Assembly (NCBI GenBank): GCA_027459775.1
Contig: DAIDHE010000065.1
Coordinates: forward strand, 1 to 64,000
Source of the DNA: Planctomycetales bacterium
GTDB taxonomy: Bacteria; Planctomycetota; Planctomycetia; Isosphaerales; Isosphaeraceae
DNA length: 64,000 nucleotides
Direction of reading: 5' to 3'
In this document: in pieces, positions 1 to 64,000 of the stretch
How the letters are laid out: the number at the start of each line of letters is the position of its first letter
Numbering within the stretch: the stretch's first letter is position 1
Program-made: the position numbers and the translations under genes
Notes under the pieces: generated by a model
Told to the model about the DNA's origin: nothing
The model's database searches: none
What the model saw: the letters and a program-made list of their open reading frames with translations, nothing else

Positions 1-1
1 C

Positions 2-898
2 GACCTGCCGGCGTACATGGTGCTCTCGGACCCCGGCGGACCCCCCGTGGATAACACGATTAACTGGTCGAGCGGCTTCATGCCGCCGCTCTATCAGGGG
101 ACGGTGCTCCGGCCCAAGGAGCCGCGAATCCTCAATCTCGACCCACCGCCCCAACTACGGGGTCGACTCCAGGAGCAAAACCTCGCGCTGCTGGACCGGC
201 TCAACAGCCGGCACCTGGCTCAGCACCCGGGCGAGACGGATCTCGAAGCTCGCATCCAGACCTACCAACTGGCCGCCGCCATGCAGACGTCCGCCAAGGA
301 GGCGCTCGACTTGAGCGGCGAGCCCGAGTCGATCCGCCGTCTGTACGGCCTGGACGACGATCAGACCCGCGAGTACGGAACGCGCTGCCTGATCGCGCGG
401 CGACTCGTCGAGCGCGGCGTCCGGTTCGTTCAGCTCTTTCTCGGCGGCCAGCCCTGGGATCATCACACGTCGATTCACTCGGCCCTGCCCGCGATTTGCC
501 GTCGCACCGATCGGCCGGCGGCGGCCCTGGTGACGGATCTCAAGCAGCGCGGGTTGCTCGACACCACCATCGTGCACTGGGGCGGCGAGATCGGCCGGCT
601 GCCCGTCAGCGAAGGAAACCTCGACGCCGGCGCGGGCCGCGACCATAACGGGCAGGGCTTCTCGATCTGGCTCGCTGGCGGCGGGATCAAGGGGGGGACG
701 ACCTATGGCGCCACCGACGAGGTCGGCCACCGTGCCGTCGAGAACGTCGTCACGCCCAATGATTTTCAGGCGACGATCCTGAACCTCTTCGGCCTGGATC
801 ACCAGCGGTTGGTCTATTACGCCAATGGACGTGAGCAACGCCTCATCGACGGACGGCCCGCACGGGTCGTGAAGGAAATCCTCCGAGCGGCGACCTGA
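2..898 (+). CDS. DUF1501 family protein, 5'-truncated by window edge
   Basis: This is the C-terminal part of a DUF1501 protein, a family that is abundant in planctomycetes and related in fold to sulfatases and alkaline phosphatases. The frame is open from the first bases, so the true start lies outside the window and about 298 residues are visible. Family marks near the end are HWGGEIGRLP, then DHNGQGFSIWLAGGGIKGG, then the GATDEVGH stretch and NLFGLDH. These genes usually follow a DUF1549/DUF1553 (cytochrome c-like) partner, which would lie upstream and cannot be seen. The protein is probably exported through the Tat route, as is usual for the family, but the N-terminus is missing. Its substrate is unknown. 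It converges on the following porin gene with only about 65 bases between them. Confidence 0.9.
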   Translation, partial: DLPAYMVLSDPGGPPVDNTINWSSGFMPPLYQGTVLRPKEPRILNLDPPPQLRGRLQEQNLALLDRLNSRHLAQHPGETDLEARIQTYQLAAAMQTSAKEALDLSGEPESIRRLYGLDDDQTREYGTRCLIARRLVERGVRFVQLFLGGQPWDHHTSIHSALPAICRRTDRPAAALVTDLKQRGLLDTTIVHWGGEIGRLPVSEGNLDAGAGRDHNGQGFSIWLAGGGIKGGTTYGATDEVGHRAVENVVTPNDFQATILNLFGLDHQRLVYYANGREQRLIDGRPARVVKEILRAAT

Positions 899-963
899 CG
901 GTTTCGAACTTTCGACCGCTAGACCTTTCGTCGATCGCCCTTGGAATCCGTGATCCGTTTCCT

Positions 964-2691
964 TCAGGGCTGCGCGGCTTTCAGTGATGTCTGCTGAAAA
1001 ACCTTGGGCGCGGGGATCGCCGGTCGTTTGACCATGGGCGTCGTGGCGTTCGGTGAAGAGTTCGCGCCTTGGGGGCCGCTCGGCGGGCTTGCCGGGACGC
1101 CGCCGGCGTCGCGCGAGGCCTGGTTGAACATCGCATTGATCAGCGACGGCGCGCCGAGCGCCAAGAGCAGATCCGCCTGGGCCTGCGTCGCGGCCCAGAC
1201 CGCGTCGATCCGGGAATTGTCGAGCTGAATCAGGCGCTGACGCGCCTGCATGAGCTTGGTCAAATCGGTCTGACCGGCCTCGAAGAGCCGCTCCATCTTC
1301 GAGACCTCCTTGGAAAGCTCATCGGAGAGCCCCGACGATTCATTGACCAGGTCGGTTGCTCCATTCCACCGCGCGACAGCCGCCCGAACCTGGGCGACAG
1401 CGCGCTGTTCCGCCTGCTGGGCGGCCACGACCGCGCGACGGTGCTCGGCCTGGCGCTGAAGAACGAGCGGCTTGCCGTTGTTCCAGACCGGAAGCGTTGT
1501 GATATAAACCATCCCGATATACTGGACGCCGGCTTCGTCCATTTCATATTGCGGACCAAGCACGGGCGACGGAATGCGGTCGGCCTGGGCGAGCTTGACC
1601 GCCGAGTGCGTTCCCGAGATCGACGCGCGGGCCGCGTGGATGTCGGGACGATTGGCCAGGGCCGTCTCGATCATTGACTGCTCGTCGATGGGTGGGATGT
1701 AGGTGGGCAAGGTGAACTCGCCCAGGGGCTCGGCCGCACCGGCTTCCTCGGGAATCCCGATCTGATTCCGCAGGTCAGCTAGGGCCGTGAGATAGTCTTG
1801 CCGGGCGGCCTTGACCTGCTGCCGAGTCGCGCGGCTTTCCACCCGCGCGAGCGAGACATCGGCGGCGGCGACCTGGTTGGCCTCGAGCCGGCTTTCCAGG
1901 GATTTCACCAGGCGATCGTTGAAGTCGGCAAGCTGCTCGGCCAGTTTGAATTTCTCGCGCCGATAGGCCGCGGTCTGGAAAAAACGATAGGTTTGCACCA
2001 AGGTCGTGAGCTCGAACTGCATCACATTCCAGCGCTGCTGGTCGTAGGCGGCCTGGGCGATGTGGTAACGATGGGTGGTCTGGTGGCCGAGCTCGATTGG
2101 CTGGCGCAGCGAGATGTAGATCAAGTCCTGGCCGTAGTGATAAAAGCTGCCGCCGGAACCCTTGGTCGCGCCGCCGCCGGGACTGGTCGAGCCGAAGGTG
2201 TTGGGCGGAATGAGGGTGATGGGTCGAAAATCGATCCAGAGGGTGGGATTCAAGGTGGTTGGAAAATGCCGGGCGACCTCGACGGCCTCGGCCGAGGCGG
2301 CCGTGGGATTTCCCTGACGCAGCGAGACCAGATCGGGGTTTGAGGTAAGCGCGCCATACATGGCTGCCTGCAGGCTGATCGATTGCCCGCCCAACGGAGG
2401 GGCGATGCTCGATGGGGGGTTGAGGACCGGCGGCGGTGGATTGACCGGCAGCGGCGCCAGCCTCGCGCCCGGGCCGCTTGCCTGAGCCGGTCGCACCCGC
2501 GTGTCCATATTGGCTGGTCGAGGCCGGACTGGCGCGACGGTTCTGGGCGGGGGGATTACCGTTCGACCCGTCGTGGGGGCCGTCGCGGGCTCGTCGGCCC
2601 ATGCCCCGAGGGCCATTGCCGCTTCCAAGGAAAGAACGGCCAACGCGGCTCGCGCCCTTGATCGCCCGTTTGCTCGAGTCCTTGGCGCCAT
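964..2691 (-). CDS. TolC-family outer membrane efflux protein
   Basis: This is a TolC/OEP-type porin that would form the outer-membrane channel of an efflux or type I export system. I chose the ATG at 2691, which gives 575 residues, because it opens directly on a signal peptide (basic stretch, then AALAVLSLEAAMALGAWA) and has a GAGGG element about ten bases upstream. A TTG at 2850 would add 53 residues with no export signal. A Pro-rich linker of about 80 residues follows the signal peptide. Two OEP repeats then follow, with long amphipathic helices such as EQLADFNDRLVKSLESRLEA and EVSKMERLFEAGQTDLTKLM. The C-terminal tail is again Pro/Ser-rich. No inner-membrane pump or adaptor gene lies next to it, so its partner is unknown. 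Confidence 0.85.
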   Translation of the reverse strand: MAPRTRANGRSRARAALAVLSLEAAMALGAWADEPATAPTTGRTVIPPPRTVAPVRPRPANMDTRVRPAQASGPGARLAPLPVNPPPPVLNPPSSIAPPLGGQSISLQAAMYGALTSNPDLVSLRQGNPTAASAEAVEVARHFPTTLNPTLWIDFRPITLIPPNTFGSTSPGGGATKGSGGSFYHYGQDLIYISLRQPIELGHQTTHRYHIAQAAYDQQRWNVMQFELTTLVQTYRFFQTAAYRREKFKLAEQLADFNDRLVKSLESRLEANQVAAADVSLARVESRATRQQVKAARQDYLTALADLRNQIGIPEEAGAAEPLGEFTLPTYIPPIDEQSMIETALANRPDIHAARASISGTHSAVKLAQADRIPSPVLGPQYEMDEAGVQYIGMVYITTLPVWNNGKPLVLQRQAEHRRAVVAAQQAEQRAVAQVRAAVARWNGATDLVNESSGLSDELSKEVSKMERLFEAGQTDLTKLMQARQRLIQLDNSRIDAVWAATQAQADLLLALGAPSLINAMFNQASRDAGGVPASPPSGPQGANSSPNATTPMVKRPAIPAPKVFQQTSLKAAQP

Positions 2692-3193
2692 TCGCTCAGC
2701 CCTCGACCTGAGAGTTCCAACCCGAGCCATCATCGCGGCAGGCGCAATCGTCTCACCAGGCTCGATCCCTACAACCGTCCTCAGCAATTCATCGTCATTT
2801 TTCGCGGGTGTTCTCCATTCAGTTCGAGTGAATTCGGCGCGCTCGAGCAAGCTTCCGTCGCCCTTCAGACCGCGGAGCGAGAGGTTCGTGTTGGATGCTC
2901 AAGAAGCGCAGGATGGATCGGATCTCAGAATGTCTCGAGAAATGTGAGTCCCGGATTGACACGGTGCTCATACCGGCGCAAGATGCACTCAATCATCCGT
3001 GGAGAAAGATTCGCACGAATGTCAGGATCGCATACAGCCGTTCACGGTCAACGCTCGATCGGCCGTACTCGGGGAGTGACACTTGGTCTAGCTCGAATCG
3101 GTGAGCCGGCTTGACCGGCTCGGTGGGGGCGGGGAAGATCGGGTTGGAAAGCGGGGTCGGTTTCCGTTCGTTCGAACGAGAAAGGGCCAGCCG
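2692..3193. other. Intergenic region between divergent porin and DUF1559 genes
   Basis: This stretch of about 500 bases has no convincing gene; the short frames in it lack a ribosome site and any family resemblance. It holds a possible promoter facing the DUF1559 gene (2956-2984). It also holds a perfect 7-bp stem with a 5-base loop, GAGCCGG at 3103-3109 and CCGGCTC at 3115-3121, which would lie in the leader of that gene. The upstream part of the region could also encode an N-terminal extension of the porin if a TTG at 2850 were used. Confidence 0.4.
2956..2984 (+). promoter_or_regulatory. Possible sigma-70-like promoter for the DUF1559 gene
   Basis: There is a perfect -35 hexamer TTGACA at 2956-2961, a 17-base spacer, and a weak -10 CAAGAT at 2979-2984 (three of six consensus bases). 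It would give a leader of about 200 bases before the ATG at 3194. The -10 is poor, so the call is tentative. Confidence 0.3.
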
Positions 3194-4474
3194 ATGGGTG
3201 AATCACGTCGTCGCGGTGGGTTCACGTTGGTTGAGTTGTTGGTGGTGATCAGCATCATCGGGATCTTGGTGGGGCTGTTGCTACCGGCGGTCCAGTCGGC
3301 CCGCGAGGCGGGCCGGCGCACGCAGTGCCAGAACAACATGCGTCAGCTCACCCTGGGGGTCTTGGGTCTAGTAACCGCCGAGAACAAGTTCCCCGCCTTG
3401 GGCGTGATCAGCGACGATCCGACCAAGAACAACCCACCTGCTCAGTCCATGTACACCCCATTCAATCAAGGAGTTGACTCGTGGGTTGACCCCGCGTTGA
3501 CGCCGGACGGGGCCGAGGTTCCGATGTACAATTGGGTGGTCGAAATCTTACCCTATATCGACCAAGCGTCGCTTTCGAACGCTTGGGTCAGAACGGGTGT
3601 GGATTCGTACGGGCACCCGGTTCCCGTTCCGTTTTATTACGGTCTCGCGATTACTCCAGGAGCGCCCAGCAACGCCAAGATCAGTTCGACGGCGCTCGGC
3701 GTTCTGCGATGTCCCGACGATCTGACGGCCGTGCAGGGGCAGGGCAACTTGAGCTATGTCGCCAACATGGGATTCTCGCTTTGGACGGCGTTGCCTTTTA
3801 GTTGGATCGGGTCACCATACGACGGTGGCGGGCACGCCACATCGTACGGGTCCACATCAGGAATTGGCAATGGCATGTTCATGGGTGGGGAGGATTGGGG
3901 CACCAATGTCAGCGTCACACGTAAGATGGGCTTGATGTTCATGGAGGATAATGGCAATTACGGACCCCAAACGTCGATGCCCTGGAATGTACGAAACACG
4001 CCGGCCTCGATTTCCGACGGTTCGTCCGACACCCTGATGCTGAGCGAGAACACTCTCGCCGGACTCAGCACGCCGAGCACGTACAGCAAAGGCATCTCGA
4101 CCAATTGGGCCGCGCCCTTGCCCAATTTTTGCGGATTCATGGGCGGGGGATCGCTTTGCCCGCTCCAAAACTGCCTGAAGGTCGGCCTGACTCCCTCGGG
4201 CGACGTGGACGGTCCAGGGTGGGCTGTGGCGAATTTGGTTTCCTCCTACACGAGTGTTAATTATGGCCAAAACTTCACGATCGAAGGGTCGTTTCCGTTC
4301 TCCAACAGCGCGCATCCCAATGGATGTAACATGTCTTTCTGCGACGGGGCTGTAAGGTTCATCAAGCAGACGATCGACGCGACGGTTTATTCCAAGCTGA
4401 TCACGCCGGCTGGCAGCAAGCTGCCAGTCGCGTTTCGCCAGCTCCCGGTCGAGGAAGACGCGTTTGTCAATTGA
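3194..4474 (+). CDS. DUF1559 protein with prepilin-type N-terminal signal
   Basis: This is a member of the planctomycete-specific DUF1559 family, pseudopilin-like secreted proteins of unknown function. The ATG at 3194 is chosen because an AGAAAGGG element precedes it and because it gives a short basic leader ending in Gly directly before [20 protein letters not shown], the type IV prepilin cleavage and methylation motif. A GTG at 3101 would add 31 odd residues. Conserved family features follow: [19 protein letters not shown], a central region with LRCPDD, and the C-terminal block [20 protein letters not shown]. The length of 426 residues is normal to slightly long for the family. It is probably cleaved by a prepilin peptidase and held at the inner membrane or exported. 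It has no operon partner. Confidence 0.93.
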
Positions 4475-4550
4475 AATGAGCGGTCGGCTTGGTCCGGGCT
4501 TGCCGCGTCCAGGGAGTCGCTCCTTCTCCGGAGAGCTCAGGGCAAATGAC

Positions 4551-4572
4551 CGCCGATCCAGTAGGATCGGCG
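4551..4572. terminator. Bidirectional hairpin terminator
   Basis: A perfect 9-bp stem, CGCCGATCC and GGATCGGCG, encloses a 4-base loop AGTA between two converging genes (DUF1559 protein and superoxide dismutase). Only a short T stretch follows on the plus strand, so termination may rely on the hairpin itself. Confidence 0.7.
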
Positions 4573-4594
4573 GCCTTCGCTGCTTTTGGGATCG

Positions 4595-5158
4595 TTACGG
4601 CTTGGCGACGCCGATGACGCCGACGGCGAGCCGGCCGCCGGCGTTGCCGGTGGGTTGCGTTTTGAGGTCGTCGACCTTCTCATGCACGACCAGGCCGCGG
4701 CCGATGATCGAGGCGGCGCCGTGGAACGACATGTGCGGATCGTCGAGGTCGAGCGTGGCGACGCCCTTTTCGTTGGCGGTCACGTTACCCAGATCCCCCA
4801 CGTGGCGCTTGGTGCTGTCGGGGCCGGCGTGTTGAGCCTTCGTGGGGTTGAAGTGACCTCCCGAGGCCATGCCATCCTCGGACCAGACGCCGAATTCGTG
4901 GACGTGAAAGCCGTGCTCGCCGGGGGACAGCCCCGAGATCTCGGCGTGTACGTGAATCATGTGGCCGCTTTGCGTGAAGGTGACCCGCCCCTTCACGTCG
5001 CTCCCCTTGGTGGGAATGAGCAAGGCGACGGCCTTCGTGATCCCTGGCGCCGCGGCGGCCTTCTCATGCTGGGCGGTCGCCTGGCTCAAAAGTCCAACCG
5101 CTCCGTAGAATCCGAGCGTCGACGCCGCCAAGGCGGCAATCCCCTGCTTGATCGTCAT
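4595..5158 (-). CDS. Cu/Zn superoxide dismutase family protein, exported
   Basis: This is a copper/zinc superoxide dismutase that converts superoxide to oxygen and hydrogen peroxide in the periplasm. The ATG at 5158 is supported by GGGGAG just upstream and by a signal peptide (MTIKQGIAALAAST through ATAQ). The metal ligands are all visible: HVHEFG, GGHFNP, the His in AQHAGP, KRHVGDLGN with its Asp, and VVHEKVDD. The two cysteines of the usual intrasubunit disulfide are absent, since DGMASGGHFNP and GGRLAVGVIG stand where Cys-containing motifs are expected. Both partners are lost together, so the fold may lack the bridge. At 187 residues the length is normal. It is a single gene that converges on the DUF1559 gene. 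Confidence 0.93.
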   Translation of the reverse strand: MTIKQGIAALAASTLGFYGAVGLLSQATAQHEKAAAAPGITKAVALLIPTKGSDVKGRVTFTQSGHMIHVHAEISGLSPGEHGFHVHEFGVWSEDGMASGGHFNPTKAQHAGPDSTKRHVGDLGNVTANEKGVATLDLDDPHMSFHGAASIIGRGLVVHEKVDDLKTQPTGNAGGRLAVGVIGVAKP

Positions 5159-5385
5159 GTTGCATCTCCCCAAAGGTCCAACCGGCCGCGCGGAAACGCC
5201 CGCGCGGTTCACTCATGAACGGTAGCCGCGCCCGACCCGGCTCTCAAGAGGCTTGAGCACGCCGTGAATCCCGCAACCTCGAGCCATCAACCCATGGATT
5301 GCATCCCCCGAACCCATCACAATGGCGCATTCGATAAGCCCCTCGCTCGAGCCGTCAACCGAAAGAGCACCAGGATTCCTCGCGC

Positions 5386-6399
5386 ATGACGCACGATCAG
5401 CAGACTTCCTTGGCCCCTTTTGATGCTCTTGTGATCGCGCGGCTCCTCGTCAGCGCGGCGAAGGGCGACGTCCCCTCAAGAATCACAAAGGATCTGGGCC
5501 CGCTCCTTCCCACCCGCGGTTCAGCCCACGCCGGGGTCGAGCGGATCGAAAAGACGGTCGAGGGCCTGATCGCGAACGAGCTCGTCGAGCGCGTCTGGGG
5601 AAAATCCAAGAAAGCCGTCCCCAAGCTGCTTCTGACGGCCCAGGGCCGGCGCGTGGGCCTGGCCTTTCTGGGCCTTGCGGAGTTGCCGCCCAAGACGACC
5701 TGGGCGGCCGTCAAGAAGGTATACTTGCCGGGACGAGTGCTGGGACTCGAGCTGGCGAATCCCACGATTCGCAAGGCGATCAGCGCCGACGCGACGCTCA
5801 AGGCCGCGCTGTTCAAAAAGACCTTCGATTTGCCGATCCGCGATCTGCCCAAGCCGGCCGAGGCGTCCGACGCCCTGGCGTGGAAGCTCATGGGCTTCGA
5901 GGGCAAAAGCGAGAAAATGACTCTGAAGGCCGTCAAGACAGCGCTTTTCCATCGCGCCCTGGGCGATGCGCGGCCGACCGATTACGCACGGGCGGCCGGT
6001 CAGTTGCTGGCGAGGCGGATCGGGGCGATGCGCGACCATCCGGGTGAATTTCGGGAGGCGCTTCTCCGGGAGTGGCTCGACGCCAAGCCGGCAATGGCTT
6101 CGGCCGAGCTCGACCTGACCGACTTCGCCCAGCGCGTGAAGGCCGCGGCGACGACGTGCAAGACCGAGCGGCAGGGGAGCGACAAGGTCTATATCGCCCA
6201 CGTGTGGCGTTTGCTCGAGCACGAGCCGGCATTCGCCGCGATGGGGCCTGACGGCTTCAAGCAACGACTCGCCCAGGCCAATAATGAAGGAAAACTCGAG
6301 CTCCGCCGGGCCGACCTGGCGCACTTGATGGATCCCGACGACATCCGGCTCTCAGCGGTACAATATCTTGATACAACTTTTCATTTTGTCAAAGTCTGA
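5386..6399 (+). CDS. Winged-helix-like protein of unknown function, first gene of a two-gene module
   Basis: I do not recognise a named family. The protein is 337 residues, apparently cytoplasmic, with no signal peptide or membrane segment. Residues about 10-110 read like a winged-helix region (FDALVIARLLVSAAKG, then a helix-rich stretch and PKLLLTAQGRRVGLAFLGL). The C-terminal 90 residues read like a second one (KVYIAHVWRLLEH, then FKQRLAQANNEGKLELRRADLAHLM). The last motif resembles the end of winged-helix proteins that bind DNA next to ATPase partners. Only 27 bases separate it from the giant ATPase gene that follows, so the two are almost certainly cotranscribed and may form one complex. 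No strong ribosome site precedes the ATG. Confidence 0.75.
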   Translation: MTHDQQTSLAPFDALVIARLLVSAAKGDVPSRITKDLGPLLPTRGSAHAGVERIEKTVEGLIANELVERVWGKSKKAVPKLLLTAQGRRVGLAFLGLAELPPKTTWAAVKKVYLPGRVLGLELANPTIRKAISADATLKAALFKKTFDLPIRDLPKPAEASDALAWKLMGFEGKSEKMTLKAVKTALFHRALGDARPTDYARAAGQLLARRIGAMRDHPGEFREALLREWLDAKPAMASAELDLTDFAQRVKAAATTCKTERQGSDKVYIAHVWRLLEHEPAFAAMGPDGFKQRLAQANNEGKLELRRADLAHLMDPDDIRLSAVQYLDTTFHFVKV

Positions 6400-6426
6400 T
6401 CCTCTATCGACCTCGAAGTCACGACG

Positions 6427-9400
6427 ATGACCACGTCACCCGCGGTTCACGACGTCGAGCACGACCCCAGAGTCGCCGCGTTTTGCTCGACGCGGTTGCC
6501 CGAGTTGTTTCACGGCGTTGCCTACTCGAGCCTGATCTGGAAGACCGACCCGCTCGACGTCCCCTCGATTCACGCCCAGGCCCGAGAGACGTTCGAGCGC
6601 GTGATCGAGCGTGCGCTCGACGAGTCCACCTTGTCGAAGCCACGTATGCTCCTCTTGCTGGGCGAGGCGGGCTCGGGCAAGACGCATCTGATGCGTATCT
6701 TTCGCAACCTGGTCCAGGGCCAAGGGCTGGGCTATTGCGGCTTCATGCAAATGACCGCGGCCGCCCAGGAATACGATCGCTACATCTTGAACAATCTGAT
6801 CGATTCGCTGGACCAGCCCTATGACGAACAGGGTGCGACGACCGGGCTCAAACGACTCTCGACCGCGATGGCGGAGCTTATCCCGACCCAGGGGGCGACG
6901 CTGGCGCGGCTGCGCGAAGGGGGTCTGGAACAGGCCGAGATCGACGACCTCGTGAACGCCATCGCCGACGCGATCGCCCTCGATCCGCGTTTCGAATCGA
7001 TCGATCATCACCTGGTCCAGGTTCTGCTGCATTTGCAAACGAACACGCCGGCCGTCAAGACCCGGGTGCTCAAGTATCTGAGGTGCGAGGAATTGACGCG
7101 TCGCGACGTCGAGCGGCTAGGCGGCGTGCCCTGGCGTGGTTACGCCGGGGCAGCCGCGCGGATGATCCGGCTGCTGGGCCAGCTCATGTGGCTCGCGCAG
7201 AAAGCGCCTCTGGTCTTGTTCGTCGATCAACTCGAGGATCGATTCGACGTCGAAAACGCCTCCCAACAGTTTCGCCGCTTGATCGCGATGCTCTGCGACG
7301 TCGTGAGCCACGTCCCCTCGGCCGTCGTCGTTGTTTCGTGTCTCGCGGACCTGTTTGACCAAATGCGCGACAGCCTGACCAGACCGCAGACCGGGCGGTT
7401 GACGGCCCGGCCGAGCCCGATCGACCTGAAGACCGGCTGTGATTTCGGGCAGGTCGAGGAGTTGGTGGGCCAGCGGCTGCGCTACCTCTATGAGGAAGCC
7501 GGGATCGATCCCAGGAGCGACGAGCCGACATACCCGGTGCCCCGCGAATTCATGGCCAAGCTCGTGGGTCTGAGCGTCCGCGAGGTGCTCGATCATCTTG
7601 GGCGGTTCCGCGATCAATGGATCAAACAGTGTCCGAGTCAGGATGACCCTCCGCCGCCTCCTGGGACTGTTTCTCAGTCCGCGGATCAAATGGAACAAGA
7701 GTGGGATGTCTTTCGCTCGACGAGCACAGTCGACGTTCCAGACGAAGAGACCGCGCTCGCGGAAACCCTGGCGAAGGCGCTCGCGTGGTGTTCGGACGAA
7801 GTCGGTCCTGGGCGGCGAATCGAGGCGAAGTCCCAAGGCCGGCTGGTCGAGATCGACCAGCATGGCTCCGCGGCGACCGTTGGGGGGTTGGTTGTGGGAA
7901 TCTGCGACCGGCCGGCCCAGGGGGGCGGGCTGGGCAAGCAGATTCAAGAGCTCCTGCGGATGAGCGGCGCGCGCAGGATCGTGATTGTGCGAACGACCGA
8001 TTTCCCAACGAGCTCAAAGGCGCAGGTGACCAGGGAAATTGCCCGAATCATCGCCGCGGGGGGTCGAAAGGTGGTGATCGAGAATACCGACTGGCGGATC
8101 ATGGCGGCGATGGCGGCATTTCGCGGCGAACGCGCGCAGGCCCCGGGCTTTTCCGCCTGGCTCGAGCAGTACCGACCGTTGTCGGGCCTGGTCTCGATCC
8201 GCGAGATTCTGGATCTCGATTCCGGCGATGGAGGAAATGGTGGTCCGCCGTCGCCTCCGGTCGAGAAGCCGAAATCTTCTGTTTCGGTCCCGCCAGGCAG
8301 GCCGGACCGACCGCCAAGGGGCGAGGCTCCGAAGAGTCCGATACCTCCAGAACCTCCCTTGCCGTCCGGTCCTCTTCATCTGGGCCAGGTCAACGATCGG
8401 CGCGGCGATCCACTTGACATCGAGCCGGGATCGCTGACGCGCCACGCCGCGTTTTTGGGAAGTTCGGGAAGCGGCAAGACGACGGCGGCGCTGGCCGTGA
8501 TCGAGCAATTGTTGCTCCAGGGCGTTCCGGCGATCTTGATCGACCGTAAGGGGGATCTTTGTCCGTATGCTCAACCGGGAATGGGTTTACGGGACGAACT
8601 CGAGGGCGACGACCGGGCGCGGGCCATTCGGTTGCGCTCGAGAGTCGAGGTCGCGCTCTATACTCCGCGCAGACCCGACGGCAGGCCGCTCTCGATCGCC
8701 GCCGTTCCCGCAGGATTGGGCTCGCTCCCCTCTCATGAGCGCGAACAGGCCGCCAAGTACGCCGCCTCGGCCATCGCCGGAATGATGAATTACACGGGCA
8801 AGGGCCGCGATCAATCGCGGCTGGCGATTCTCATTCGGGCGATCGATTTGCTCAGCCAGGAAAGCCCCGAGCAAGCCGTGCCGATCGAGGCGCTGGTCGA
8901 CTTCATCGCCGAGCCCGACCTGGCGCTTTTGAATTCGGTCGGCCGGCTCGATCCCAAGCTCTTCATGCCCTTGGTTCAGGATCTCGAGACCCTGCGCCAT
9001 CATCGCGGCGATTTGCTCTCGGCCCAGGGAGAATCACTCGAGATCGAAAACCTTTTGGGGCTTGACGACGATCAACTCTCGGGCAAGACCAAGCTGTCGA
9101 TCGTGAGCACCCGATTTCTGGGAACCAATCCCGACGTGCAATTCTGGGTCGCTCAGTTCTTGATGGCCGTGGGCCGATTCATCGCGCGAGCGCCGGCGGA
9201 TCGGCTGCGCGCGGTGATCCTTTTTGACGAGGCCGATTTGTATCTTCCCGCGACCTCGAAACCGGCGACCAAGGAGCCCATGGAAAACCTGCTCCGCCGC
9301 GCGCGCTCGGCCGGCCTGGGTGTGATGCTGGGCACCCAGAGCCCGGGCGACCTCGATTACAAGTGCCGCGACAATATCCATTCGTGGTTCGTCGGCCAGG

Positions 9401-9624
9401 TCCGGGAAAAAAACTCGATCGACAAGCTCAAGCCCATGCTCAGCGAGTGCCGGTTTGACGCGCCAGCCAAACTCGCCAGCCAGAAACCAGGGGAATTCTT
9501 GCTCATCCGCGACGGCCATGCGACTCCGTTCAAATCGTCGCGATGCCTCGTGAACCCCGTCCAGGTGGCCGAGGAAGAGATCGCGGCCCTGGCGCGGGCG
9601 ACGATCCCGAGCCTGGCGTCCTGA
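6427..9624 (+). CDS. Double P-loop ATPase: AAA module fused to a HerA-like motor domain
   Basis: This 1065-residue protein carries two nucleotide-binding modules. The N-terminal AAA-type module has Walker A GEAGSGKT near residue 79 and Walker B LVLFVDQLEDR near residue 262, with helices resembling ORC/KAP-type ATPases. Residues about 450-600 form an alpha/beta region I cannot assign (VGGLVVGICDRP, RRIVIVRTTDFPTS, RKVVIENTDWRIM). A Pro-rich linker of about 60 residues follows. The C-terminal module has Walker A GSSGSGKT near residue 678, ILIDRKGDL, and Walker B AVILFDEADLYLP near residue 929, then RRARSAGLGVMLGTQSPGDL. This matches the HerA/DUF87 branch of DNA-pumping motors. It lies 27 bases after the winged-helix gene. 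A role in DNA processing, repair or defence is inferred from the architecture only. Confidence 0.85.
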   Translation: MTTSPAVHDVEHDPRVAAFCSTRLPELFHGVAYSSLIWKTDPLDVPSIHAQARETFERVIERALDESTLSKPRMLLLLGEAGSGKTHLMRIFRNLVQGQGLGYCGFMQMTAAAQEYDRYILNNLIDSLDQPYDEQGATTGLKRLSTAMAELIPTQGATLARLREGGLEQAEIDDLVNAIADAIALDPRFESIDHHLVQVLLHLQTNTPAVKTRVLKYLRCEELTRRDVERLGGVPWRGYAGAAARMIRLLGQLMWLAQKAPLVLFVDQLEDRFDVENASQQFRRLIAMLCDVVSHVPSAVVVVSCLADLFDQMRDSLTRPQTGRLTARPSPIDLKTGCDFGQVEELVGQRLRYLYEEAGIDPRSDEPTYPVPREFMAKLVGLSVREVLDHLGRFRDQWIKQCPSQDDPPPPPGTVSQSADQMEQEWDVFRSTSTVDVPDEETALAETLAKALAWCSDEVGPGRRIEAKSQGRLVEIDQHGSAATVGGLVVGICDRPAQGGGLGKQIQELLRMSGARRIVIVRTTDFPTSSKAQVTREIARIIAAGGRKVVIENTDWRIMAAMAAFRGERAQAPGFSAWLEQYRPLSGLVSIREILDLDSGDGGNGGPPSPPVEKPKSSVSVPPGRPDRPPRGEAPKSPIPPEPPLPSGPLHLGQVNDRRGDPLDIEPGSLTRHAAFLGSSGSGKTTAALAVIEQLLLQGVPAILIDRKGDLCPYAQPGMGLRDELEGDDRARAIRLRSRVEVALYTPRRPDGRPLSIAAVPAGLGSLPSHEREQAAKYAASAIAGMMNYTGKGRDQSRLAILIRAIDLLSQESPEQAVPIEALVDFIAEPDLALLNSVGRLDPKLFMPLVQDLETLRHHRGDLLSAQGESLEIENLLGLDDDQLSGKTKLSIVSTRFLGTNPDVQFWVAQFLMAVGRFIARAPADRLRAVILFDEADLYLPATSKPATKEPMENLLRRARSAGLGVMLGTQSPGDLDYKCRDNIHSWFVGQVREKNSIDKLKPMLSECRFDAPAKLASQKPGEFLLIRDGHATPFKSSRCLVNPVQVAEEEIAALARATIPSLAS

Positions 9625-9670
9625 AACTCAGGCGGTTCGTGGGCTTCGACAACGCGATTTGCAGAGATGA

Positions 9671-10237
9671 CTATTTTTGCATTTCTTTGAAGCGGCGATA
9701 ATCGGCGAGTACCTGGGCCGTACACCGTAGGGTTATTCCCTGCATGCTGGCCGTGCCGACCATGATCGATTCGACGAGCGGGTCCGTGGCTGCGTGCTCG
9801 GAGGCCCATTCGATCGAGAAGCTCGCGGCCATACCCCCCGTGGTGTCGCTCTCCTTGACGAAAAACACCGCCGTGGCCCGAGCCGCGAGCTGAATCGGAC
9901 GCTCGAGGTGCTCTTTCACCAGCACGCCGCGTTGATTGAAGTACGCCACCCTGGAAACCACGATCGCCTGGCTCTGGTCGGTGTTGCGGATAACGACGGT
10001 GATCGCGAGCGGAAACGGTTCCGCGGAATCGGCCGTCGCGACCGCGGAATACGCGGGCAGATAAAGCGTCTGACCAACCACGCGGCGGTCCTCGGGAATC
10101 GGTTCGACACGCGGGTTCGAGGCGGCGTCGACCAGATTCGCGAGCTGGGCTCCCACTGGACCCTGTCGACCGCACGAAACCTGCGCGAGTGCCAGGAACA
10201 GGATCAACAGTAACGGAAACGTACGGCGATTGGTCAT
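9671..10237 (-). CDS. DUF3124 domain lipoprotein
   Basis: This is a DUF3124 family protein of unknown function. The ATG at 10237 opens on a lipoprotein signal (TFPLLLILFLALAQVSCG), with a likely lipid-bearing Cys in the VSCG lipobox. The domain fills the rest: LYLPAYSAV, FPLAITVVIRNTD, VAYFNQRGVLVKEHL, SFSIEWASEH and SIMVGTASMQGITL are typical family strands. The 188-residue product is the usual size. It sits 61 bases downstream of the DNA ligase gene on the same strand, so it may be read through from that pair, but no functional link is known. Confidence 0.85.
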   Translation of the reverse strand: MTNRRTFPLLLILFLALAQVSCGRQGPVGAQLANLVDAASNPRVEPIPEDRRVVGQTLYLPAYSAVATADSAEPFPLAITVVIRNTDQSQAIVVSRVAYFNQRGVLVKEHLERPIQLAARATAVFFVKESDTTGGMAASFSIEWASEHAATDPLVESIMVGTASMQGITLRCTAQVLADYRRFKEMQK

Positions 10238-10298
10238 GGGATAGGCTCGCTGGAGCTTGATCCGCCTTGATTCAGTGAATCCAGTTCGGCCGATCATT

Positions 10299-11960
10299 TT
10301 AACCCTTGGATTGCGTTTGAGGGCCAGTTTTCTTGGTTTGCGAGACTGGCTCATCGGCCTTGAGCAGGAGAGCCTCGAGCACGGCCAATGTGCCAGCCTG
10401 GTCGGCGGTTCTATCGCCGCGGATGCGCACGACCCTTGGAAATCGCAAGGCGAGGCCCGATTTGTGGCGCCTCGAGCGAGCGAGTCCTTCAAACGCGATC
10501 TCGAAGACCAGCTCGGGCTTGACTGTCCGTACCGGACCGAATCTCTCGAGGATGTTTTGCCGCACGAAGGCGTCGATCTGGCGAATTTCGGCGTCGGTAA
10601 GGTTTGAATCCGCCTGAGCGATGGTGATCAGGACGCCGTCGTTCCACACGGCGAGGGTGTAATCGGTATAGAGGCCCGCTCGTTCTCCGCTGCCGCGGCG
10701 AGCGGCCGTCAAGACGGCGTCGATCGTGAACGGCTCGACCTTCCATTTCCACCAATCGTCCCGCGAGCGCCCGACGCCATAGGCCGAGTCGCGGCGTTTG
10801 AGCATCAACCCCTGGGCTTGCTCGTCTCGACTCTGGGCCCAGATCGTCGCCAGCTCGGTCCAGGTCGGCGCCCGGACGATTGGTGAAATCCAAACGCGCG
10901 ATTCAAGCCAAGGGCTTCTGGACGTCAAGTCGCCGATAAGGGCCGTCAGGGCGTCTCTCCGTGCGTCGAGCGACTGTTCGCGAAGGTCGACGCCCGCGTG
11001 TTCGAGCAAGTCGTGCACGATCAAGATCACCGGCGTTTCGGCCAAAACCACGCGTGTCGGGTTTTTGCGGCCGATCCTGCGCTCGAGTCGTATGAAGGGC
11101 AAGATCGAGCCGCCCTTGCATGGCAAGATCGCTCCATCAAGCACGGTGCCGTCGGGGAAGAGCTCGCCGAGCGCGGTCAGCTCGGGATACTGGCTTGTGA
11201 TGAGCTCTTGATCCCGCGACCAAACGTAAGTGAACCCGTCGCGGCGGATGAGCTGGCAGCGAAGTCCGTCCCATTTCCACTCGACTTGCCAGAGCGCGCG
11301 GTCGCCAAGCGATGTCGGCTCCTGGTCCAGGCACTGCGCGAGAAAAAAGGGATAGGGGCGGCTGGGATCGGCGTCGGAAGCGTCGCGAGCAAGCAGCCCC
11401 GCGAAGAAATCAGGGGTGGGCGACCAATCGCCCATCAGGCGATGAGCGACGACGGGCGGGTCGACGCCGGCGAGGTCGGCGAGCGCTTGGATCACGAGCT
11501 GTTGCGAAACGCCGACCCGGAATCCGCCGCTGATGAGCTTGTTCCAGATGAAGCGCTGGCTGGGATCGAGCTCGCGCCAGGCATCTTGAATCAGAGATCG
11601 TTTATCTTTTTCATCTCGACCGTAGAGGGGGAGCAGCCGATCCTCGATCCATCGCGACAGGGTTTGATCGCTGGAATGTACGGGAGCGGGGAGCAACAGA
11701 GCGATCGTCTCGGCCATATCGCCGACGGCGTCGTAGCTCTCCTGGAACAGCCAATCGGGAATTGCGGCTTCTTGAGCGGCCCATTCGCGGAGCTTGGCCG
11801 AGGGAACAATCCGCCGTGGTTTGCGGCCGACCAGAAAAGAAACGGCCCAGGCCGCATCGGCCGGTGGGACGCGAGCGAAATAGTCGCGGAGAGCCCGGAC
11901 CTTGGCCGTTGCTTTTGTGGTCTCTTCGAGCAAGGCGTGGAGATCGGCAAAGGCCTTCAT
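10299..11960 (-). CDS. ATP-dependent DNA ligase (ligase-associated DNA damage response type)
   Basis: The protein seals DNA nicks using ATP. The nucleotidyltransferase motif KWDGLR puts the adenylated lysine at residue 229. Further motifs are the GLMLKR element followed by WWKWK, and the C-terminal OB-fold region ending in GLALRFPRVVRIR. The N-terminal 200 residues form the helical DNA-binding domain. At 553 residues it matches the family usually found in a bundle with a metallo-beta-lactamase exonuclease, a DEXH helicase and the PdeM phosphoesterase. Here only the exonuclease is present, 11 bases upstream. It is distinct from the essential NAD-dependent LigA and is best seen as an accessory repair ligase. 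Confidence 0.93.
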   Translation of the reverse strand: MKAFADLHALLEETTKATAKVRALRDYFARVPPADAAWAVSFLVGRKPRRIVPSAKLREWAAQEAAIPDWLFQESYDAVGDMAETIALLLPAPVHSSDQTLSRWIEDRLLPLYGRDEKDKRSLIQDAWRELDPSQRFIWNKLISGGFRVGVSQQLVIQALADLAGVDPPVVAHRLMGDWSPTPDFFAGLLARDASDADPSRPYPFFLAQCLDQEPTSLGDRALWQVEWKWDGLRCQLIRRDGFTYVWSRDQELITSQYPELTALGELFPDGTVLDGAILPCKGGSILPFIRLERRIGRKNPTRVVLAETPVILIVHDLLEHAGVDLREQSLDARRDALTALIGDLTSRSPWLESRVWISPIVRAPTWTELATIWAQSRDEQAQGLMLKRRDSAYGVGRSRDDWWKWKVEPFTIDAVLTAARRGSGERAGLYTDYTLAVWNDGVLITIAQADSNLTDAEIRQIDAFVRQNILERFGPVRTVKPELVFEIAFEGLARSRRHKSGLALRFPRVVRIRGDRTADQAGTLAVLEALLLKADEPVSQTKKTGPQTQSKG

Positions 11961-11971
11961 CGTGGTGTCGC

Positions 11972-13060
11972 TTAAACTTCGGGTTCTTGGAGCGCGGGCG
12001 ATTTGTCCGCGATTGGCTGGGATTCGAGGTCGTCGGGCTCACCCTGGTAGCGCGTGGCCAGGACGTGGGCGTCTCGACCGCGTTCGGAAAGCCAGCGCGC
12101 AACGGTGGCCGTGGATCCGTGAGTCAGCCAGACGGTTTCGGCTTCAGAGGCATCGATCGCGCTCAAGAGCCCCGGCCAATCGACGTGATCGGAAAGCACG
12201 AACCCGCGATCGACCGCGCTGCGTCGCCGCGTGCTCCGAAGGCGCATCCAGCCCGAGGCGAACGCCGACGAGCTGGGGCCAAACTGCCGTGTCCAGGCCG
12301 TCCCGTGGACCGACGGGGGCGCGACCACGAGCGCCCGTGACCAGTCCGCGCCGGTTTTCTCCGCCGTCATGCGAAGGGTCGGCGGAAGCTCAACGCCGCT
12401 CGATCGATACGCTTCGTTCAACAGCTCAACCGCCGCATGCGTGTGGATTGGTCCCGGCAGCTCAATTCCCGAAGCCTGGGCGATCTTGGCCACGCCCGCG
12501 ATCAGGCGCTGGGCCTTGCCGAGGGCGTAGCCATACAGCAGGCTGGCGCGGCCGGCTGCCTGATTACCCTGCCACCAGGCGAGGATCTCCCGGAACACGC
12601 TCTCGGGCGCCGGCCAGCGGTAGATCGGCAGTCCGAACGTGCATTCACTGATGAAAACATGGCAGCGCACGGGTTCGAAAGGCGCGCAGGTGGGGTCGGG
12701 CTCGAGCTTGTAATCGCCCGAGACGACCCAAGATTGCCCCGCGTGCTCGATGCGGATTTGAGCCGAGCCAAGAATGTGCCCGGCAGGATGCAGCGAGATT
12801 CGCACCCCGGAATGGTCAAGTGGTTCGCCGTATTCGAGCGTGGAAATCGCCGCGGCTTGGGCCAAGCGGGCACGCGCAACCGCCAGACCATCCCTGGCCA
12901 GCAGGTAATGGGTACAACCCCTGGCCAGATGGTCGGCATGCGCATGGGTGACGACCGCGTGCTCGACGGGCCGCCAGGGGTCGACGAAAAAGCCCCCTTG
13001 CTCGCAATAAAGCCCAAGTTCGGTCGGCTGAAGGAGGTGCCTGCGCGCGGTTTGCATCAC
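11972..13060 (-). CDS. Ligase-associated DNA exonuclease (metallo-beta-lactamase/beta-CASP)
   Basis: This is a metallo-beta-lactamase-fold nuclease of the mRNA 3'-end processing exonuclease-like family that accompanies ATP-dependent DNA ligases. The metal motif HAHADH lies at residues 39-44. A further conserved His lies in HPAGHILGSAQI, Asp in VVSGDYKLEPDPTC, and the beta-CASP end in VLSDHVDWPGLL with a late WLTHGS. The 362-residue length is slightly longer than usual. It is the first gene of the pair with the ligase (11-base gap), and the two are expected to work together on broken DNA ends. The start is one of two adjacent ATG codons. Confidence 0.92.
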   Translation of the reverse strand: MMQTARRHLLQPTELGLYCEQGGFFVDPWRPVEHAVVTHAHADHLARGCTHYLLARDGLAVARARLAQAAAISTLEYGEPLDHSGVRISLHPAGHILGSAQIRIEHAGQSWVVSGDYKLEPDPTCAPFEPVRCHVFISECTFGLPIYRWPAPESVFREILAWWQGNQAAGRASLLYGYALGKAQRLIAGVAKIAQASGIELPGPIHTHAAVELLNEAYRSSGVELPPTLRMTAEKTGADWSRALVVAPPSVHGTAWTRQFGPSSSAFASGWMRLRSTRRRSAVDRGFVLSDHVDWPGLLSAIDASEAETVWLTHGSTATVARWLSERGRDAHVLATRYQGEPDDLESQPIADKSPALQEPEV

Positions 13061-13207
13061 GCGATTATAGGCATCGGTTCACGTGTGCGGGCAAGGACGT
13101 CCAAGATCGTCAAATCAGGCTCATGGCGCGCACAGCGAACCAGAACCCAAACAAGGGGCGTCGGGCCGCTCCACGTGATATCGAGCGAATTCGCGGGTGT
13201 GAGCCGA

Positions 13208-13531
13208 TCAGTAGCGACCGCCCCGGTATCCGCCTCGTCCACCGCCACCGCCACCGCCTCCGCCACCCCCTCCGCCTCGGTCTTCACGAGGTTTGGCCTC
13301 GTTGACCGTCAGGCGACGGCCGCCGTGCTCCTGATCGTGGAGCGCGTCGATCGCGGCCATCGCGTCCTCGTCATTCGACATCTCGACGAAGCCGAATCCA
13401 CGACTGCGTCCCGTTTGACGATCCATGACCACCTGCGCGCTGCGGATCTCGCCGTAAGGGGCGAACATATCCTCCAGGTCTGCGCTCGTGACCCCGAACG
13501 ACAAGTTTCCAACGTAAAGCTTCTTAGCCAA
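13208..13531 (-). CDS. Glycine-rich RRM RNA-binding protein
   Basis: This is a small RNA-binding protein with a single RNA recognition motif. The start is set at the TTG at 13531 because an AGGGGAG element sits about seven bases upstream and the protein then opens directly on the RNP2 strand KLYVGNLSF. RNP1 is RGFGFVEM. The 108-residue product ends in a low-complexity tail of about 20 glycines broken by a few Arg and Tyr residues. Such RRM proteins with Gly-rich tails occur in cyanobacteria and planctomycetes and are often cold-induced, but no regulatory element was identified in the long upstream gap. It is a single gene. Confidence 0.92.
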   Translation of the reverse strand: MAKKLYVGNLSFGVTSADLEDMFAPYGEIRSAQVVMDRQTGRSRGFGFVEMSNDEDAMAAIDALHDQEHGGRRLTVNEAKPREDRGGGGGGGGGGGGGRGGYRGGRY

Positions 13532-13781
13532 CTTCAAGCTCCCCTGGGATCTGGGATCCCGCGAATCGACCCGCGTACGACTCTCCGGGCCGGAAGGAAG
13601 GGGCCGATCCAGGGGGCCCTCCGGGCGGGGTAAGTCGTCCAATGCTCGAGCCCGAGCGAGCCCGGCTTGCGCCGATACCCCACACCCGAGCATGCATCGA
13701 GAAACCTTACCAGTACTAAGAGATTAACGTGCTTGGTTCGCAATTGATACCAAGATCACCGCCAACGGCTTTTTTTTCTTT

Positions 13782-14657
13782 TTACCAGGCCATTGATCGG
13801 CCTCGATCTGGCGACTCGAGCGAAAGCGGTGAAATGCGCGATTGGTCGAGATCTGGCTTCACGACCTGATCAGTCAGGCCCGCTTCTCGATCCATCGCGA
13901 GTTCCTTAACCACGACGCCGCTGGTTTCGAGAGCGATCATCCGTTCCCCGAGGAGGGCGACGCGAAGGGCGGCTTGATCAGGTGAAACGCCGCGGGCGTG
14001 GATGTTGGAGACAAGATTGCGCCGCGAGTCGTCGTGTCCGCCCCGGGGCTGATAGGCCAGATAGGCTGAAAGGCTTTGGGCCGTGGCCAGACCGGGTCGT
14101 TCGCCGATCAGAAGGACGACGACGGCGGGATTGAGGATTTCGCCGATGTCGTTCAACACGCCGACGCGCCCCCTACGAATGAAAAAGGGCCGGCCGAACG
14201 ACCACCCCCTGTGTTCGGCCTGCGCGGCCAAGAGCGGCAAAAGCGCGGGAACCTGGGCGATGACGGCCGCGGCGGAAAGACCGTCGGAGATCGCGACCTG
14301 GAGCATCGCGCCCTTGGTTCCATGCTCGGCGAGCTGGATCCGTGCCTCTGGGGCGAGCTTTCGTCCCAGCTCGGGATTCATGAGATAGTCGCGCCTGCTG
14401 GTCGCGAGAGTTGGGATCTCGAAGAGATTCCACTCCGAGAGAAACGCCGTCCCCAGGTCGCGGGCGAGCTCGAGCTCGAGCGAAACCGCGTCACGGGCGG
14501 CGGCATGATCGCGGCGGAGCTCGAGCCAGGTTGACGTGAGATAGACCGGAGCGGCTGGCCCGACCATGATTCGAGCGGGCGTCCGCGCTCGAATCGCGTC
14601 AAGTGCGAAGGGCGACCTTGATGTCGGCTCGATCGGTCCGGGGTTTTGGTCCGTCAT
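13782..14657 (-). CDS. eutC: Ethanolamine ammonia-lyase small subunit
   Basis: This is the small subunit of the adenosylcobalamin-dependent lyase that splits ethanolamine into acetaldehyde and ammonia. Family marks include ARIMVGPAAPVYLT (an arrangement variant of the usual N-terminus), RRDYLMNPELGRKL, VAISDGLSAAA, PFFIRRGRVGVLNDIGE, LLIGERPGLATAQSLSAYL and RRNLVSNIHARGVSP. At 291 residues it has the normal length. It is the last gene of a three-gene set on the minus strand, 43 bases after the permease gene, and is probably cotranscribed with eutB through that gene. The two subunits must assemble, so shared transcription makes sense. Confidence 0.95.
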   Translation of the reverse strand: MTDQNPGPIEPTSRSPFALDAIRARTPARIMVGPAAPVYLTSTWLELRRDHAAARDAVSLELELARDLGTAFLSEWNLFEIPTLATSRRDYLMNPELGRKLAPEARIQLAEHGTKGAMLQVAISDGLSAAAVIAQVPALLPLLAAQAEHRGWSFGRPFFIRRGRVGVLNDIGEILNPAVVVLLIGERPGLATAQSLSAYLAYQPRGGHDDSRRNLVSNIHARGVSPDQAALRVALLGERMIALETSGVVVKELAMDREAGLTDQVVKPDLDQSRISPLSLESPDRGRSMAW

Positions 14658-14700
14658 GTCGTGGGCCTCGATTCGCGTCGAGATTCTCTGGGATGATCGA

Positions 14701-16206
14701 TCAAGCCAATCGATTCAGTTCTATGTGTGGCGGCCCCTTGAAGCGACGGCGAACTCCGCCGTTCCAGGCGATGGCCAGAACGAGCGCGAAACCGAAGACC
14801 ACCCACGCCGCCCGGTCGTTGGGCGGCTGCATGCCGATCAGGATGAGGACAAGACAACCAAGGACCGCGGCCGCGGCCAGCGGGCGATACCAGCTCCCGA
14901 GAGTCCAGGGTCCGCATGCTGTCCACGTTCGACCATGGGTCCAGGCCCCGAGCGCCGTCGGCAAAACGTAAGACAAATAGAGAAAGATCGTGCAGACCGC
15001 CGTGATCGTCGAATAAACCGGCGTGCTCAGCGTGAACAAAACCGAAGCCGTCGCCACGATCCAGATGGCAACGGCCGGGGTTTTGCGCCGGGGACAGACC
15101 CAACTCATCGACTTGGAGGCGGGGAGCCCGCCGTCACGCGCGAATGCGTAGGCCATGCGCGAGGCAGAGGTCACCGTCGCCAGGCCGCACAAATACTGCG
15201 CCGTCACGATGCCCCCCAGAAGAGTGATTGCCAGGGGGCGAGGCAAGACGCCGTGCACGATCGCCAGAAACGCCCCCTCGCCGAGCCTGGCAGCCGCCGG
15301 TGGATCGGGAGCGGCCAGGACGACCGTCCCGAGCAAGATCCATCCGACCACGCCCGAGACCACAACCGAACGCACAATGCCTTGAGGAACGTTCCAATCG
15401 GCACGGATGGTTTCCTCGGCCGCGTGCGCCGACGCATCAAAACCCGTGATCGTATAAGCGGGAAGCAGCAGCCCCAGCGCGAATAGATAGGAAAGGCTCT
15501 GGGTTGCGGGCCAGACGTCGCCGCCGGACGGACCGGCATGATTGGCCAGAGTAACGAGTCGAGCGGGCTCAAAACTTGGGGCGAAAACAAGCAAGCAAAC
15601 GGCCAGCGCGGTCGCGATCAAGAGAATCCAGTACCCGCTGAAATCCGTCAGGCGGGCCGTGAGGCCGATTCCCAGGTGGTTCACGGCTGCCTGCGAGCCG
15701 GTGACGATCACCAGCCCGCAGGCCTGATACATGGGATCGAGCAGCGGAGACGCGATTGCGCCTGAGTGATCGGCCAGTCCCCAGACGGTCAGGGCGAATC
15801 GATACATCCCCACGTTGATGGCGGCGAGCACGGTCACGAGCCCCGCCAGGTTGAACCAGGCGACGGTCCATCCCCAGCCCGGTCCGCCCAGAATGGCCGC
15901 CCAGTGGTACAGCCCCCCGGCGGTGGGATACGCCGACGCGAGCTGGCCCATCGCGGCCGCCACGATCACCGCGAAGCCGCACGCCAGCGGCCAGCCCAGA
16001 CCAATGGCCGCGCCGCCCGTCGCCGAGTAACCCAGGTGAAACGAAGTCACCCCGCCCGCCAGCACGCAAATGATCGAGAGTGAAAGGGCGAAATTCGAGA
16101 AACCGCTCAGCCGCCGGGCCAACTCTTGCCGATAGCCCAGCGCGTGAAGCCGCCGCGAGTCGTCGTCGAGCGATGGGTCGTCATCCACGGCAAGAGGTGG
16201 CTTCAT
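14701..16206 (-). CDS. APC-family amino acid/ethanolamine permease
   Basis: This is an amino acid-polyamine-organocation permease of about 501 residues with about 12 membrane segments. It opens with a short cytoplasmic tail, then RRLSGFSNFALSLSIICVLAG and the helix-break motif typical of this family (YPTAGGLYHWAAILGGPGW). A later conserved stretch is ITGFDASAHAAEETIRADWN. The ATG at 16206 is preferred: it lies 10 bases after the eutB stop with an AAGCACGGA element upstream, whereas the in-frame ATG at 16230 would overlap eutB and has no ribosome site. Its place between eutB and eutC makes ethanolamine the most likely substrate, but sequence alone cannot exclude GABA or another amine. Confidence 0.88.
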   Translation of the reverse strand: MKPPLAVDDDPSLDDDSRRLHALGYRQELARRLSGFSNFALSLSIICVLAGGVTSFHLGYSATGGAAIGLGWPLACGFAVIVAAAMGQLASAYPTAGGLYHWAAILGGPGWGWTVAWFNLAGLVTVLAAINVGMYRFALTVWGLADHSGAIASPLLDPMYQACGLVIVTGSQAAVNHLGIGLTARLTDFSGYWILLIATALAVCLLVFAPSFEPARLVTLANHAGPSGGDVWPATQSLSYLFALGLLLPAYTITGFDASAHAAEETIRADWNVPQGIVRSVVVSGVVGWILLGTVVLAAPDPPAAARLGEGAFLAIVHGVLPRPLAITLLGGIVTAQYLCGLATVTSASRMAYAFARDGGLPASKSMSWVCPRRKTPAVAIWIVATASVLFTLSTPVYSTITAVCTIFLYLSYVLPTALGAWTHGRTWTACGPWTLGSWYRPLAAAAVLGCLVLILIGMQPPNDRAAWVVFGFALVLAIAWNGGVRRRFKGPPHIELNRLA

Positions 16207-16216
16207 TCCGTGCTTT

Positions 16217-17638
16217 TCATCCACGAGCATCGGGGGAATTGAGAATGCGCTCGACTTGTTCGAGCATTTTCCGTGAATCGGTGCGGCCGTTGGGGATGGG
16301 CGCGACCCCCGAGGGCAAACCTCGTTCGACAAGCCAGCGCTCGAATTCCGGGGCTGGAGCAAGGCCCATTAATCGCCGAGCGGCCAGGGCGTCGTGATAG
16401 CTCGTGGACTGATAATTGAGCATGACATCGTCGCCGCAAGGTACGCCCATCACGTAATTACAACCCGCGAGGGCCAGCAACAGCAGGAGATTATCGGCCG
16501 AGTTTTGATCAGCGTCCGCATGATTGGTGTAGCAAACGTCGACTCCCATCGGCAGCCCCAACAATTTTCCCATGAAATGGTCTTCGAGTCCCGCCCGAAT
16601 GATCTGGCGCTCGTCAAAGAGATACTCAGGACCGATGAAGCCGACGACGCTGTTGACCAGGAACGGGTCAAACGCCCGGGCAACGCCATACGCGCGCGCC
16701 TCAAGGGTAAGCTGGTCAACCCCGTGGTGCGCCCCGGCCGAAAGGGCGCTCCCCTGCCCTGTCTCGAAATACATCGCCTGCTCGCCGACCCAGGAAACTT
16801 CTCGAGATCGGTGGTGGTCGAGAACTCGCGCCCGCCCTTCGGCGATCAGGGCCAGGTTGACGCCAAAGCTCTGATTGGCGGTCTCGGTTCCGGCCACCGA
16901 TTGAAACAGTAAATCCACCGGCGCTCCTTGTTCGAGAGCGGCGAGCTGGGTCGTGATATGGGCCAGGCAGCAAGCCTGGGTCGGCACCCCGAGGCCCTCG
17001 ATCAGGCGATCAAGAGCGTGTAGGACGCCCTGCACGACCGGGACGGATTCCGCGGCGGGGTTGACGCCGATCACCGCGTCGCCGCAGCCATGGAGCAAAC
17101 CATCGACGGCCGCGAGCAAGATTCCGCCCAGATCGTCCGTGGGGTGGTTGGGCTGCACGCGGACGCCCAGGACACCCCGTTCTCCCATGGTATTGCGACA
17201 ACCTGTGACGACGCGGATCTTGCTGGCGGCGAGGATCAGATCCTTGTTGCCCATCAGCTTGGCCACGGCGGCTGCGATCTCGGGAACGAGCCCCGGCGCG
17301 AGCGACTCGAGCATCCGCGGCGTCGTCGCGTCGTCCAAGATCCACTCGCGAAAGGCGCCGACCGTCATAGCCTGGAATGGTGCGAAAACGGGCTGGTCGA
17401 TCCGCTCAAGAATGAGCCGGCTGACTTCGTCGTGATCTGGGTCAATCACGGGTTCGTTCATGAGCTCGCCCAGCGTGAGATCGGCCAAAACCTGTTTCGC
17501 CGCGATTCGTTCACGTTCGCTCTTGGCAGCTAGCCCGGCGAGCTGATCCCCCGATTTCTGCTCGTTGGCTCGGGCCAAGACGGCGCGAAGGTCGGCGAAT
17601 TGGAATCGTTCGCCGTGAATCACCGTCGATCGAGTCAC
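16217..17638 (-). CDS. eutB: Ethanolamine ammonia-lyase large subunit
   Basis: This is the catalytic and cobalamin-binding large subunit of ethanolamine ammonia-lyase. The 473 residues align along the whole length with the known family: RSGDQLAG-like KSGDQLAGLAA, RIAAKQVLADLTLGEL, GDAVIGVNPAAES, PTQACCLAHITTQ, YFETGQGSALSAGA, GFIGPEYLFDERQIIRAGLE, DHFMGKLLGLPMG and CYTNHADADQN. The GTG at 17638 is used as start, with GGAAG about twelve bases upstream; the first residues then match the expected N-terminus. It heads a set eutB-permease-eutC. No shell-protein, reactivase (eutA) or aldehyde dehydrogenase genes are in the window, so acetaldehyde would be handled without a visible microcompartment. 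Confidence 0.96.
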   Translation of the reverse strand: MTRSTVIHGERFQFADLRAVLARANEQKSGDQLAGLAAKSERERIAAKQVLADLTLGELMNEPVIDPDHDEVSRLILERIDQPVFAPFQAMTVGAFREWILDDATTPRMLESLAPGLVPEIAAAVAKLMGNKDLILAASKIRVVTGCRNTMGERGVLGVRVQPNHPTDDLGGILLAAVDGLLHGCGDAVIGVNPAAESVPVVQGVLHALDRLIEGLGVPTQACCLAHITTQLAALEQGAPVDLLFQSVAGTETANQSFGVNLALIAEGRARVLDHHRSREVSWVGEQAMYFETGQGSALSAGAHHGVDQLTLEARAYGVARAFDPFLVNSVVGFIGPEYLFDERQIIRAGLEDHFMGKLLGLPMGVDVCYTNHADADQNSADNLLLLLALAGCNYVMGVPCGDDVMLNYQSTSYHDALAARRLMGLAPAPEFERWLVERGLPSGVAPIPNGRTDSRKMLEQVERILNSPDARG

Positions 17639-17791
17639 ACGCGGCTTCCTCGCTCAAAAAGATCAAATGTGTGGCGAAATCCGAATTTGCGGGTACGCGC
17701 CTTTCGGTTGCTCGTGTTCTATGCTTTTCCGGGAAAGCTCGTCAACCATTTCGATCGCGTCGCCCCGAGAAAGCGTTCGGTGTCTGAAGCA

Positions 17792-18399
17792 ATGAAGCTG
17801 AAAGTCAAGACGACCGCCGCGGTCGTTGCCTGGGGTCTCTTGGTGGGCGCGGGGATGAGCGTCCTTCACGCTCGCGCCGCGCGCCCCGGCGATGCAGGGT
17901 CGCGCCCCATGCAGTGGCCTGTCGAGAGTCCCCTGCCGCTCGCATCGGATCGCCCGACGCTCCTGGTTTTCTTGGACTTAAAATGCCCCTGTGCGCGAGC
18001 GACGATGGCGGAACTCGAGATGATTCTGACTCGCTGTGGAGGCCGGGCGGTCGCTCGAATCCTTGTCGAAGGAACCGAGTCAGGCGCGGCGACCTGGGCC
18101 AACGACCGAGCTTTGGCGAACCTGGCGCGATTCCCAGGAGTCAACGCGCGGCTGGACGCGAAAGGGATCGAGTCGAATCGCTTTGGGATTGCGACCTCGG
18201 GGCATGTATTGCTCTTTCGTCCCGATGGCCGGCTCATCTACCAGGGAGGCGTCACGGGCGCGCGCGGCCACGAAGGGGCCAATTATGGTCGCGACGCCGT
18301 GATCAGCCTGATTTTGGGCGATGAGCCAGGAGTCCGGACGTTTCCGGTCTTCGGCTGCCCGCTCGAGACGGCGGCGTCGAGCGCCCGGGAGAGGGGACG

Positions 18400-18403
<4 letters not shown>
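17792..18403 (+). CDS. RedB-like thioredoxin-fold protein
   Basis: The 203-residue protein resembles the proteins annotated as RedB in planctomycetes and myxobacteria; no biochemical role is established that I know of. It has one N-terminal membrane segment (TTAAVVAWGLLVGAGMSVLHA), then a thioredoxin-like region: PTLLVFLDLKCPCARATMAEL carries a CPC motif, and FGIATSGHVLLF, GRLIYQGGVTGARGHEG follow. A periplasmic redox or metal-binding role is plausible from the paired cysteines. The ATG at 17792 starts at the membrane segment. Its stop overlaps the start of the hybrid kinase gene by four bases (ATGA), so both are translated together. The same neighbour pair is known in other planctomycetes, which suggests a sensory link. 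Confidence 0.8.
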
Positions 18404-23384
<4,981 letters not shown>

Positions 23385-23388
<4 letters not shown>

Positions 23389-24308
23389 ACATACTTATTG
23401 CAGAGGATCAAGCCCTGGCGGCCATCTTCCTGCGGCGAACCCTGGAAAAAATGGGGCACGAGGTCACCGTCGCACCCGACGGCGAGGAGGCCTGGCGGAT
23501 CGTTCAGGAAGGGAACTCTCCGCTTCTGATCTCGGACTGGATGATGCCCAGGCTTGATGGACCCGAGCTCTGTCGCCGCATTCGGGGCGCGCCCGGCGAT
23601 CGCTATACGTATATTATTCTGCTTACTTCGCTCGACCGCCGCGACGACAAGCTGACAGGACTTCGCGCCGGGGCGGACGACTTTCTGACCAAGCCCCCGG
23701 ACGCCGACGAGCTCGCGCTGCGTCTCGAGATCGCGGAGCGGATATTGGCCGTCCACGACCAGCTCGCCCGCCAAAACAGCCGCCTGGCCGAGCTGGCTGC
23801 CGTCGATGAGCTCACCGGGGCGAAGAACCGTCGGCGGTTTCGCGAGGACCTCGAGCTCTTGTTCGCTCAAGCCGCACGGATGGAAACGCCGCTCTCGCTG
23901 ATCATGCTTGACATTGATCACTTCAAGCAATTCAACGACGACTTCGGCCACCCCGCGGGGGATGAAATCTTGCGCGGCGTCGGCGCGATCTTGCGAACCG
24001 CGATCCGCGGTCATGACGTGGCAGCGCGGTACGGCGGCGAGGAATTCGTCGTCTTGTTGCCAGCGGCCACGCGTGACGAAGCCCTTGAGGTCGCAGCTCG
24101 ATTGCGCAGAGCGATCAAAGTGCAACCTTGGGCCCACCGCGGGGTTACCGCCAGTGTAGGCGTTGCGACTTCGGACAAATCGACGCCCTGCTCGGCGGCC
24201 TTGGTCGAACAAGCGGACCGAGCGTTGTATCACTCGAAAAGAAACGGCCGCGACCGGATCACGCATCATGATGCGTGCTCCGCTGAGGCGGCGATCGCGC
24301 ACGTGTAA
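23385..24308 (+). CDS. Response regulator with diguanylate cyclase (GGDEF) output
   Basis: The 307-residue protein joins a receiver to a GGDEF domain and would make cyclic di-GMP from two GTP. The receiver has acidic residues AED near residue 7, phosphate acceptor Asp 51 (LLISDWMMP) and the conserved Lys in FLTKPPD. The cyclase part has DELTGAKNRRRF, DIDHFKQFND and the active-site GGEEF at about 217-221. An RGHD inhibitory site lies exactly five residues before it, so product inhibition is expected. The start overlaps the stop of the giant kinase by four bases, which makes that kinase and its HPt domain the likely phosphate donor. Confidence 0.95.
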
Positions 24309-24462
24309 GATCAAGGCGCCGCGATTCCCCCTTTCCTTCGCGACATCTCGAACCCTTCCCGCGAAACCCGGAAGTTCGCGGCCTCTCTATCGCCGGCCAC
24401 GTACGCGCCTGTAAGATGCCCCTGGCTGAAAGGAAACCTTTGGGGTCATGAAGGACGAAGCC

Positions 24463-26073
24463 ATGGCGCGGGCCAGAACGCGACGGCGCGGGATCGGGAT
24501 TCACACGGCGACTGTTTTGTTGATTTCAATGGGTTCGCCCACGCTGGCGGAAATCGATCCGCCAGCGAGGATCGTGCATCCTCCGCGATTTGAGGTCAAA
24601 CTCGGCCCCGGACCGAGGGCCCCGGCCGACGGAGGACTGGCCCTACGCGGCTGGCCGCCCGGCGCTCGGTTGCTTGTCGTTCTGGGCCGCGCGGGGGATG
24701 CCCAACCCCGGCTCTCGATAGGGCGCACTGGCATGGACGCCGATCCGCTCCTTGGTCGCGACGTAGGCGGCATCGACGCGACGGCGCCCGCGATCCTCGA
24801 CGAACATTCCGCCCTTTTCCCTCTGGATCGCCTGGGCGATCTCAAGGCAGGCGAATACGCGGTCCAGGCGCTCTTGCACACCAATCCCGACCTGAACCAC
24901 GTCAATGCGCCCGGCGATCTTTACAGCTCGGTCGCGACCGTGCGCATTGACGGGATCCGACCGATCACCATCTCACTCGAGCTCTCAAGGTCGATCCCCG
25001 CCGAATCGCTCCCAGACTCGACCGAGCTCGTGAGATACATCAAGATTCGCTCACGTAAGCTGACGGAATTCCACGGCCGGCCGATCGACCTTCGCGCCGG
25101 TGTGATTCTACCCCGCGATCACGCCCGAGAGCCCGACCGCCGTTATCCCTTGCGGGTTCACATCGGCGGCTATGGTGCACGATTCATGAACGTCGGCCGG
25201 ATGATGGAACCGACTTCGGCGTTTCGTCGAGCCTGGACGGCCGCCGACGCGCCCCGGATGATCCTGGTTCATCTGGATGGCGCGGGCCCCTTGGGCGACC
25301 CCTACCAGATTGATTCCGCCAATCACGGGCCGTATGGAGCGGCCGTCACCGAGGAACTGATTCCCTATATCGAGCGAACCTATCGCGGCCTGGGCCGAGG
25401 GACGGCCAGGGTGCTCGACGGCGGCTCGACCGGGGGCTGGGTCGCGCTCGCCCTTCAGGTGTTTTATCCCGATTTTTTCAACGGCGCCTGGGCCTTCTGT
25501 CCCGACAGCGTCGACTTTCGCTCGTTTCAATTGCTGAATCTTCATGAGGACGAGAACGCCTACGTGAACGAGCACGGCTTCGAGCGCCCTTCGGCGCGCG
25601 ACCCATCCGGCGATGTTCGGTACACCATGCGGCATGAATGCCGGCTCGAGAACGTGCTCGGAGCGGGCGATTCGTGGACGCTGTCCGGCGGCCAATGGGG
25701 GGCCTGGAATTCAACCTATGGCGCACGTGGCGCGGATGGCCGGCCGGTTCCGATCTGGGATCCCATCACCGGCAAAATCAACCACGCGGCGACCGCCCAT
25801 TGGGACCGCTACGATTTGCGCCTGATCCTCGAGAACAATTGGGCCGATCTTGGCCCCCGGCTCAAGGGGAAGCTGCACATCTGGGTGGGCGATGCCGATG
25901 ATTTTTTCTTGAACAACGCCGTTCGCAGGCTCGACGCCTTCCTGTCGAAGGCCTCGCCTCCCTTCGATGGCTCGATCAAATACGCCCCCGGGGAGGGTCA
26001 CTGCTGGATCGGGATTACGGAAGCGGAGATGATGAATCAGATGGCCCGGCGGATGGCCGTCCCATTACCCTGA
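24463..26073 (+). CDS. Secreted alpha/beta-hydrolase (esterase)
   Basis: This is an exported esterase of the alpha/beta-hydrolase fold, about 536 residues. An AAGGA element precedes the ATG at 24463; an ATG at 24448 is the alternative. The signal peptide spans about 30 residues (TATVLLISMGSPTLAEI). A beta-sandwich-like N-terminal part comes first, then the hydrolase domain: LRVHIGGYGARF, LDGAGPLGDPYQIDSANHGPYG, the nucleophile elbow GGSTGGW with Ser at about 322, and a late His in GEGHCW. The class resembles esterases that act on bulky substrates, including PHB depolymerase-like and plant-wall enzymes; the substrate is unknown. The next gene starts at its stop codon, so the two esterases form one unit. 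Confidence 0.82.
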   Translation: MARARTRRRGIGIHTATVLLISMGSPTLAEIDPPARIVHPPRFEVKLGPGPRAPADGGLALRGWPPGARLLVVLGRAGDAQPRLSIGRTGMDADPLLGRDVGGIDATAPAILDEHSALFPLDRLGDLKAGEYAVQALLHTNPDLNHVNAPGDLYSSVATVRIDGIRPITISLELSRSIPAESLPDSTELVRYIKIRSRKLTEFHGRPIDLRAGVILPRDHAREPDRRYPLRVHIGGYGARFMNVGRMMEPTSAFRRAWTAADAPRMILVHLDGAGPLGDPYQIDSANHGPYGAAVTEELIPYIERTYRGLGRGTARVLDGGSTGGWVALALQVFYPDFFNGAWAFCPDSVDFRSFQLLNLHEDENAYVNEHGFERPSARDPSGDVRYTMRHECRLENVLGAGDSWTLSGGQWGAWNSTYGARGADGRPVPIWDPITGKINHAATAHWDRYDLRLILENNWADLGPRLKGKLHIWVGDADDFFLNNAVRRLDAFLSKASPPFDGSIKYAPGEGHCWIGITEAEMMNQMARRMAVPLP

Positions 26074-26099
26074 TGCACCATCAAGAAGGGCCCAGACCT

Positions 26100-27407
26100 A
26101 TGTTCGTCGGTGTATTTGTCCTGGTCGCGGGCTTGGTTTCGCAGACGCCCTCTGAGCCCAAGGGGTCGACCCCGGTGATTCGCATCAATCTCGAGGAGTC
26201 CAAGGTTCGGCCTTACACTCTCCCCGATCCGCTCAGGATGGAGAACGGTCGTGCCGTCTCGACCAAGACCGACTGGGCCGCGCGGAGGGCCGAGCTCCTC
26301 AAGCTTTTCGCGAGCCAGGTTTACGGCCAGACGCCGGCGCCTTCCCGGCCCATCGCACCCCGATATCGAATCCGATCCGAGCACAAAGAAGCCCTGAGCG
26401 GAACGGCGATTCGCCGTGAGATCGCCATCGAGTTCAGCGACCGCGACGATGGGCCGGGGATGGATCTTTTGCTCTATCTGCCCAAGAACGCCCCGCGAGC
26501 AGCCGTTTTTCTGGGGTACAACTTCTCGGGGAACCAGTCGGTGGATCTTGATCCAGCGATCACGCCATCGCGATCGACTCATGATCCCCGGACGCGGTCC
26601 GACGCGAGAGCGACGGCGCGACAAGCCCGCGGGGCGGACTCGTCGGCATGGCCCCTTGAGCAAATCGTCGCCCGCGGTTACGCGGTGGCGACCGCTTGTT
26701 ATGCGGATCTCGATCCTGATTACGACGACGGCTTTGCCAATGGCGTTCACCCCCTGTTTTACAAGCCCGGTCAGACCCAGCCGGCGGCCGATGAATGGGG
26801 TTCGATCGGGGCCTGGGCCTGGGGGCTGTCGCGGGCGCTCGATTATCTTGAAACCGTCGGCGAGATCGATGCCAAACGGGTCGCCGTGATGGGGCACTCG
26901 CGGCTCGGCAAGACATCCTTATGGGCCGGGGCGCAAGACCCGCGCTTCGCCGTCGTCGTCTCGATCCAATCGGGATGCGGCGGGGCCGCGCTGTCGAAGC
27001 GCGATTTTGGCGAGACGGTCGCGCGGATCAATACCAGCTTTCCCCATTGGTTTTGCCAGAATTTTCGCAAATACAACGACCACGAGGACGCACTTCCCGT
27101 CGACCAGCATGAACTCATCGCGCTCGTCGCCCCCCGGCCTGTGCTCATCTGTTCGGCGGCCGGCGATCAATGGGCCGATCCCAAGGGCGAATTCCTGGCC
27201 GCACTGGCCGCCGACCCAGTCTACAAGTTGCTGGGAACTGGTGGACTAGAAGTTTCCGAAATGCCCAAGCCCGCGCCGCGTCAGCTTGTGAAGAGCACTA
27301 TTGGTTACCACATTCGGCCGGGGGGCCATGCGGTGACTCGCGATGACTGGGAGGTTCTCATGGATTTCGCGGACGCGCATCTGGGCTCCCACCCGAGTAC
27401 GCCTTGA
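26100..27407 (+). CDS. CE15-like secreted glucuronoyl/acetyl xylan esterase
   Basis: This is an exported carbohydrate esterase resembling family CE15, whose members cleave ester bonds between glucuronic acid of xylan and lignin. A signal peptide opens the protein (MFVGVFVLVAGLVSQ); an ATG at 26073, overlapping the preceding stop, would add nine residues. The nucleophile is in VMGHSRLGKTSLWAGAQDP (Ser about 267). The block VVSIQSGCGGAALSKR follows, then NTSFPHWFC, LPVDQHELIALVAPRPVL and DQWADPKGEF, and the catalytic His in RPGGHAV. The acid that often sits in the SESG position is replaced (IQSG), as in many CE15 members that use a later acid. The 3' end overlaps the tail of the opposite-strand kinase by 50 bases. 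Confidence 0.88.
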   Translation: MFVGVFVLVAGLVSQTPSEPKGSTPVIRINLEESKVRPYTLPDPLRMENGRAVSTKTDWAARRAELLKLFASQVYGQTPAPSRPIAPRYRIRSEHKEALSGTAIRREIAIEFSDRDDGPGMDLLLYLPKNAPRAAVFLGYNFSGNQSVDLDPAITPSRSTHDPRTRSDARATARQARGADSSAWPLEQIVARGYAVATACYADLDPDYDDGFANGVHPLFYKPGQTQPAADEWGSIGAWAWGLSRALDYLETVGEIDAKRVAVMGHSRLGKTSLWAGAQDPRFAVVVSIQSGCGGAALSKRDFGETVARINTSFPHWFCQNFRKYNDHEDALPVDQHELIALVAPRPVLICSAAGDQWADPKGEFLAALAADPVYKLLGTGGLEVSEMPKPAPRQLVKSTIGYHIRPGGHAVTRDDWEVLMDFADAHLGSHPSTP

Positions 27408-29049
27408 GCAACTCGTCAGGGCGTGGACGCTCGGTGACAAGACCCAGGTCCGGCCCAGCGTGCGTCCACTCGAGTGACGCGATCAAGCCGAGTACGACAT
27501 CGGGGTCGACCGGCTTCACCAGATGCCTGTCAAAGCCGGCCGCGCTTGATCGGTTTCGCGCTTCGTCCTCGGCGTACCCCGTCACCGCGACCACGAGGGC
27601 GAGGCCCGCGGCCAGGTCGGGGTCGTCGCGCAGCCGTCGTGTGACCTCGTAGCCGTCCATCCCTGGCAGCCCGATATCCATCAAGACCACGGCCGGCCGA
27701 AAGCGACGGACGGCCTCGATCGCCTCGGTGCCGTCGTGGACGACCTGAACCTCGTGGCCGTCAAGGTTGAGGACCATCGCGAGGCTTTTCGCCGACGAAA
27801 CGTTGTCGTCGACCACCAGTACTCGGTGCGAGACGGCTGACCGGGCTGCGATTCGAGGCTCGGATTCCTCGGGCGAGGGCGCCGGCCGGAGAAGCGGATC
27901 TCCCTTGAGGAGCGGCAAGCGCACGATGAATTCGCTTCCCCGGCTCAAGCCCTCGCTCTGGGCTTGCACGCTCCCTCCGTGCATTTCGACCAGGCTCTTC
28001 ACCAGGGTCAAGCCCAGCCCCAGCCCTCCTTGCGAATGATCGAGCGAATGATCGACCTGGGTGAAGAGTTCAAAGATTCGGGAGAGCATCTCCGGGGGAA
28101 TCCCGATCCCATTGTCGCGAATTCGAAAGACGACATCCGACCCCTGGGAGGCGACCGTCATGCGGATTTGCCCGTTGGGATTGGTATACTTGGCCGCGTT
28201 GTTCAGCAAGTTGGAAAGCACCTGTGCCATCCGGATCGAGTCGGCCTCGACCTTGAGCGTCTCGGCGGGCAGAGCGATCGAAAGCCGATGATGGACCGCC
28301 TCGATCACGGGTCGACTGGTCTCGACGGCGTAGGCCACGATCGTGGCCACGTCGACCGGCTCCTTTTGCAACCGTACCTTGCCCGAGGTCACCCGAGAGA
28401 TTTCGAGTAGATCGTCGACGAGCTGAACCATCTGGCGGACCTGGTGATCGACGACGTCGCGCGCCCAGCACATCTCGGGATCGTCAGACCCACGCTGTTT
28501 CATGATCTTGAGAGCGTTACGGATTGGCGCTAAGGGGTTTCTGAGCTCGTGACCCAGCATCGCCAGAAACTCGTTCTTCCGGCGGTCGGCCTCGGCCAGT
28601 TTGCGCCCCTCGGCCTCGCTGTTGCGCAGAGCTGCTTCGGCCAGTTGGCGGCCGGTGATCTCGCGCTCAAAACTCTCAAAATTGTGCAGATTGGCCTGCA
28701 TCGCCGACGGGCAGAGGACCGAGCCGGCCGCGCACCAGCAGGCGACCGCGGTCACCAGCCCCAGCCATGTCCCACGCTCCGCGATCGACCCCCAGACACC
28801 GTCGACGAACTGAAGGACTCCACAAACCGCCAGCATCCCACCCAGAACCCAAAGATGCAGCCGGCTCGGTCTCTCGGTCCACTTCGGCCCCGTGGACCGT
28901 CTGATGATCAGTACCAAGATCCCCAGGCAGACAAGCGCCATGGGAATGTCCATCATCCATCGCGCCTCGCCCCCCGCGAGGCCCGAATCACGGAGCCAAC
29001 CGCTCGCGCCCAGGCGGAATTGATCCAAAACTGATGTGATGGCGTTCAA
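27358..29049 (-). CDS. Membrane hybrid histidine kinase with C-terminal receiver
   Basis: This 563-residue kinase has three membrane helices (about 35-52, 66-84, 93-113), a coiled coil, then HisKA with FLAMLGHELRNPLAP (His 167). The ATPase domain has LLNNAAKYT, DNGIGIP and GGLGLGL, and the C-terminal receiver has acceptor Asp 458 (LMDIGLPGMDGYE). The sensing part has no PAS domain and little periplasmic sequence, so it may sense within the membrane or through a partner. No HPt protein or output regulator is next to it. It reads toward the CE15 esterase gene and overlaps its end by 50 bases; regulation of the esterases is conceivable but not shown. Confidence 0.93.
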   Translation of the reverse strand: MNAITSVLDQFRLGASGWLRDSGLAGGEARWMMDIPMALVCLGILVLIIRRSTGPKWTERPSRLHLWVLGGMLAVCGVLQFVDGVWGSIAERGTWLGLVTAVACWCAAGSVLCPSAMQANLHNFESFEREITGRQLAEAALRNSEAEGRKLAEADRRKNEFLAMLGHELRNPLAPIRNALKIMKQRGSDDPEMCWARDVVDHQVRQMVQLVDDLLEISRVTSGKVRLQKEPVDVATIVAYAVETSRPVIEAVHHRLSIALPAETLKVEADSIRMAQVLSNLLNNAAKYTNPNGQIRMTVASQGSDVVFRIRDNGIGIPPEMLSRIFELFTQVDHSLDHSQGGLGLGLTLVKSLVEMHGGSVQAQSEGLSRGSEFIVRLPLLKGDPLLRPAPSPEESEPRIAARSAVSHRVLVVDDNVSSAKSLAMVLNLDGHEVQVVHDGTEAIEAVRRFRPAVVLMDIGLPGMDGYEVTRRLRDDPDLAAGLALVVAVTGYAEDEARNRSSAAGFDRHLVKPVDPDVVLGLIASLEWTHAGPDLGLVTERPRPDELLKAYSGGSPDARPRNP

Positions 29050-29466
29050 GGTTCCTCACCTTCCTGAGCTCAGACCCACGCCCCAGGCGCGGTCCTCGTC
29101 TCGGTCGACCTCCCTGCCCCGCCAATTCAAGATGCATGTAACACTCATATACTTTCCCAGCGCCCCTCACTTCAAGCGGCCACTGCCCAACCTGGCCGAT
29201 TTCTCCCAACAGATCACGCCATGAACTCCCAAACAGAACGATCGTGAAGGCGCCTGAGAGCACTCGCTCGGATGAATCAGTAACACTGACGAACCGCGGA
29301 ATATACTGTACAAAAGATCGGACCAAGTTCCAACTGATCGATTCGAGTTGTGCTTGACGGAAGCGCCCCGTCCACCTAGACTCCGCGAATCTAGGGGCAA
29401 GCTTTGCACGTCGCGGCTCTCACGGATAGGTTGGCTTGAGCGGCCCGCGGAAAGGAATCCGCAATC
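29050..29466. other. Intergenic region between divergent kinase and lipoprotein genes
   Basis: There are about 420 bases with no credible gene. The right part carries a well-formed promoter for the lipoprotein gene (29354-29382) and a ribosome-site element GGAAAGGAA just before its ATG. The left part, the leader of the kinase, shows no clear element. Confidence 0.5.
29354..29382 (+). promoter_or_regulatory. Sigma-70-like promoter for the lipoprotein gene
   Basis: The -35 hexamer TTGACG (29354-29359) and the -10 hexamer TAGACT (29377-29382) are separated by exactly 17 bases. The expected start of transcription is near 29389, which gives a leader of about 78 bases before the ATG at 29467. Confidence 0.65.
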
Positions 29467-30519
29467 ATGGACTCGAATCATCGAGCGTCGTCGTGGCATT
29501 CGCTCGTGGCCGTGATGGCGTCGTCGGCGCTTGTGGTTGTGGGCGGTTGCTCGCTCGATAAGAACGGACGCCCCCAAGGAGTGATCCCGCGCATCGGCGG
29601 GCACTCGGGCCAGGTGATGGAGCCCAAGCGGTGTCTCCTGAAGGTGGCGATCGTGAGCCGATCTTACGAAGACCCCGCCATCAACGACGCGGTCTGGCGC
29701 GTGGCCGATGAACAAAGCGTCAAGACGGAAGAACGCCGTGCCTGGGAGGCGAACGGTTTGCGCATCGGGCGAATCATCGGCGAGTTGCCGCTCGAGCTCG
29801 AGGCGATCATGCGCGAGACGACTGCGCCCAAGAAGGTCGATCCGATCAGTTATTTCGTCGAGAGTGGCGAGCAAACCCTGGTGAGCGTGAACGATCCGGT
29901 CGAGAAGGCGAGCCTGATCCTGAATCGCGAGGGACGAGCGTACGGCAAGGACTATTCCGCCGTCGCCGGCTATTTCCGAGTGACCGCGCGGCACGAAGGC
30001 GAGCAAGCGATCGCGCTTCGGTTCACCCCCGAACTGCGTTTTGGCCCGATCCAACGTACGTATCAACCCATCGCGATGCCCAGCGGGCTCACGCCTCAAC
30101 AATTTCATATCAACGACGGTCAGGAAGAAGAGAGCCTGCGCGACCTGGGGCTGAACATCGTCGTCGAGCCGGGCCAGGTCGTCGTCGTGGGATGTCGCCC
30201 CGAGCAAAAACGTGGACTGGGTGCGTTCATGTTCGTGCATTCCGAGGCGCACAGCGACGAGCGCAGACAGCGCCTGGTGTTGATCTGGGCTTCGCGGAAT
30301 CTCGAGGGGATGTCGGACGTCGCATCGCCCAAGAGCAGCGATCGGCCTCAGATGGGCAAATTCTTCAAACGCGGGCGCCCCGACGCAAACCCCACACCCT
30401 CGCCCGCCCCCTCTCCCAAGCCCGCCTCCAGTCCAGCCGTGCCTTCATCACCCAACCCTGTTTCAAGACCGCCAGAGGTCGCCCCAGCGGTTCCCGGACC
30501 AGGAACGCCTCAATCCTGA
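29467..30519 (+). CDS. Lipoprotein of unknown function with Pro-rich tail
   Basis: I do not recognise a domain. The 350-residue protein has a lipoprotein signal: SSALVVVGGC puts the lipid-bearing Cys at residue 28. The middle part (about 55-270) looks folded, with CLLKVAIVSRSYEDPAINDAVWRVADE and later VVVVGCRPEQKRGLGAFMFVH. Its style recalls planctomycete envelope proteins that occur near secretion or pilus genes, but no such genes are present here. The last 55 residues are a Pro/Ser-rich low-complexity tail. The gene has a strong ribosome site and its own promoter and stands alone between divergent and spaced neighbours. Confidence 0.8.
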   Translation: MDSNHRASSWHSLVAVMASSALVVVGGCSLDKNGRPQGVIPRIGGHSGQVMEPKRCLLKVAIVSRSYEDPAINDAVWRVADEQSVKTEERRAWEANGLRIGRIIGELPLELEAIMRETTAPKKVDPISYFVESGEQTLVSVNDPVEKASLILNREGRAYGKDYSAVAGYFRVTARHEGEQAIALRFTPELRFGPIQRTYQPIAMPSGLTPQQFHINDGQEEESLRDLGLNIVVEPGQVVVVGCRPEQKRGLGAFMFVHSEAHSDERRQRLVLIWASRNLEGMSDVASPKSSDRPQMGKFFKRGRPDANPTPSPAPSPKPASSPAVPSSPNPVSRPPEVAPAVPGPGTPQS

Positions 30520-30887
30520 CGCCTCTCAAGGACACCAAGCCGTGAATGGATTCACTCGCTCTGATCAGTCGGGAACCGACCAAAACGATCTCGCCCACGC
30601 CTCGCGCACGCGGCGCTGGGTCGCACACGCTCCCCACGCCGAGATCGCTCGCCCCTATCAACTCGACCTGATCCACGAACCACGCGACGAGGGTCAGTCG
30701 CGGCCCTTGAATCTCGAGTGACTCTCCGAGAGCAGAAGACCCTCCTTCCTCGAACTTGACCCCGGCTCATGGCGGGCGATACGATGGGATCGTGAGGTCG
30801 AGCGATTCCGAGGAATCGTCCGATTGACCGTTGCCACATTATGTTATGACAAGTCGGCCCGGCTTGATCCAGGGTCGGAGGTCGAGG
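30520..30887. other. Intergenic region upstream of the ThiS-ThiG fusion
   Basis: About 370 bases hold no gene that I can support. An inverted repeat CGATTCC-GA-GGAATCG lies at 30803-30818. A weak promoter-like pair follows (TTGACC at 30824-30829, TATGAC at 30845-30850, spacer only 15). I looked for a TPP riboswitch, expected for thiamine genes, and saw none of its conserved parts. Confidence 0.4.
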
Positions 30888-31937
30888 GTGAGGATCACGC
30901 TCAACGGGGAGCCCCGCGAGCTGGCGGGGCCGCTCACACTGGCCGAGCTCTTGCCCCAGCTCGGCCTCAAGCCCGAGCATGTAGCCGTCGAGCTCAACCG
31001 CGAGATGGTCCCCCGATCGCGGCACGATAGAACGGTGATCGCCCCAGAGGACGAGTTGGAAGTCGTGACCTTGGTCGGCGGTGGCTCAGGCACGGGGTGC
31101 GAGATCGAGCCCCTCAAGATTAGCGGGCGAAATGTTCGTAGTCGGCTGTTCGTGGGAACGGGCAAATACGCGACGCTCGAGCTGATGCGCGACTGCCTGG
31201 CCGCGAGCGGGGCCGAGGTCGTCACCGTGGCCGTGCGCCGGGAACGGCTCACCGACCGGCAGGGACGCAATTTGCTCGATTTCCTTGACCCCACGCGCTA
31301 CACCATCTTGCCCAATACCGCCGGCTGTTTTTCCGTCGACGATGCGCTGCGGACCGCGCGGCTGGGGCGCGAGCTCCTGGGGGGGCTGGGCAATCCAGGG
31401 GCGGAGTGGGTGAAGCTTGAGGTTCTCGCCGACACCCGCACATTGCTTCCCGATCCCGTGGCCACGCTGGAAGCGACGGGCGCTCTTGTGAACGAGGGGT
31501 TCCAGGTTCTCTGTTACACGAGCGATGATCCGGTGATGGCGCGGCGGCTCAAGGCAGCCGGGGCGGCCAGCGTGATGCCCGCGGGAAGCCCCATCGGCAG
31601 CGGTCAGGGGGTGCTCAACCCCAATAACATTCGGATCATCCTCGAAGATCTGAAAGCAGGCGACCCCGACTATCCGGTGATCATCGACGCTGGCGTGGGC
31701 ACGGCGAGCGACGTCGCGATCGCGATGGAGCTGGGGTGCGACGGGGTGTTGCTCAACACGGGAATCGCGGGGGCGGCTGATCCGCTTCGGATGGCGCACG
31801 CGATGCGGCTGGCGGTCGAGGCCGGTTGGCTGGCCGCTACGGCCGGCCGGATTCCCCGCAAGCTATACGCGACCGCATCCAGCCCCAGCGAGGGGCTGCT
31901 CGACCCGGCGCGGGGGCTCGGCCGCCCCTCCTCGTGA
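30888..31937 (+). CDS. thiG: ThiS-ThiG fusion: sulfur carrier protein and thiazole synthase
   Basis: One chain joins the sulfur carrier ThiS (about residues 1-68) to thiazole synthase ThiG (about 75-349), which builds the thiazole phosphate of thiamine. The GTG at 30888 is chosen: GGAGG lies six bases upstream and [12 protein letters not shown] is a normal ThiS start. The ThiS part runs to VTLVGGG. The ThiG part begins with [20 protein letters not shown], has the Schiff-base Lys in [10 protein letters not shown], and ends with [26 protein letters not shown] and [11 protein letters not shown]. Fusions of this type are known. Since the Gly-Gly end of ThiS must normally be free, the chain may be cut or may work by another route. 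No other thiamine genes are near. Confidence 0.93.
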
Positions 31938-31976
31938 ACGCTGTCGAACGCCCGACCGGCTTCCTTGAGCGCCTCC

Positions 31977-33962
31977 ATGCCTGATCTCGACCCCGTTTCG
32001 ATTCTTGGACCAGCCGGCGCGATCGCGCGGCGTCTGCCGTCTTACGAACATCGGGCCGAGCAGATCAAGATGGCGCGCTGGGTCGCCCGCGCGATCGAAA
32101 AGCCCTGCCACCTGATCGTCGAGGCTGGCACCGGCGTCGGTAAGAGTTTTGCCTATCTCGTCCCGGCCATTCAGGCGGCCGTCGCGCTCAAGAAGACCAT
32201 CGTCGTTTCCACCCACACGATCGCTCTCCAGGAGCAAATCCTCAACAAGGACGTGCCGTTTCTGCGCTCGGTCTTGCCTTATGAGTTCACGGCCATCCTC
32301 GTCAAGGGGAGGGCCAATTACATGAGCCTGCGCAGGCTCGATGGCGCTCTTCAGCGCCTATCGGCGATCTTCCAGAGGCCCGAGGAATTCGACGAGATCG
32401 CCGAGCTCAAGATGTGGGCCATGCGCACGAACGACGGCAGCCGGTCGGACTTGAATTTCCGACCGCAAGCCACGGTCTGGGACGCCGTGCAGAGCGACAA
32501 CGGCAACTGCTTGGGCCGCGACTGCCCGAGGCATCAGGAGTGTTTCTTCTTCAAGCAAAGGCGCAGAATGCGCCATGCCCAGATTCTGATTGTCAATCAC
32601 GCCCTGTTCGTGACCGATCTGGCGCTCCGAGAACACGATGCGGCTCTCTTGCCCAAATATGACGTGGCGATCCTGGACGAGGCGCACACGCTCGAGGCCG
32701 TCGCCGGCGAGCATCTTGGCCTCAGATTGTCGAGTGCGAGCATCGATTTCACGCTCAATCGGCTCTACAACGAGCGCACGGAAAAGGGCCTTCTGACAGC
32801 TCATCGGCTGGTGGATGCGATCGACAAAGCGCGGGCCGCGCGGGCGGCGTCGGAGGATTTTTTTGACGAGGTCGCGGCCTGGCACGAGCGACAGCCGGCG
32901 AATTTCAACGGGCGGGTTCGCAAGCCGATCGGGCTTTCTGACACGCTGGCCGAGCGGCTGCGCTCGCTGGCGGCGTCAATCGCCATTGCCGCCGCCGACA
33001 TCCCCAAGCGCGAAGAACAGATCGAACTCACGGCGGCGGACGAGCGCTGCCGTGCCCTGGCCGATCAGGTGTCGGCGTGGATCGCCCAGAAGGGCGACGA
33101 CATGGTTCATTGGGTCGAAATCTCGAACACAAGGGGTCGACGGGTCCAGCTAGCAACGGCCGCACAAGAGGCTGGGCCAGCGCTCAGGCGCTTGCTGTTT
33201 GACCGGGTTCCCACCTGCATCCTGACCTCGGCGACGCTCTGTGTGAGCTCGCCGCCGTCTTTCGATTTCATCAAGACCAGGCTCGGCCTGACCGCGGCCG
33301 AGACCCTGGCGCTCGGCAGCCCTTTCGATTATGCAAGCCAGGTCACGATTCACATTCCCAGGAATCTTCCCGACCCTTCCGAAGAGCCCCAGGCCTTTGA
33401 GCGAGCGGCCGTGCGGGCGATCGCCTATTATCTCGATAAGACGCAGGGTAAGGCGTTCGTGCTGTTCACCTCGCACAAGATGCTCGCGGCTTCCGCGCAG
33501 GCGCTCGGGCCGTTCCTCGCGCGGCGGAACATCGCGCTTCTGGCTCAGAGCGACGGCATCCCGCGATCCAAGATGGTGGAAGCGTTCAAGGCCGATGTGA
33601 ACAGCGTAATCTTCGGCGCGGACAGCTTCTGGCAGGGAATCGACGTACCCGGCGAGGCGCTCTCAAATGTGATCATCACTCGGCTCCCCTTCTCCGTGCC
33701 AACTCATCCCTTGCTCGAGTCCCGGCTTGAGGCCATCCGCGCCCGCGGCGGCAACCCTTTCGTTGAATACCAGGTTCCCGAGGCCGTCATCAAGCTCAAG
33801 CAAGGCTTCGGTCGCCTGATCCGCGGTCGATCCGACCAGGGCATCGTGGTCATTCTCGACCCCCGGGTCATGACCAAACCCTATGGACGCACGTTCTTGA
33901 GCTCGCTGCCGGACTGCCCCCGCATCGTCGAAACTCTTCCGCTCGCCGACCCCGTCGCATGA
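31977..33962 (+). CDS. DinG/XPD-family ATP-dependent helicase
   Basis: This is a superfamily 2 DNA helicase of the DinG/XPD type, about 661 residues. The Walker A element is EAGTGVGKSFAYLVP, the Walker B box is AILDEAHTLEA, and the C-terminal helicase half has FGADSFWQGIDVPGE and the motif VI stretch KQGFGRLIRG. The iron-sulfur insert keeps three cysteines with DinG spacing (CLGRDCPRHQEC). The first ligand, normally Cys in a GRxNYxC motif, is Ser in GRANYMSLRRL, so a four-Cys cluster cannot form as in E. coli DinG. The ATG at 31977 is preferred over a TTG at 31965. The gene follows the thiamine fusion by 39 bases. Confidence 0.92.
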   Translation: MPDLDPVSILGPAGAIARRLPSYEHRAEQIKMARWVARAIEKPCHLIVEAGTGVGKSFAYLVPAIQAAVALKKTIVVSTHTIALQEQILNKDVPFLRSVLPYEFTAILVKGRANYMSLRRLDGALQRLSAIFQRPEEFDEIAELKMWAMRTNDGSRSDLNFRPQATVWDAVQSDNGNCLGRDCPRHQECFFFKQRRRMRHAQILIVNHALFVTDLALREHDAALLPKYDVAILDEAHTLEAVAGEHLGLRLSSASIDFTLNRLYNERTEKGLLTAHRLVDAIDKARAARAASEDFFDEVAAWHERQPANFNGRVRKPIGLSDTLAERLRSLAASIAIAAADIPKREEQIELTAADERCRALADQVSAWIAQKGDDMVHWVEISNTRGRRVQLATAAQEAGPALRRLLFDRVPTCILTSATLCVSSPPSFDFIKTRLGLTAAETLALGSPFDYASQVTIHIPRNLPDPSEEPQAFERAAVRAIAYYLDKTQGKAFVLFTSHKMLAASAQALGPFLARRNIALLAQSDGIPRSKMVEAFKADVNSVIFGADSFWQGIDVPGEALSNVIITRLPFSVPTHPLLESRLEAIRARGGNPFVEYQVPEAVIKLKQGFGRLIRGRSDQGIVVILDPRVMTKPYGRTFLSSLPDCPRIVETLPLADPVA

Positions 33963-34007
33963 GCGTGATCAGCCACCAGACGCCGACCCCTGAAAGGATG
34001 ACGATCC

Positions 34008-36392
34008 ATGGAAACAATCACGACCTCCGATGCGGCGGTGCTCTCGGGCGAGAGCCTGCGTCTGATCGACGCCTACTGGAGGGCCGCCAACTATCTGGCC
34101 GTCGGCCAGATTTACCTGATGGACAACCCACTCCTCCGGACGCCCCTCGAGCCCCGGCACGTCAAGCCCCGACTGCTCGGCCACTGGGGGACGGTTCCCG
34201 GGCAGAATCTGGTCTACGTTCATCTCAACCGGCTGATCGTCGAGCACGACCTGAGCGTGATTTACATCTCGGGCCCTGGCCATGGCGGGCCAGCGCTCGT
34301 TGCCCAGACCTATCTCGAGGGAACCTACAGCGAGGTTTACACGAACATCACCCAGGACGAGGCCGGCCTCAAGCGGCTCTTCAAACAGTTCTCGTTTCCT
34401 GGCGGGATTCCCAGTCACGTCGCGCCAGAAACGCCAGGGTCGATCCACGAAGGAGGCGAGCTGGGCTATAGCCTGTCGCACGCCTTTGGCGCGGTCTTCG
34501 ACAATCCCGACCTGATCGCCGTCTGCGTCGTCGGCGACGGTGAGGCCGAGACCGGCCCGCTCGCGACCGGCTGGCACTCGAACAAGTTTCTCGACCCCGT
34601 CCACGACGGCGCGGTCTTGCCGATCTTGCATCTGAACGGCTACAAGATCGCCAACCCCACGGTCCTTGATCGCATCGGCCGCGATGAGCTCGTCCAGTTG
34701 ATGCGGGGCTACGGCTACACGCCTTATTTCGTCGAGGGAGACGACCCGCCGGCGGTTCACCAGCAGATGGCCGCGACCCTGGATCGGGCAATCGGCGAGA
34801 TCAGGGAAATCCAGAGTCGCGCGCGCACGAATGGCAACGCGCAGCGGCCCGCCTGGCCGATGATCGTCTTGCGCACCCCCAAGGGATGGACCGGTCCCAA
34901 GGAGGCCGACGGACTGCCGGTCGAGGGTACCTATCGCGCCCACCAGGTTCCGCTCTCCGACCCCCGCAACCATCCCGAGCATCGGAAGCAGCTCGAAACC
35001 TGGATGCGCGGCTATCATCCCGAAGAGCTGTTTGATCAAAACGGGCGATTGGCCGCCGAACTCCAGGCGCTCGCGCCCAAAGGCGCCAGACGCATGGGCG
35101 CCAATCCCCACGCCAATGGCGGCATCCTGCTCCGCGAGCTGCGGCTTCCCGAGTTTCGCGAGTACGCCATCGCCGTCGAGAAGCAGGGGGTCACCATGAA
35201 TGAAGACACGCGGACGCTCGGCAAGTATCTCCGCGACGTGATCAGGCTCAACCAAGATCAGCGCAACTTTCGGATCTTCGGACCCGACGAGACCGCCTCG
35301 AATCGCCTGACAGCCGTGTTCGAGGCGACCGACAAACAGTGGATGGCAGAAACCAGGCCAACCGACGATCATCTGGCGTCGCAAGGGCGGGTCATGGAGA
35401 TGCTCAGCGAGCACCAGTGCCAGGGGTGGCTTGAAGGCTATTTGCTCACGGGGCGGCACGGCCTGTTCAACACGTACGAGGCCTTTGTCCACATCGTGGA
35501 TTCGATGTTTAACCAGCACGCCAAGTGGCTGAAGGTGACCCGCTCGATCCCCTGGCGGAGGCCGATCGCCTCGCTCAATATCCTCCTCGCCTCGCATGTC
35601 TGGCGGCAGGATCACAATGGATTCACCCATCAGGATCCTGGTTTCATCGACCACGTCGTGAACAAGAAGGCCGAGATCATCCGCGTCTATCTTCCCCCCG
35701 ACACCAATACGCTGCTCTCGGTCTTCGATCATTGCTTGCGGAGTCGGAATTACGTCAACGTCGTGGTCGCCAGCAAACACCCCTCGCCCCAGTGGCTCGA
35801 CATGGATTCCGCCGTCAAGCACTGCACGGCGGGGATCGGCATCTGGGAATGGGCGAGCAACGACCGCGATAGTGAGCCCGACGTCGTGATGGCCTGCGCG
35901 GGCGATGTTCCAACGCTCGAAACCCTGGCTGCCGTCCAGCTTCTCAGGGAGTTCACCCCCAAGCTGCGGATTCGTGTCGTGAACGTCGTCGATCTGATGC
36001 GACTTCAGCCGGAAAAGGAGCACCCGCACGGCCTTTCCGACCACGAGTTCGACATGCTGTTCACCAAGGATAAGCCGATCATCTTCGCTTATCACGGCTA
36101 TCCCTGGCTGATCCACCGGCTGACCTATCGCCGGACCAACCACCACAACCTGCACGTCCGCGGCTACAAGGAAGAGGGGACGATCACCACGGCATTCGAC
36201 ATGGCCGTTCTCAACGACCTCGACCGCTTTCATCTTGTGGGCGACGTGGTCGATCGTCTTCCCCAGCTCGGAGCTCGGGCGGCCTACGCCAAGCAAGCGA
36301 TGCGCGACAAGCTGATCGAGCACACGCGCTACATCCACGAACATGGTGAAGACATGCCCGAGATTCGTGACTGGACGTGGAAAGGCGAGTGA
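34008..36392 (+). CDS. xfp: Xylulose-5-phosphate/fructose-6-phosphate phosphoketolase
   Basis: This thiamine diphosphate-dependent enzyme cleaves xylulose 5-phosphate or fructose 6-phosphate with phosphate to acetyl phosphate and a smaller sugar phosphate. The 794 residues are full family length. Diagnostic stretches are [86 protein letters not shown] and the C-terminal [19 protein letters not shown] element lies about ten bases before the ATG. It follows the helicase gene by 45 bases and may be cotranscribed. No acetate kinase or phosphotransacetylase gene is in the window, so the fate of the acetyl phosphate is not visible here. Confidence 0.97.
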
Positions 36393-36539
36393 GTGGGGGC
36401 TGGGATGTCGGAAAAAGAGAACGAGCCCGCGTCCGTCGCCTTGGCCTGCGCAAACAGGCGTGGGGACGACGGGAACGGGCTCACTCGTGAGACGCGGCGG
36501 CGAACCCGCCCAAGACGCTCAAAGACCAGACGCGAAGGC

Positions 36540-37115
36540 TCAGGGCTCGTCGGCCTTTTTCTGGGAGATCAGGCGGCGGACGCGCTCGGCGAGGAGAGCC
36601 CCGTCGAACGGCTTCTTGAATCCGTCGTTGAACCCCAGTGCGAAGGTCTCCTCGCCCGGTTCATCGCTGGTCAAGGCCAGAAGAATCGTGCCTTGATGAT
36701 CAGGACTCTTGCGAAGATTCTGCGCGATCTGACCAGCCTCGATGCGGCCCAAGGCCATATCGATGATGATGCAGTCGGGGTGAAAACTCTCGGCGCGAAT
36801 CCCCGCCTCGAAGCCCGAGGCGGCCGTTTCGATCCGAAAGTCGTCACTCTCGCGCAGGTGCTCGCGAAGAACGTGCTGGAGCGGCCCGTCCGCCCCGACG
36901 ACCAGGACTTTATGGTAAACCTCGGCTTCCAGGTCGCCCAAGGGCATTCCATGCTCCTTGAGAAACCGCAGGAGATGCTCCCGCGGAATGCGACGATCCT
37001 GCGAGCCGGGGATGCGATAACCACGCAAGCGGCCCGAGTCGAACCACTTGCTCACGGTCCGAGGCGCGACCTTGCAGATTTTCGCGACTTGGCCGGTTGT
37101 GAAAACCTTTTTCAT
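36540..37115 (-). CDS. BldC/MerR-like helix-turn-helix protein fused to a receiver domain
   Basis: The 191-residue regulator has an N-terminal DNA-binding module (MKKVFTTGQVAKICKVAPR, then SKWFDSGRLRGYRIPGS) of the excisionase/BldC type, followed by a response-receiver domain. The receiver has the acceptor Asp in CIIIDMALG and the conserved Lys in GFKKPFD. The first acidic pocket is degenerate (VVGADG with one acid rather than two), so phosphorylation may be weak or altered. The ATG at 37115 opens on the HTH; upstream in-frame codons look random. Genes of this shape are common in planctomycetes, and the order HTH first, receiver second is the reverse of ordinary response regulators. No kinase is adjacent. 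Confidence 0.88.
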   Translation of the reverse strand: MKKVFTTGQVAKICKVAPRTVSKWFDSGRLRGYRIPGSQDRRIPREHLLRFLKEHGMPLGDLEAEVYHKVLVVGADGPLQHVLREHLRESDDFRIETAASGFEAGIRAESFHPDCIIIDMALGRIEAGQIAQNLRKSPDHQGTILLALTSDEPGEETFALGFNDGFKKPFDGALLAERVRRLISQKKADEP

Positions 37116-37482
37116 CTCGAGGACTCCACTCGCCCAGTTCGGTGCGAGACCACGGAGGTTTCCTCCTCCCTCCGGATAGGAACCATGTCGGCGCGGTGAT
37201 AGTCCCGGCTCGCCGGCGCTCGCCCATGCACATTCCATCGCGTGGGTCGCCGCAAGAGACGGCAATCGTGCTGATCGCTCCGACTTCGTCCCCGCCCTTG
37301 ATCACGGCCTGCGCGCCAAGCGCCCAAAGCCAAGTTGACGGAACGCCGCCCACTTGAATTCAAGCACACTTCGCGCAGTACCACCCGTGAGCGCCAGATC
37401 TCTCAATCCAACGCCCACACCGAACAAGCACGGAGACCCCCCCGCCCCGGTTGAGTGCGGAAGGCAGCCCGGTTCGTTGCCC

Positions 37483-37507
37483 CGAGGGGGAGTCGCTAGC
37501 CCCCTCG
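37483..37507. repeat. Perfect 8-bp inverted repeat
   Basis: CGAGGGGG at 37483-37490 pairs with CCCCCTCG at 37500-37507 across a 9-base loop. It stands in the middle of a gene-free stretch and is not at the end of a gene, so a simple terminator role is unlikely. Confidence 0.5.
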
Positions 37508-37553
37508 TCGTCGCAAACCTGACCGTCAAGACTAATAGTTCGATCCGCGCAGC

Positions 37554-37587
37554 GTGGGACTTTAGGAAGGGTCAGGCATGGTCCCAC
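37554..37587. repeat. REP-like palindrome containing GTCAGGCAT
   Basis: GTGGGAC at 37554-37560 pairs with GTCCCAC at 37581-37587, and the 20-base loop carries GTCAGGCATG. The same nine bases GTCAGGCAT recur at 51242-51250, also in a gene-free gap and inside an imperfect palindrome. Confidence 0.35.
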
Positions 37588-37880
37588 CGCAAACACCAGC
37601 CGCAATGCCTCTACGGCTTGTAAATCCCTTGAGGTTGCCGAGACTTACGACAATAAAGCACAACTAAGCAATGGCCATAAAAAGCGCAATATTTCGGAGC
37701 CCCGACCGATTCATGCGTGCATGCCATCTATGCTCGGGGAGCGCGGGGGCATTTCCCCAATCGTGCCTCTTCGACTGTCACCTTAGCGGTGACTTGGGCA
37801 CTCTCGACTCTTACCCTAAGTTTCAAACCTCAATCAAATAGAAGCCGATCTCATAGGTCAATTCGGATTGCCTTGAGAAC

Positions 37881-39920
37881 TCAGGGATTCTCATCCCGGC
37901 GGAAGAAATCGAGGATCCTGGACCGTAGGGTCGGTGGCTCGAGCGCAGCTTTTTGCAGATCGTCGTCGCTTTGTGTGGGAGAATTTGCCGTCGCCTGACC
38001 GCCTTGTTTGGCGTCAATGGAGTTCGTGGGGGATGTTGGCTTTGGGGCTTTGGTGTCGGCTGCAGACTTGGCGGGAGTGCTTGTACCGGGTTCGCTGTCG
38101 CGATTGAAAAATCCGAAGAGACCTCGGCGATGAACTGGACTGGTTTGGCGGCTCGAACGGACGAGGGCGTCATCGCGTTTGGCGGTGGTGTCTTTTCCGA
38201 GCACGGCTTCCAGGTAGAGGCGGCTGGATGCGGGGACTGCGTCGACGACAAGTTGACCAGACAAGTTTCCTTGGCGGAAAGCGGATTCGAGGATGGTGAC
38301 AAGGTCGGGGTAGGATGCGCCCAGATTGGCGGTGCGGCGGAGAACGTCCGCAAGCTCGAGGCTGGTTGAGATCTTGGAGTCGGCGTCTTCCGAGCGACTG
38401 GCGACAATCTTGCTGACTTCGATCGCCTCGTCGTGGTCCGAGGCGTTGAGCAAGAACGGGCCGGTGCCCAACACGACGGGGGGCAGCAGTTTTTGCTGAC
38501 GGCCGAAGATGACGATTTCCGAGCGACGGCTGCGCGAGACGTGGACCAAAGGCGGCCCTTCGGAATCGATCACGTAGAGCAAGAACGGATCCTCGGCCCT
38601 GCGCTCGAGGTGGTTGGAAGCTGTGATGATCGCCATCGCCAGCCGATCGGGTGATTCCTCGTCCTCTTCCGGACTGGGTTGATCGAGAACCCGGACGCGA
38701 CCCAGGAACGGGTCGGTGGCGTCCAGAACGCGAAGTGCGTTGAACGCGCCGTAACGCACGGCCACATCCGGCTCGTCCATCAGCTTCCTTAGCTTCAAGT
38801 GCGCGGAGGGTTGGTCCAGCGAGGCCAGGGCGGATAGGGCGTAGACTCGAAAATCAGGGTTCTTGACTACGGATTCGCCCAGGATCTCAACACCTGCCGT
38901 CTCGCCCAGGTAGGCCAGAGCCTCGGCCGCGAAAAAGCGAACCTGGGAATTGTCGCTCTTGAGGCCCGCCTGGAGAGCCTCCACGGCGGGGCTTCCCATC
39001 CCCTCGAGTTTCATCGCTGCCACACCGGCTGTCTTGGGGTTAAGCACCTCTTGCGACCACGCGGTCAGCCTTCGCGCCTGCAATTCGGGGCTCTCGAGGA
39101 CCGGCAAATGCTGGACAACCCGGAAGAAGTGATCCTGGTTCTGGTGATAGATGTTCGGAACCTTGAGTTCGAGATAGCTGTCGGTTTTGGCGTTGGCCGC
39201 CCCCTTTTGGTGGCCGTTTTCGGTCTGATGAAATCGCTCGTTGACGACATCCTCGAGCAATTTGGCCGTACGGAAACTCTTACGATTGTTCTTGATGGCC
39301 AGGGTGAAGGGGTTGTCTTTCTTGACCCGACCCCCTCCCAGGATTCTCCCGACCTTGGGATCATTGGGCCGGGCCGGCGTCCCGATCATGATTGGACCCT
39401 GAGCCAGCGCGAGGTCTTGTCCGCCCTTGGGGGTGTTGCCGGCGATCAGTACCTCGCGTAGCCGGGTCATGAGTAGGTAGCCCCCGGCCAGGCTCTTGGT
39501 TCCGCATGCCGGAGGAACCTCGACCTGGACGTCGAGCCGGTCGGTGGGGCTGACACCGATCGGAATCGTCAGCGTCACGAGCACCATCGAAACACGCGGA
39601 TTGGCCAGCAACCGATCCGGGTGCTCGACATTCGCCTTGCTCATCTCGTCCACGAGCTGTTTGCGCCACCACGACTGCGGCGGATCAGCCCCGGTGTTGT
39701 CGAGACCCATGACCAGACCCACCCCTTCGACTTTCATCTCGCCTCGACTGACGACGAATGCCAGGTCGCCGACGGTCTCCTGGGCCTTGGGCGGCGGCGG
39801 TTCTTTCTTTTTCTTGGTTGGGATGGGGCCCGCACCGAACGGTGCCACGAGGAATGGGATCGCGCAGAGAATGAGGAAAGCCCGAAGGGTCCGGGTCTGC
39901 CCAGGATAAAACCGCCGCAT
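37881..39920 (-). CDS. FlgI-like (P-ring domain) protein fused to HEAT-like repeats
   Basis: A 679-residue exported protein. The ATG at 39920 has AAGGAGG seven bases upstream and a signal peptide (AFLILCAIPFLVAPFGAG). The first part (about 48-230) resembles the flagellar P-ring protein FlgI: VGDLAFVVSRGEMKVEGVGLV and VMGLDNTGADPP, then RLDVQVEVPPACGTKSLAGG and LREVLIAGNTPKGGQDLALAQGPIMIG. Residues about 320-420 form HEAT-like repeats (QVRFFAAEALAYLG, DFRVYALSALASLD, DVAVRYGAFNALRVLD). The C-terminal 100 residues are low complexity. No other flagellar gene lies near, so a role in a P-ring is doubtful. Planctomycete genomes often carry such stand-alone FlgI-like genes. Its function is unknown. 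Confidence 0.8.
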   Translation of the reverse strand: MRRFYPGQTRTLRAFLILCAIPFLVAPFGAGPIPTKKKKEPPPPKAQETVGDLAFVVSRGEMKVEGVGLVMGLDNTGADPPQSWWRKQLVDEMSKANVEHPDRLLANPRVSMVLVTLTIPIGVSPTDRLDVQVEVPPACGTKSLAGGYLLMTRLREVLIAGNTPKGGQDLALAQGPIMIGTPARPNDPKVGRILGGGRVKKDNPFTLAIKNNRKSFRTAKLLEDVVNERFHQTENGHQKGAANAKTDSYLELKVPNIYHQNQDHFFRVVQHLPVLESPELQARRLTAWSQEVLNPKTAGVAAMKLEGMGSPAVEALQAGLKSDNSQVRFFAAEALAYLGETAGVEILGESVVKNPDFRVYALSALASLDQPSAHLKLRKLMDEPDVAVRYGAFNALRVLDATDPFLGRVRVLDQPSPEEDEESPDRLAMAIITASNHLERRAEDPFLLYVIDSEGPPLVHVSRSRRSEIVIFGRQQKLLPPVVLGTGPFLLNASDHDEAIEVSKIVASRSEDADSKISTSLELADVLRRTANLGASYPDLVTILESAFRQGNLSGQLVVDAVPASSRLYLEAVLGKDTTAKRDDALVRSSRQTSPVHRRGLFGFFNRDSEPGTSTPAKSAADTKAPKPTSPTNSIDAKQGGQATANSPTQSDDDLQKAALEPPTLRSRILDFFRRDENP

Positions 39921-40191
39921 AGATCAGCCTCCTTGCGCAGCATCGGGGAGAACCCCCGGACCCGGCTCGAGAACCAAGCCAGGTCAATCACAATCCGCCG
40001 CGGCGGACTCGCCCACGTCCCTGTGTGGCGAACAACTCCGGGTCCAAAGAACCCAGGAGCGCGGCAAAAGTATCCTCGCTCGGTTCCGTGGTCAAGAGCG
40101 ATTCTCAAGAGCGAACGAAAAAAACCGTATCTCTGGACTCGACCAGCCGATACAGCCGGGCCGCGGATCGCTCCTCGGCTTTCGAGCCGAG

Positions 40192-42009
40192 TCATGGGGC
40201 GAGGAACGGCCAGACCCAGGGGATGAGCGTGATCGCCGTGATCCACATGAGAATATTGAGCGGGATGCCCACGCGCATGAAGTCGGTGAAGCGATAGCCG
40301 CCGGGTCCGAAGACCATCATGTGGGTTTGATAGCCGATGGGCGACGCGAAGGCGAACGAGGCGGCCAGCGCGGCAGCCATGATGAAAGGTCTCGGGCTGG
40401 CGTGGAGAATTCGAGCGGATTCGACGCAAAATGGGAACGAGAGGGCGGCGGCGGCGTTGTTGCTGATGAGCTCGTTCAGAATCATGACGGCCAGGTAAAC
40501 GGCCGCCAGGGTGGCGATCGGCCCCAAGGGTTGAGTGGCCTCGACGAGCAATCCCGCCGTGATGCGGGCGACGCCTGACACCTCGAGCGCCTTGCCGACT
40601 CCGAACGAAGCGGCGATTGCGATCAAGACCGACAGGTCGAGCGCCTTGCGAGCGCCCGAGCTCGACAGGCAACCGGCGGCGACCATCGCCCCGGCGGCGA
40701 CCAGTGAAGCGAGAGCGATGTCGATCTTCCCGCTCAAGAAGGCCACGATCAGCCCCGCGAAAATGGCCACCGCCCGCCAGGCATGTTGATGCCGGACGGG
40801 ACGCGAGTCCTCGACTTCGCTGACCAGGTAAAAGTCGGGGTTATTGCGATAGGCCCGGCTAAAATTAGGGCCGGTCTGCAAAAGAAGGGTGTCGCCCGCA
40901 CGGAGCTCGACATCGCCGATCTTGGTTCCCAGTCGCACGCCATTGCGGTGAATGGCCACGATGGCGGCGTCGTACAGAGCACGAAAATCGGCGTCGCGCA
41001 CCCGCTGATCGATCAAGGGTGAGCTCGGGCTGATCACCGTTTCGCAAAGCTGGCGACCGCCGTGAGCCCTCGTCGAAATGTCGTAATGCGCATCGGCCGC
41101 AGGAACCAGCCCTGGGATTTTCTCGAGGTCGACGATCGTCGAGACCACCCCTGTGAAAATCAGCCGGTCGTCAGCGTGGATCGACTCGTCGGGACTGACT
41201 GGGCCGATCAACTCACCGCCGCGGTCGATCTCGATCAGGAACAAGCCCGGCAAGTGCCGCAGTCCAGCAGCCGCGATCGTCTTACCCACCAGCCGGCAGC
41301 TCGGTTGCACCAGCAGCTCGACGAGATATTCGCGCCGCGATTGCTCAAGCTGCTCGATCATATCGAGCCGGTTGGGCATAAGCCGTCGACCCAGAGTCAG
41401 CATGTAGGCCGTCCCCACGAGCGCGCAGGGAAGGCCGACCCAACCGATCTCAAGGAACCCCATCGGAGTCATCCCGGATTTCTCCAGGAGCCCCTGGACG
41501 ACCAGATTCGTACTGGTGCCGATCAGCGAGCAGCCTCCACCCAGGATCGAGAGAAATGAGAGAGGCATGAGCAATCGCGACGGCGAGATTCGCCGCTTGC
41601 GGCACCAGGCGATCAACACTGGAACAAGCAGGGCGACCTTGGGGGTATTGTTGAGCACGAGCGCTGATGGGATCAGGACGACCGCCATCAAGAAAAGCGC
41701 CTTCCCCTCGGTCTCGATCCGCCCCAGCAGCCGGTCGCCAAGATCGTCCATCACGCCGGTTTCGCTGAGGCTAGCCGCCACCACGAACAGGGCCGCGACC
41801 ACGAGCACGCCCGCATTGGCGAAACCGGCGAACGCCTCTTCGGGCTTGATCACCCCCAGGGCGGCCAGCAAAACGACTGCCCCCATGAAGAGTACATCGG
41901 CTGACTTGTCTCTGACCAATCCATAGAGCAATCCCGCCAGAACCCCAAGGGTCACGACGACCTTGTAAACATCAACCGGCTGTGCAACTCCAACGTCCTC
42001 CAGAATCAC
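40192..42009 (-). CDS. SLC13/DASS-type transporter with two RCK-C (TrkA-C) domains
   Basis: This is an inner-membrane secondary transporter of the divalent anion:sodium symporter type, 605 residues. The GTG at 42009 has GGAGGG six bases upstream. Membrane helices surround a central pair of soluble TrkA-C domains (about residues 215-390): EYLVELLVQPSCRLVGKTIAAAG with ADDRLIFTG, and CETVISPSSPLIDQRVRDADF with LRAGDTLLLQTGP. The first transport half carries VLNNTPKVALLVPVLIAW and IGTSTNLVVQGLL, and the second NELISNNAAAALSFPFC, which are the paired substrate and sodium motifs. Substrates in the family include sulfate, phosphate and dicarboxylates; the sequence does not decide among them. Confidence 0.92.
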   Translation of the reverse strand: MILEDVGVAQPVDVYKVVVTLGVLAGLLYGLVRDKSADVLFMGAVVLLAALGVIKPEEAFAGFANAGVLVVAALFVVAASLSETGVMDDLGDRLLGRIETEGKALFLMAVVLIPSALVLNNTPKVALLVPVLIAWCRKRRISPSRLLMPLSFLSILGGGCSLIGTSTNLVVQGLLEKSGMTPMGFLEIGWVGLPCALVGTAYMLTLGRRLMPNRLDMIEQLEQSRREYLVELLVQPSCRLVGKTIAAAGLRHLPGLFLIEIDRGGELIGPVSPDESIHADDRLIFTGVVSTIVDLEKIPGLVPAADAHYDISTRAHGGRQLCETVISPSSPLIDQRVRDADFRALYDAAIVAIHRNGVRLGTKIGDVELRAGDTLLLQTGPNFSRAYRNNPDFYLVSEVEDSRPVRHQHAWRAVAIFAGLIVAFLSGKIDIALASLVAAGAMVAAGCLSSSGARKALDLSVLIAIAASFGVGKALEVSGVARITAGLLVEATQPLGPIATLAAVYLAVMILNELISNNAAAALSFPFCVESARILHASPRPFIMAAALAASFAFASPIGYQTHMMVFGPGGYRFTDFMRVGIPLNILMWITAITLIPWVWPFLAP

Positions 42010-42173
42010 GTATCAACCCTCCAGCCATACGATCGCGCGCGCATGTGCGCCGTCGTGGATCAAGCCCACGTTTCGCCCTATTTTCACTGAGGTATTCTGG
42101 AGGATCGGCCTGCTCCTGTCCAATTCGGAGACCTCCTGAAAGCGTAAAGTGCGAAAGGAATAGTCGCTCGACG

Positions 42174-42202
42174 TTGACAATGTCACTGAATCACCGTATT
42201 GG
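42174..42202 (+). promoter_or_regulatory. Possible promoter for the second TolC-family gene
   Basis: A perfect -35 TTGACA at 42174-42179 is followed after 17 bases by TATTGG at 42197-42202, a weak -10. It would yield a leader of about 210 bases that includes the short frame at 42235. Confidence 0.4.
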
Positions 42203-42234
42203 AATGCAGTTGAGAGAGGTGCAGTCCGTGGGCT

Positions 42235-42333
42235 ATGAGCATGGGAACCCTGGCTGGCGTTCTCTTGGCTTTGACGATTGTGTCGATTGGAACGGCTGAT
42301 GCGCTCCATCGTTATCGGCTCGGCCGGGAATGA
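42235..42333 (+). CDS. Possible 32-residue hydrophobic leader peptide
   Basis: The frame ATG to TGA encodes a short peptide with a hydrophobic core (TLAGVLLALTIVSIGTADAL) and a basic end (HRYRLGRE). It resembles a single membrane segment or an isolated signal peptide. It lies between a promoter-like element and the porin gene. No clear ribosome site precedes it, so translation is uncertain; it may be a chance frame. Confidence 0.3.
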   Translation: MSMGTLAGVLLALTIVSIGTADALHRYRLGRE

Positions 42334-42417
42334 CGGCGGGATTCGTTGAGCGAGGTCGATAGAAAAGGAAATCTCGGATTGATCCCCATGCGCCGCAAGA
42401 CAAGGAAGGTCGAGACG

Positions 42418-43911
42418 ATGGAGAAAGTCTCCTGGGGGCAAGGTTGTTTGATTGTCTTGGCGGTGCTCGCCCCGTCGGTACGAGCAGGAGACGGCGTGCT
42501 GGATCCCCGGCTAGCGCCGGTACCGGCTGTCGGCCGGCCCAAAGCTGGCAATCAACCACCGGCGAGTGCGAGCGGAATGCCGGCCGCGCTTCCCGTTCAG
42601 GTTCCGCCCAGTCCTGCGCCGGGTGGCGCGGCGGGGAATGCGTCGGGGCCGGGAATCACACTTTCCGCGGTGATCCAGACCGCCCTTGAGGCCAACCCCG
42701 ACCTCCGCTCGGCCGAAGAACGCATTCGGATCGCCGACGCGACCTTGATCAAGGCCCGCGCCGACTTTTATCCGAAGCTTACTCTCACCGAGGCGGTGGT
42801 CGACACCAATATCGCCGGACTGGCGTTTTTCCTTGAGGTTAACCAGCGGCGGCTCAGTCTTTCGCAAAACTTCAACAACCCTGGATTTGTTGGCAATATC
42901 AGCACGCTGCTGACCCTTCAGTACAAACTTTACACTGGTGGGCGCAGAACGGCCGAGGCGCTTTCCGCCGCGGAACAGCGCCGCGCCGCCGCGTTCGCCC
43001 TGGACGCCACGCGGAACGAAATGGTGTACCGGGTGGCCGAGGCCTATTACCGCTTGCTCCAAACGCGTGAAATTGTGAAGAGCCGATCGGCGGCGGTCGA
43101 CCAGGTGAAGCGTCACTTGACCTTCGTGCAGTCGCGATACGACAACGGCACAGCGGTTCGTTCCGACGTCCTGACGGTCGATGTGCGGCTTGCCGAGGCG
43201 CGGGAAGGGCTGATCACCGCGACCAACCAGGCGGAGCTGACCTGGCTGATTCTGGAAAACGTTACGGGAAGGCGATTCGACCACGATGTAACGCCAGGAA
43301 ACGAGCCTGCGCCGTGGACGGAGCATGTCGACGTGATCGAGGCGGCCGTGGGCGAGGCGATTGGTCGACGGCCTGAGATCGGAGCGGGTCAAAGCGACGT
43401 CCGGGCGGCAGCGCACCAGATCGAGGCGGCCCGCGCGGCGAGGCGGCCGACCCTCGATTTCATCGGTAATTTCAGCACGTTCAGCCTCAATCGAAACAGC
43501 GGCGGAGACGGCCTGTTCCTGGGACTGATCGCGTCGCTGAATCTCTTCGACGGCCACCGGCTCAAAGCGGAAGTGGCCCGGGCCTCGGCCCGCGAGCGCG
43601 AGCTGGAGGCGCAGCAGCAGCGGCTCATCATGGACGTCGAGCTCGAGGTCCGCAGGGCCTTCGTGGCGCTCAGGGACGCGGAAGGGCGACTGTCCGTCTC
43701 AGGCCAGGCGATCCTGCAGGCCAACCAGAGCCTGCATGAGATCGAGGATCGTTACAACGACGATAAGGCGACCATTACCCAGTTGATCGACGCCCAGGTC
43801 GCGAATATCAACGCCCGGGTTCGGCGGTCGAGCGCGGAGGCCGACGTCCAGATTGCACGCGCTGGCCTGGAGCGTGTTCTGGGCCGACTCACCCAGGATC
43901 CGACGCATTGA
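42418..43911 (+). CDS. TolC-family outer membrane protein
   Basis: This is a second TolC/OEP-type outer-membrane channel, 497 residues. The ATG at 42418 follows AAGGAAGGT by about ten bases and opens on a signal peptide (GCLIVLAVLAPSVRAG). In-frame codons upstream at 42346 and 42388 are alternatives. After a Pro-rich linker the two OEP repeats begin: TLSAVIQTALEANPDLRSAEE, FYPKLTLTEAV, YRVAEAYYRLLQTREIV, SRYDNGTAVRSDVLTVDVRL and the mirrored second half with FLGLIASLNLFDGHRLKAEV. It is a different subfamily from the porin near the window start, with only general resemblance. The large membrane protein gene follows on the same strand. Confidence 0.9.
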   Translation: MEKVSWGQGCLIVLAVLAPSVRAGDGVLDPRLAPVPAVGRPKAGNQPPASASGMPAALPVQVPPSPAPGGAAGNASGPGITLSAVIQTALEANPDLRSAEERIRIADATLIKARADFYPKLTLTEAVVDTNIAGLAFFLEVNQRRLSLSQNFNNPGFVGNISTLLTLQYKLYTGGRRTAEALSAAEQRRAAAFALDATRNEMVYRVAEAYYRLLQTREIVKSRSAAVDQVKRHLTFVQSRYDNGTAVRSDVLTVDVRLAEAREGLITATNQAELTWLILENVTGRRFDHDVTPGNEPAPWTEHVDVIEAAVGEAIGRRPEIGAGQSDVRAAAHQIEAARAARRPTLDFIGNFSTFSLNRNSGGDGLFLGLIASLNLFDGHRLKAEVARASARERELEAQQQRLIMDVELEVRRAFVALRDAEGRLSVSGQAILQANQSLHEIEDRYNDDKATITQLIDAQVANINARVRRSSAEADVQIARAGLERVLGRLTQDPTH

Positions 43912-44140
43912 ACCTTGTCCTGGCGTCAGATCCCCGATTCGCGGAGGCGCCCAAGCATGCGGATAGGGAGCGGAAGACGGCCAAGCGGCTCGCGCGGCTC
44001 GATTGCCGCGGCCTGCGTCGTCGTCGAAAGCACTCGACGTCCAGGGCCGCCCGGCGCATAGTCTTGATGGTGAATGCTGAGACAGGCGAGCGCTCGCGCG
44101 CTGGGTTCCCATGGAACACTCATCGGGAGAACAGGGCCGC

Positions 44141-46084
44141 ATGGACGCCGAACACGAATCACAGATGCACCTTGAGATGACCGACGGCGTGTCTCGAGCT
44201 AGCGGCTCTCCTATGGTTGCGGCTCGATCACGGCTCGAATCAATGGTGATTGAGCGTCCCCTGATCAGGCCGGGGCCGCCATCGGCGATGGTTTTTCCGC
44301 TGGTTGTGATCGTCGCAGTTCTACCTGGCTTGATCGCGCTCAATTCCTGGGATCTGACCCCGCCCGCGCCTCTGTGGGGTCTGCGTGGTCTGGCGGTGCT
44401 GGATGGGCATGTCATCGATCAAACGCCAGTGGCGGAGTCGATCAAACCCGCGATGGAGAAGGCGGCCTTTCAAGCGATAGCGCTGCGTCCACCGTTGTGC
44501 GGCTGGTTGATTGCGCTGGGTTTCTGGTTGACGGCGGATCGCGATCCACTCGCGGCCGTGCTGCCCAGCTATATCGCCGGAGCAGCCGCGGTGATGCTGG
44601 TTCATTTGCACGGTCGGATCTGGCGTGGGACAGGGCTCGGTTTGGCGGCAGCGATCCTGGCGGGGTTCAACCAGGATCTGCTTTTGCGAATTCAGGAAGC
44701 AACCCCGGACACGCTGGGAATGTGCGGAGCGTCACTGGCGCTTTTGTGTTATGGCTGGCATGAGCGGTCGAGCTCGGGGACGGCGAGTGAAGCGTGCTGG
44801 TCGAGTCCTACCACGTGGGCTGTCTGTGGGGGCGTCGCGCTGGGAATGACGGTTCTGGCGATTGGCTCGGCGGCGCTCTTGGTGGTCGCGGTGGTGATGA
44901 TTCACCAGTACTACCTGGGGGCCTGCGACCCGGCTCTGACGCGAACTGCTCGCAGACGTCGGACCGCGTTTTCGCTGCGTGATTGGCCTAACCTGCGCGA
45001 CGGGTTGCTCGCGCTTTCGGTGGCCTTTACCGTGGCCGCTCCCTGGTTTTTTGTGATGATCAAACGGCATGGCTGGGATTCGGCCGCCTTGAGCTTCATG
45101 CCCCACGGTCTGCTGGACGACGAGCCCAGGGGCCTTTTGAGCCGCCTGATCGAGCTCGCGCCGGCCGCATTGCCGCTCGCGATCCACGGATCGATCCGCG
45201 CGATCCGGGACGCACTCGTCGACGACTCGAATTCACGCGAGACCACGGGAGGATCGCTCTGGGTCGTCTGGTTCGGCATGGGCGCACTTGCACTCGCGGG
45301 TTGGTCGGAAGGGCCGCGGCGGGTGCTCGAGCTTTTTGTCTTGACTCCTCTGTGTCTCTTGGCCGCTCAGTCCGTCGCCGACCTGGTCAACCGTCGCGTA
45401 CCGGTTCGTTCGCTGATCATTCTCGCGCCGGCCACAGCGGTGACCGTCGCCTGGTGGGCCAGCGCAAGTCTGAACCGCGCGGTCGCCGATCTGGCCAGCG
45501 GCCATATCAATGCCGCGACCGCGCTCGGGCTGCATCTCGGGCTTGATCTGATCGTGGCCTCCATCGTGATCATCTGGGCGCTCAACCGCCTCACCCGGCG
45601 CCGCGATCGACCCCAGCGAGCAGTCCTGGCGGTGTTTCTCATCACCGTGCTTCTCATCACCGTGGGCGACGGCTGCCGCGAGATCCTCTTCCGTCATAGC
45701 GAGACAACCGATCTCTTGTCGCTGCGCTCGATGATTTTGCGTAGGGACCGCGAGAGTCCTTTTGGCCTGCTGGCCGTAGTCAGCCCAACCTGGCCGGGGG
45801 CACGCGGCGATTCCGTGATCCCTCCGGCCCAGCGCCCTTCGCTGGGGGGCCGGCTGCGCTACATTCTCAAGACGGCACTGCCGCGGCTGCCCCAGCGCGA
45901 CCTCGAAGCCCTCGACGATCTCGATTCGCTCCCCGAGGTCGAGCGCCTGGTGATCCTGGTCGGTGCCGAGCACGGTCTCCCGTCCGCCACGATGGCGCGG
46001 CTCGGCCTCGAATCCATCCATCCCGGCCGCTCGGGGATCCTCGACGCCTACGCCACCACCCGCCTGCGAAGACCGCGACGATAG
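44141..46084 (+). CDS. Large integral membrane protein, possible GT-C type glycosyltransferase
   Basis: The protein of about 647 residues has roughly ten membrane helices. After a first helix (FPLVVIVAVLPGLIALNSWD) a loop of the kind seen in GT-C enzymes follows (WGLRGLAVLDG, then ALRPPLCGWLIALGF), with charged residues near the membrane face. This resembles ArnT/PMT-type lipid-linked sugar transferases that act on the outer side of the inner membrane, but the diagnostic acidic pair is not unambiguous. The last 130 residues are soluble. The ATG at 44141 has AGGG five bases upstream; 44111 is an alternative. The porin gene ends about 230 bases earlier, so a shared transcript is possible but unproven. 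Confidence 0.7.
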   Translation: MDAEHESQMHLEMTDGVSRASGSPMVAARSRLESMVIERPLIRPGPPSAMVFPLVVIVAVLPGLIALNSWDLTPPAPLWGLRGLAVLDGHVIDQTPVAESIKPAMEKAAFQAIALRPPLCGWLIALGFWLTADRDPLAAVLPSYIAGAAAVMLVHLHGRIWRGTGLGLAAAILAGFNQDLLLRIQEATPDTLGMCGASLALLCYGWHERSSSGTASEACWSSPTTWAVCGGVALGMTVLAIGSAALLVVAVVMIHQYYLGACDPALTRTARRRRTAFSLRDWPNLRDGLLALSVAFTVAAPWFFVMIKRHGWDSAALSFMPHGLLDDEPRGLLSRLIELAPAALPLAIHGSIRAIRDALVDDSNSRETTGGSLWVVWFGMGALALAGWSEGPRRVLELFVLTPLCLLAAQSVADLVNRRVPVRSLIILAPATAVTVAWWASASLNRAVADLASGHINAATALGLHLGLDLIVASIVIIWALNRLTRRRDRPQRAVLAVFLITVLLITVGDGCREILFRHSETTDLLSLRSMILRRDRESPFGLLAVVSPTWPGARGDSVIPPAQRPSLGGRLRYILKTALPRLPQRDLEALDDLDSLPEVERLVILVGAEHGLPSATMARLGLESIHPGRSGILDAYATTRLRRPRR

Positions 46085-46118
46085 GGTTTTCGTCAGTCCG
46101 AATCCGGACCCTCCGGTC

Positions 46119-46146
46119 TTGACAGATTGATGGTATTTGGTACAGT
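46119..46146 (+). promoter_or_regulatory. Sigma-70-like promoter for the SWIM zinc-finger gene
   Basis: A perfect TTGACA at 46119-46124 and TACAGT at 46141-46146 (four of six consensus bases) are spaced by 16 bases. Transcription would start near 46153, giving a leader of about 86 bases. Confidence 0.55.
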
Positions 46147-46238
46147 AGCATGCGAGGGATCAGACCGGCCCGGCGGCCTTTGTCCGCCTTGCCGCAGGGA
46201 GTGTTCGAAACGAGTCGACACGGGGAATGGAGGCCCAG

Positions 46239-46823
46239 ATGAAGGACGCGCGTCTTTCCACCGCCGGCGCTCCGCGCGCGGGCAAATCTCACCTCACTCG
46301 TTCCAGCGGTCTCGACCGTGGAGTCGTGGAGCTCGTGCAACGCGGGCGCATGATCGTCGAGGGCGCGGCTGCCGATCTTGAGGCCGCCGAAGCGGCTCAT
46401 GGCGCCTTTCACGAGAGATCGTGGCACTGTCGAGAAGCGCTCACGGAGGCGCGGCGCTCTTGGGATCGACTACGGGCCGAGATCGGCTCGAAACAAATGG
46501 AACTCGCGCTCAATGCGCATCCCGTCGCCGTGCTGGCCCTCGAGGGCGCGCCCGCCACGGCCAAGTTCAGCGGCTTGATCGTGATCGGCGGCAGTACTTA
46601 TGTGGTCAAGCGGATCGTCGGCGTCGAGTCGGCTCCAATTCAATGGCGAGTCGCGCGCCTGCGGACACACTCAGGCGCCGAACCTTACCATGCCTGCCGG
46701 CTCGCCGACGGCTCAACCCAGTGCGATTGCGCCGAGTGGATCTATCGCATCGCACAAACCACCAACCGGGACCGCGGCCGTTGCAAACACATCGCCGCCC
46801 TCGCCCACCTGGACTGGATTTGA
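46239..46823 (+). CDS. Stand-alone SWIM zinc-finger protein
   Basis: The 194-residue protein ends in a SWIM zinc finger: QCDCAEW and then GRCKHIAAL give the C-x-C...C-x-H ligand set. The first half is a coiled coil (VELVQRGRMIVEGAAADLE, then HCREALTEARRSWDRLRAEI). The ATG at 46239 has GGAGG five bases upstream; an ATG at 46227 is poorer. SWIM fingers normally sit next to SNF2 helicases or MoxR-type partners and bind DNA or protein. Here no such gene is adjacent, so the partner is unknown. It has its own promoter. Confidence 0.72.
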   Translation: MKDARLSTAGAPRAGKSHLTRSSGLDRGVVELVQRGRMIVEGAAADLEAAEAAHGAFHERSWHCREALTEARRSWDRLRAEIGSKQMELALNAHPVAVLALEGAPATAKFSGLIVIGGSTYVVKRIVGVESAPIQWRVARLRTHSGAEPYHACRLADGSTQCDCAEWIYRIAQTTNRDRGRCKHIAALAHLDWI

Positions 46824-46921
46824 CCTCGGAAACCCGACCATGGCAGACTGGTGTGAGTCGTCAAGCGGCGCTTCGCCGCGAATAGACAATCATCCTCGCA
46901 CTGGTCCATATAAGGCGGCTC

Positions 46922-47485
46922 ATGCTCGACTGGTCGGCCATCCATCGTGCGGCCTTGCCGTATGAACATTTCCTCAAAACCCACGCCACTCCGTCGATGC
47001 GGGCGCGCTGGGATGCGATCTACGGCCGCGTCGCGCTCAAGCCCGATCAGCGCTCGCTCCTTGGCGGCTTCACGCGCGGAATGCCGGTTCTCTGTTTGGC
47101 GGCCGGGTGGTGCGGCGATTGCATGAATCAATGCCCCATTCTCGACCATTTCGCCGGGGCGGCGGGTGTTGTCGATCTTCGGTTCCTTGAGCGTGATCAA
47201 CGCCCTGAAGTCCGCGACGAGCTGGCGATCAACGGCGGACACAGGCTTCCGGTCGTCGTTTTCCTCAGCGAGGACGGCTACGAGGTGGCTCGGAGGGGCG
47301 ATCGGACTCTTTCGATCTACCGCCGACTTGCCGTGGAGCAGCTCGGCTCGACGTGTCCCACCGGCCTTGTCCCACCGGGCGGGTCCGCGCTTGCTGCGAG
47401 CGTGGCCGAGTGGCTCGACGAGTTCGAGCGAGTTCAGCTCGTCCTGCGGCTTTCGCCTCGCCTTCGCGCGCTTCACGGAGACTGA
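46922..47485 (+). CDS. Thioredoxin-family protein with CGDC motif
   Basis: This 187-residue cytoplasmic protein has the thioredoxin fold. The likely active site is AAGWCGDCMNQC with the pair Cys-Gly-Asp-Cys and a further Cys three residues on. A later cis-Pro stretch is GHRLPVVVFLSEDGYEV. There is no signal peptide. The CGDC variant is typical of the thioredoxin-like proteins found in many bacteria as single genes; the redox partner is unknown. The gene starts about 100 bases after the SWIM gene and converges on the DinB gene with only 38 bases between. Confidence 0.85.
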   Translation: MLDWSAIHRAALPYEHFLKTHATPSMRARWDAIYGRVALKPDQRSLLGGFTRGMPVLCLAAGWCGDCMNQCPILDHFAGAAGVVDLRFLERDQRPEVRDELAINGGHRLPVVVFLSEDGYEVARRGDRTLSIYRRLAVEQLGSTCPTGLVPPGGSALAASVAEWLDEFERVQLVLRLSPRLRALHGD

Positions 47486-47523
47486 GGCCATGAGCCGGCC
47501 CGCCGCGTGGTCAGGCCGAGCCT

Positions 47524-48015
47524 TCAAATTAAGCTCTCGGGAAGGCCAAGTGCATGCCGTTTTTCCAGAATATGCCGCACGTGGTGATGGACGTGCTCGG
47601 TCTCGAGCCGGATCATCTCCTCGACGGTGACGAGCCCGCGCTCGCTGTGAACGCCGACGCGCGAGAACGCCGCGTCGTCGAGACCGCGAAGCACGCGGGC
47701 CATCTGGTCGCGCATCCCCACGAAAAGCGCCAATTCCTCGTCGAGCAGGCGATCTTGATAGCCGAGAGCCGCCGTGAATCGCGTCTCGTCGTACCCGATC
47801 AAGAGCGGCCGATCCTCGGCGATCGCGCGCTTCACGCGATGACACCAGGCCTGGTCGCTATCGACCAGGTGGGCCAGAACCTCGAGCGTGCTCCACTTGC
47901 CGGCAATGGGCCGGGCCTTGAGCTGGCTTTCGTTCATGTCCATCATGACTCCGCGCACAAGAGCAGGCGCGGTCTGAAAGGCCTCGATCAAGGTCGAATA
48001 CGAATTTCGCGGCAT
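47524..48015 (-). CDS. DinB-family protein (DinB_2)
   Basis: A 163-residue four-helix-bundle protein of the DinB superfamily. The ATG at 48015 has AGGGAGAT about seven bases upstream. Likely metal ligands are the His in EVLAHLVDSDQAWCHRVKR and the two in ETEHVHHHVRHILE, the usual three-His arrangement. Members include thiol transferases that use bacillithiol or mycothiol and many of unknown function. The substrate is not visible. It is divergent from the hypoxanthine phosphoribosyltransferase gene. Confidence 0.87.
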   Translation of the reverse strand: MPRNSYSTLIEAFQTAPALVRGVMMDMNESQLKARPIAGKWSTLEVLAHLVDSDQAWCHRVKRAIAEDRPLLIGYDETRFTAALGYQDRLLDEELALFVGMRDQMARVLRGLDDAAFSRVGVHSERGLVTVEEMIRLETEHVHHHVRHILEKRHALGLPESLI

Positions 48016-48214
48016 GAGATCGATCTCCCTGTGAACTCGAGATTCGGCAAACCCACGACCCAGGACGCCTGGGCCGCGCGTCGGGTTCGCCGCGATTCTG
48101 ATTTCGGCTAGCGCAGCGGGCGCATCGCCATTCGTTTGTCGAGACCCAGCGATCCCGATCGAGTAAACTACCAGCCGGCGACGACCGAGGCCAATCAGAG
48201 GAGCGAGGACGACC

Positions 48215-48730
48215 ATGGCGGTGACGCCACTGATCAACGAGACCGAGATCCGGGAACGGCTTGTGGAACTGGGCCGGCGAATCGAGGCCGACTACACGGG
48301 CCGCCCGCTGACCATCGTCGCCGTGCTGACCGGGAGCCTGGTGGCGCTCGCGGATTTGATCCGCCAGATTCATATTCCGCTACGTGTCGGGCTCGTTCAA
48401 GCCAGTAGCTACCGCGGCGCGACGACCTCGGGGACGACGCTGGTGCTGAACGAGACCTTCGCGCCGGACGTCGCCGGCCGCGACGTGCTGTTGCTGGACG
48501 ACATTCTGGACACCGGCCGAACGCTGGCGACCCTGGTCGAGCATCTCAAGGACCGAGGCGCTGCCTCGGTACGAACGGTGGTGCTGTTGCGTAAGGTCGG
48601 CCGCCAGGTGGTTCCCATCGAACCCGACTACCATGGATTCCTGATTCCCGACGCTTTCGTCGTCGGATATGGACTCGATTACAACGACGAATACCGACAT
48701 CTCCCCTTTGTCGGCGTGCTCGAGGAATGA
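48215..48730 (+). CDS. hpt: Hypoxanthine phosphoribosyltransferase
   Basis: This purine salvage enzyme converts hypoxanthine or guanine with PRPP to IMP or GMP. The 171 residues are full length: TIVAVLTGSLVALADLIRQI, the flexible-loop stretch ASSYRGATTSGT, the PRPP-binding motif VLLLDDILDTGRTL, VVLLRKVGRQVVPIEPDY and the C-terminal VVGYGLDYNDEYRHLPFVGVL. A GAGGA-type element precedes the ATG. It is cytoplasmic and stands alone. Confidence 0.96.
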   Translation: MAVTPLINETEIRERLVELGRRIEADYTGRPLTIVAVLTGSLVALADLIRQIHIPLRVGLVQASSYRGATTSGTTLVLNETFAPDVAGRDVLLLDDILDTGRTLATLVEHLKDRGAASVRTVVLLRKVGRQVVPIEPDYHGFLIPDAFVVGYGLDYNDEYRHLPFVGVLEE

Positions 48731-48784
48731 CCCAACCATCCCTGGCGTCTCATCGTTCGCGGCAACCATCGATCGGGCGGCGAC

Positions 48785-50005
48785 TTGTCTTCATCTTCAC
48801 TCAGGCTGGCCTTGGTGACGCGGCGGTATCCTCCGATGATCGGCGGGGCGGAGAAGGTGCTGAGTTATCTGGCGGGCGCGTTCGCCGACCTCGGGGCCAG
48901 TGTAACCGTGGTCGCCTCGCGCGATCCCGCTCGGCCGCGCGGCCAGACCGGTCCGAGCGGCGATCTGTCGCGGGCTGGGCTCCAGGTCGTTCGACTGGAC
49001 ACGACTCGAGCTCGATTCCTCGGCACCTGGCTTTACATGCGAAACCTCGAACGCTGGTTTCGTTCACACCCGATCGATCTCGCCTATGTCTCGATGCTCA
49101 AGCACGACGCCTACGTGGCGATCGGGGCTGGCGAGCGCCTGGGTTTTCCCGTAGTCGTTCGACCGGAAGGCGCCGGGCAAACCGGAGACCTGGCCTGGCA
49201 GTCGTGGGGGCGATTCGGCCGCTCGATCGGCCTGCGCTGTCGACGGGCTGACGCCTTCGTGTCGATCTCGCCCCGCATCAGCGCCGAGATCGAGCAATCG
49301 TGGCGAAATGGAACGCTCAGACCGTCATGGTTTCAGGAGCGCCTGCGACCGACGCCCGCTCAACCTCGAATCCAGGCTCTACCCAACGGCGTGCCACTCC
49401 CCGAATCCCCCTGGCGGCCAAGGGACGACTGGCGACTGGCCCCACGTGCGGTCTTCGTCGGCCGGCTCGCCCCTGAAAAGCGGCTCGATCTCTTGATCCA
49501 GGCCTGGCCTCTCGTCCGCGCTCAGTACCCGACCGCCCAGCTCGTCTTGATCGGAGAAGGACCGATGCGCGGGCCGCTCGAGGAACAGGCGCGGCAAATC
49601 GGGCTTTCGCTTGGCCCAGGCCAGGCGCTCGCGATGCCCGGCGCGGTTCATGACGTCGAGAGCGCGCTGCGTGAGTCGGATCTGTTCGTGCTTCCCTCGG
49701 CGGAAGAGGGGATGAGCATCGCGCTTCTGGAAGCGATGGCGCTGGGATTGCCCGTCGTGGCGTCGGCGATTCCGGGAAATCGCGCCCTGATCCAAGACGG
49801 TGAACACGGCCGGCTCGCTTCCAACGAACCCGCCGATCTGGCCCGGGCTGTCACCATGCAGTGGGACGATTTTGATCAAGCGATGGCGCTGGGAGCGGCC
49901 GCTCGGCGGCGGGTCGCCAGCGAGTTTTCCATCCGCGCCGTCGCCCGCCGACACTTGGCGCTTTTCGAGGAACTGATCGCCGCCCGCCGTCAAACGACTC
50001 TTTGA
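48785..50005 (+). CDS. Glycosyltransferase family 4
   Basis: A cytoplasmic or membrane-associated GT-B glycosyltransferase of 406 residues that transfers a sugar from a nucleotide donor. The start is a TTG at 48785, the only in-frame start codon before the conserved VTRRYPPMIGGAEKVLSYLAG. Family marks: APRAVFVGRLAPEKRLDLLI, AQLVLIGEGPMRGPLEEQA, DLFVLPSAEEGMSIALLEAM with the donor-binding Glu pair, and GLPVVASAIPGNR. It is followed almost directly by a second GT4 gene and then asparagine synthase, so the three look like a glycan-assembly set. Donor and acceptor are unknown. Confidence 0.93.
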   Translation: MSSSSLRLALVTRRYPPMIGGAEKVLSYLAGAFADLGASVTVVASRDPARPRGQTGPSGDLSRAGLQVVRLDTTRARFLGTWLYMRNLERWFRSHPIDLAYVSMLKHDAYVAIGAGERLGFPVVVRPEGAGQTGDLAWQSWGRFGRSIGLRCRRADAFVSISPRISAEIEQSWRNGTLRPSWFQERLRPTPAQPRIQALPNGVPLPESPWRPRDDWRLAPRAVFVGRLAPEKRLDLLIQAWPLVRAQYPTAQLVLIGEGPMRGPLEEQARQIGLSLGPGQALAMPGAVHDVESALRESDLFVLPSAEEGMSIALLEAMALGLPVVASAIPGNRALIQDGEHGRLASNEPADLARAVTMQWDDFDQAMALGAAARRRVASEFSIRAVARRHLALFEELIAARRQTTL

Positions 50006-50022
50006 ATCTCGAGGAATTACGT

Positions 50023-51132
50023 GTGCTAAGCGTCTTGCAATTGATCCCGACGCTCGACCGTTCGGGGGCGGAGAAGCAGATGGTCCTTTTGGCCAAGGGG
50101 CTGCCTCGTGACCGGTTCCGCGTCGAGGCGGCCGCGCTGTCCCGGCTGGGTCCGTTCGAGGCCGAGCTGGAGGAAGCGGGGATTCCGGTCACCTTGATCG
50201 GCAAGCGAGCCAAGGTCGACCCTCTGGCCTTCCTGCGGCTCGAGCGATTCCTGAAGGCCAGGAAGTTTGACGTGGTCCAGACCTGGATCTTCGCGGCCAA
50301 CGTCTACGGCCGGGCGGCGGCCCGCCGGGCGGGCGTCCCCGTCGTGGTCGTCGCCGAGATGGCCGTCGACCTCTGGAAGGGCCGGCTCGAGCGCTTGATC
50401 GACCGCCGACTGGCCACGTGGTGCGATCGGCTTGTCGGCAATTCGCACGCGGTCGTCGATTTTTACCGCTCGCTGGGCATACCCGACGATCGCCTGGCCA
50501 TGATTTACTCAGGCGCTGACGATGAGCCGCCCGCCGTGGATCGCCGCCAGGTCCGCGCGAGCCTGGGAATCGAGCCCGAAGCCCCGATGATCTTGTTCGC
50601 CGGGCGGTTGGCCGAGCAAAAACGGGTTGACGACTTGCTCAAGGCGCTCGACCTGCTCCACCATATCCAGCCCGACGCGCAAACGATCATCGCGGGAGAC
50701 GGGCCGCTTCGTGATTCGCTCGAGGAGCTCGCCCAGCTTTATCAGCTCGACGATCACGTCCGATTCGTTGGCCACCGCGACGACGTTCCCATGATCATGG
50801 CAGCGGCCGACTTGCTCGTGCTACCCAGCGCCTACGAGGGGCTTCCCAACGTCGTGCTCGAGGCCATGCGGTTCAGGAAACCCGTGGTCGCGACCTCGGC
50901 GCCCGGCACCGTCGAGGTCGTCGTCGACGGCGAAACCGGCATCTTGACCCCGATCGGCCATCCCCGGGCGCTCGCGACGGCGCTCCGTGATCTCATCCGC
51001 GATCCCGCCATGGCCGCCCGCATGGGCGAGGCCGGCCGCATTCGCGCTGAGAGCCACTTTCACACCAGGGCCATGATCGATCAGTTCGCCAATCTCTACG
51101 AATCGGTTTATCGATCAAAACACCGGGGCTGA
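50023..51132 (+). CDS. Glycosyltransferase family 4
   Basis: This is a GT-B transferase of 369 residues. The GTG at 50023 is preferred: GAGGA lies five to six bases upstream and the chain opens on VLQLIPTLDRSGAEKQMVLL. A TTG at 50002 overlaps the previous stop but has no ribosome site. Family marks: VVQTWIFAANVYGRAAARRAG, MILFAGRLAEQKRVDDLLKAL, TIIAGDGPLRDSLEEL, ADLLVLPSAYEGLPNVVLEAM and VVATSAPGTVEVV. It is paired with the preceding GT4 gene (17-base gap) and probably adds another sugar in the same product. Confidence 0.93.
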   Translation: MLSVLQLIPTLDRSGAEKQMVLLAKGLPRDRFRVEAAALSRLGPFEAELEEAGIPVTLIGKRAKVDPLAFLRLERFLKARKFDVVQTWIFAANVYGRAAARRAGVPVVVVAEMAVDLWKGRLERLIDRRLATWCDRLVGNSHAVVDFYRSLGIPDDRLAMIYSGADDEPPAVDRRQVRASLGIEPEAPMILFAGRLAEQKRVDDLLKALDLLHHIQPDAQTIIAGDGPLRDSLEELAQLYQLDDHVRFVGHRDDVPMIMAAADLLVLPSAYEGLPNVVLEAMRFRKPVVATSAPGTVEVVVDGETGILTPIGHPRALATALRDLIRDPAMAARMGEAGRIRAESHFHTRAMIDQFANLYESVYRSKHRG

Positions 51133-51470
51133 CACGGCCAGACTCGACTCTCGGACCCTCAAGCCACGGCGGATAGCGTGTGGAGCAGCTTCGTGATGTA
51201 TTCTGGCGAAGGCTGTTCCTCGCCAGGCGCTGAGAAACAGTGTCAGGCATCGTTTTCTGGGCAAATCAATCAATGAAGGCTCATGACGGCCTCCAGGGTG
51301 GTGGAAAGCGCAAGTCGGACGGGCCAATGACGACGACCTTCGGCGCGTGTGTCGGCCTCTTTCCCCAGGAACACGGCTGGCGGACTTTTTCTCCGGGCGG
51401 GACAATCCATCAGGTCTGACGCCGCCATACAATCCCGGCGGCCGGCCATTCGGGAGAAGAAGTCACCAGT
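51133..51470. other. Intergenic region upstream of asnB
   Basis: About 340 bases have no credible gene. A palindrome-like element with GTCAGGCAT sits at 51231-51258. A GGGAGAAGAAG stretch shortly before 51471 is the ribosome site of asnB. No clear promoter was found. Confidence 0.4.
51231..51258. repeat. Imperfect REP-like palindrome containing GTCAGGCAT
   Basis: The element has GAAAC on the left and GTTTTC on the right of a core GTGTCAGGCATCG. It resembles the scattered GGTGTCAGGCACC-type palindromes I know from several bacterial genomes. The nonamer GTCAGGCAT also occurs at 37571-37579. Confidence 0.35.
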
Positions 51471-53453
51471 ATGTGCGGCATTTGTGGAGCGGTCTGGACC
51501 GACCATGGCGAGTCGCTCGCGCCCGAAGCGCTCGAGGCCATGATGAGCCGGCTCGTCCATCGCGGGCCCGATGACGGCGCGGTCCATCACGACCCTCACG
51601 CCGCGCTTGGTTTTCGCCGCTTGTCGATCATCGACCTCGCCGGCGGACGCCAACCTCTCTCCAACGAAGACGGAACCATCTGGACCGTCTTCAACGGCGA
51701 AATCTATAACTTCCCCGCGCTCAGGCGCAGGCTTGAGGCCAGGGGGCACACCCTGCGCTCGAGCGGCGACTCCGAGGTGCTCGTCCATCTCTACGAGGAC
51801 GAGGGGACCGCGATGTTCCCCTTGCTCCGCGGCATGTTCGCACTCGCAATCTGGGATTCGCGACGTCGGTCGCTCGTCCTGGCGCGCGATCGCATGGGCC
51901 AAAAGCCACTCGTCTATCGCCAGACCGAGGGGCGTTTGGTCTTCGCCAGCGAGCTCAAGGCCCTGCTCGCCCTCCCGGACGACCAGATCCCCCGCCAGGT
52001 CGATCCCATCGCACTCGACCACTATCTGACGCTCGGCTACATCCCCCACCCACTCACGATCCTGAAGGGCGTCCATAAGCTACCGCCAGCTCATTACGCC
52101 CTATGGCGCGACGGGTCGCTCAGCCTCGAGCGTTACTGGCGGCCCGATTGGAATTTCGAGCGATCCCGCGGCTTGGCCGAGGATCTCGAGGAGCTGCGAT
52201 CAACGCTTGACGACGCAGTCCGGGAACAGATGGTTTCCGATGTGCCGCTGGGCGCATTCCTGTCGGGCGGAATCGATTCGACGATCATCGCTGGGCTCAT
52301 GCAGCGCTCCTCGAACCGGCCGGTGAAAACTTTTGCCATCGGCTTCCCCGACCCGAAATACGATGAGACTCGGTACGCATCAATGGCGGCCCGCCATCTC
52401 GGGACCGAGCACGAGACGTTCATCGTCGAGCCCCGCGCCTGGGAAACGCTGCCGGAGCTAGCCTGGCATTTCGACGAGCCTTTCGCCGACAGCTCGGCGC
52501 TACCAACCTGGCACGTCGCGCGCGAGACCCGACGGGCCGTCACGGTAGCGCTTACGGGCGACGCGGGCGACGAGCTTTTTGGCGGCTACGAGCGCTATCG
52601 CGCGCTCGGGCTTACCGAGATGTTCGCGAGGATTCCCGCGACCCCGCGACGAATCGCGGCCAAGATGTTGCGCATGCTCGCCGGCGATTCCGCGCCCTCG
52701 AAATCGCTCCGCCGCCGGCTCGAGCGGCTGGTCGAAAACATCGAGCGGCCGTTCCAGGCCCGATATCTGGGCTGGATGACCACGTTCGACGAGACCTCCC
52801 GCCTGTCGCTTTATTCCCAAGAGCAGCTCGCGTTTCTGGCGGCCGCGACCGCGGATGAGTCGGACGGGGAGATCGTCGACCCCGCGCGATTCCTGGCCGC
52901 CGCGTTCGCCGCCGCGCACCGCCGCGAGCCGCTTACCCAGGCGATGGTCGCCGATATGCTCACCTATCTACCGGGTGACCTTCTGGTCAAGGTCGATCTG
53001 GCCAGCATGGCGCACAGTCTCGAGTGCCGGGGTCCGTTCCTCGATCACCGGGTGGTCGAGCTGGCCGCCGCGATGCCGCTTTGGCGCAAGCTCGACGTCC
53101 TGACGGGACGCTCGAAGAAGATTCTCAAACAAGCCTTCGCCGATTTGCTCCCCGCCGCGATCAAGTCGCGGTCGAAGATGGGCTTTGGCGTGCCGATTTC
53201 CCGGTGGTTTCGCGGCGAGCTTAGGCACGAGCTGGAAGCGGTCTTGCTCGACCCAGTCGCCCTGGGCCGCGGTCTTTTCCGTCCCGCCGAGATCGAGCGT
53301 CTGGTTCAAGAACACGTCCAGGGCCGCCGCGAACATTCGCACCGCCTCTGGGCGCTCCTGATGCTCGAGCTCTGGTTCCGAAAGCACCTGGACGAGCCGA
53401 GCGCAGCGCCCAAGCAAGCTCCGCTCCTGTCCAGGACCGCGGAATCGAGTTGA
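51471..53453 (+). CDS. asnB: Asparagine synthase (glutamine-hydrolysing)
   Basis: This enzyme makes asparagine from aspartate, ATP and glutamine nitrogen. The mature chain starts MCGICGAVWT with the catalytic Cys at position 2. The glutaminase half has LVHRGPDDGA, LGFRRLSIIDLAGGRQPL and VFNGEIYNFPALR. The synthetase half has the pyrophosphate loop SGGIDS at about residues 265-270, then LTGDAGDELFGGYERY and the late CRGPFLDHRVVELAA. The 660 residues match the bacterial AsnB type linked to exopolysaccharide loci, and the two preceding glycosyltransferases support a role in amidating a sugar acid or peptide, besides plain asparagine synthesis. Confidence 0.94.
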   Translation: MCGICGAVWTDHGESLAPEALEAMMSRLVHRGPDDGAVHHDPHAALGFRRLSIIDLAGGRQPLSNEDGTIWTVFNGEIYNFPALRRRLEARGHTLRSSGDSEVLVHLYEDEGTAMFPLLRGMFALAIWDSRRRSLVLARDRMGQKPLVYRQTEGRLVFASELKALLALPDDQIPRQVDPIALDHYLTLGYIPHPLTILKGVHKLPPAHYALWRDGSLSLERYWRPDWNFERSRGLAEDLEELRSTLDDAVREQMVSDVPLGAFLSGGIDSTIIAGLMQRSSNRPVKTFAIGFPDPKYDETRYASMAARHLGTEHETFIVEPRAWETLPELAWHFDEPFADSSALPTWHVARETRRAVTVALTGDAGDELFGGYERYRALGLTEMFARIPATPRRIAAKMLRMLAGDSAPSKSLRRRLERLVENIERPFQARYLGWMTTFDETSRLSLYSQEQLAFLAAATADESDGEIVDPARFLAAAFAAAHRREPLTQAMVADMLTYLPGDLLVKVDLASMAHSLECRGPFLDHRVVELAAAMPLWRKLDVLTGRSKKILKQAFADLLPAAIKSRSKMGFGVPISRWFRGELRHELEAVLLDPVALGRGLFRPAEIERLVQEHVQGRREHSHRLWALLMLELWFRKHLDEPSAAPKQAPLLSRTAESS

Positions 53454-53603
53454 GCAACGCATCAAGATCCAGCCCGGCCCCAGCCATCGGAACGAGCCGT
53501 TCCCGGTCCGCCAAGGGCTCAGGCGACTGCGATCATTATGCGATGACATCGATTCTCAAGAGATGTTTCCGCCTGTCGCGACGCTTGGGGCAAATCTTCA
53601 CGA

Positions 53604-54614
53604 TCAGCGCCAATCGATTCCTCCCATCAGCTTGATTCGATCGAACTGGATTTCTCGCTTCTGGGCGCCGTCGGCGGTGATCATCTCGATGGTTCGCAGC
53701 TCGGGCGCGTCGGTTGCCGCATCGATCTGCGCGAGACTACGAAAGGCGCCTCGGGTAAAGGCGATCCACTTGCTGTCGGGCGACCAGCTGAATCCCTGAA
53801 CGGGCATCTTGGCTTCCTCGGCGACCAGCAGCCGTCTCTCGCCCTTTCCGTCGGCGGCCGAGATCCAAATGCCTGTTTCTTCCCCGGATTGCCCCCGGTA
53901 GGCAATCGAACGGCCGTCTGGCGAAAAACGGGCGCGGAACCGTGCGCCGGCGTCAACGATCCGACATGTCTCCCGACCGTCCAAGGTCATGACCGACAGA
54001 CGATGGTCAGGGCGGTCTTGCGGGTTTCTTGTCGCCGACTCCACCACGAGGCTCTTGCCGTCGGGAGACCAATCGAGAACCTGTCCCGCGGCCGGAATTG
54101 GGAGTCTCGTCACGGATGTCCCGTCGGCCGAAAGCTTGTAGGTTTCATAGGTCCAGCCGGCATCATCATACTGGCCCGAGCTGAAAACGAGATCCTTTCC
54201 GTCGGGCGACCACGCAACGGGGTCGCTGGTCGAGGGACGGGAAAGCGCGCACAAACGACGCTTGGATGGCGATCGATCCAACGACGCGACCCAGACCGTG
54301 CCGCCTTTGACCTCGTAGGAAACCGACTTTCCATCCGGTGAAAGTCGCGGACGGACGCTCGTGATGATCCGAAACAAGCTCGTACTTCCGTCGCTGGGAT
54401 CCACGCTCGCCAGCCAGATGCCGCGTGCGTGATCCCTTGGATCAGGGGTGACGGCGCGTGACAAGAAGATGATCCGTCCCAAGAATGCGTTGGGCTGTTG
54501 CCCAGCGCCGGCGTTCTCGGATAGCCGTGGCGTGAGAACGGCGAGAAGCGCGGCCTCGCGCAGGAACTCTCGCCTCCCCAGGGAGACTCCCTCGATCTTC
54601 ATTCCACGTGGCAT
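53604..54614 (-). CDS. Tat-exported WD40/TolB-like beta-propeller protein
   Basis: The 336-residue protein has a twin-arginine signal (LGRREFLREAALLAV) after a short leader. The rest is a six- or seven-bladed propeller of the TolB/PD40 kind with repeated blades: RPRLSPDGKSVSYEV, VAWSPDGKDLVFSSG, LDWSPDGKSLVVES, ARFSPDGRSIAYRG and FSWSPDSKWIAFTRG. The ATG at 54614 is used because AAGGA lies about nine bases upstream; an ATG at 54602 is the alternative. It follows the C39/DUF1573 gene by 56 bases on the same strand and may be the last gene of that cassette. Function unknown; such propellers often bind partner proteins in the periplasm. Confidence 0.85.
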   Translation of the reverse strand: MPRGMKIEGVSLGRREFLREAALLAVLTPRLSENAGAGQQPNAFLGRIIFLSRAVTPDPRDHARGIWLASVDPSDGSTSLFRIITSVRPRLSPDGKSVSYEVKGGTVWVASLDRSPSKRRLCALSRPSTSDPVAWSPDGKDLVFSSGQYDDAGWTYETYKLSADGTSVTRLPIPAAGQVLDWSPDGKSLVVESATRNPQDRPDHRLSVMTLDGRETCRIVDAGARFRARFSPDGRSIAYRGQSGEETGIWISAADGKGERRLLVAEEAKMPVQGFSWSPDSKWIAFTRGAFRSLAQIDAATDAPELRTIEMITADGAQKREIQFDRIKLMGGIDWR

Positions 54615-54670
54615 GTCGTCGTCCTTCTCAATGAACAGCATACGCGGGTGATCCCCGCGGCGTGCATTCG

Positions 54671-55723
54671 TCAATGGGTATCCTTGAGGATCGTCCCTCG
54701 GAATATCACCTCGTCGTCAGTCAACGTTTCAAGTCCGACCGAGATCCAGAAGCTCGAGAGGGCTGTCGTGCCCACGGCGACATCCGCCGAGACCGTGACC
54801 ACGCCTTGCGGCGGTATCGCCTTTGCGCTCAGATGAGGCACCGCACAACTGCAAGACGTTTTTATTCTCCCGACCCGGATGATCTCTGCCGTATTGTTGA
54901 CGAGCTTGTACTCAGCGTGGATCACCTGTTCTTTTCCCGAAGGCGATGCGTGAGCTTGAAACGTCTGGTGCTCTGGCGTCGCCACAACCGCGCGGACAGT
55001 TCCGCTTGTATCATCGCCAGAGCCGTGGACAAACAAAACGCAGAGAGTGGATACCAAAGCCACAGCTGCGGTAATCCCCAGGCATACAGCCAGCGAACGT
55101 GCGCGCCGATGCTTCTGAAGATCTCGAACGATCCCCACCACGAGAAACCACCCGACGAACTGACCACCGACTGAAAGGATGACACTCGCGATGCCCAGAA
55201 GCGCAATCCGTCGCTGCTCGCCGTTGTGGGGCAGGGAAGAAGCCGACGTCGAAATATGCAGGGCAACGCCATTCCACGATCGCCGTAGCTCAGACAACGG
55301 GATCCATGCCGGCGGCTTCATTGGGTCGAGAACCAAGACTTTGTCCCTTGTCACGCCCAAGAGGAGCACAAAGTGCCCAACGGCACCCCCGCCGCTTGGG
55401 GCCAGCCTGACGAGAGCAGGCGAGTTCAAGACAACCCCGGAGTCGCGCGCCCAGCGCACCGCTTTGCAATGAAGTCCCACCCGAGTCGCCGCCGTCCAGA
55501 GCTCCCGGAGGCTGCGTGGTTCGCCGCTTGGTGGAAGCTCGGCGAAGATCCGCTCGACAAGGTCGGCCCTTCCCAGGTACTCCGCTATCCCAGCCAGGGC
55601 TAAAGATCCACAGATGTTCTTATCAATGACCGGTTGCGCGGAAGCCGACTCGGCGCGGACAAGGAGCCCAAGAAAAACAACCGTCAGAGACATCCGACGG
55701 TTTCTTATCATGATCCGAGACAT
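54671..55723 (-). CDS. C39-type cysteine peptidase fused to membrane helices and DUF1573
   Basis: The 350-residue protein has three parts. First, after a signal peptide (TVVFLGLLVRAESASA), a C39-peptidase domain with a complete triad: Cys 38 (NICGSLALAGIAEYLG), His 117 (GHFVLLLGV) and Asp 133 (VLVLDP). Second, two membrane helices (about 172-200 and 212-232). Third, a DUF1573 domain with RVGRIKTSCSCAVPHLSAK and IPPQGVVTVSADV. C39 domains normally sit at the front of ABC exporters that cut leader peptides at double-Gly sites; here there is no ABC part and the domain faces outward. A periplasmic processing or binding role is inferred. It lies about 230 bases after the small Cys-rich gene. Confidence 0.85.
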   Translation of the reverse strand: MSRIMIRNRRMSLTVVFLGLLVRAESASAQPVIDKNICGSLALAGIAEYLGRADLVERIFAELPPSGEPRSLRELWTAATRVGLHCKAVRWARDSGVVLNSPALVRLAPSGGGAVGHFVLLLGVTRDKVLVLDPMKPPAWIPLSELRRSWNGVALHISTSASSLPHNGEQRRIALLGIASVILSVGGQFVGWFLVVGIVRDLQKHRRARSLAVCLGITAAVALVSTLCVLFVHGSGDDTSGTVRAVVATPEHQTFQAHASPSGKEQVIHAEYKLVNNTAEIIRVGRIKTSCSCAVPHLSAKAIPPQGVVTVSADVAVGTTALSSFWISVGLETLTDDEVIFRGTILKDTH

Positions 55724-55953
55724 CTCCTCCTCCGTTCGCGATTGCTAACACGAATCGCGCCGTTAAGCGGGGCTCGATCGATCTCGTCGTCAATCCGCAC
55801 GATCCCCGTCCCTCAACTCGCGGGCGGGGCAGTCGAGGATGCCACTCGCGTAAAAACACGTAAACAGGTCAGCTTGTGTTCGAACGCGACCAAGGGGGGG
55901 CCGCGGCCTCCGTCCCTTCCAGCCCCCGCGACCGCTCCACGACCTTAACCCGG
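55724..55953. other. Gap between the Cys-rich and C39 genes
   Basis: About 230 bases lie within the cassette without a gene. A G7 run occurs near 55894, and no terminator or promoter was recognised. Confidence 0.35.
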
Positions 55954-56372
55954 TCAAGGATCCGTGTAGGTCGACTTCACGCCGCTGCAATCTGAAACGC
56001 CGGGGTTCCCGACGCAGAAAGGCGTGTTGTAAAAGTACTGCGGCGAGCAGAGGGACTCCTGCTTCTTGTACGCTTTGGTTCCGTCGACGAGATCATAGCT
56101 CACGTCGACGCACTTGATACTCCCCTCGCCAATGTTTTCGCATTCGTTGGTCGCACAGGTGACGACATCGACTTCCAGGGAGAAACTCCCCACGTACCCG
56201 TTATCTCCACCGATGTTTTCGAGATCCGCGACGGAAGCAATCGAGTTCAACCCTTTCTGAGCGGCGTGCAAAGCCCCCCATCCCAGAACGAGCGCCATGG
56301 AACTCAAGATCAGTGAGGCCGTCGCCCCCACCAAGACAGCGCCAAGACAGCGCCAAGACAGCGGACACTCAT
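55954..56372 (-). pseudogene. Small Cys-rich secreted protein, start put out of frame by an 11-bp triplication
   Basis: The open frame from 56334 (TTG) to 55954 encodes a secreted protein: a hydrophobic signal (SLILSSMALVLGWGALHAA) and a mature part of about 100 residues with six Cys (VTCATNEC, IKC, SLC, PFC, SDC), probably three disulfides. The natural start is the ATG at 56372, which overlaps the stop of the preceding gene (ATGA) and has AAGGAG eight bases upstream. From this ATG the frame ends after 20 residues (stop at 56312-56310), because three copies of CGCTGTCTTGG lie between. With two copies the ATG reads straight into the open frame as MSVRCLGAVLVGATASL and on. The gene is thus OFF, broken or phase-variable; weak TTG, GTG or ATG (56298) starts remain. 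Confidence 0.6.
56332..56364 (-). repeat. Three tandem copies of an 11-bp unit at a gene start
   Basis: The unit CGCTGTCTTGG (minus strand) is repeated three times without interruption, directly after the first three codons of the Cys-rich gene. Eleven is not a multiple of three, so each change in copy number shifts the frame: two or five copies are in frame, three or four are not. Confidence 0.9.
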
Positions 56373-57565
56373 TTGCTCTCTCCTTGTTGACGAATGGAAA
56401 CCGAGGAAAAACGCCGTCTCAAGACCAGGGAAATGGCCAGAATGAGTCCACCCGAACCACAAACCAAGGCCCCGACGGGCAGAATCGAGGCCAGCCCCGA
56501 AGGGGGCGACATCGTTGCGGTCGTTGGGACCGTTGGCTGCGCGGCGAGCTTCTCTCTGGTCTTGTTCACCCCGCGGGTGATCATGGCCCGGACACGCGGG
56601 CTGGGGCCATTGCCGTAAACAAACGAGCCGCCTCGAGCCCTATCCACGACCGTCGTGCCATCTTCGAGTTTCGGCGCGAGGTTTGACATCGGAACAGCCT
56701 CGTTGACCTCAAGCCGGTCAACTTCGATTCGCGTGACAAAGTATGGATTGTGCTTCCTGTCAAACGTGCGAATCGTGATCTCCTTGGGATACCACAAGAG
56801 ACGGTCTTTCCCGTGTCCACCGACGCTTGACGAGCCGGCCGACTCAGTCGACCAGGTCTCGATGATCTGCCCCCGCGATTCCTCCGCGGTTAAGAGCTCC
56901 TTTGTGTATTGTTTCACGAGGACGCCTCGATCTCTGGCCACCCAGACCGTCTCGCGGAGGTTGAGGGGGCCGACGACGCGCCAGGATAGAACGCAGCAAT
57001 CGAGATCACCAACCTTCTCGTCGTCGATATGCCGACACGATGAATTGGCCACGATCGCGTCGTGAATCGTCTTCAGATCGGCACCCTGGACGGGAAGGAC
57101 CGAGAACCCCAGGCAGCGACGAAAGGGGATCTCGGCCTCATATCGTGGACGCATATCCTCCTTCATTCCCACGGTAGGAGGCGGCTCCTCGCCGTCGCTG
57201 TAGGTATAATTCAGGGACCAATGCTCAGCACCGTCAAAGATGTAGACGCGTCGCTGTTTGATTCCTTGTCCGTTCACACGCGTCAGATCAAATCGAAAGG
57301 CCCCCGATGAACGTTCCTCGAATGTCGCCTGATGGTCTCCGCGCAGCAAAGCCTCGATTTGCGCTCGGGGCCGCTTTTGCGCGCTGGCACGCAGATCCAC
57401 CAGGTATTCCGACGGAATCACGGTCTCCGAGTACGAGCACCTCAGTCTCGATGTCTCGGTCCTCAATTCCATCGCGCCCTGACGTATCGCTCCCAGGTGG
57501 TCGTCGGGCTTGGCCTGAGCAACATAGGCAATCGCGAGAAAAACCGTCCGCGCTCCATGAAGCAT
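56369..57565 (-). CDS. Exported protein with C-terminal membrane anchor, unknown function
   Basis: I do not recognise a family with certainty. The 398-residue protein starts at the ATG at 57565 with a signal peptide (ARTVFLAIAYVAQA). The main part (about 25-330) reads like a beta-rich periplasmic domain of the LolA/RseB-like kind: GAFRFDLTRVNGQ, YIFDGAEHWSLNYTY, LDCCVLSWRVV, ETVWVARDRGVLVKQY and WYPKEITIRTFDRK. It ends with a Pro/Thr-rich stretch, a membrane helix (LPVGALVCGSGGLILAISLVL) and a basic tail. Its stop overlaps the ATG of the small Cys-rich gene, so the two are translationally coupled. The DUF1559 gene ends 94 bases upstream on the same strand. Confidence 0.75.
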   Translation of the reverse strand: MLHGARTVFLAIAYVAQAKPDDHLGAIRQGAMELRTETSRLRCSYSETVIPSEYLVDLRASAQKRPRAQIEALLRGDHQATFEERSSGAFRFDLTRVNGQGIKQRRVYIFDGAEHWSLNYTYSDGEEPPPTVGMKEDMRPRYEAEIPFRRCLGFSVLPVQGADLKTIHDAIVANSSCRHIDDEKVGDLDCCVLSWRVVGPLNLRETVWVARDRGVLVKQYTKELLTAEESRGQIIETWSTESAGSSSVGGHGKDRLLWYPKEITIRTFDRKHNPYFVTRIEVDRLEVNEAVPMSNLAPKLEDGTTVVDRARGGSFVYGNGPSPRVRAMITRGVNKTREKLAAQPTVPTTATMSPPSGLASILPVGALVCGSGGLILAISLVLRRRFSSVSIRQQGESK

Positions 57566-57659
57566 GTCTTGTCCATTTATTCCAGGGGTCGCGGCGAGTA
57601 TCGGAACGCAATGATGCTGATCCCCGAGGATCGGGGGGATTGACGATACGATCGATTGA

Positions 57660-58820
57660 TCAGTACCCCCCAGCGGGTGCTTCCACCGCTTCTCCGCCGT
57701 TTCGGGTGCCCAGGGCGCGCCACACGGCGAGGACGGTCCCGTTTCCCACGAAGGACGCATGACCGTCGGCGAAGATGGCGTTCACTCCCGAAGGGTGGTA
57801 GCTTCGGGCCGTAAACAGGCCGTTGCCCATGGCGGGATCCCCGCTGTTCCAGGCGCCGATGCAGTCTGGAACCGCCATATTCGGGCTGGCAACGTGATTG
57901 TAAAATGTGAAGCGATAAAAGGGAAGCATCCATATGTTTCCCACATCATTTTGATAGAGACTTAAGGACATCGTATCATAGCATGTCGCGATGAGCTCCT
58001 CGGGAGTCGAGTAAAGCATCGATTCGTGCATCCAGAATCCGGTGAATATCGAGAATCCCTCAACATCTCTCTTTCCCCTGGGCTTCTCACTGAATGCGAC
58101 GGTCGTCGACAGACCATCGGTGAATTCGGCCAATCCCACCGATCTGCCCATGTAAAACGCACCGTTGAGCCCCTCACCCGGGGGTGAGCCCGGCTGCCTG
58201 GGGGGTTGCATGGTTCCCATGTTTGTTCGGTAGTTGGCGCCCGCGAACTCATGATGGGTCGAGCCCATGGGGTCGGATGGGCAGAGTAGGACCGAGATCA
58301 CCGTTACAGCGGCGGTTCCGTTGGCGGGATCGGGTCGGGTCGAAAACCGAGAGCGGCCCCCTATGATCTCGGCAGCCGTTGGCCTGGAGAAATTCATTGA
58401 TGAATAGACTTGCTCGCACTCGAGAAATGGCAGCATCGAGACCTGGGCTGAAAGCGTCCCCGCTTGTCCGGTAGCGGCATTGAACGACCAGTTAATCAAT
58501 GGCATGCACCCATGCGCCTGAGCGTAATTGTTGGTCGCGACGCCGAGTTGCTTGAGATTGCTCAGGCAGGCCAGCCGTCGCGAGGCCTCTCGCGCCTGTT
58601 GCACGGCGGGAAGGGCCAGGCCGACGAGGATCGCGATGATCGAGACTGCAACCAAGAGTTCGATGAGGGTAAACCCAGGGGGGCTATCGAGGATGCGAAA
58701 GACCCCACCGCACGCTGAATGCTCCGGTCTCCAACTCGCATCAATTGGCAGTCGAATTCTCTGTATTGTCCGCGAGGAGAGGGATAAAGGCCGATGCAAT
58801 CTCGCTCGACGTCTGTTCAT
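57660..58820 (-). CDS. DUF1559 protein with unusually long leader before the prepilin motif
   Basis: This is a second DUF1559 pseudopilin-like protein, 386 residues from the ATG at 58820, which follows a GGGAAAGGG element. The type IV prepilin motif GFTLIELLVAVSIIAILVG is preceded by a 49-residue basic leader, far longer than the usual leader; no in-frame start codon closer to the motif was found. Later family marks: LPAVQQAREASRRLACLSNL, a central LLCPSD, NYRTNMG, and the C-terminal SYHPSGVNAIFADGHASFVGNGT. It heads the minus-strand cassette that includes the anchored protein, the Cys-rich protein and the C39/DUF1573 protein. Confidence 0.9.
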   Translation of the reverse strand: MNRRRARLHRPLSLSSRTIQRIRLPIDASWRPEHSACGGVFRILDSPPGFTLIELLVAVSIIAILVGLALPAVQQAREASRRLACLSNLKQLGVATNNYAQAHGCMPLINWSFNAATGQAGTLSAQVSMLPFLECEQVYSSMNFSRPTAAEIIGGRSRFSTRPDPANGTAAVTVISVLLCPSDPMGSTHHEFAGANYRTNMGTMQPPRQPGSPPGEGLNGAFYMGRSVGLAEFTDGLSTTVAFSEKPRGKRDVEGFSIFTGFWMHESMLYSTPEELIATCYDTMSLSLYQNDVGNIWMLPFYRFTFYNHVASPNMAVPDCIGAWNSGDPAMGNGLFTARSYHPSGVNAIFADGHASFVGNGTVLAVWRALGTRNGGEAVEAPAGGY

Positions 58821-59216
58821 CGCCGCGCCCTTTCCCAGTTGAGTGAGGAACACACCGAGGCACCACGGCCCCTCAGCACGACCGGAGCAAGAGATGGGGC
58901 ACCTGATCGCCATTCGATACGCCAGCCTCATTCAGGCTGGGGCGCCCCAATACCAGTGGGTCGCCAACGAAAATGACCTCCGACGTAATACTAATCGCAC
59001 AAGCGCGGGGTTCAGTCCGCGGGACGTTTTGGGACGATCTTGCGGCAATACCCTATGGTCCATGTTGTTGCGCTGATTTTGCCTTCCTTTGGGAGGGCCC
59101 CGTCTCGGACCCTCCTGATCGACGCAACTCCTGATATCGAAAGAGATAAGAAAAATCGAGAAAATATTTCCAGCGACGCGAGCAAACCGTCGATCCACCC
59201 GCCGCCAGACTATTCA
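58821..59216. other. Intergenic region between sigma factor and DUF1559 genes
   Basis: About 400 bases with no credible gene. A perfect 7-bp stem CCAGCCT/AGGCTGG lies at 58922-58940 in the presumed leader of the DUF1559 gene. A hairpin-like stretch near 59089-59117 (GAGGG paired with CCCTC) and an A-rich part near 59140-59170 could end the sigma factor transcript. Confidence 0.4.
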
Positions 59217-59813
59217 TCATCCGTCCCAGAGCCCCCATTCTTCCAAGTCGAATCGCCCCCCCCCTCTCTCAACATGCGTGCATCGCGGTTCGCCTGCAAG
59301 CAGCTTTCGAAGTTGCCCGCGCGCCCGGCAATATCGGTCGCGGGCCTGGGCTGGGGTAAGACCGAAGATCTCGCCGATCTGAGCGTAATCGAGACCCTCC
59401 CGCGCGTGGAGGAGGAAAATCTCGCGGTTGACCGGCTTCAACTCGCTCAACGCGTCTTGGATCGCCCATGCGAACAGCGATTCGTCCACGACGTTCTCAT
59501 TGGCCTCGTCCTCGATTCCGTCCGGCTCCTTGGCCGCGAGGATCTCGATTTCTTCGATCGATTGAACGGGGTGTCGACGCCGATGGCGATGGTGATCGAT
59601 CGCCTTCTTGCGCACGACGACGCACAGCCAGGCCTGCGTGTCGGGCTCCTCGAGCGTGCAGTCAGGATGCTTGCGTAATAAGGCCAGCCAGGCCTCCTGC
59701 ACGCAGTCCTCCCGCTCGGACCTGGGCAGGCCAAGACAGGCGACCAAGATTCTCGGGCGATCAGACACGGGATCGAAGAGATCGTCCCAGTTCGGGACCG
59801 CACTCCGGTTCAC
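59217..59813 (-). CDS. ECF-type sigma factor
   Basis: An RNA polymerase sigma-70-like factor of the extracytoplasmic-function type, 198 residues from a GTG at 59813 that has a G-rich ribosome site (GAGGGGGGG) five bases upstream. Region 2 is in SEREDCVQEAWLALLRKHPD and LCVVVRKKAIDHHRHRRRHP; region 4 in LKPVNREIFLLHAREGLDY and IGEIFGLTPAQARDRYCRARG. It would redirect RNA polymerase to stress or signalling genes. No anti-sigma factor is adjacent, which is unusual; planctomycetes often couple such factors to protein kinases elsewhere. The C-terminus carries a nine-G run (59256-59264) coding for Gly-Gly-Gly. Confidence 0.9.
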   Translation of the reverse strand: MNRSAVPNWDDLFDPVSDRPRILVACLGLPRSEREDCVQEAWLALLRKHPDCTLEEPDTQAWLCVVVRKKAIDHHRHRRRHPVQSIEEIEILAAKEPDGIEDEANENVVDESLFAWAIQDALSELKPVNREIFLLHAREGLDYAQIGEIFGLTPAQARDRYCRARGQLRKLLAGEPRCTHVERGGGRFDLEEWGLWDG

Positions 59814-60159
59814 AAAGCCCCCCCTCGTGGTACGATGACGGCTTGCGATTGGGATTTCCACTCCCGTGCCAGGGCAATGATTCAATTCAGGCATGCATCT
59901 TACGAGCGCCCAGAGAGCCTTGGAAGAGGCAAGTGTGTTTAACTCAACAACCTTTTCGCCTTTCGGGTCTCGACGGATTCGCGCGCGGGTGCTTGACCAG
60001 GAAGTCCGGCCGTTTCGGTGACGGGACAGCGATCGAAGGCCCAGCCACTTTTCGCCGTTCAAAACCCTCCTGGAACTGGTAGAATATCCATTGTGACGAG
60101 GTCGGCTTCGGTTGAGCCATTCGGATTCGCGGTTTCAGGGACATGCGAGGAGGAATCAG
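59814..60159. other. Intergenic region between the sigma factor and the small repeat protein
   Basis: About 350 bases between divergent genes. A promoter-like pair for the small gene lies at 60058-60085. Nothing convincing was seen toward the sigma factor. Confidence 0.45.
60058..60085 (+). promoter_or_regulatory. Possible promoter for the small repeat protein gene
   Basis: TTCAAA at 60058-60063 and TAGAAT at 60080-60085 are spaced by 16 bases; the -10 matches five of six consensus bases. The leader would be about 68 bases. Confidence 0.45.
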
Positions 60160-60417
60160 ATGTCCGACAACGGCGACAACAAGAGTCCTAACGGTAAATC
60201 CAGCGTCGATTCGGGCGGGACCGGCTCGGGCGCGTGCCTTCCCACCTCCGGCCTTATCGGGCAGGCGGGCGTCAAGCCAAGTGAAACCGTCGAACGGGGC
60301 CTCATCGGGCAGGCGGGCGTCAAGCCGAGCGGGGTCGTGGGCCGAACTCCGACGTTCCCTTGGGGCGACGCTGCCCCAAGGAATGGGTCGCTAAAGCGGG
60401 ATGATCGACCCGAGTAA
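60160..60417 (+). CDS. Small disordered protein with a duplicated GLIGQAGVKPS motif
   Basis: An 85-residue protein of no known family. It has a strong ribosome site (GGAGGA five to eight bases before the ATG at 60160), which supports translation. The sequence is polar and Gly/Ser-rich and carries two copies of GLIGQAGVKPS, 18 residues apart, from a direct DNA repeat at about 60250-60333. No signal peptide or membrane part. The 3' end overlaps the tail of the opposite membrane-protein gene by 27 bases. Function unknown. Confidence 0.65.
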   Translation: MSDNGDNKSPNGKSSVDSGGTGSGACLPTSGLIGQAGVKPSETVERGLIGQAGVKPSGVVGRTPTFPWGDAAPRNGSLKRDDRPE

Positions 60418-61014
60418 CAACAAGAACGCCGTCAAGAACGCCAGCACCGATCGATTGAGCATGCGAGCCTTCCATGATGTGAGGCTTTTCATCCCAAGGA
60501 TCGCGACATGGTAGGAGGCGGCGAGCACGCTTTCCAATTGTTCGGCTGTGGGAGTGGATTTGAGATCGGCGATCTTGAGAAGCTCACGAGGGTTCATGGG
60601 CGTCGTGGTGCTCTGAGGCGTTCTGATACGGATGGCCGCGATCAAGGCCAGAGAGATAGGCCCCAGACTGAGAAGGGCGGCCCATGGCCGCTCAAACGTG
60701 ATCAGTCGACCGGCCCCGGCGGCGATCACGACGCCCATGATCGTCGTCATGAACCGCAACAAGTCGTCAGCTTTCTTATCCAGCCCATCCGACAGAGACG
60801 TCATGTATTGATACTGGCTCTCCGCGAACTTCGACACCCTGGCGTAGACCTCGCCCGGATTTTGGGGCGAATAGCCCTCGGCCCATCTCGTGGCTTCGAT
60901 AAACTCGGAATCAAATCGAACTGACGGAGGAAAAACCCACGAACGCAGCCAGATCCAGGAACGGATCATTGGGCCGGGCAGCTTCCTCACCCAGTCGTCA
61001 GACGCTCCACTCAT
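60391..61014 (-). CDS. Membrane protein of unknown function, vaguely SLATT/Pycsar-effector-like
   Basis: The 207-residue protein has a soluble N-terminal part, two close membrane helices (about 92-105 and 112-127) and one more at the C-terminus (LAFLTAFLLLLGSIIPL). A stretch before the first helix, LDKKADDLLRF, resembles the DxKA motif that precedes the helices in small membrane effectors such as the SLATT and Pycsar families, but no nucleotide-cyclase gene is near. I do not recognise it with certainty. It lies 62 bases after the alkaline phosphatase gene on the same strand. Confidence 0.6.
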   Translation of the reverse strand: MSGASDDWVRKLPGPMIRSWIWLRSWVFPPSVRFDSEFIEATRWAEGYSPQNPGEVYARVSKFAESQYQYMTSLSDGLDKKADDLLRFMTTIMGVVIAAGAGRLITFERPWAALLSLGPISLALIAAIRIRTPQSTTTPMNPRELLKIADLKSTPTAEQLESVLAASYHVAILGMKSLTSWKARMLNRSVLAFLTAFLLLLGSIIPL

Positions 61015-61076
61015 GGCTCAAGGTTCCAGACTGAGGAATCCATCGATAGAAGCCCTTCAAGCCCTTCGATTCGCAT

Positions 61077-62909
61077 CTATTTGCCCGCCCGTCGCGCTTC
61101 TGCCAGAGTCTTGGGGTCGTCGACGACCAAGTAATGGCCGTGATCGGATGAGACGATCAGGGCCGATTCATCCCAGTTGCTCCGGGCCTGGACCCATTCG
61201 GCGATGATCCGGACCGCCTCCTCGCCCGAAAGGACCGCGCCAATCGCGTTGTCGAGGTTATTGGCGTGGAGCGCGAAATCGACGTCGCCCGCTTCGACGA
61301 AAAGCACGAACGGCTGATCGGGGTTCGCGCTCAAGACCTTGAGCGCGGCCGTCGTCATGCGCGCCAGCGTGGGCTGCTCCGTGCGATCGGCGGGCGGATA
61401 GACCTCGGCGGCGGCCGGCTTGCCGCCCCGGCCCAGGCTGGGCGCGGGGTTGTAGCCACCGTCGGCCGTTTGATAGGGCAAATGGTCGAGCCCATCGCGG
61501 CCAAACAGAGCAAAAAGTCGCCTGCCCGAGCCCGCGGCCTGATCGGCCGCGCGGTCGAGCACATCGCCCCCGTTCACGCCGCTTTCGGTATGCGCCACGA
61601 CGTATTTGCCGCCATTCTTGACGTCGATCGCCGCGAGATCCTTTTCGGTGATGAACAGCGGGCCCGCCACGCCGTTCTTGCCCTGGGCCTCCAGCGAACG
61701 GGGATTGGTCGTGACGCCGAATCCCGTCCCCATCACCACGTCCAGGCCCGGCTTGAGCGGAGCGCCTCGGGCTTCTTGCAGGATGCCCGGCAGCCCGAGC
61801 ATCTCGCGCGCGAGATCCTGATAATCATCGCGGTACACGTTCTGGGCATACATCGCGGCCGGCGAGGCATGATCAAAGGGGACGCTGGTGACCGTGCCGA
61901 GCTTCCAACCCTTGGCTTGCAATTCGTGGAACAGCGTGGGGATCAGCTTGCCGTCGTCGGCGACGTTGAGGCCGTTGTTGTACGATTTGACCCCGCTGAT
62001 CATCTCGCCCGCGCTCTGGGAGCTGTCGGTGTAGGCATGAAGGACGCGCCCGGCCTCTTCGACGCCGCGGCGATCGCCGGAGCTGGCCGATTGACCCTTG
62101 AAATACCCTGGCGCGAGCGGGCCCAGGGAACCAAGCCGCCACGGCGTGGGGCCGGCAATGAGCGCGTCGTAGCCGCCTCCGAGGCTTGTGGGCGGGATCA
62201 CGACCGTCTGGCGATCGACGTTCACGCGATTCTGGTCATGAGTCGGGCTGGTCACGACAAAGCCGTACTGGGCCGATCCCTCCGCGGTGAAATCTTGAAA
62301 GAACAGGCCCGATCCCTTCCCCTCGGTGTAGACCTTGCCGGTCTTCACGAGCGCGGCCGCCTGGGTAGTGGGCCAGTCCGTGCCGTCGAACCAGACGATG
62401 AAAAGATGCTTGACCCCGCGCTCGACAGCCTGTTTCTGGACCGCGTAAAGGTCGCTCTGGTCGGCGTATTCGGCTTCGGGGTTCACGGTGTTCGCGGGCA
62501 GGAAGCCGAACGCGGCCTTGACCTTTTCCGGGTCGCGATAGCGACTGTTTCGACCGATGACGGCGCTCAGGTCGATCTTGCGGCCGAATGCATAAACAGG
62601 CACAAGTCGATTGGAATGGCTGGTGTGGTTTGAGAAGACGTCGCCCGGCCCCTGCGACCCGAAGTGATAGGGACGAGCGATCTTCTGGCTGGCGTTTTCC
62701 ACGCAGGCGCTCTGGAGATCGCGGATGCCGTCGGGTTCGCCGGCCGGGGCCGACGCGGCCAAAAGCATCGCCCCGAGTCCGAGCGCCAGGCTCGCCAGAG
62801 CCTGTCGGCCCGCTCCGGTCCACGATCTGGAACGGTCCTGATCATGCGATCCATGCCCGGGAACGTCGTGCCCAGGCGCGATTCTTGACGGCGTCAAACG
62901 ACGGATCAC
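61077..62909 (-). CDS. Alkaline phosphatase (PhoA-like), secreted
   Basis: A periplasmic or secreted phosphomonoesterase, 610 residues. The GTG at 62909 has GAGGAGA about eight bases upstream, and a signal peptide lies within the first 57 residues (ALASLALGLGAMLLAASAPAG). The catalytic serine is in AYTDSSQSAGEMISG. Metal ligands are in LFIVWFDGTDW, FVEAGDVDFALHANN and the late SSDHGHYLVV. The arrangement follows the alkaline phosphatase family, but the N-terminal 200 residues are longer than in E. coli PhoA and are typical of planctomycete forms. It would release phosphate from organic esters. No pho-box was identified. Confidence 0.92.
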   Translation of the reverse strand: MIRRLTPSRIAPGHDVPGHGSHDQDRSRSWTGAGRQALASLALGLGAMLLAASAPAGEPDGIRDLQSACVENASQKIARPYHFGSQGPGDVFSNHTSHSNRLVPVYAFGRKIDLSAVIGRNSRYRDPEKVKAAFGFLPANTVNPEAEYADQSDLYAVQKQAVERGVKHLFIVWFDGTDWPTTQAAALVKTGKVYTEGKGSGLFFQDFTAEGSAQYGFVVTSPTHDQNRVNVDRQTVVIPPTSLGGGYDALIAGPTPWRLGSLGPLAPGYFKGQSASSGDRRGVEEAGRVLHAYTDSSQSAGEMISGVKSYNNGLNVADDGKLIPTLFHELQAKGWKLGTVTSVPFDHASPAAMYAQNVYRDDYQDLAREMLGLPGILQEARGAPLKPGLDVVMGTGFGVTTNPRSLEAQGKNGVAGPLFITEKDLAAIDVKNGGKYVVAHTESGVNGGDVLDRAADQAAGSGRRLFALFGRDGLDHLPYQTADGGYNPAPSLGRGGKPAAAEVYPPADRTEQPTLARMTTAALKVLSANPDQPFVLFVEAGDVDFALHANNLDNAIGAVLSGEEAVRIIAEWVQARSNWDESALIVSSDHGHYLVVDDPKTLAEARRAGK

Positions 62910-63130
62910 CCGGCTGTCTCCTCTTCAGGATCCCTTGCATTTGTGATTCGGACCGCGTTCCATGAATACCGTGCCGGACGAGATCAAGGCAACCGCCGCG
63001 AGGCCGGCGTTCGCTCGAATCTGGCCGGCTTGCGATTCGACCCGGTTGGATTGAGCGGCGCGCAAGGGCAGAATAGAGCAGCCCAATCGGGATCAGACGG
63101 AGGGCGGCATGGATATTCGGAGGTCGACTG

Positions 63131-64000
63131 GTGTATCGAGACGTCTTGGCGATCGTCCTGGCTGGAGGCCGAGGATCGCGGCTCGACCCCCTCACGCGGG
63201 ACCGAGCCAAGCCCGCCGTGCCCTTTGGAGGCATCTACCGGATCATTGACTTCACGCTCTCGAACTGCCTCAATTCCGACATCCGAAAAATCCTGGTGCT
63301 GACCCAGTACAAGGCCGTCAGTCTCAACCGCCATATCGACCAGGGCTGGAATTTCTTGTGCCGCGAGCTGGGCGAATACATCGAAGTGATCCCGCCCCAG
63401 CAACGGATCGCCGAGATGTGGTATCAGGGAACGGCCGACGCGATCTACCAGAACGTCTACACGATCGAGAAAGCCGCCCCGCGCGACACTCTGATCCTGG
63501 CCGGCGATCACATCTACAAGATGAACTACGCGCGGATGATCGAGTCTCATCGCGACAACCGGGCCGACCTCACGATCGCCTGCCTGCCGGTCGCGATCGA
63601 CCGCGCTCGCGAATTCGGCGTCATGGGCGTCGACGACGAACAGCGGGTCAAGAGTTTTCTCGAAAAGCCCCGCGACCCGCCCCCGATGCCCGAACATCCC
63701 CAGATGGTGCTGGCATCAATGGGTATTTACGTGTTCAATACGGACGCCATGTACGAGCTCTTGTTCCAGGACGCGGCCCGGAAGGAATCGAGCAACCACG
63801 ATTTTGGCCACGACATCATCCCGGCGATGATCGCGGGGGGCTCGCGCGTGTTTGCCTATCCCTTTCGCGATGAAAACCGCAAGGAAGCCGCCTACTGGCG
63901 CGACGTCGGAACCCTGGACGCCTATTATCAGGCCACCATGGACCTGATCCAGATCAACCCGATCCTCAATCTCTATGACCAGGACTGGCCGATCCACACG
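63131..64000 (+). CDS. glgC: Glucose-1-phosphate adenylyltransferase, 3'-truncated by window edge
   Basis: This is ADP-glucose pyrophosphorylase, which makes ADP-glucose from glucose 1-phosphate and ATP for glycogen synthesis. The GTG at 63131 has GGAGG seven bases upstream. The first 290 residues are visible; the frame runs off the window. Marks: the nucleotide-binding start AIVLAGGRGSRLDPLTRDRA and KPAVPFGGIYRIIDFTLSN, then WYQGTADAIYQN, ILAGDHIYKMNY, FLEKPRDPP, MGIYVFN and YWRDVGTLDAYYQA. It is divergent from the alkaline phosphatase gene. Regulation by sugar phosphates is expected for the family. Confidence 0.95.
   Translation, partial: MYRDVLAIVLAGGRGSRLDPLTRDRAKPAVPFGGIYRIIDFTLSNCLNSDIRKILVLTQYKAVSLNRHIDQGWNFLCRELGEYIEVIPPQQRIAEMWYQGTADAIYQNVYTIEKAAPRDTLILAGDHIYKMNYARMIESHRDNRADLTIACLPVAIDRAREFGVMGVDDEQRVKSFLEKPRDPPPMPEHPQMVLASMGIYVFNTDAMYELLFQDAARKESSNHDFGHDIIPAMIAGGSRVFAYPFRDENRKEAAYWRDVGTLDAYYQATMDLIQINPILNLYDQDWPIHT

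Follow-up and report, generated by a model that had tools for sequence, protein, structure and literature searches.

What is the function of a gene pair in which a putative DNA-binding protein is followed by a protein with two different ATPases, one of them resembling the HerA motors, and where, if anywhere, is the nuclease of such a machine? The question is raised by two adjacent genes in the window, by which we mean the whole 64,000 nucleotide stretch of a Planctomycetales contig that was analysed. The original prediction of a two-gene unit with a 27-base gap holds, as the coordinates were confirmed (ORF1 encodes 337 aa and ORF2 1065 aa) and homologues of ORF1 lie upstream in relatives. The genes and their site are as follows.

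4595..5212, reverse strand: sodC, Cu/Zn superoxide dismutase, which one clade conserves beside the pair at this chromosomal site; it is taken as a neighbour and not as a component of the system
5213..5385, no strand: intergenic region of 173 bp between the divergent sodC and ORF1, the site of the nuclease gene in relatives such as G025, G034 and G006
5386..6399, forward strand: ORF1, with a predicted winged helix at the N-terminus, helices in the middle and a conserved wHTH-like domain at the C-terminus
6427..9624, forward strand: ORF2, with an AAA_16 ATPase, a middle domain, a linker and a HerA-like ATPase

Homologues of ORF2 with 44-56% identity are found in many Isosphaeraceae genomes and an ORF1 homologue is directly upstream whenever both share a contig, therefore the pair is not a chance arrangement. 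The neighbours in the window are genes which we take, in some cases from sequence, to encode DUF1501, TolC-like, DUF1559, SodC and DUF3124 proteins, an ATP-dependent DNA ligase and a beta-lactamase-fold exonuclease-like protein. Further along, the gene order at 13782-17638 is like that of eutC, an amino-acid permease and eutB (ethanolamine ammonia-lyase), and 18400-23388 is a single gene for what is presumably a hybrid sensor kinase of 1662 aa, in which receiver domains accompany several PAS-like repeats, both being named from sequence.

ORF2 is indeed the fusion of an AAA and a HerA-like ATPase that had been proposed, with two complete P-loops and a Pro-rich linker; its parts are:

6661..6684, forward strand: AAA_16 Walker A, GEAGSGKT (residues 79-86), retained in shortened (type C) homologues
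7222-7239, forward strand: AAA_16 Walker B, VDQLED (residues 266-271), likewise retained there
7732..8226, forward strand: middle domain (residues 436-600), predicted alpha-beta-beta-beta-alpha-beta-alpha-beta, without conserved catalytic residues
8227..8373, forward strand: Pro-rich, predicted disordered linker (about residues 601-649)
8374..9537, forward strand: HerA-like motor (residues 650-1037), from sequence and structure
8458-8481, forward strand: motor Walker A, GSSGSGKT (residues 678-685)
9220-9237, forward strand: motor Walker B, LFDEAD (residues 932-937)

Within this one protein Pfam AAA_16 matches residues 59-300 (4e-14) and HerA_C and DUF87 match residues 651-724 (7.5e-12 and 6.9e-9 respectively), with PF05872/PF01935 above cutoff, and both Walker A/B pairs are intact. 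The best match amongst the PADLOC and NCBIfam models is to mad8 (2.5e-24 over 656-1034), the others being weak or confined to the motor. In the AlphaFold2 model (pLDDT 87) the linker falls below a pLDDT of 50 over residues 601-638, and Foldseek places the motor with HerA of NurA-HerA (E=1.4e-11), with the Sir2-HerA and DUF4297-HerA complexes and also with TrwB, which together with the profile matches points to a RecA-like core of the HerA/DUF87 type with Walker A and B present. A HAS-barrel is absent from the model, where 601-638 is disordered and only two short strands (650-655 and 662-665) precede the P-loop strand.

The partner had been predicted to carry winged helices, and for its N-terminus profile, model and structural searches all agree with this. 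The two domains are:

5416..5670, forward strand: ORF1 N-terminal winged helix, MarR/PadR-like (residues 11-95)
6115..6393, forward strand: ORF1 C-terminal domain with wHTH-like element order (residues 244-336), from alignment and predicted secondary structure

The N-terminus matches MarR 3cdh by profile (E=0.0085), and the AlphaFold2 model of ORF1 (mean pLDDT 89) gives Foldseek matches with a probability of about 1.0 to many MarR/PadR/HxlR proteins, with a target-normalised TM of 0.4-0.7 and E above 0.02; these E-values are individually weak but consistent, and suggest a MarR/PadR-like wHTH fold. The C-terminal domain is the most conserved part of the protein in the alignment, with the pattern RxG..K.(F/Y)I..V...FK..L..N....L.RADL...FHF, and from its element order its fold would be wHTH-like. 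No Pfam, NCBIfam or PADLOC model covers the partner protein.

It is in the middle domain of ORF2, at residues 450-600, that a hidden nuclease had been suspected. The predicted order of its elements does fit the PD-(D/E)XK core alpha-beta-beta-beta-alpha-beta, and the CNK of most members of family I, the family of the window pair, recalls the (Q/E)xK motif, whereas the window has CDR (7903-7911). However, the would-be catalytic positions vary across 32 homologues (CNK, CDR, CNG, CEA, CNA and CNR), the sheet of the domain has no invariant acidic pair, and the sister family (family II, below) lacks the would-be catalytic residues. A Pfam scan of the middle domains of 15 members gave no family match, and against the Mrr profile the hhalign probability was below 1% with a local score within the shuffled null; in global mode some sets scored above the null against Mrr, but the alignment spanned only 13 end residues and the result was therefore disregarded. 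Furthermore, in full operons the domain coexists with a separate nuclease. With unconserved catalytic positions and negative profile tests the claim of a hidden nuclease is not supported, although the predicted topology fits, and it is highly improbable that an active PD-(D/E)XK enzyme in this position replaces the one that was lost. The likelier reading is that the domain would be a structural remnant of a nuclease that is used for binding. The middle domains of families I and II match by profile at 97%.

The suspicion that the system includes a nuclease was nevertheless a good one, as in at least nine relatives (G006, G011, G016, G025, G028, G034, G035, G043 and G074, the last of which is outside the Isosphaeraceae) a third gene lies directly upstream of ORF1. 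Its product of about 390-440 aa has a C-terminal DUF559 (PD-(D/E)XK-type) domain that is above the Pfam cutoff and has invariant motif residues. In G011, G016, G025, G028, G034 and G074 the end of this gene and the start of ORF1 share an ATGA in which stop and start codon overlap, and in G035 they share a GTGA. The statement that no nuclease is adjacent is therefore correct for the window but not for the family. A degenerate paralogue of the AAA module (P-loop fold) was considered for the long N-terminal region of this protein and rejected, the profile comparison of 8.5% being only a weak hint. In G047, apparently a decaying copy, the nuclease frame is broken and an IS-like pair of transposase-like genes splits the ATPase gene (L073 9629-10757), and in G011 the ATPase frame is split near residue 680, at the start of the motor, by an apparent frameshift that may be a sequencing error (L069 9004-11397 and 8147-9304). 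A search for traces of the nuclease gene in the window, including the 173 bp that separate sodC from ORF1, found none. Nor was a copy of it found elsewhere in the genome (G000), which is 89.7% complete, so that an unlinked copy is possible.

The same layout recurs in the sister family. In six genomes (G002, G010, G015, G029, G036 and G440) a divergent ATPase of this architecture is preceded by a DUF559 nuclease, and wherever the intervening stretch was read it encodes a small protein; a further three (G004, G023 and G039) have the sister-family ATPase, but the pieces examined showed no nuclease. The order of nuclease, small protein and ATPase recurs in Tsukamurella, Nonomuraea and Methylobacterium, where large plasmids or chromids carry it, and so spans Planctomycetota, Actinomycetota and Alphaproteobacteria; in Tsukamurella the genes, whose ends overlap, are annotated as a DUF559 protein, a hypothetical protein and a DUF87 protein. 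In two other planctomycetes (G393 and G400) the nuclease and the ATPase are about 0.7-0.8 kb apart, and the nuclease match in G400 has two stop codons. The nuclease domains of the two families are homologous by profile (99%, 4e-20), whereas the small partners give only a weak match (22%), so that they share a position whilst their homology is unproven. A locus in G010 (L126 8175-8921) has nuclease-like fragments with an internal stop and neither of the other two genes, and appears to be an orphan remnant.

Families I and II are well separated in a maximum likelihood tree of the AAA-plus-middle part (100/100), in which some deep forks are weakly supported. Within family I the nuclease-bearing forms are basal and the window groups with shortened forms of genus g17 (97/97); these type C forms end near residue 600, have no HerA half and arise twice in the tree. 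On a fewest-changes reading there would have been one ancestral three-gene operon, from which the nuclease would have been lost several times and the motor twice, and it looks as though the nuclease was lost in the window's lineage and the HerA half also in two other lineages. Members of the window's clade are mostly beside the Cu/Zn superoxide dismutase gene (an adjacency seen in about ten genomes), which argues for descent in place. Pairwise dN/dS is 0.20-0.39 in the shortened forms and 0.12-0.45 in the full forms, the former values indicating that the reduced core is still under purifying selection. The ORF1 profile is found in 19 of 45 genomes of the family and in four of 392 in an even draw across the phylum, and neither G001 nor G002, the other two genomes examined from the genus of the window, has it; a single-sequence scan of genome contigs found only two loci.

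The adjacency to sodC might suggest a domesticated regulatory use, with ORF1 regulating the divergent sodC across the 173-bp intergenic region through its MarR/PadR-like N-terminus and the ATPase acting as a co-factor. The adjacency may however be mere shared inheritance, basal homologues are not beside sodC, and the ATPase and nuclease would be left unexplained; we regard this as very unlikely. A housekeeping role in DNA repair or end-processing, akin to the resection carried out by NurA-HerA, would better account for the vertical descent at a single site that a clade of 14 members shows, for the purifying selection and for the housekeeping neighbours, but the system is absent from most Planctomycetota and from the two other examined members of its genus, and its nuclease has been lost several times independently, all of which makes such a role rather unlikely.

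The idea of a defence system, in which foreign phage or plasmid DNA would be recognised and destroyed and the window copy would be a nuclease-less degraded or effector-swapped variant, is a stronger contender, albeit one that we would still place somewhat short of an even chance. The combination of nuclease and HerA resembles the Sir2-HerA and DUF4297-HerA complexes, the mad8/HerA models of PADLOC match the motor, the occurrence is patchy, G047 has its IS-like insertion and broken nuclease frame, and the Tsukamurella copy adjoins VapBC and a helicase. Against this, a single clear defence protein, a Septu PtuA-like ATPase, is found among 121 neighbours of family I (a count and not an enrichment test), of the mad models only mad3 and mad8 are matched in the PADLOC scan of neighbours, with the mad3 matches looking like generic ABC ATPases, the site beside sodC is fixed in one clade, and no homologue was found in viral contigs or phages by low-sensitivity searches (the viral scan used short peptide patterns and is weak for absence). 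Composition and patchiness favour a role in conflict and the fixed housekeeping location does not.

In G018 (L075 14504-16715) the shortened ATPase is tail-to-tail with what is probably a Septu system, made up of the gene for a PtuA-like ATPase and a short HNH-like frame, and these neighbours are shared by the related genome G031 (L074). On a record of Tsukamurella tyrosinosolvens that is labelled a plasmid (plasmid 22, L128 1830-16909) the sister operon, VapBC and a DEAD/DEAH helicase lie between the halves of a ribosomal-protein gene cluster.

The original prediction, of an undescribed defence or repair system, had itself named location in housekeeping loci as a point against it, and one half of that case is what was found, as the pair keeps to one place next to sodC with housekeeping genes around it. 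The neighbourhood thus gives no support to defence. The operon is apparently undescribed, and no paper on it, nor one naming DUF87 together with DUF559, was found in the literature searched. The patchy occurrence, the repeated loss of parts and the nuclease and HerA composition make a defence origin possible, and the ancestral role may have been defence, repair or something else.

Our preferred reading is that the window pair is probably a reduced form of an operon for a DUF559 nuclease, a winged-helix protein and an ATPase (AAA, pseudo-nuclease-like domain and HerA-like motor) that translocates or processes DNA in the manner of HerA-nuclease systems. It starts from the way the operon is built in relatives, from the domains found, from the absence of the nuclease here and from the purifying selection on the core in related reduced forms. 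In such a machine the winged-helix protein would bind DNA and bring in or control the ATPase, the AAA module may sense or load and so control the motor, and the HerA-like part, as a predicted ring, would pump duplex DNA; in full operons the DUF559 enzyme would cut the DNA presented to it, by analogy with HerA-nuclease complexes. With the nuclease gone, the complex of the window genome would be a nuclease-free DNA translocase or remodeller, or would use a nuclease encoded elsewhere. As the nuclease has been lost, the motor has been lost in two lineages and the core has been kept, the function of the core would need neither the cutting nor the pumping of DNA, and the picture of nuclease and motor may therefore miss what matters in the window genome. 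The chances seem evenly balanced that this is a rare, cross-phylum and apparently undescribed three-gene system that sheds its nuclease and motor stepwise whilst an adaptor and AAA core is selected for a function of its own, for example DNA sensing or signalling. What was an orphan gene pair is tied to a larger operon that includes a DUF559 nuclease, in which nature has removed first the nuclease and next the motor with the rest still selected, and the full and reduced versions are a ready-made set for studying the role of the regulatory half of a HerA-type machine when it acts alone.

How does this compare with known systems? The FtsK/HerA conjugation-type ATPases TrwB and CedD belong to the same motor superfamily, but there are no conjugation neighbours among the window genes examined. 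MADS is an eight-gene set with methyltransferase and specificity genes. The C-terminal half of ORF2 resembles its mad8; however, that model of about 314 aa covers the motor only, the remaining mad genes have no convincing counterpart in the operon (the mad3 match is at only 0.002), and neither methyltransferase nor specificity genes are among the window neighbours examined. The third gene of the relatives is like the DUF559/MTES_1575 nucleases in its domain and invariant motif residues and differs from them in its long N-terminal region without a Pfam match. The closest likeness is to NurA-HerA, Sir2-HerA and DUF4297-HerA, the best Foldseek matches, in each of which the gene for a HerA-superfamily motor shares its operon with one for a nuclease or effector; such a partner gene is beside the motor in the nine or more relatives and not in the window. 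Unlike these systems, the motor of the window family lacks the HAS-barrel typical of HerA and follows an AAA_16 ATPase and a middle domain in one polypeptide, the nuclease of the relatives is of the DUF559 type and not NurA, Sir2 or DUF4297, and there is an extra winged-helix protein.
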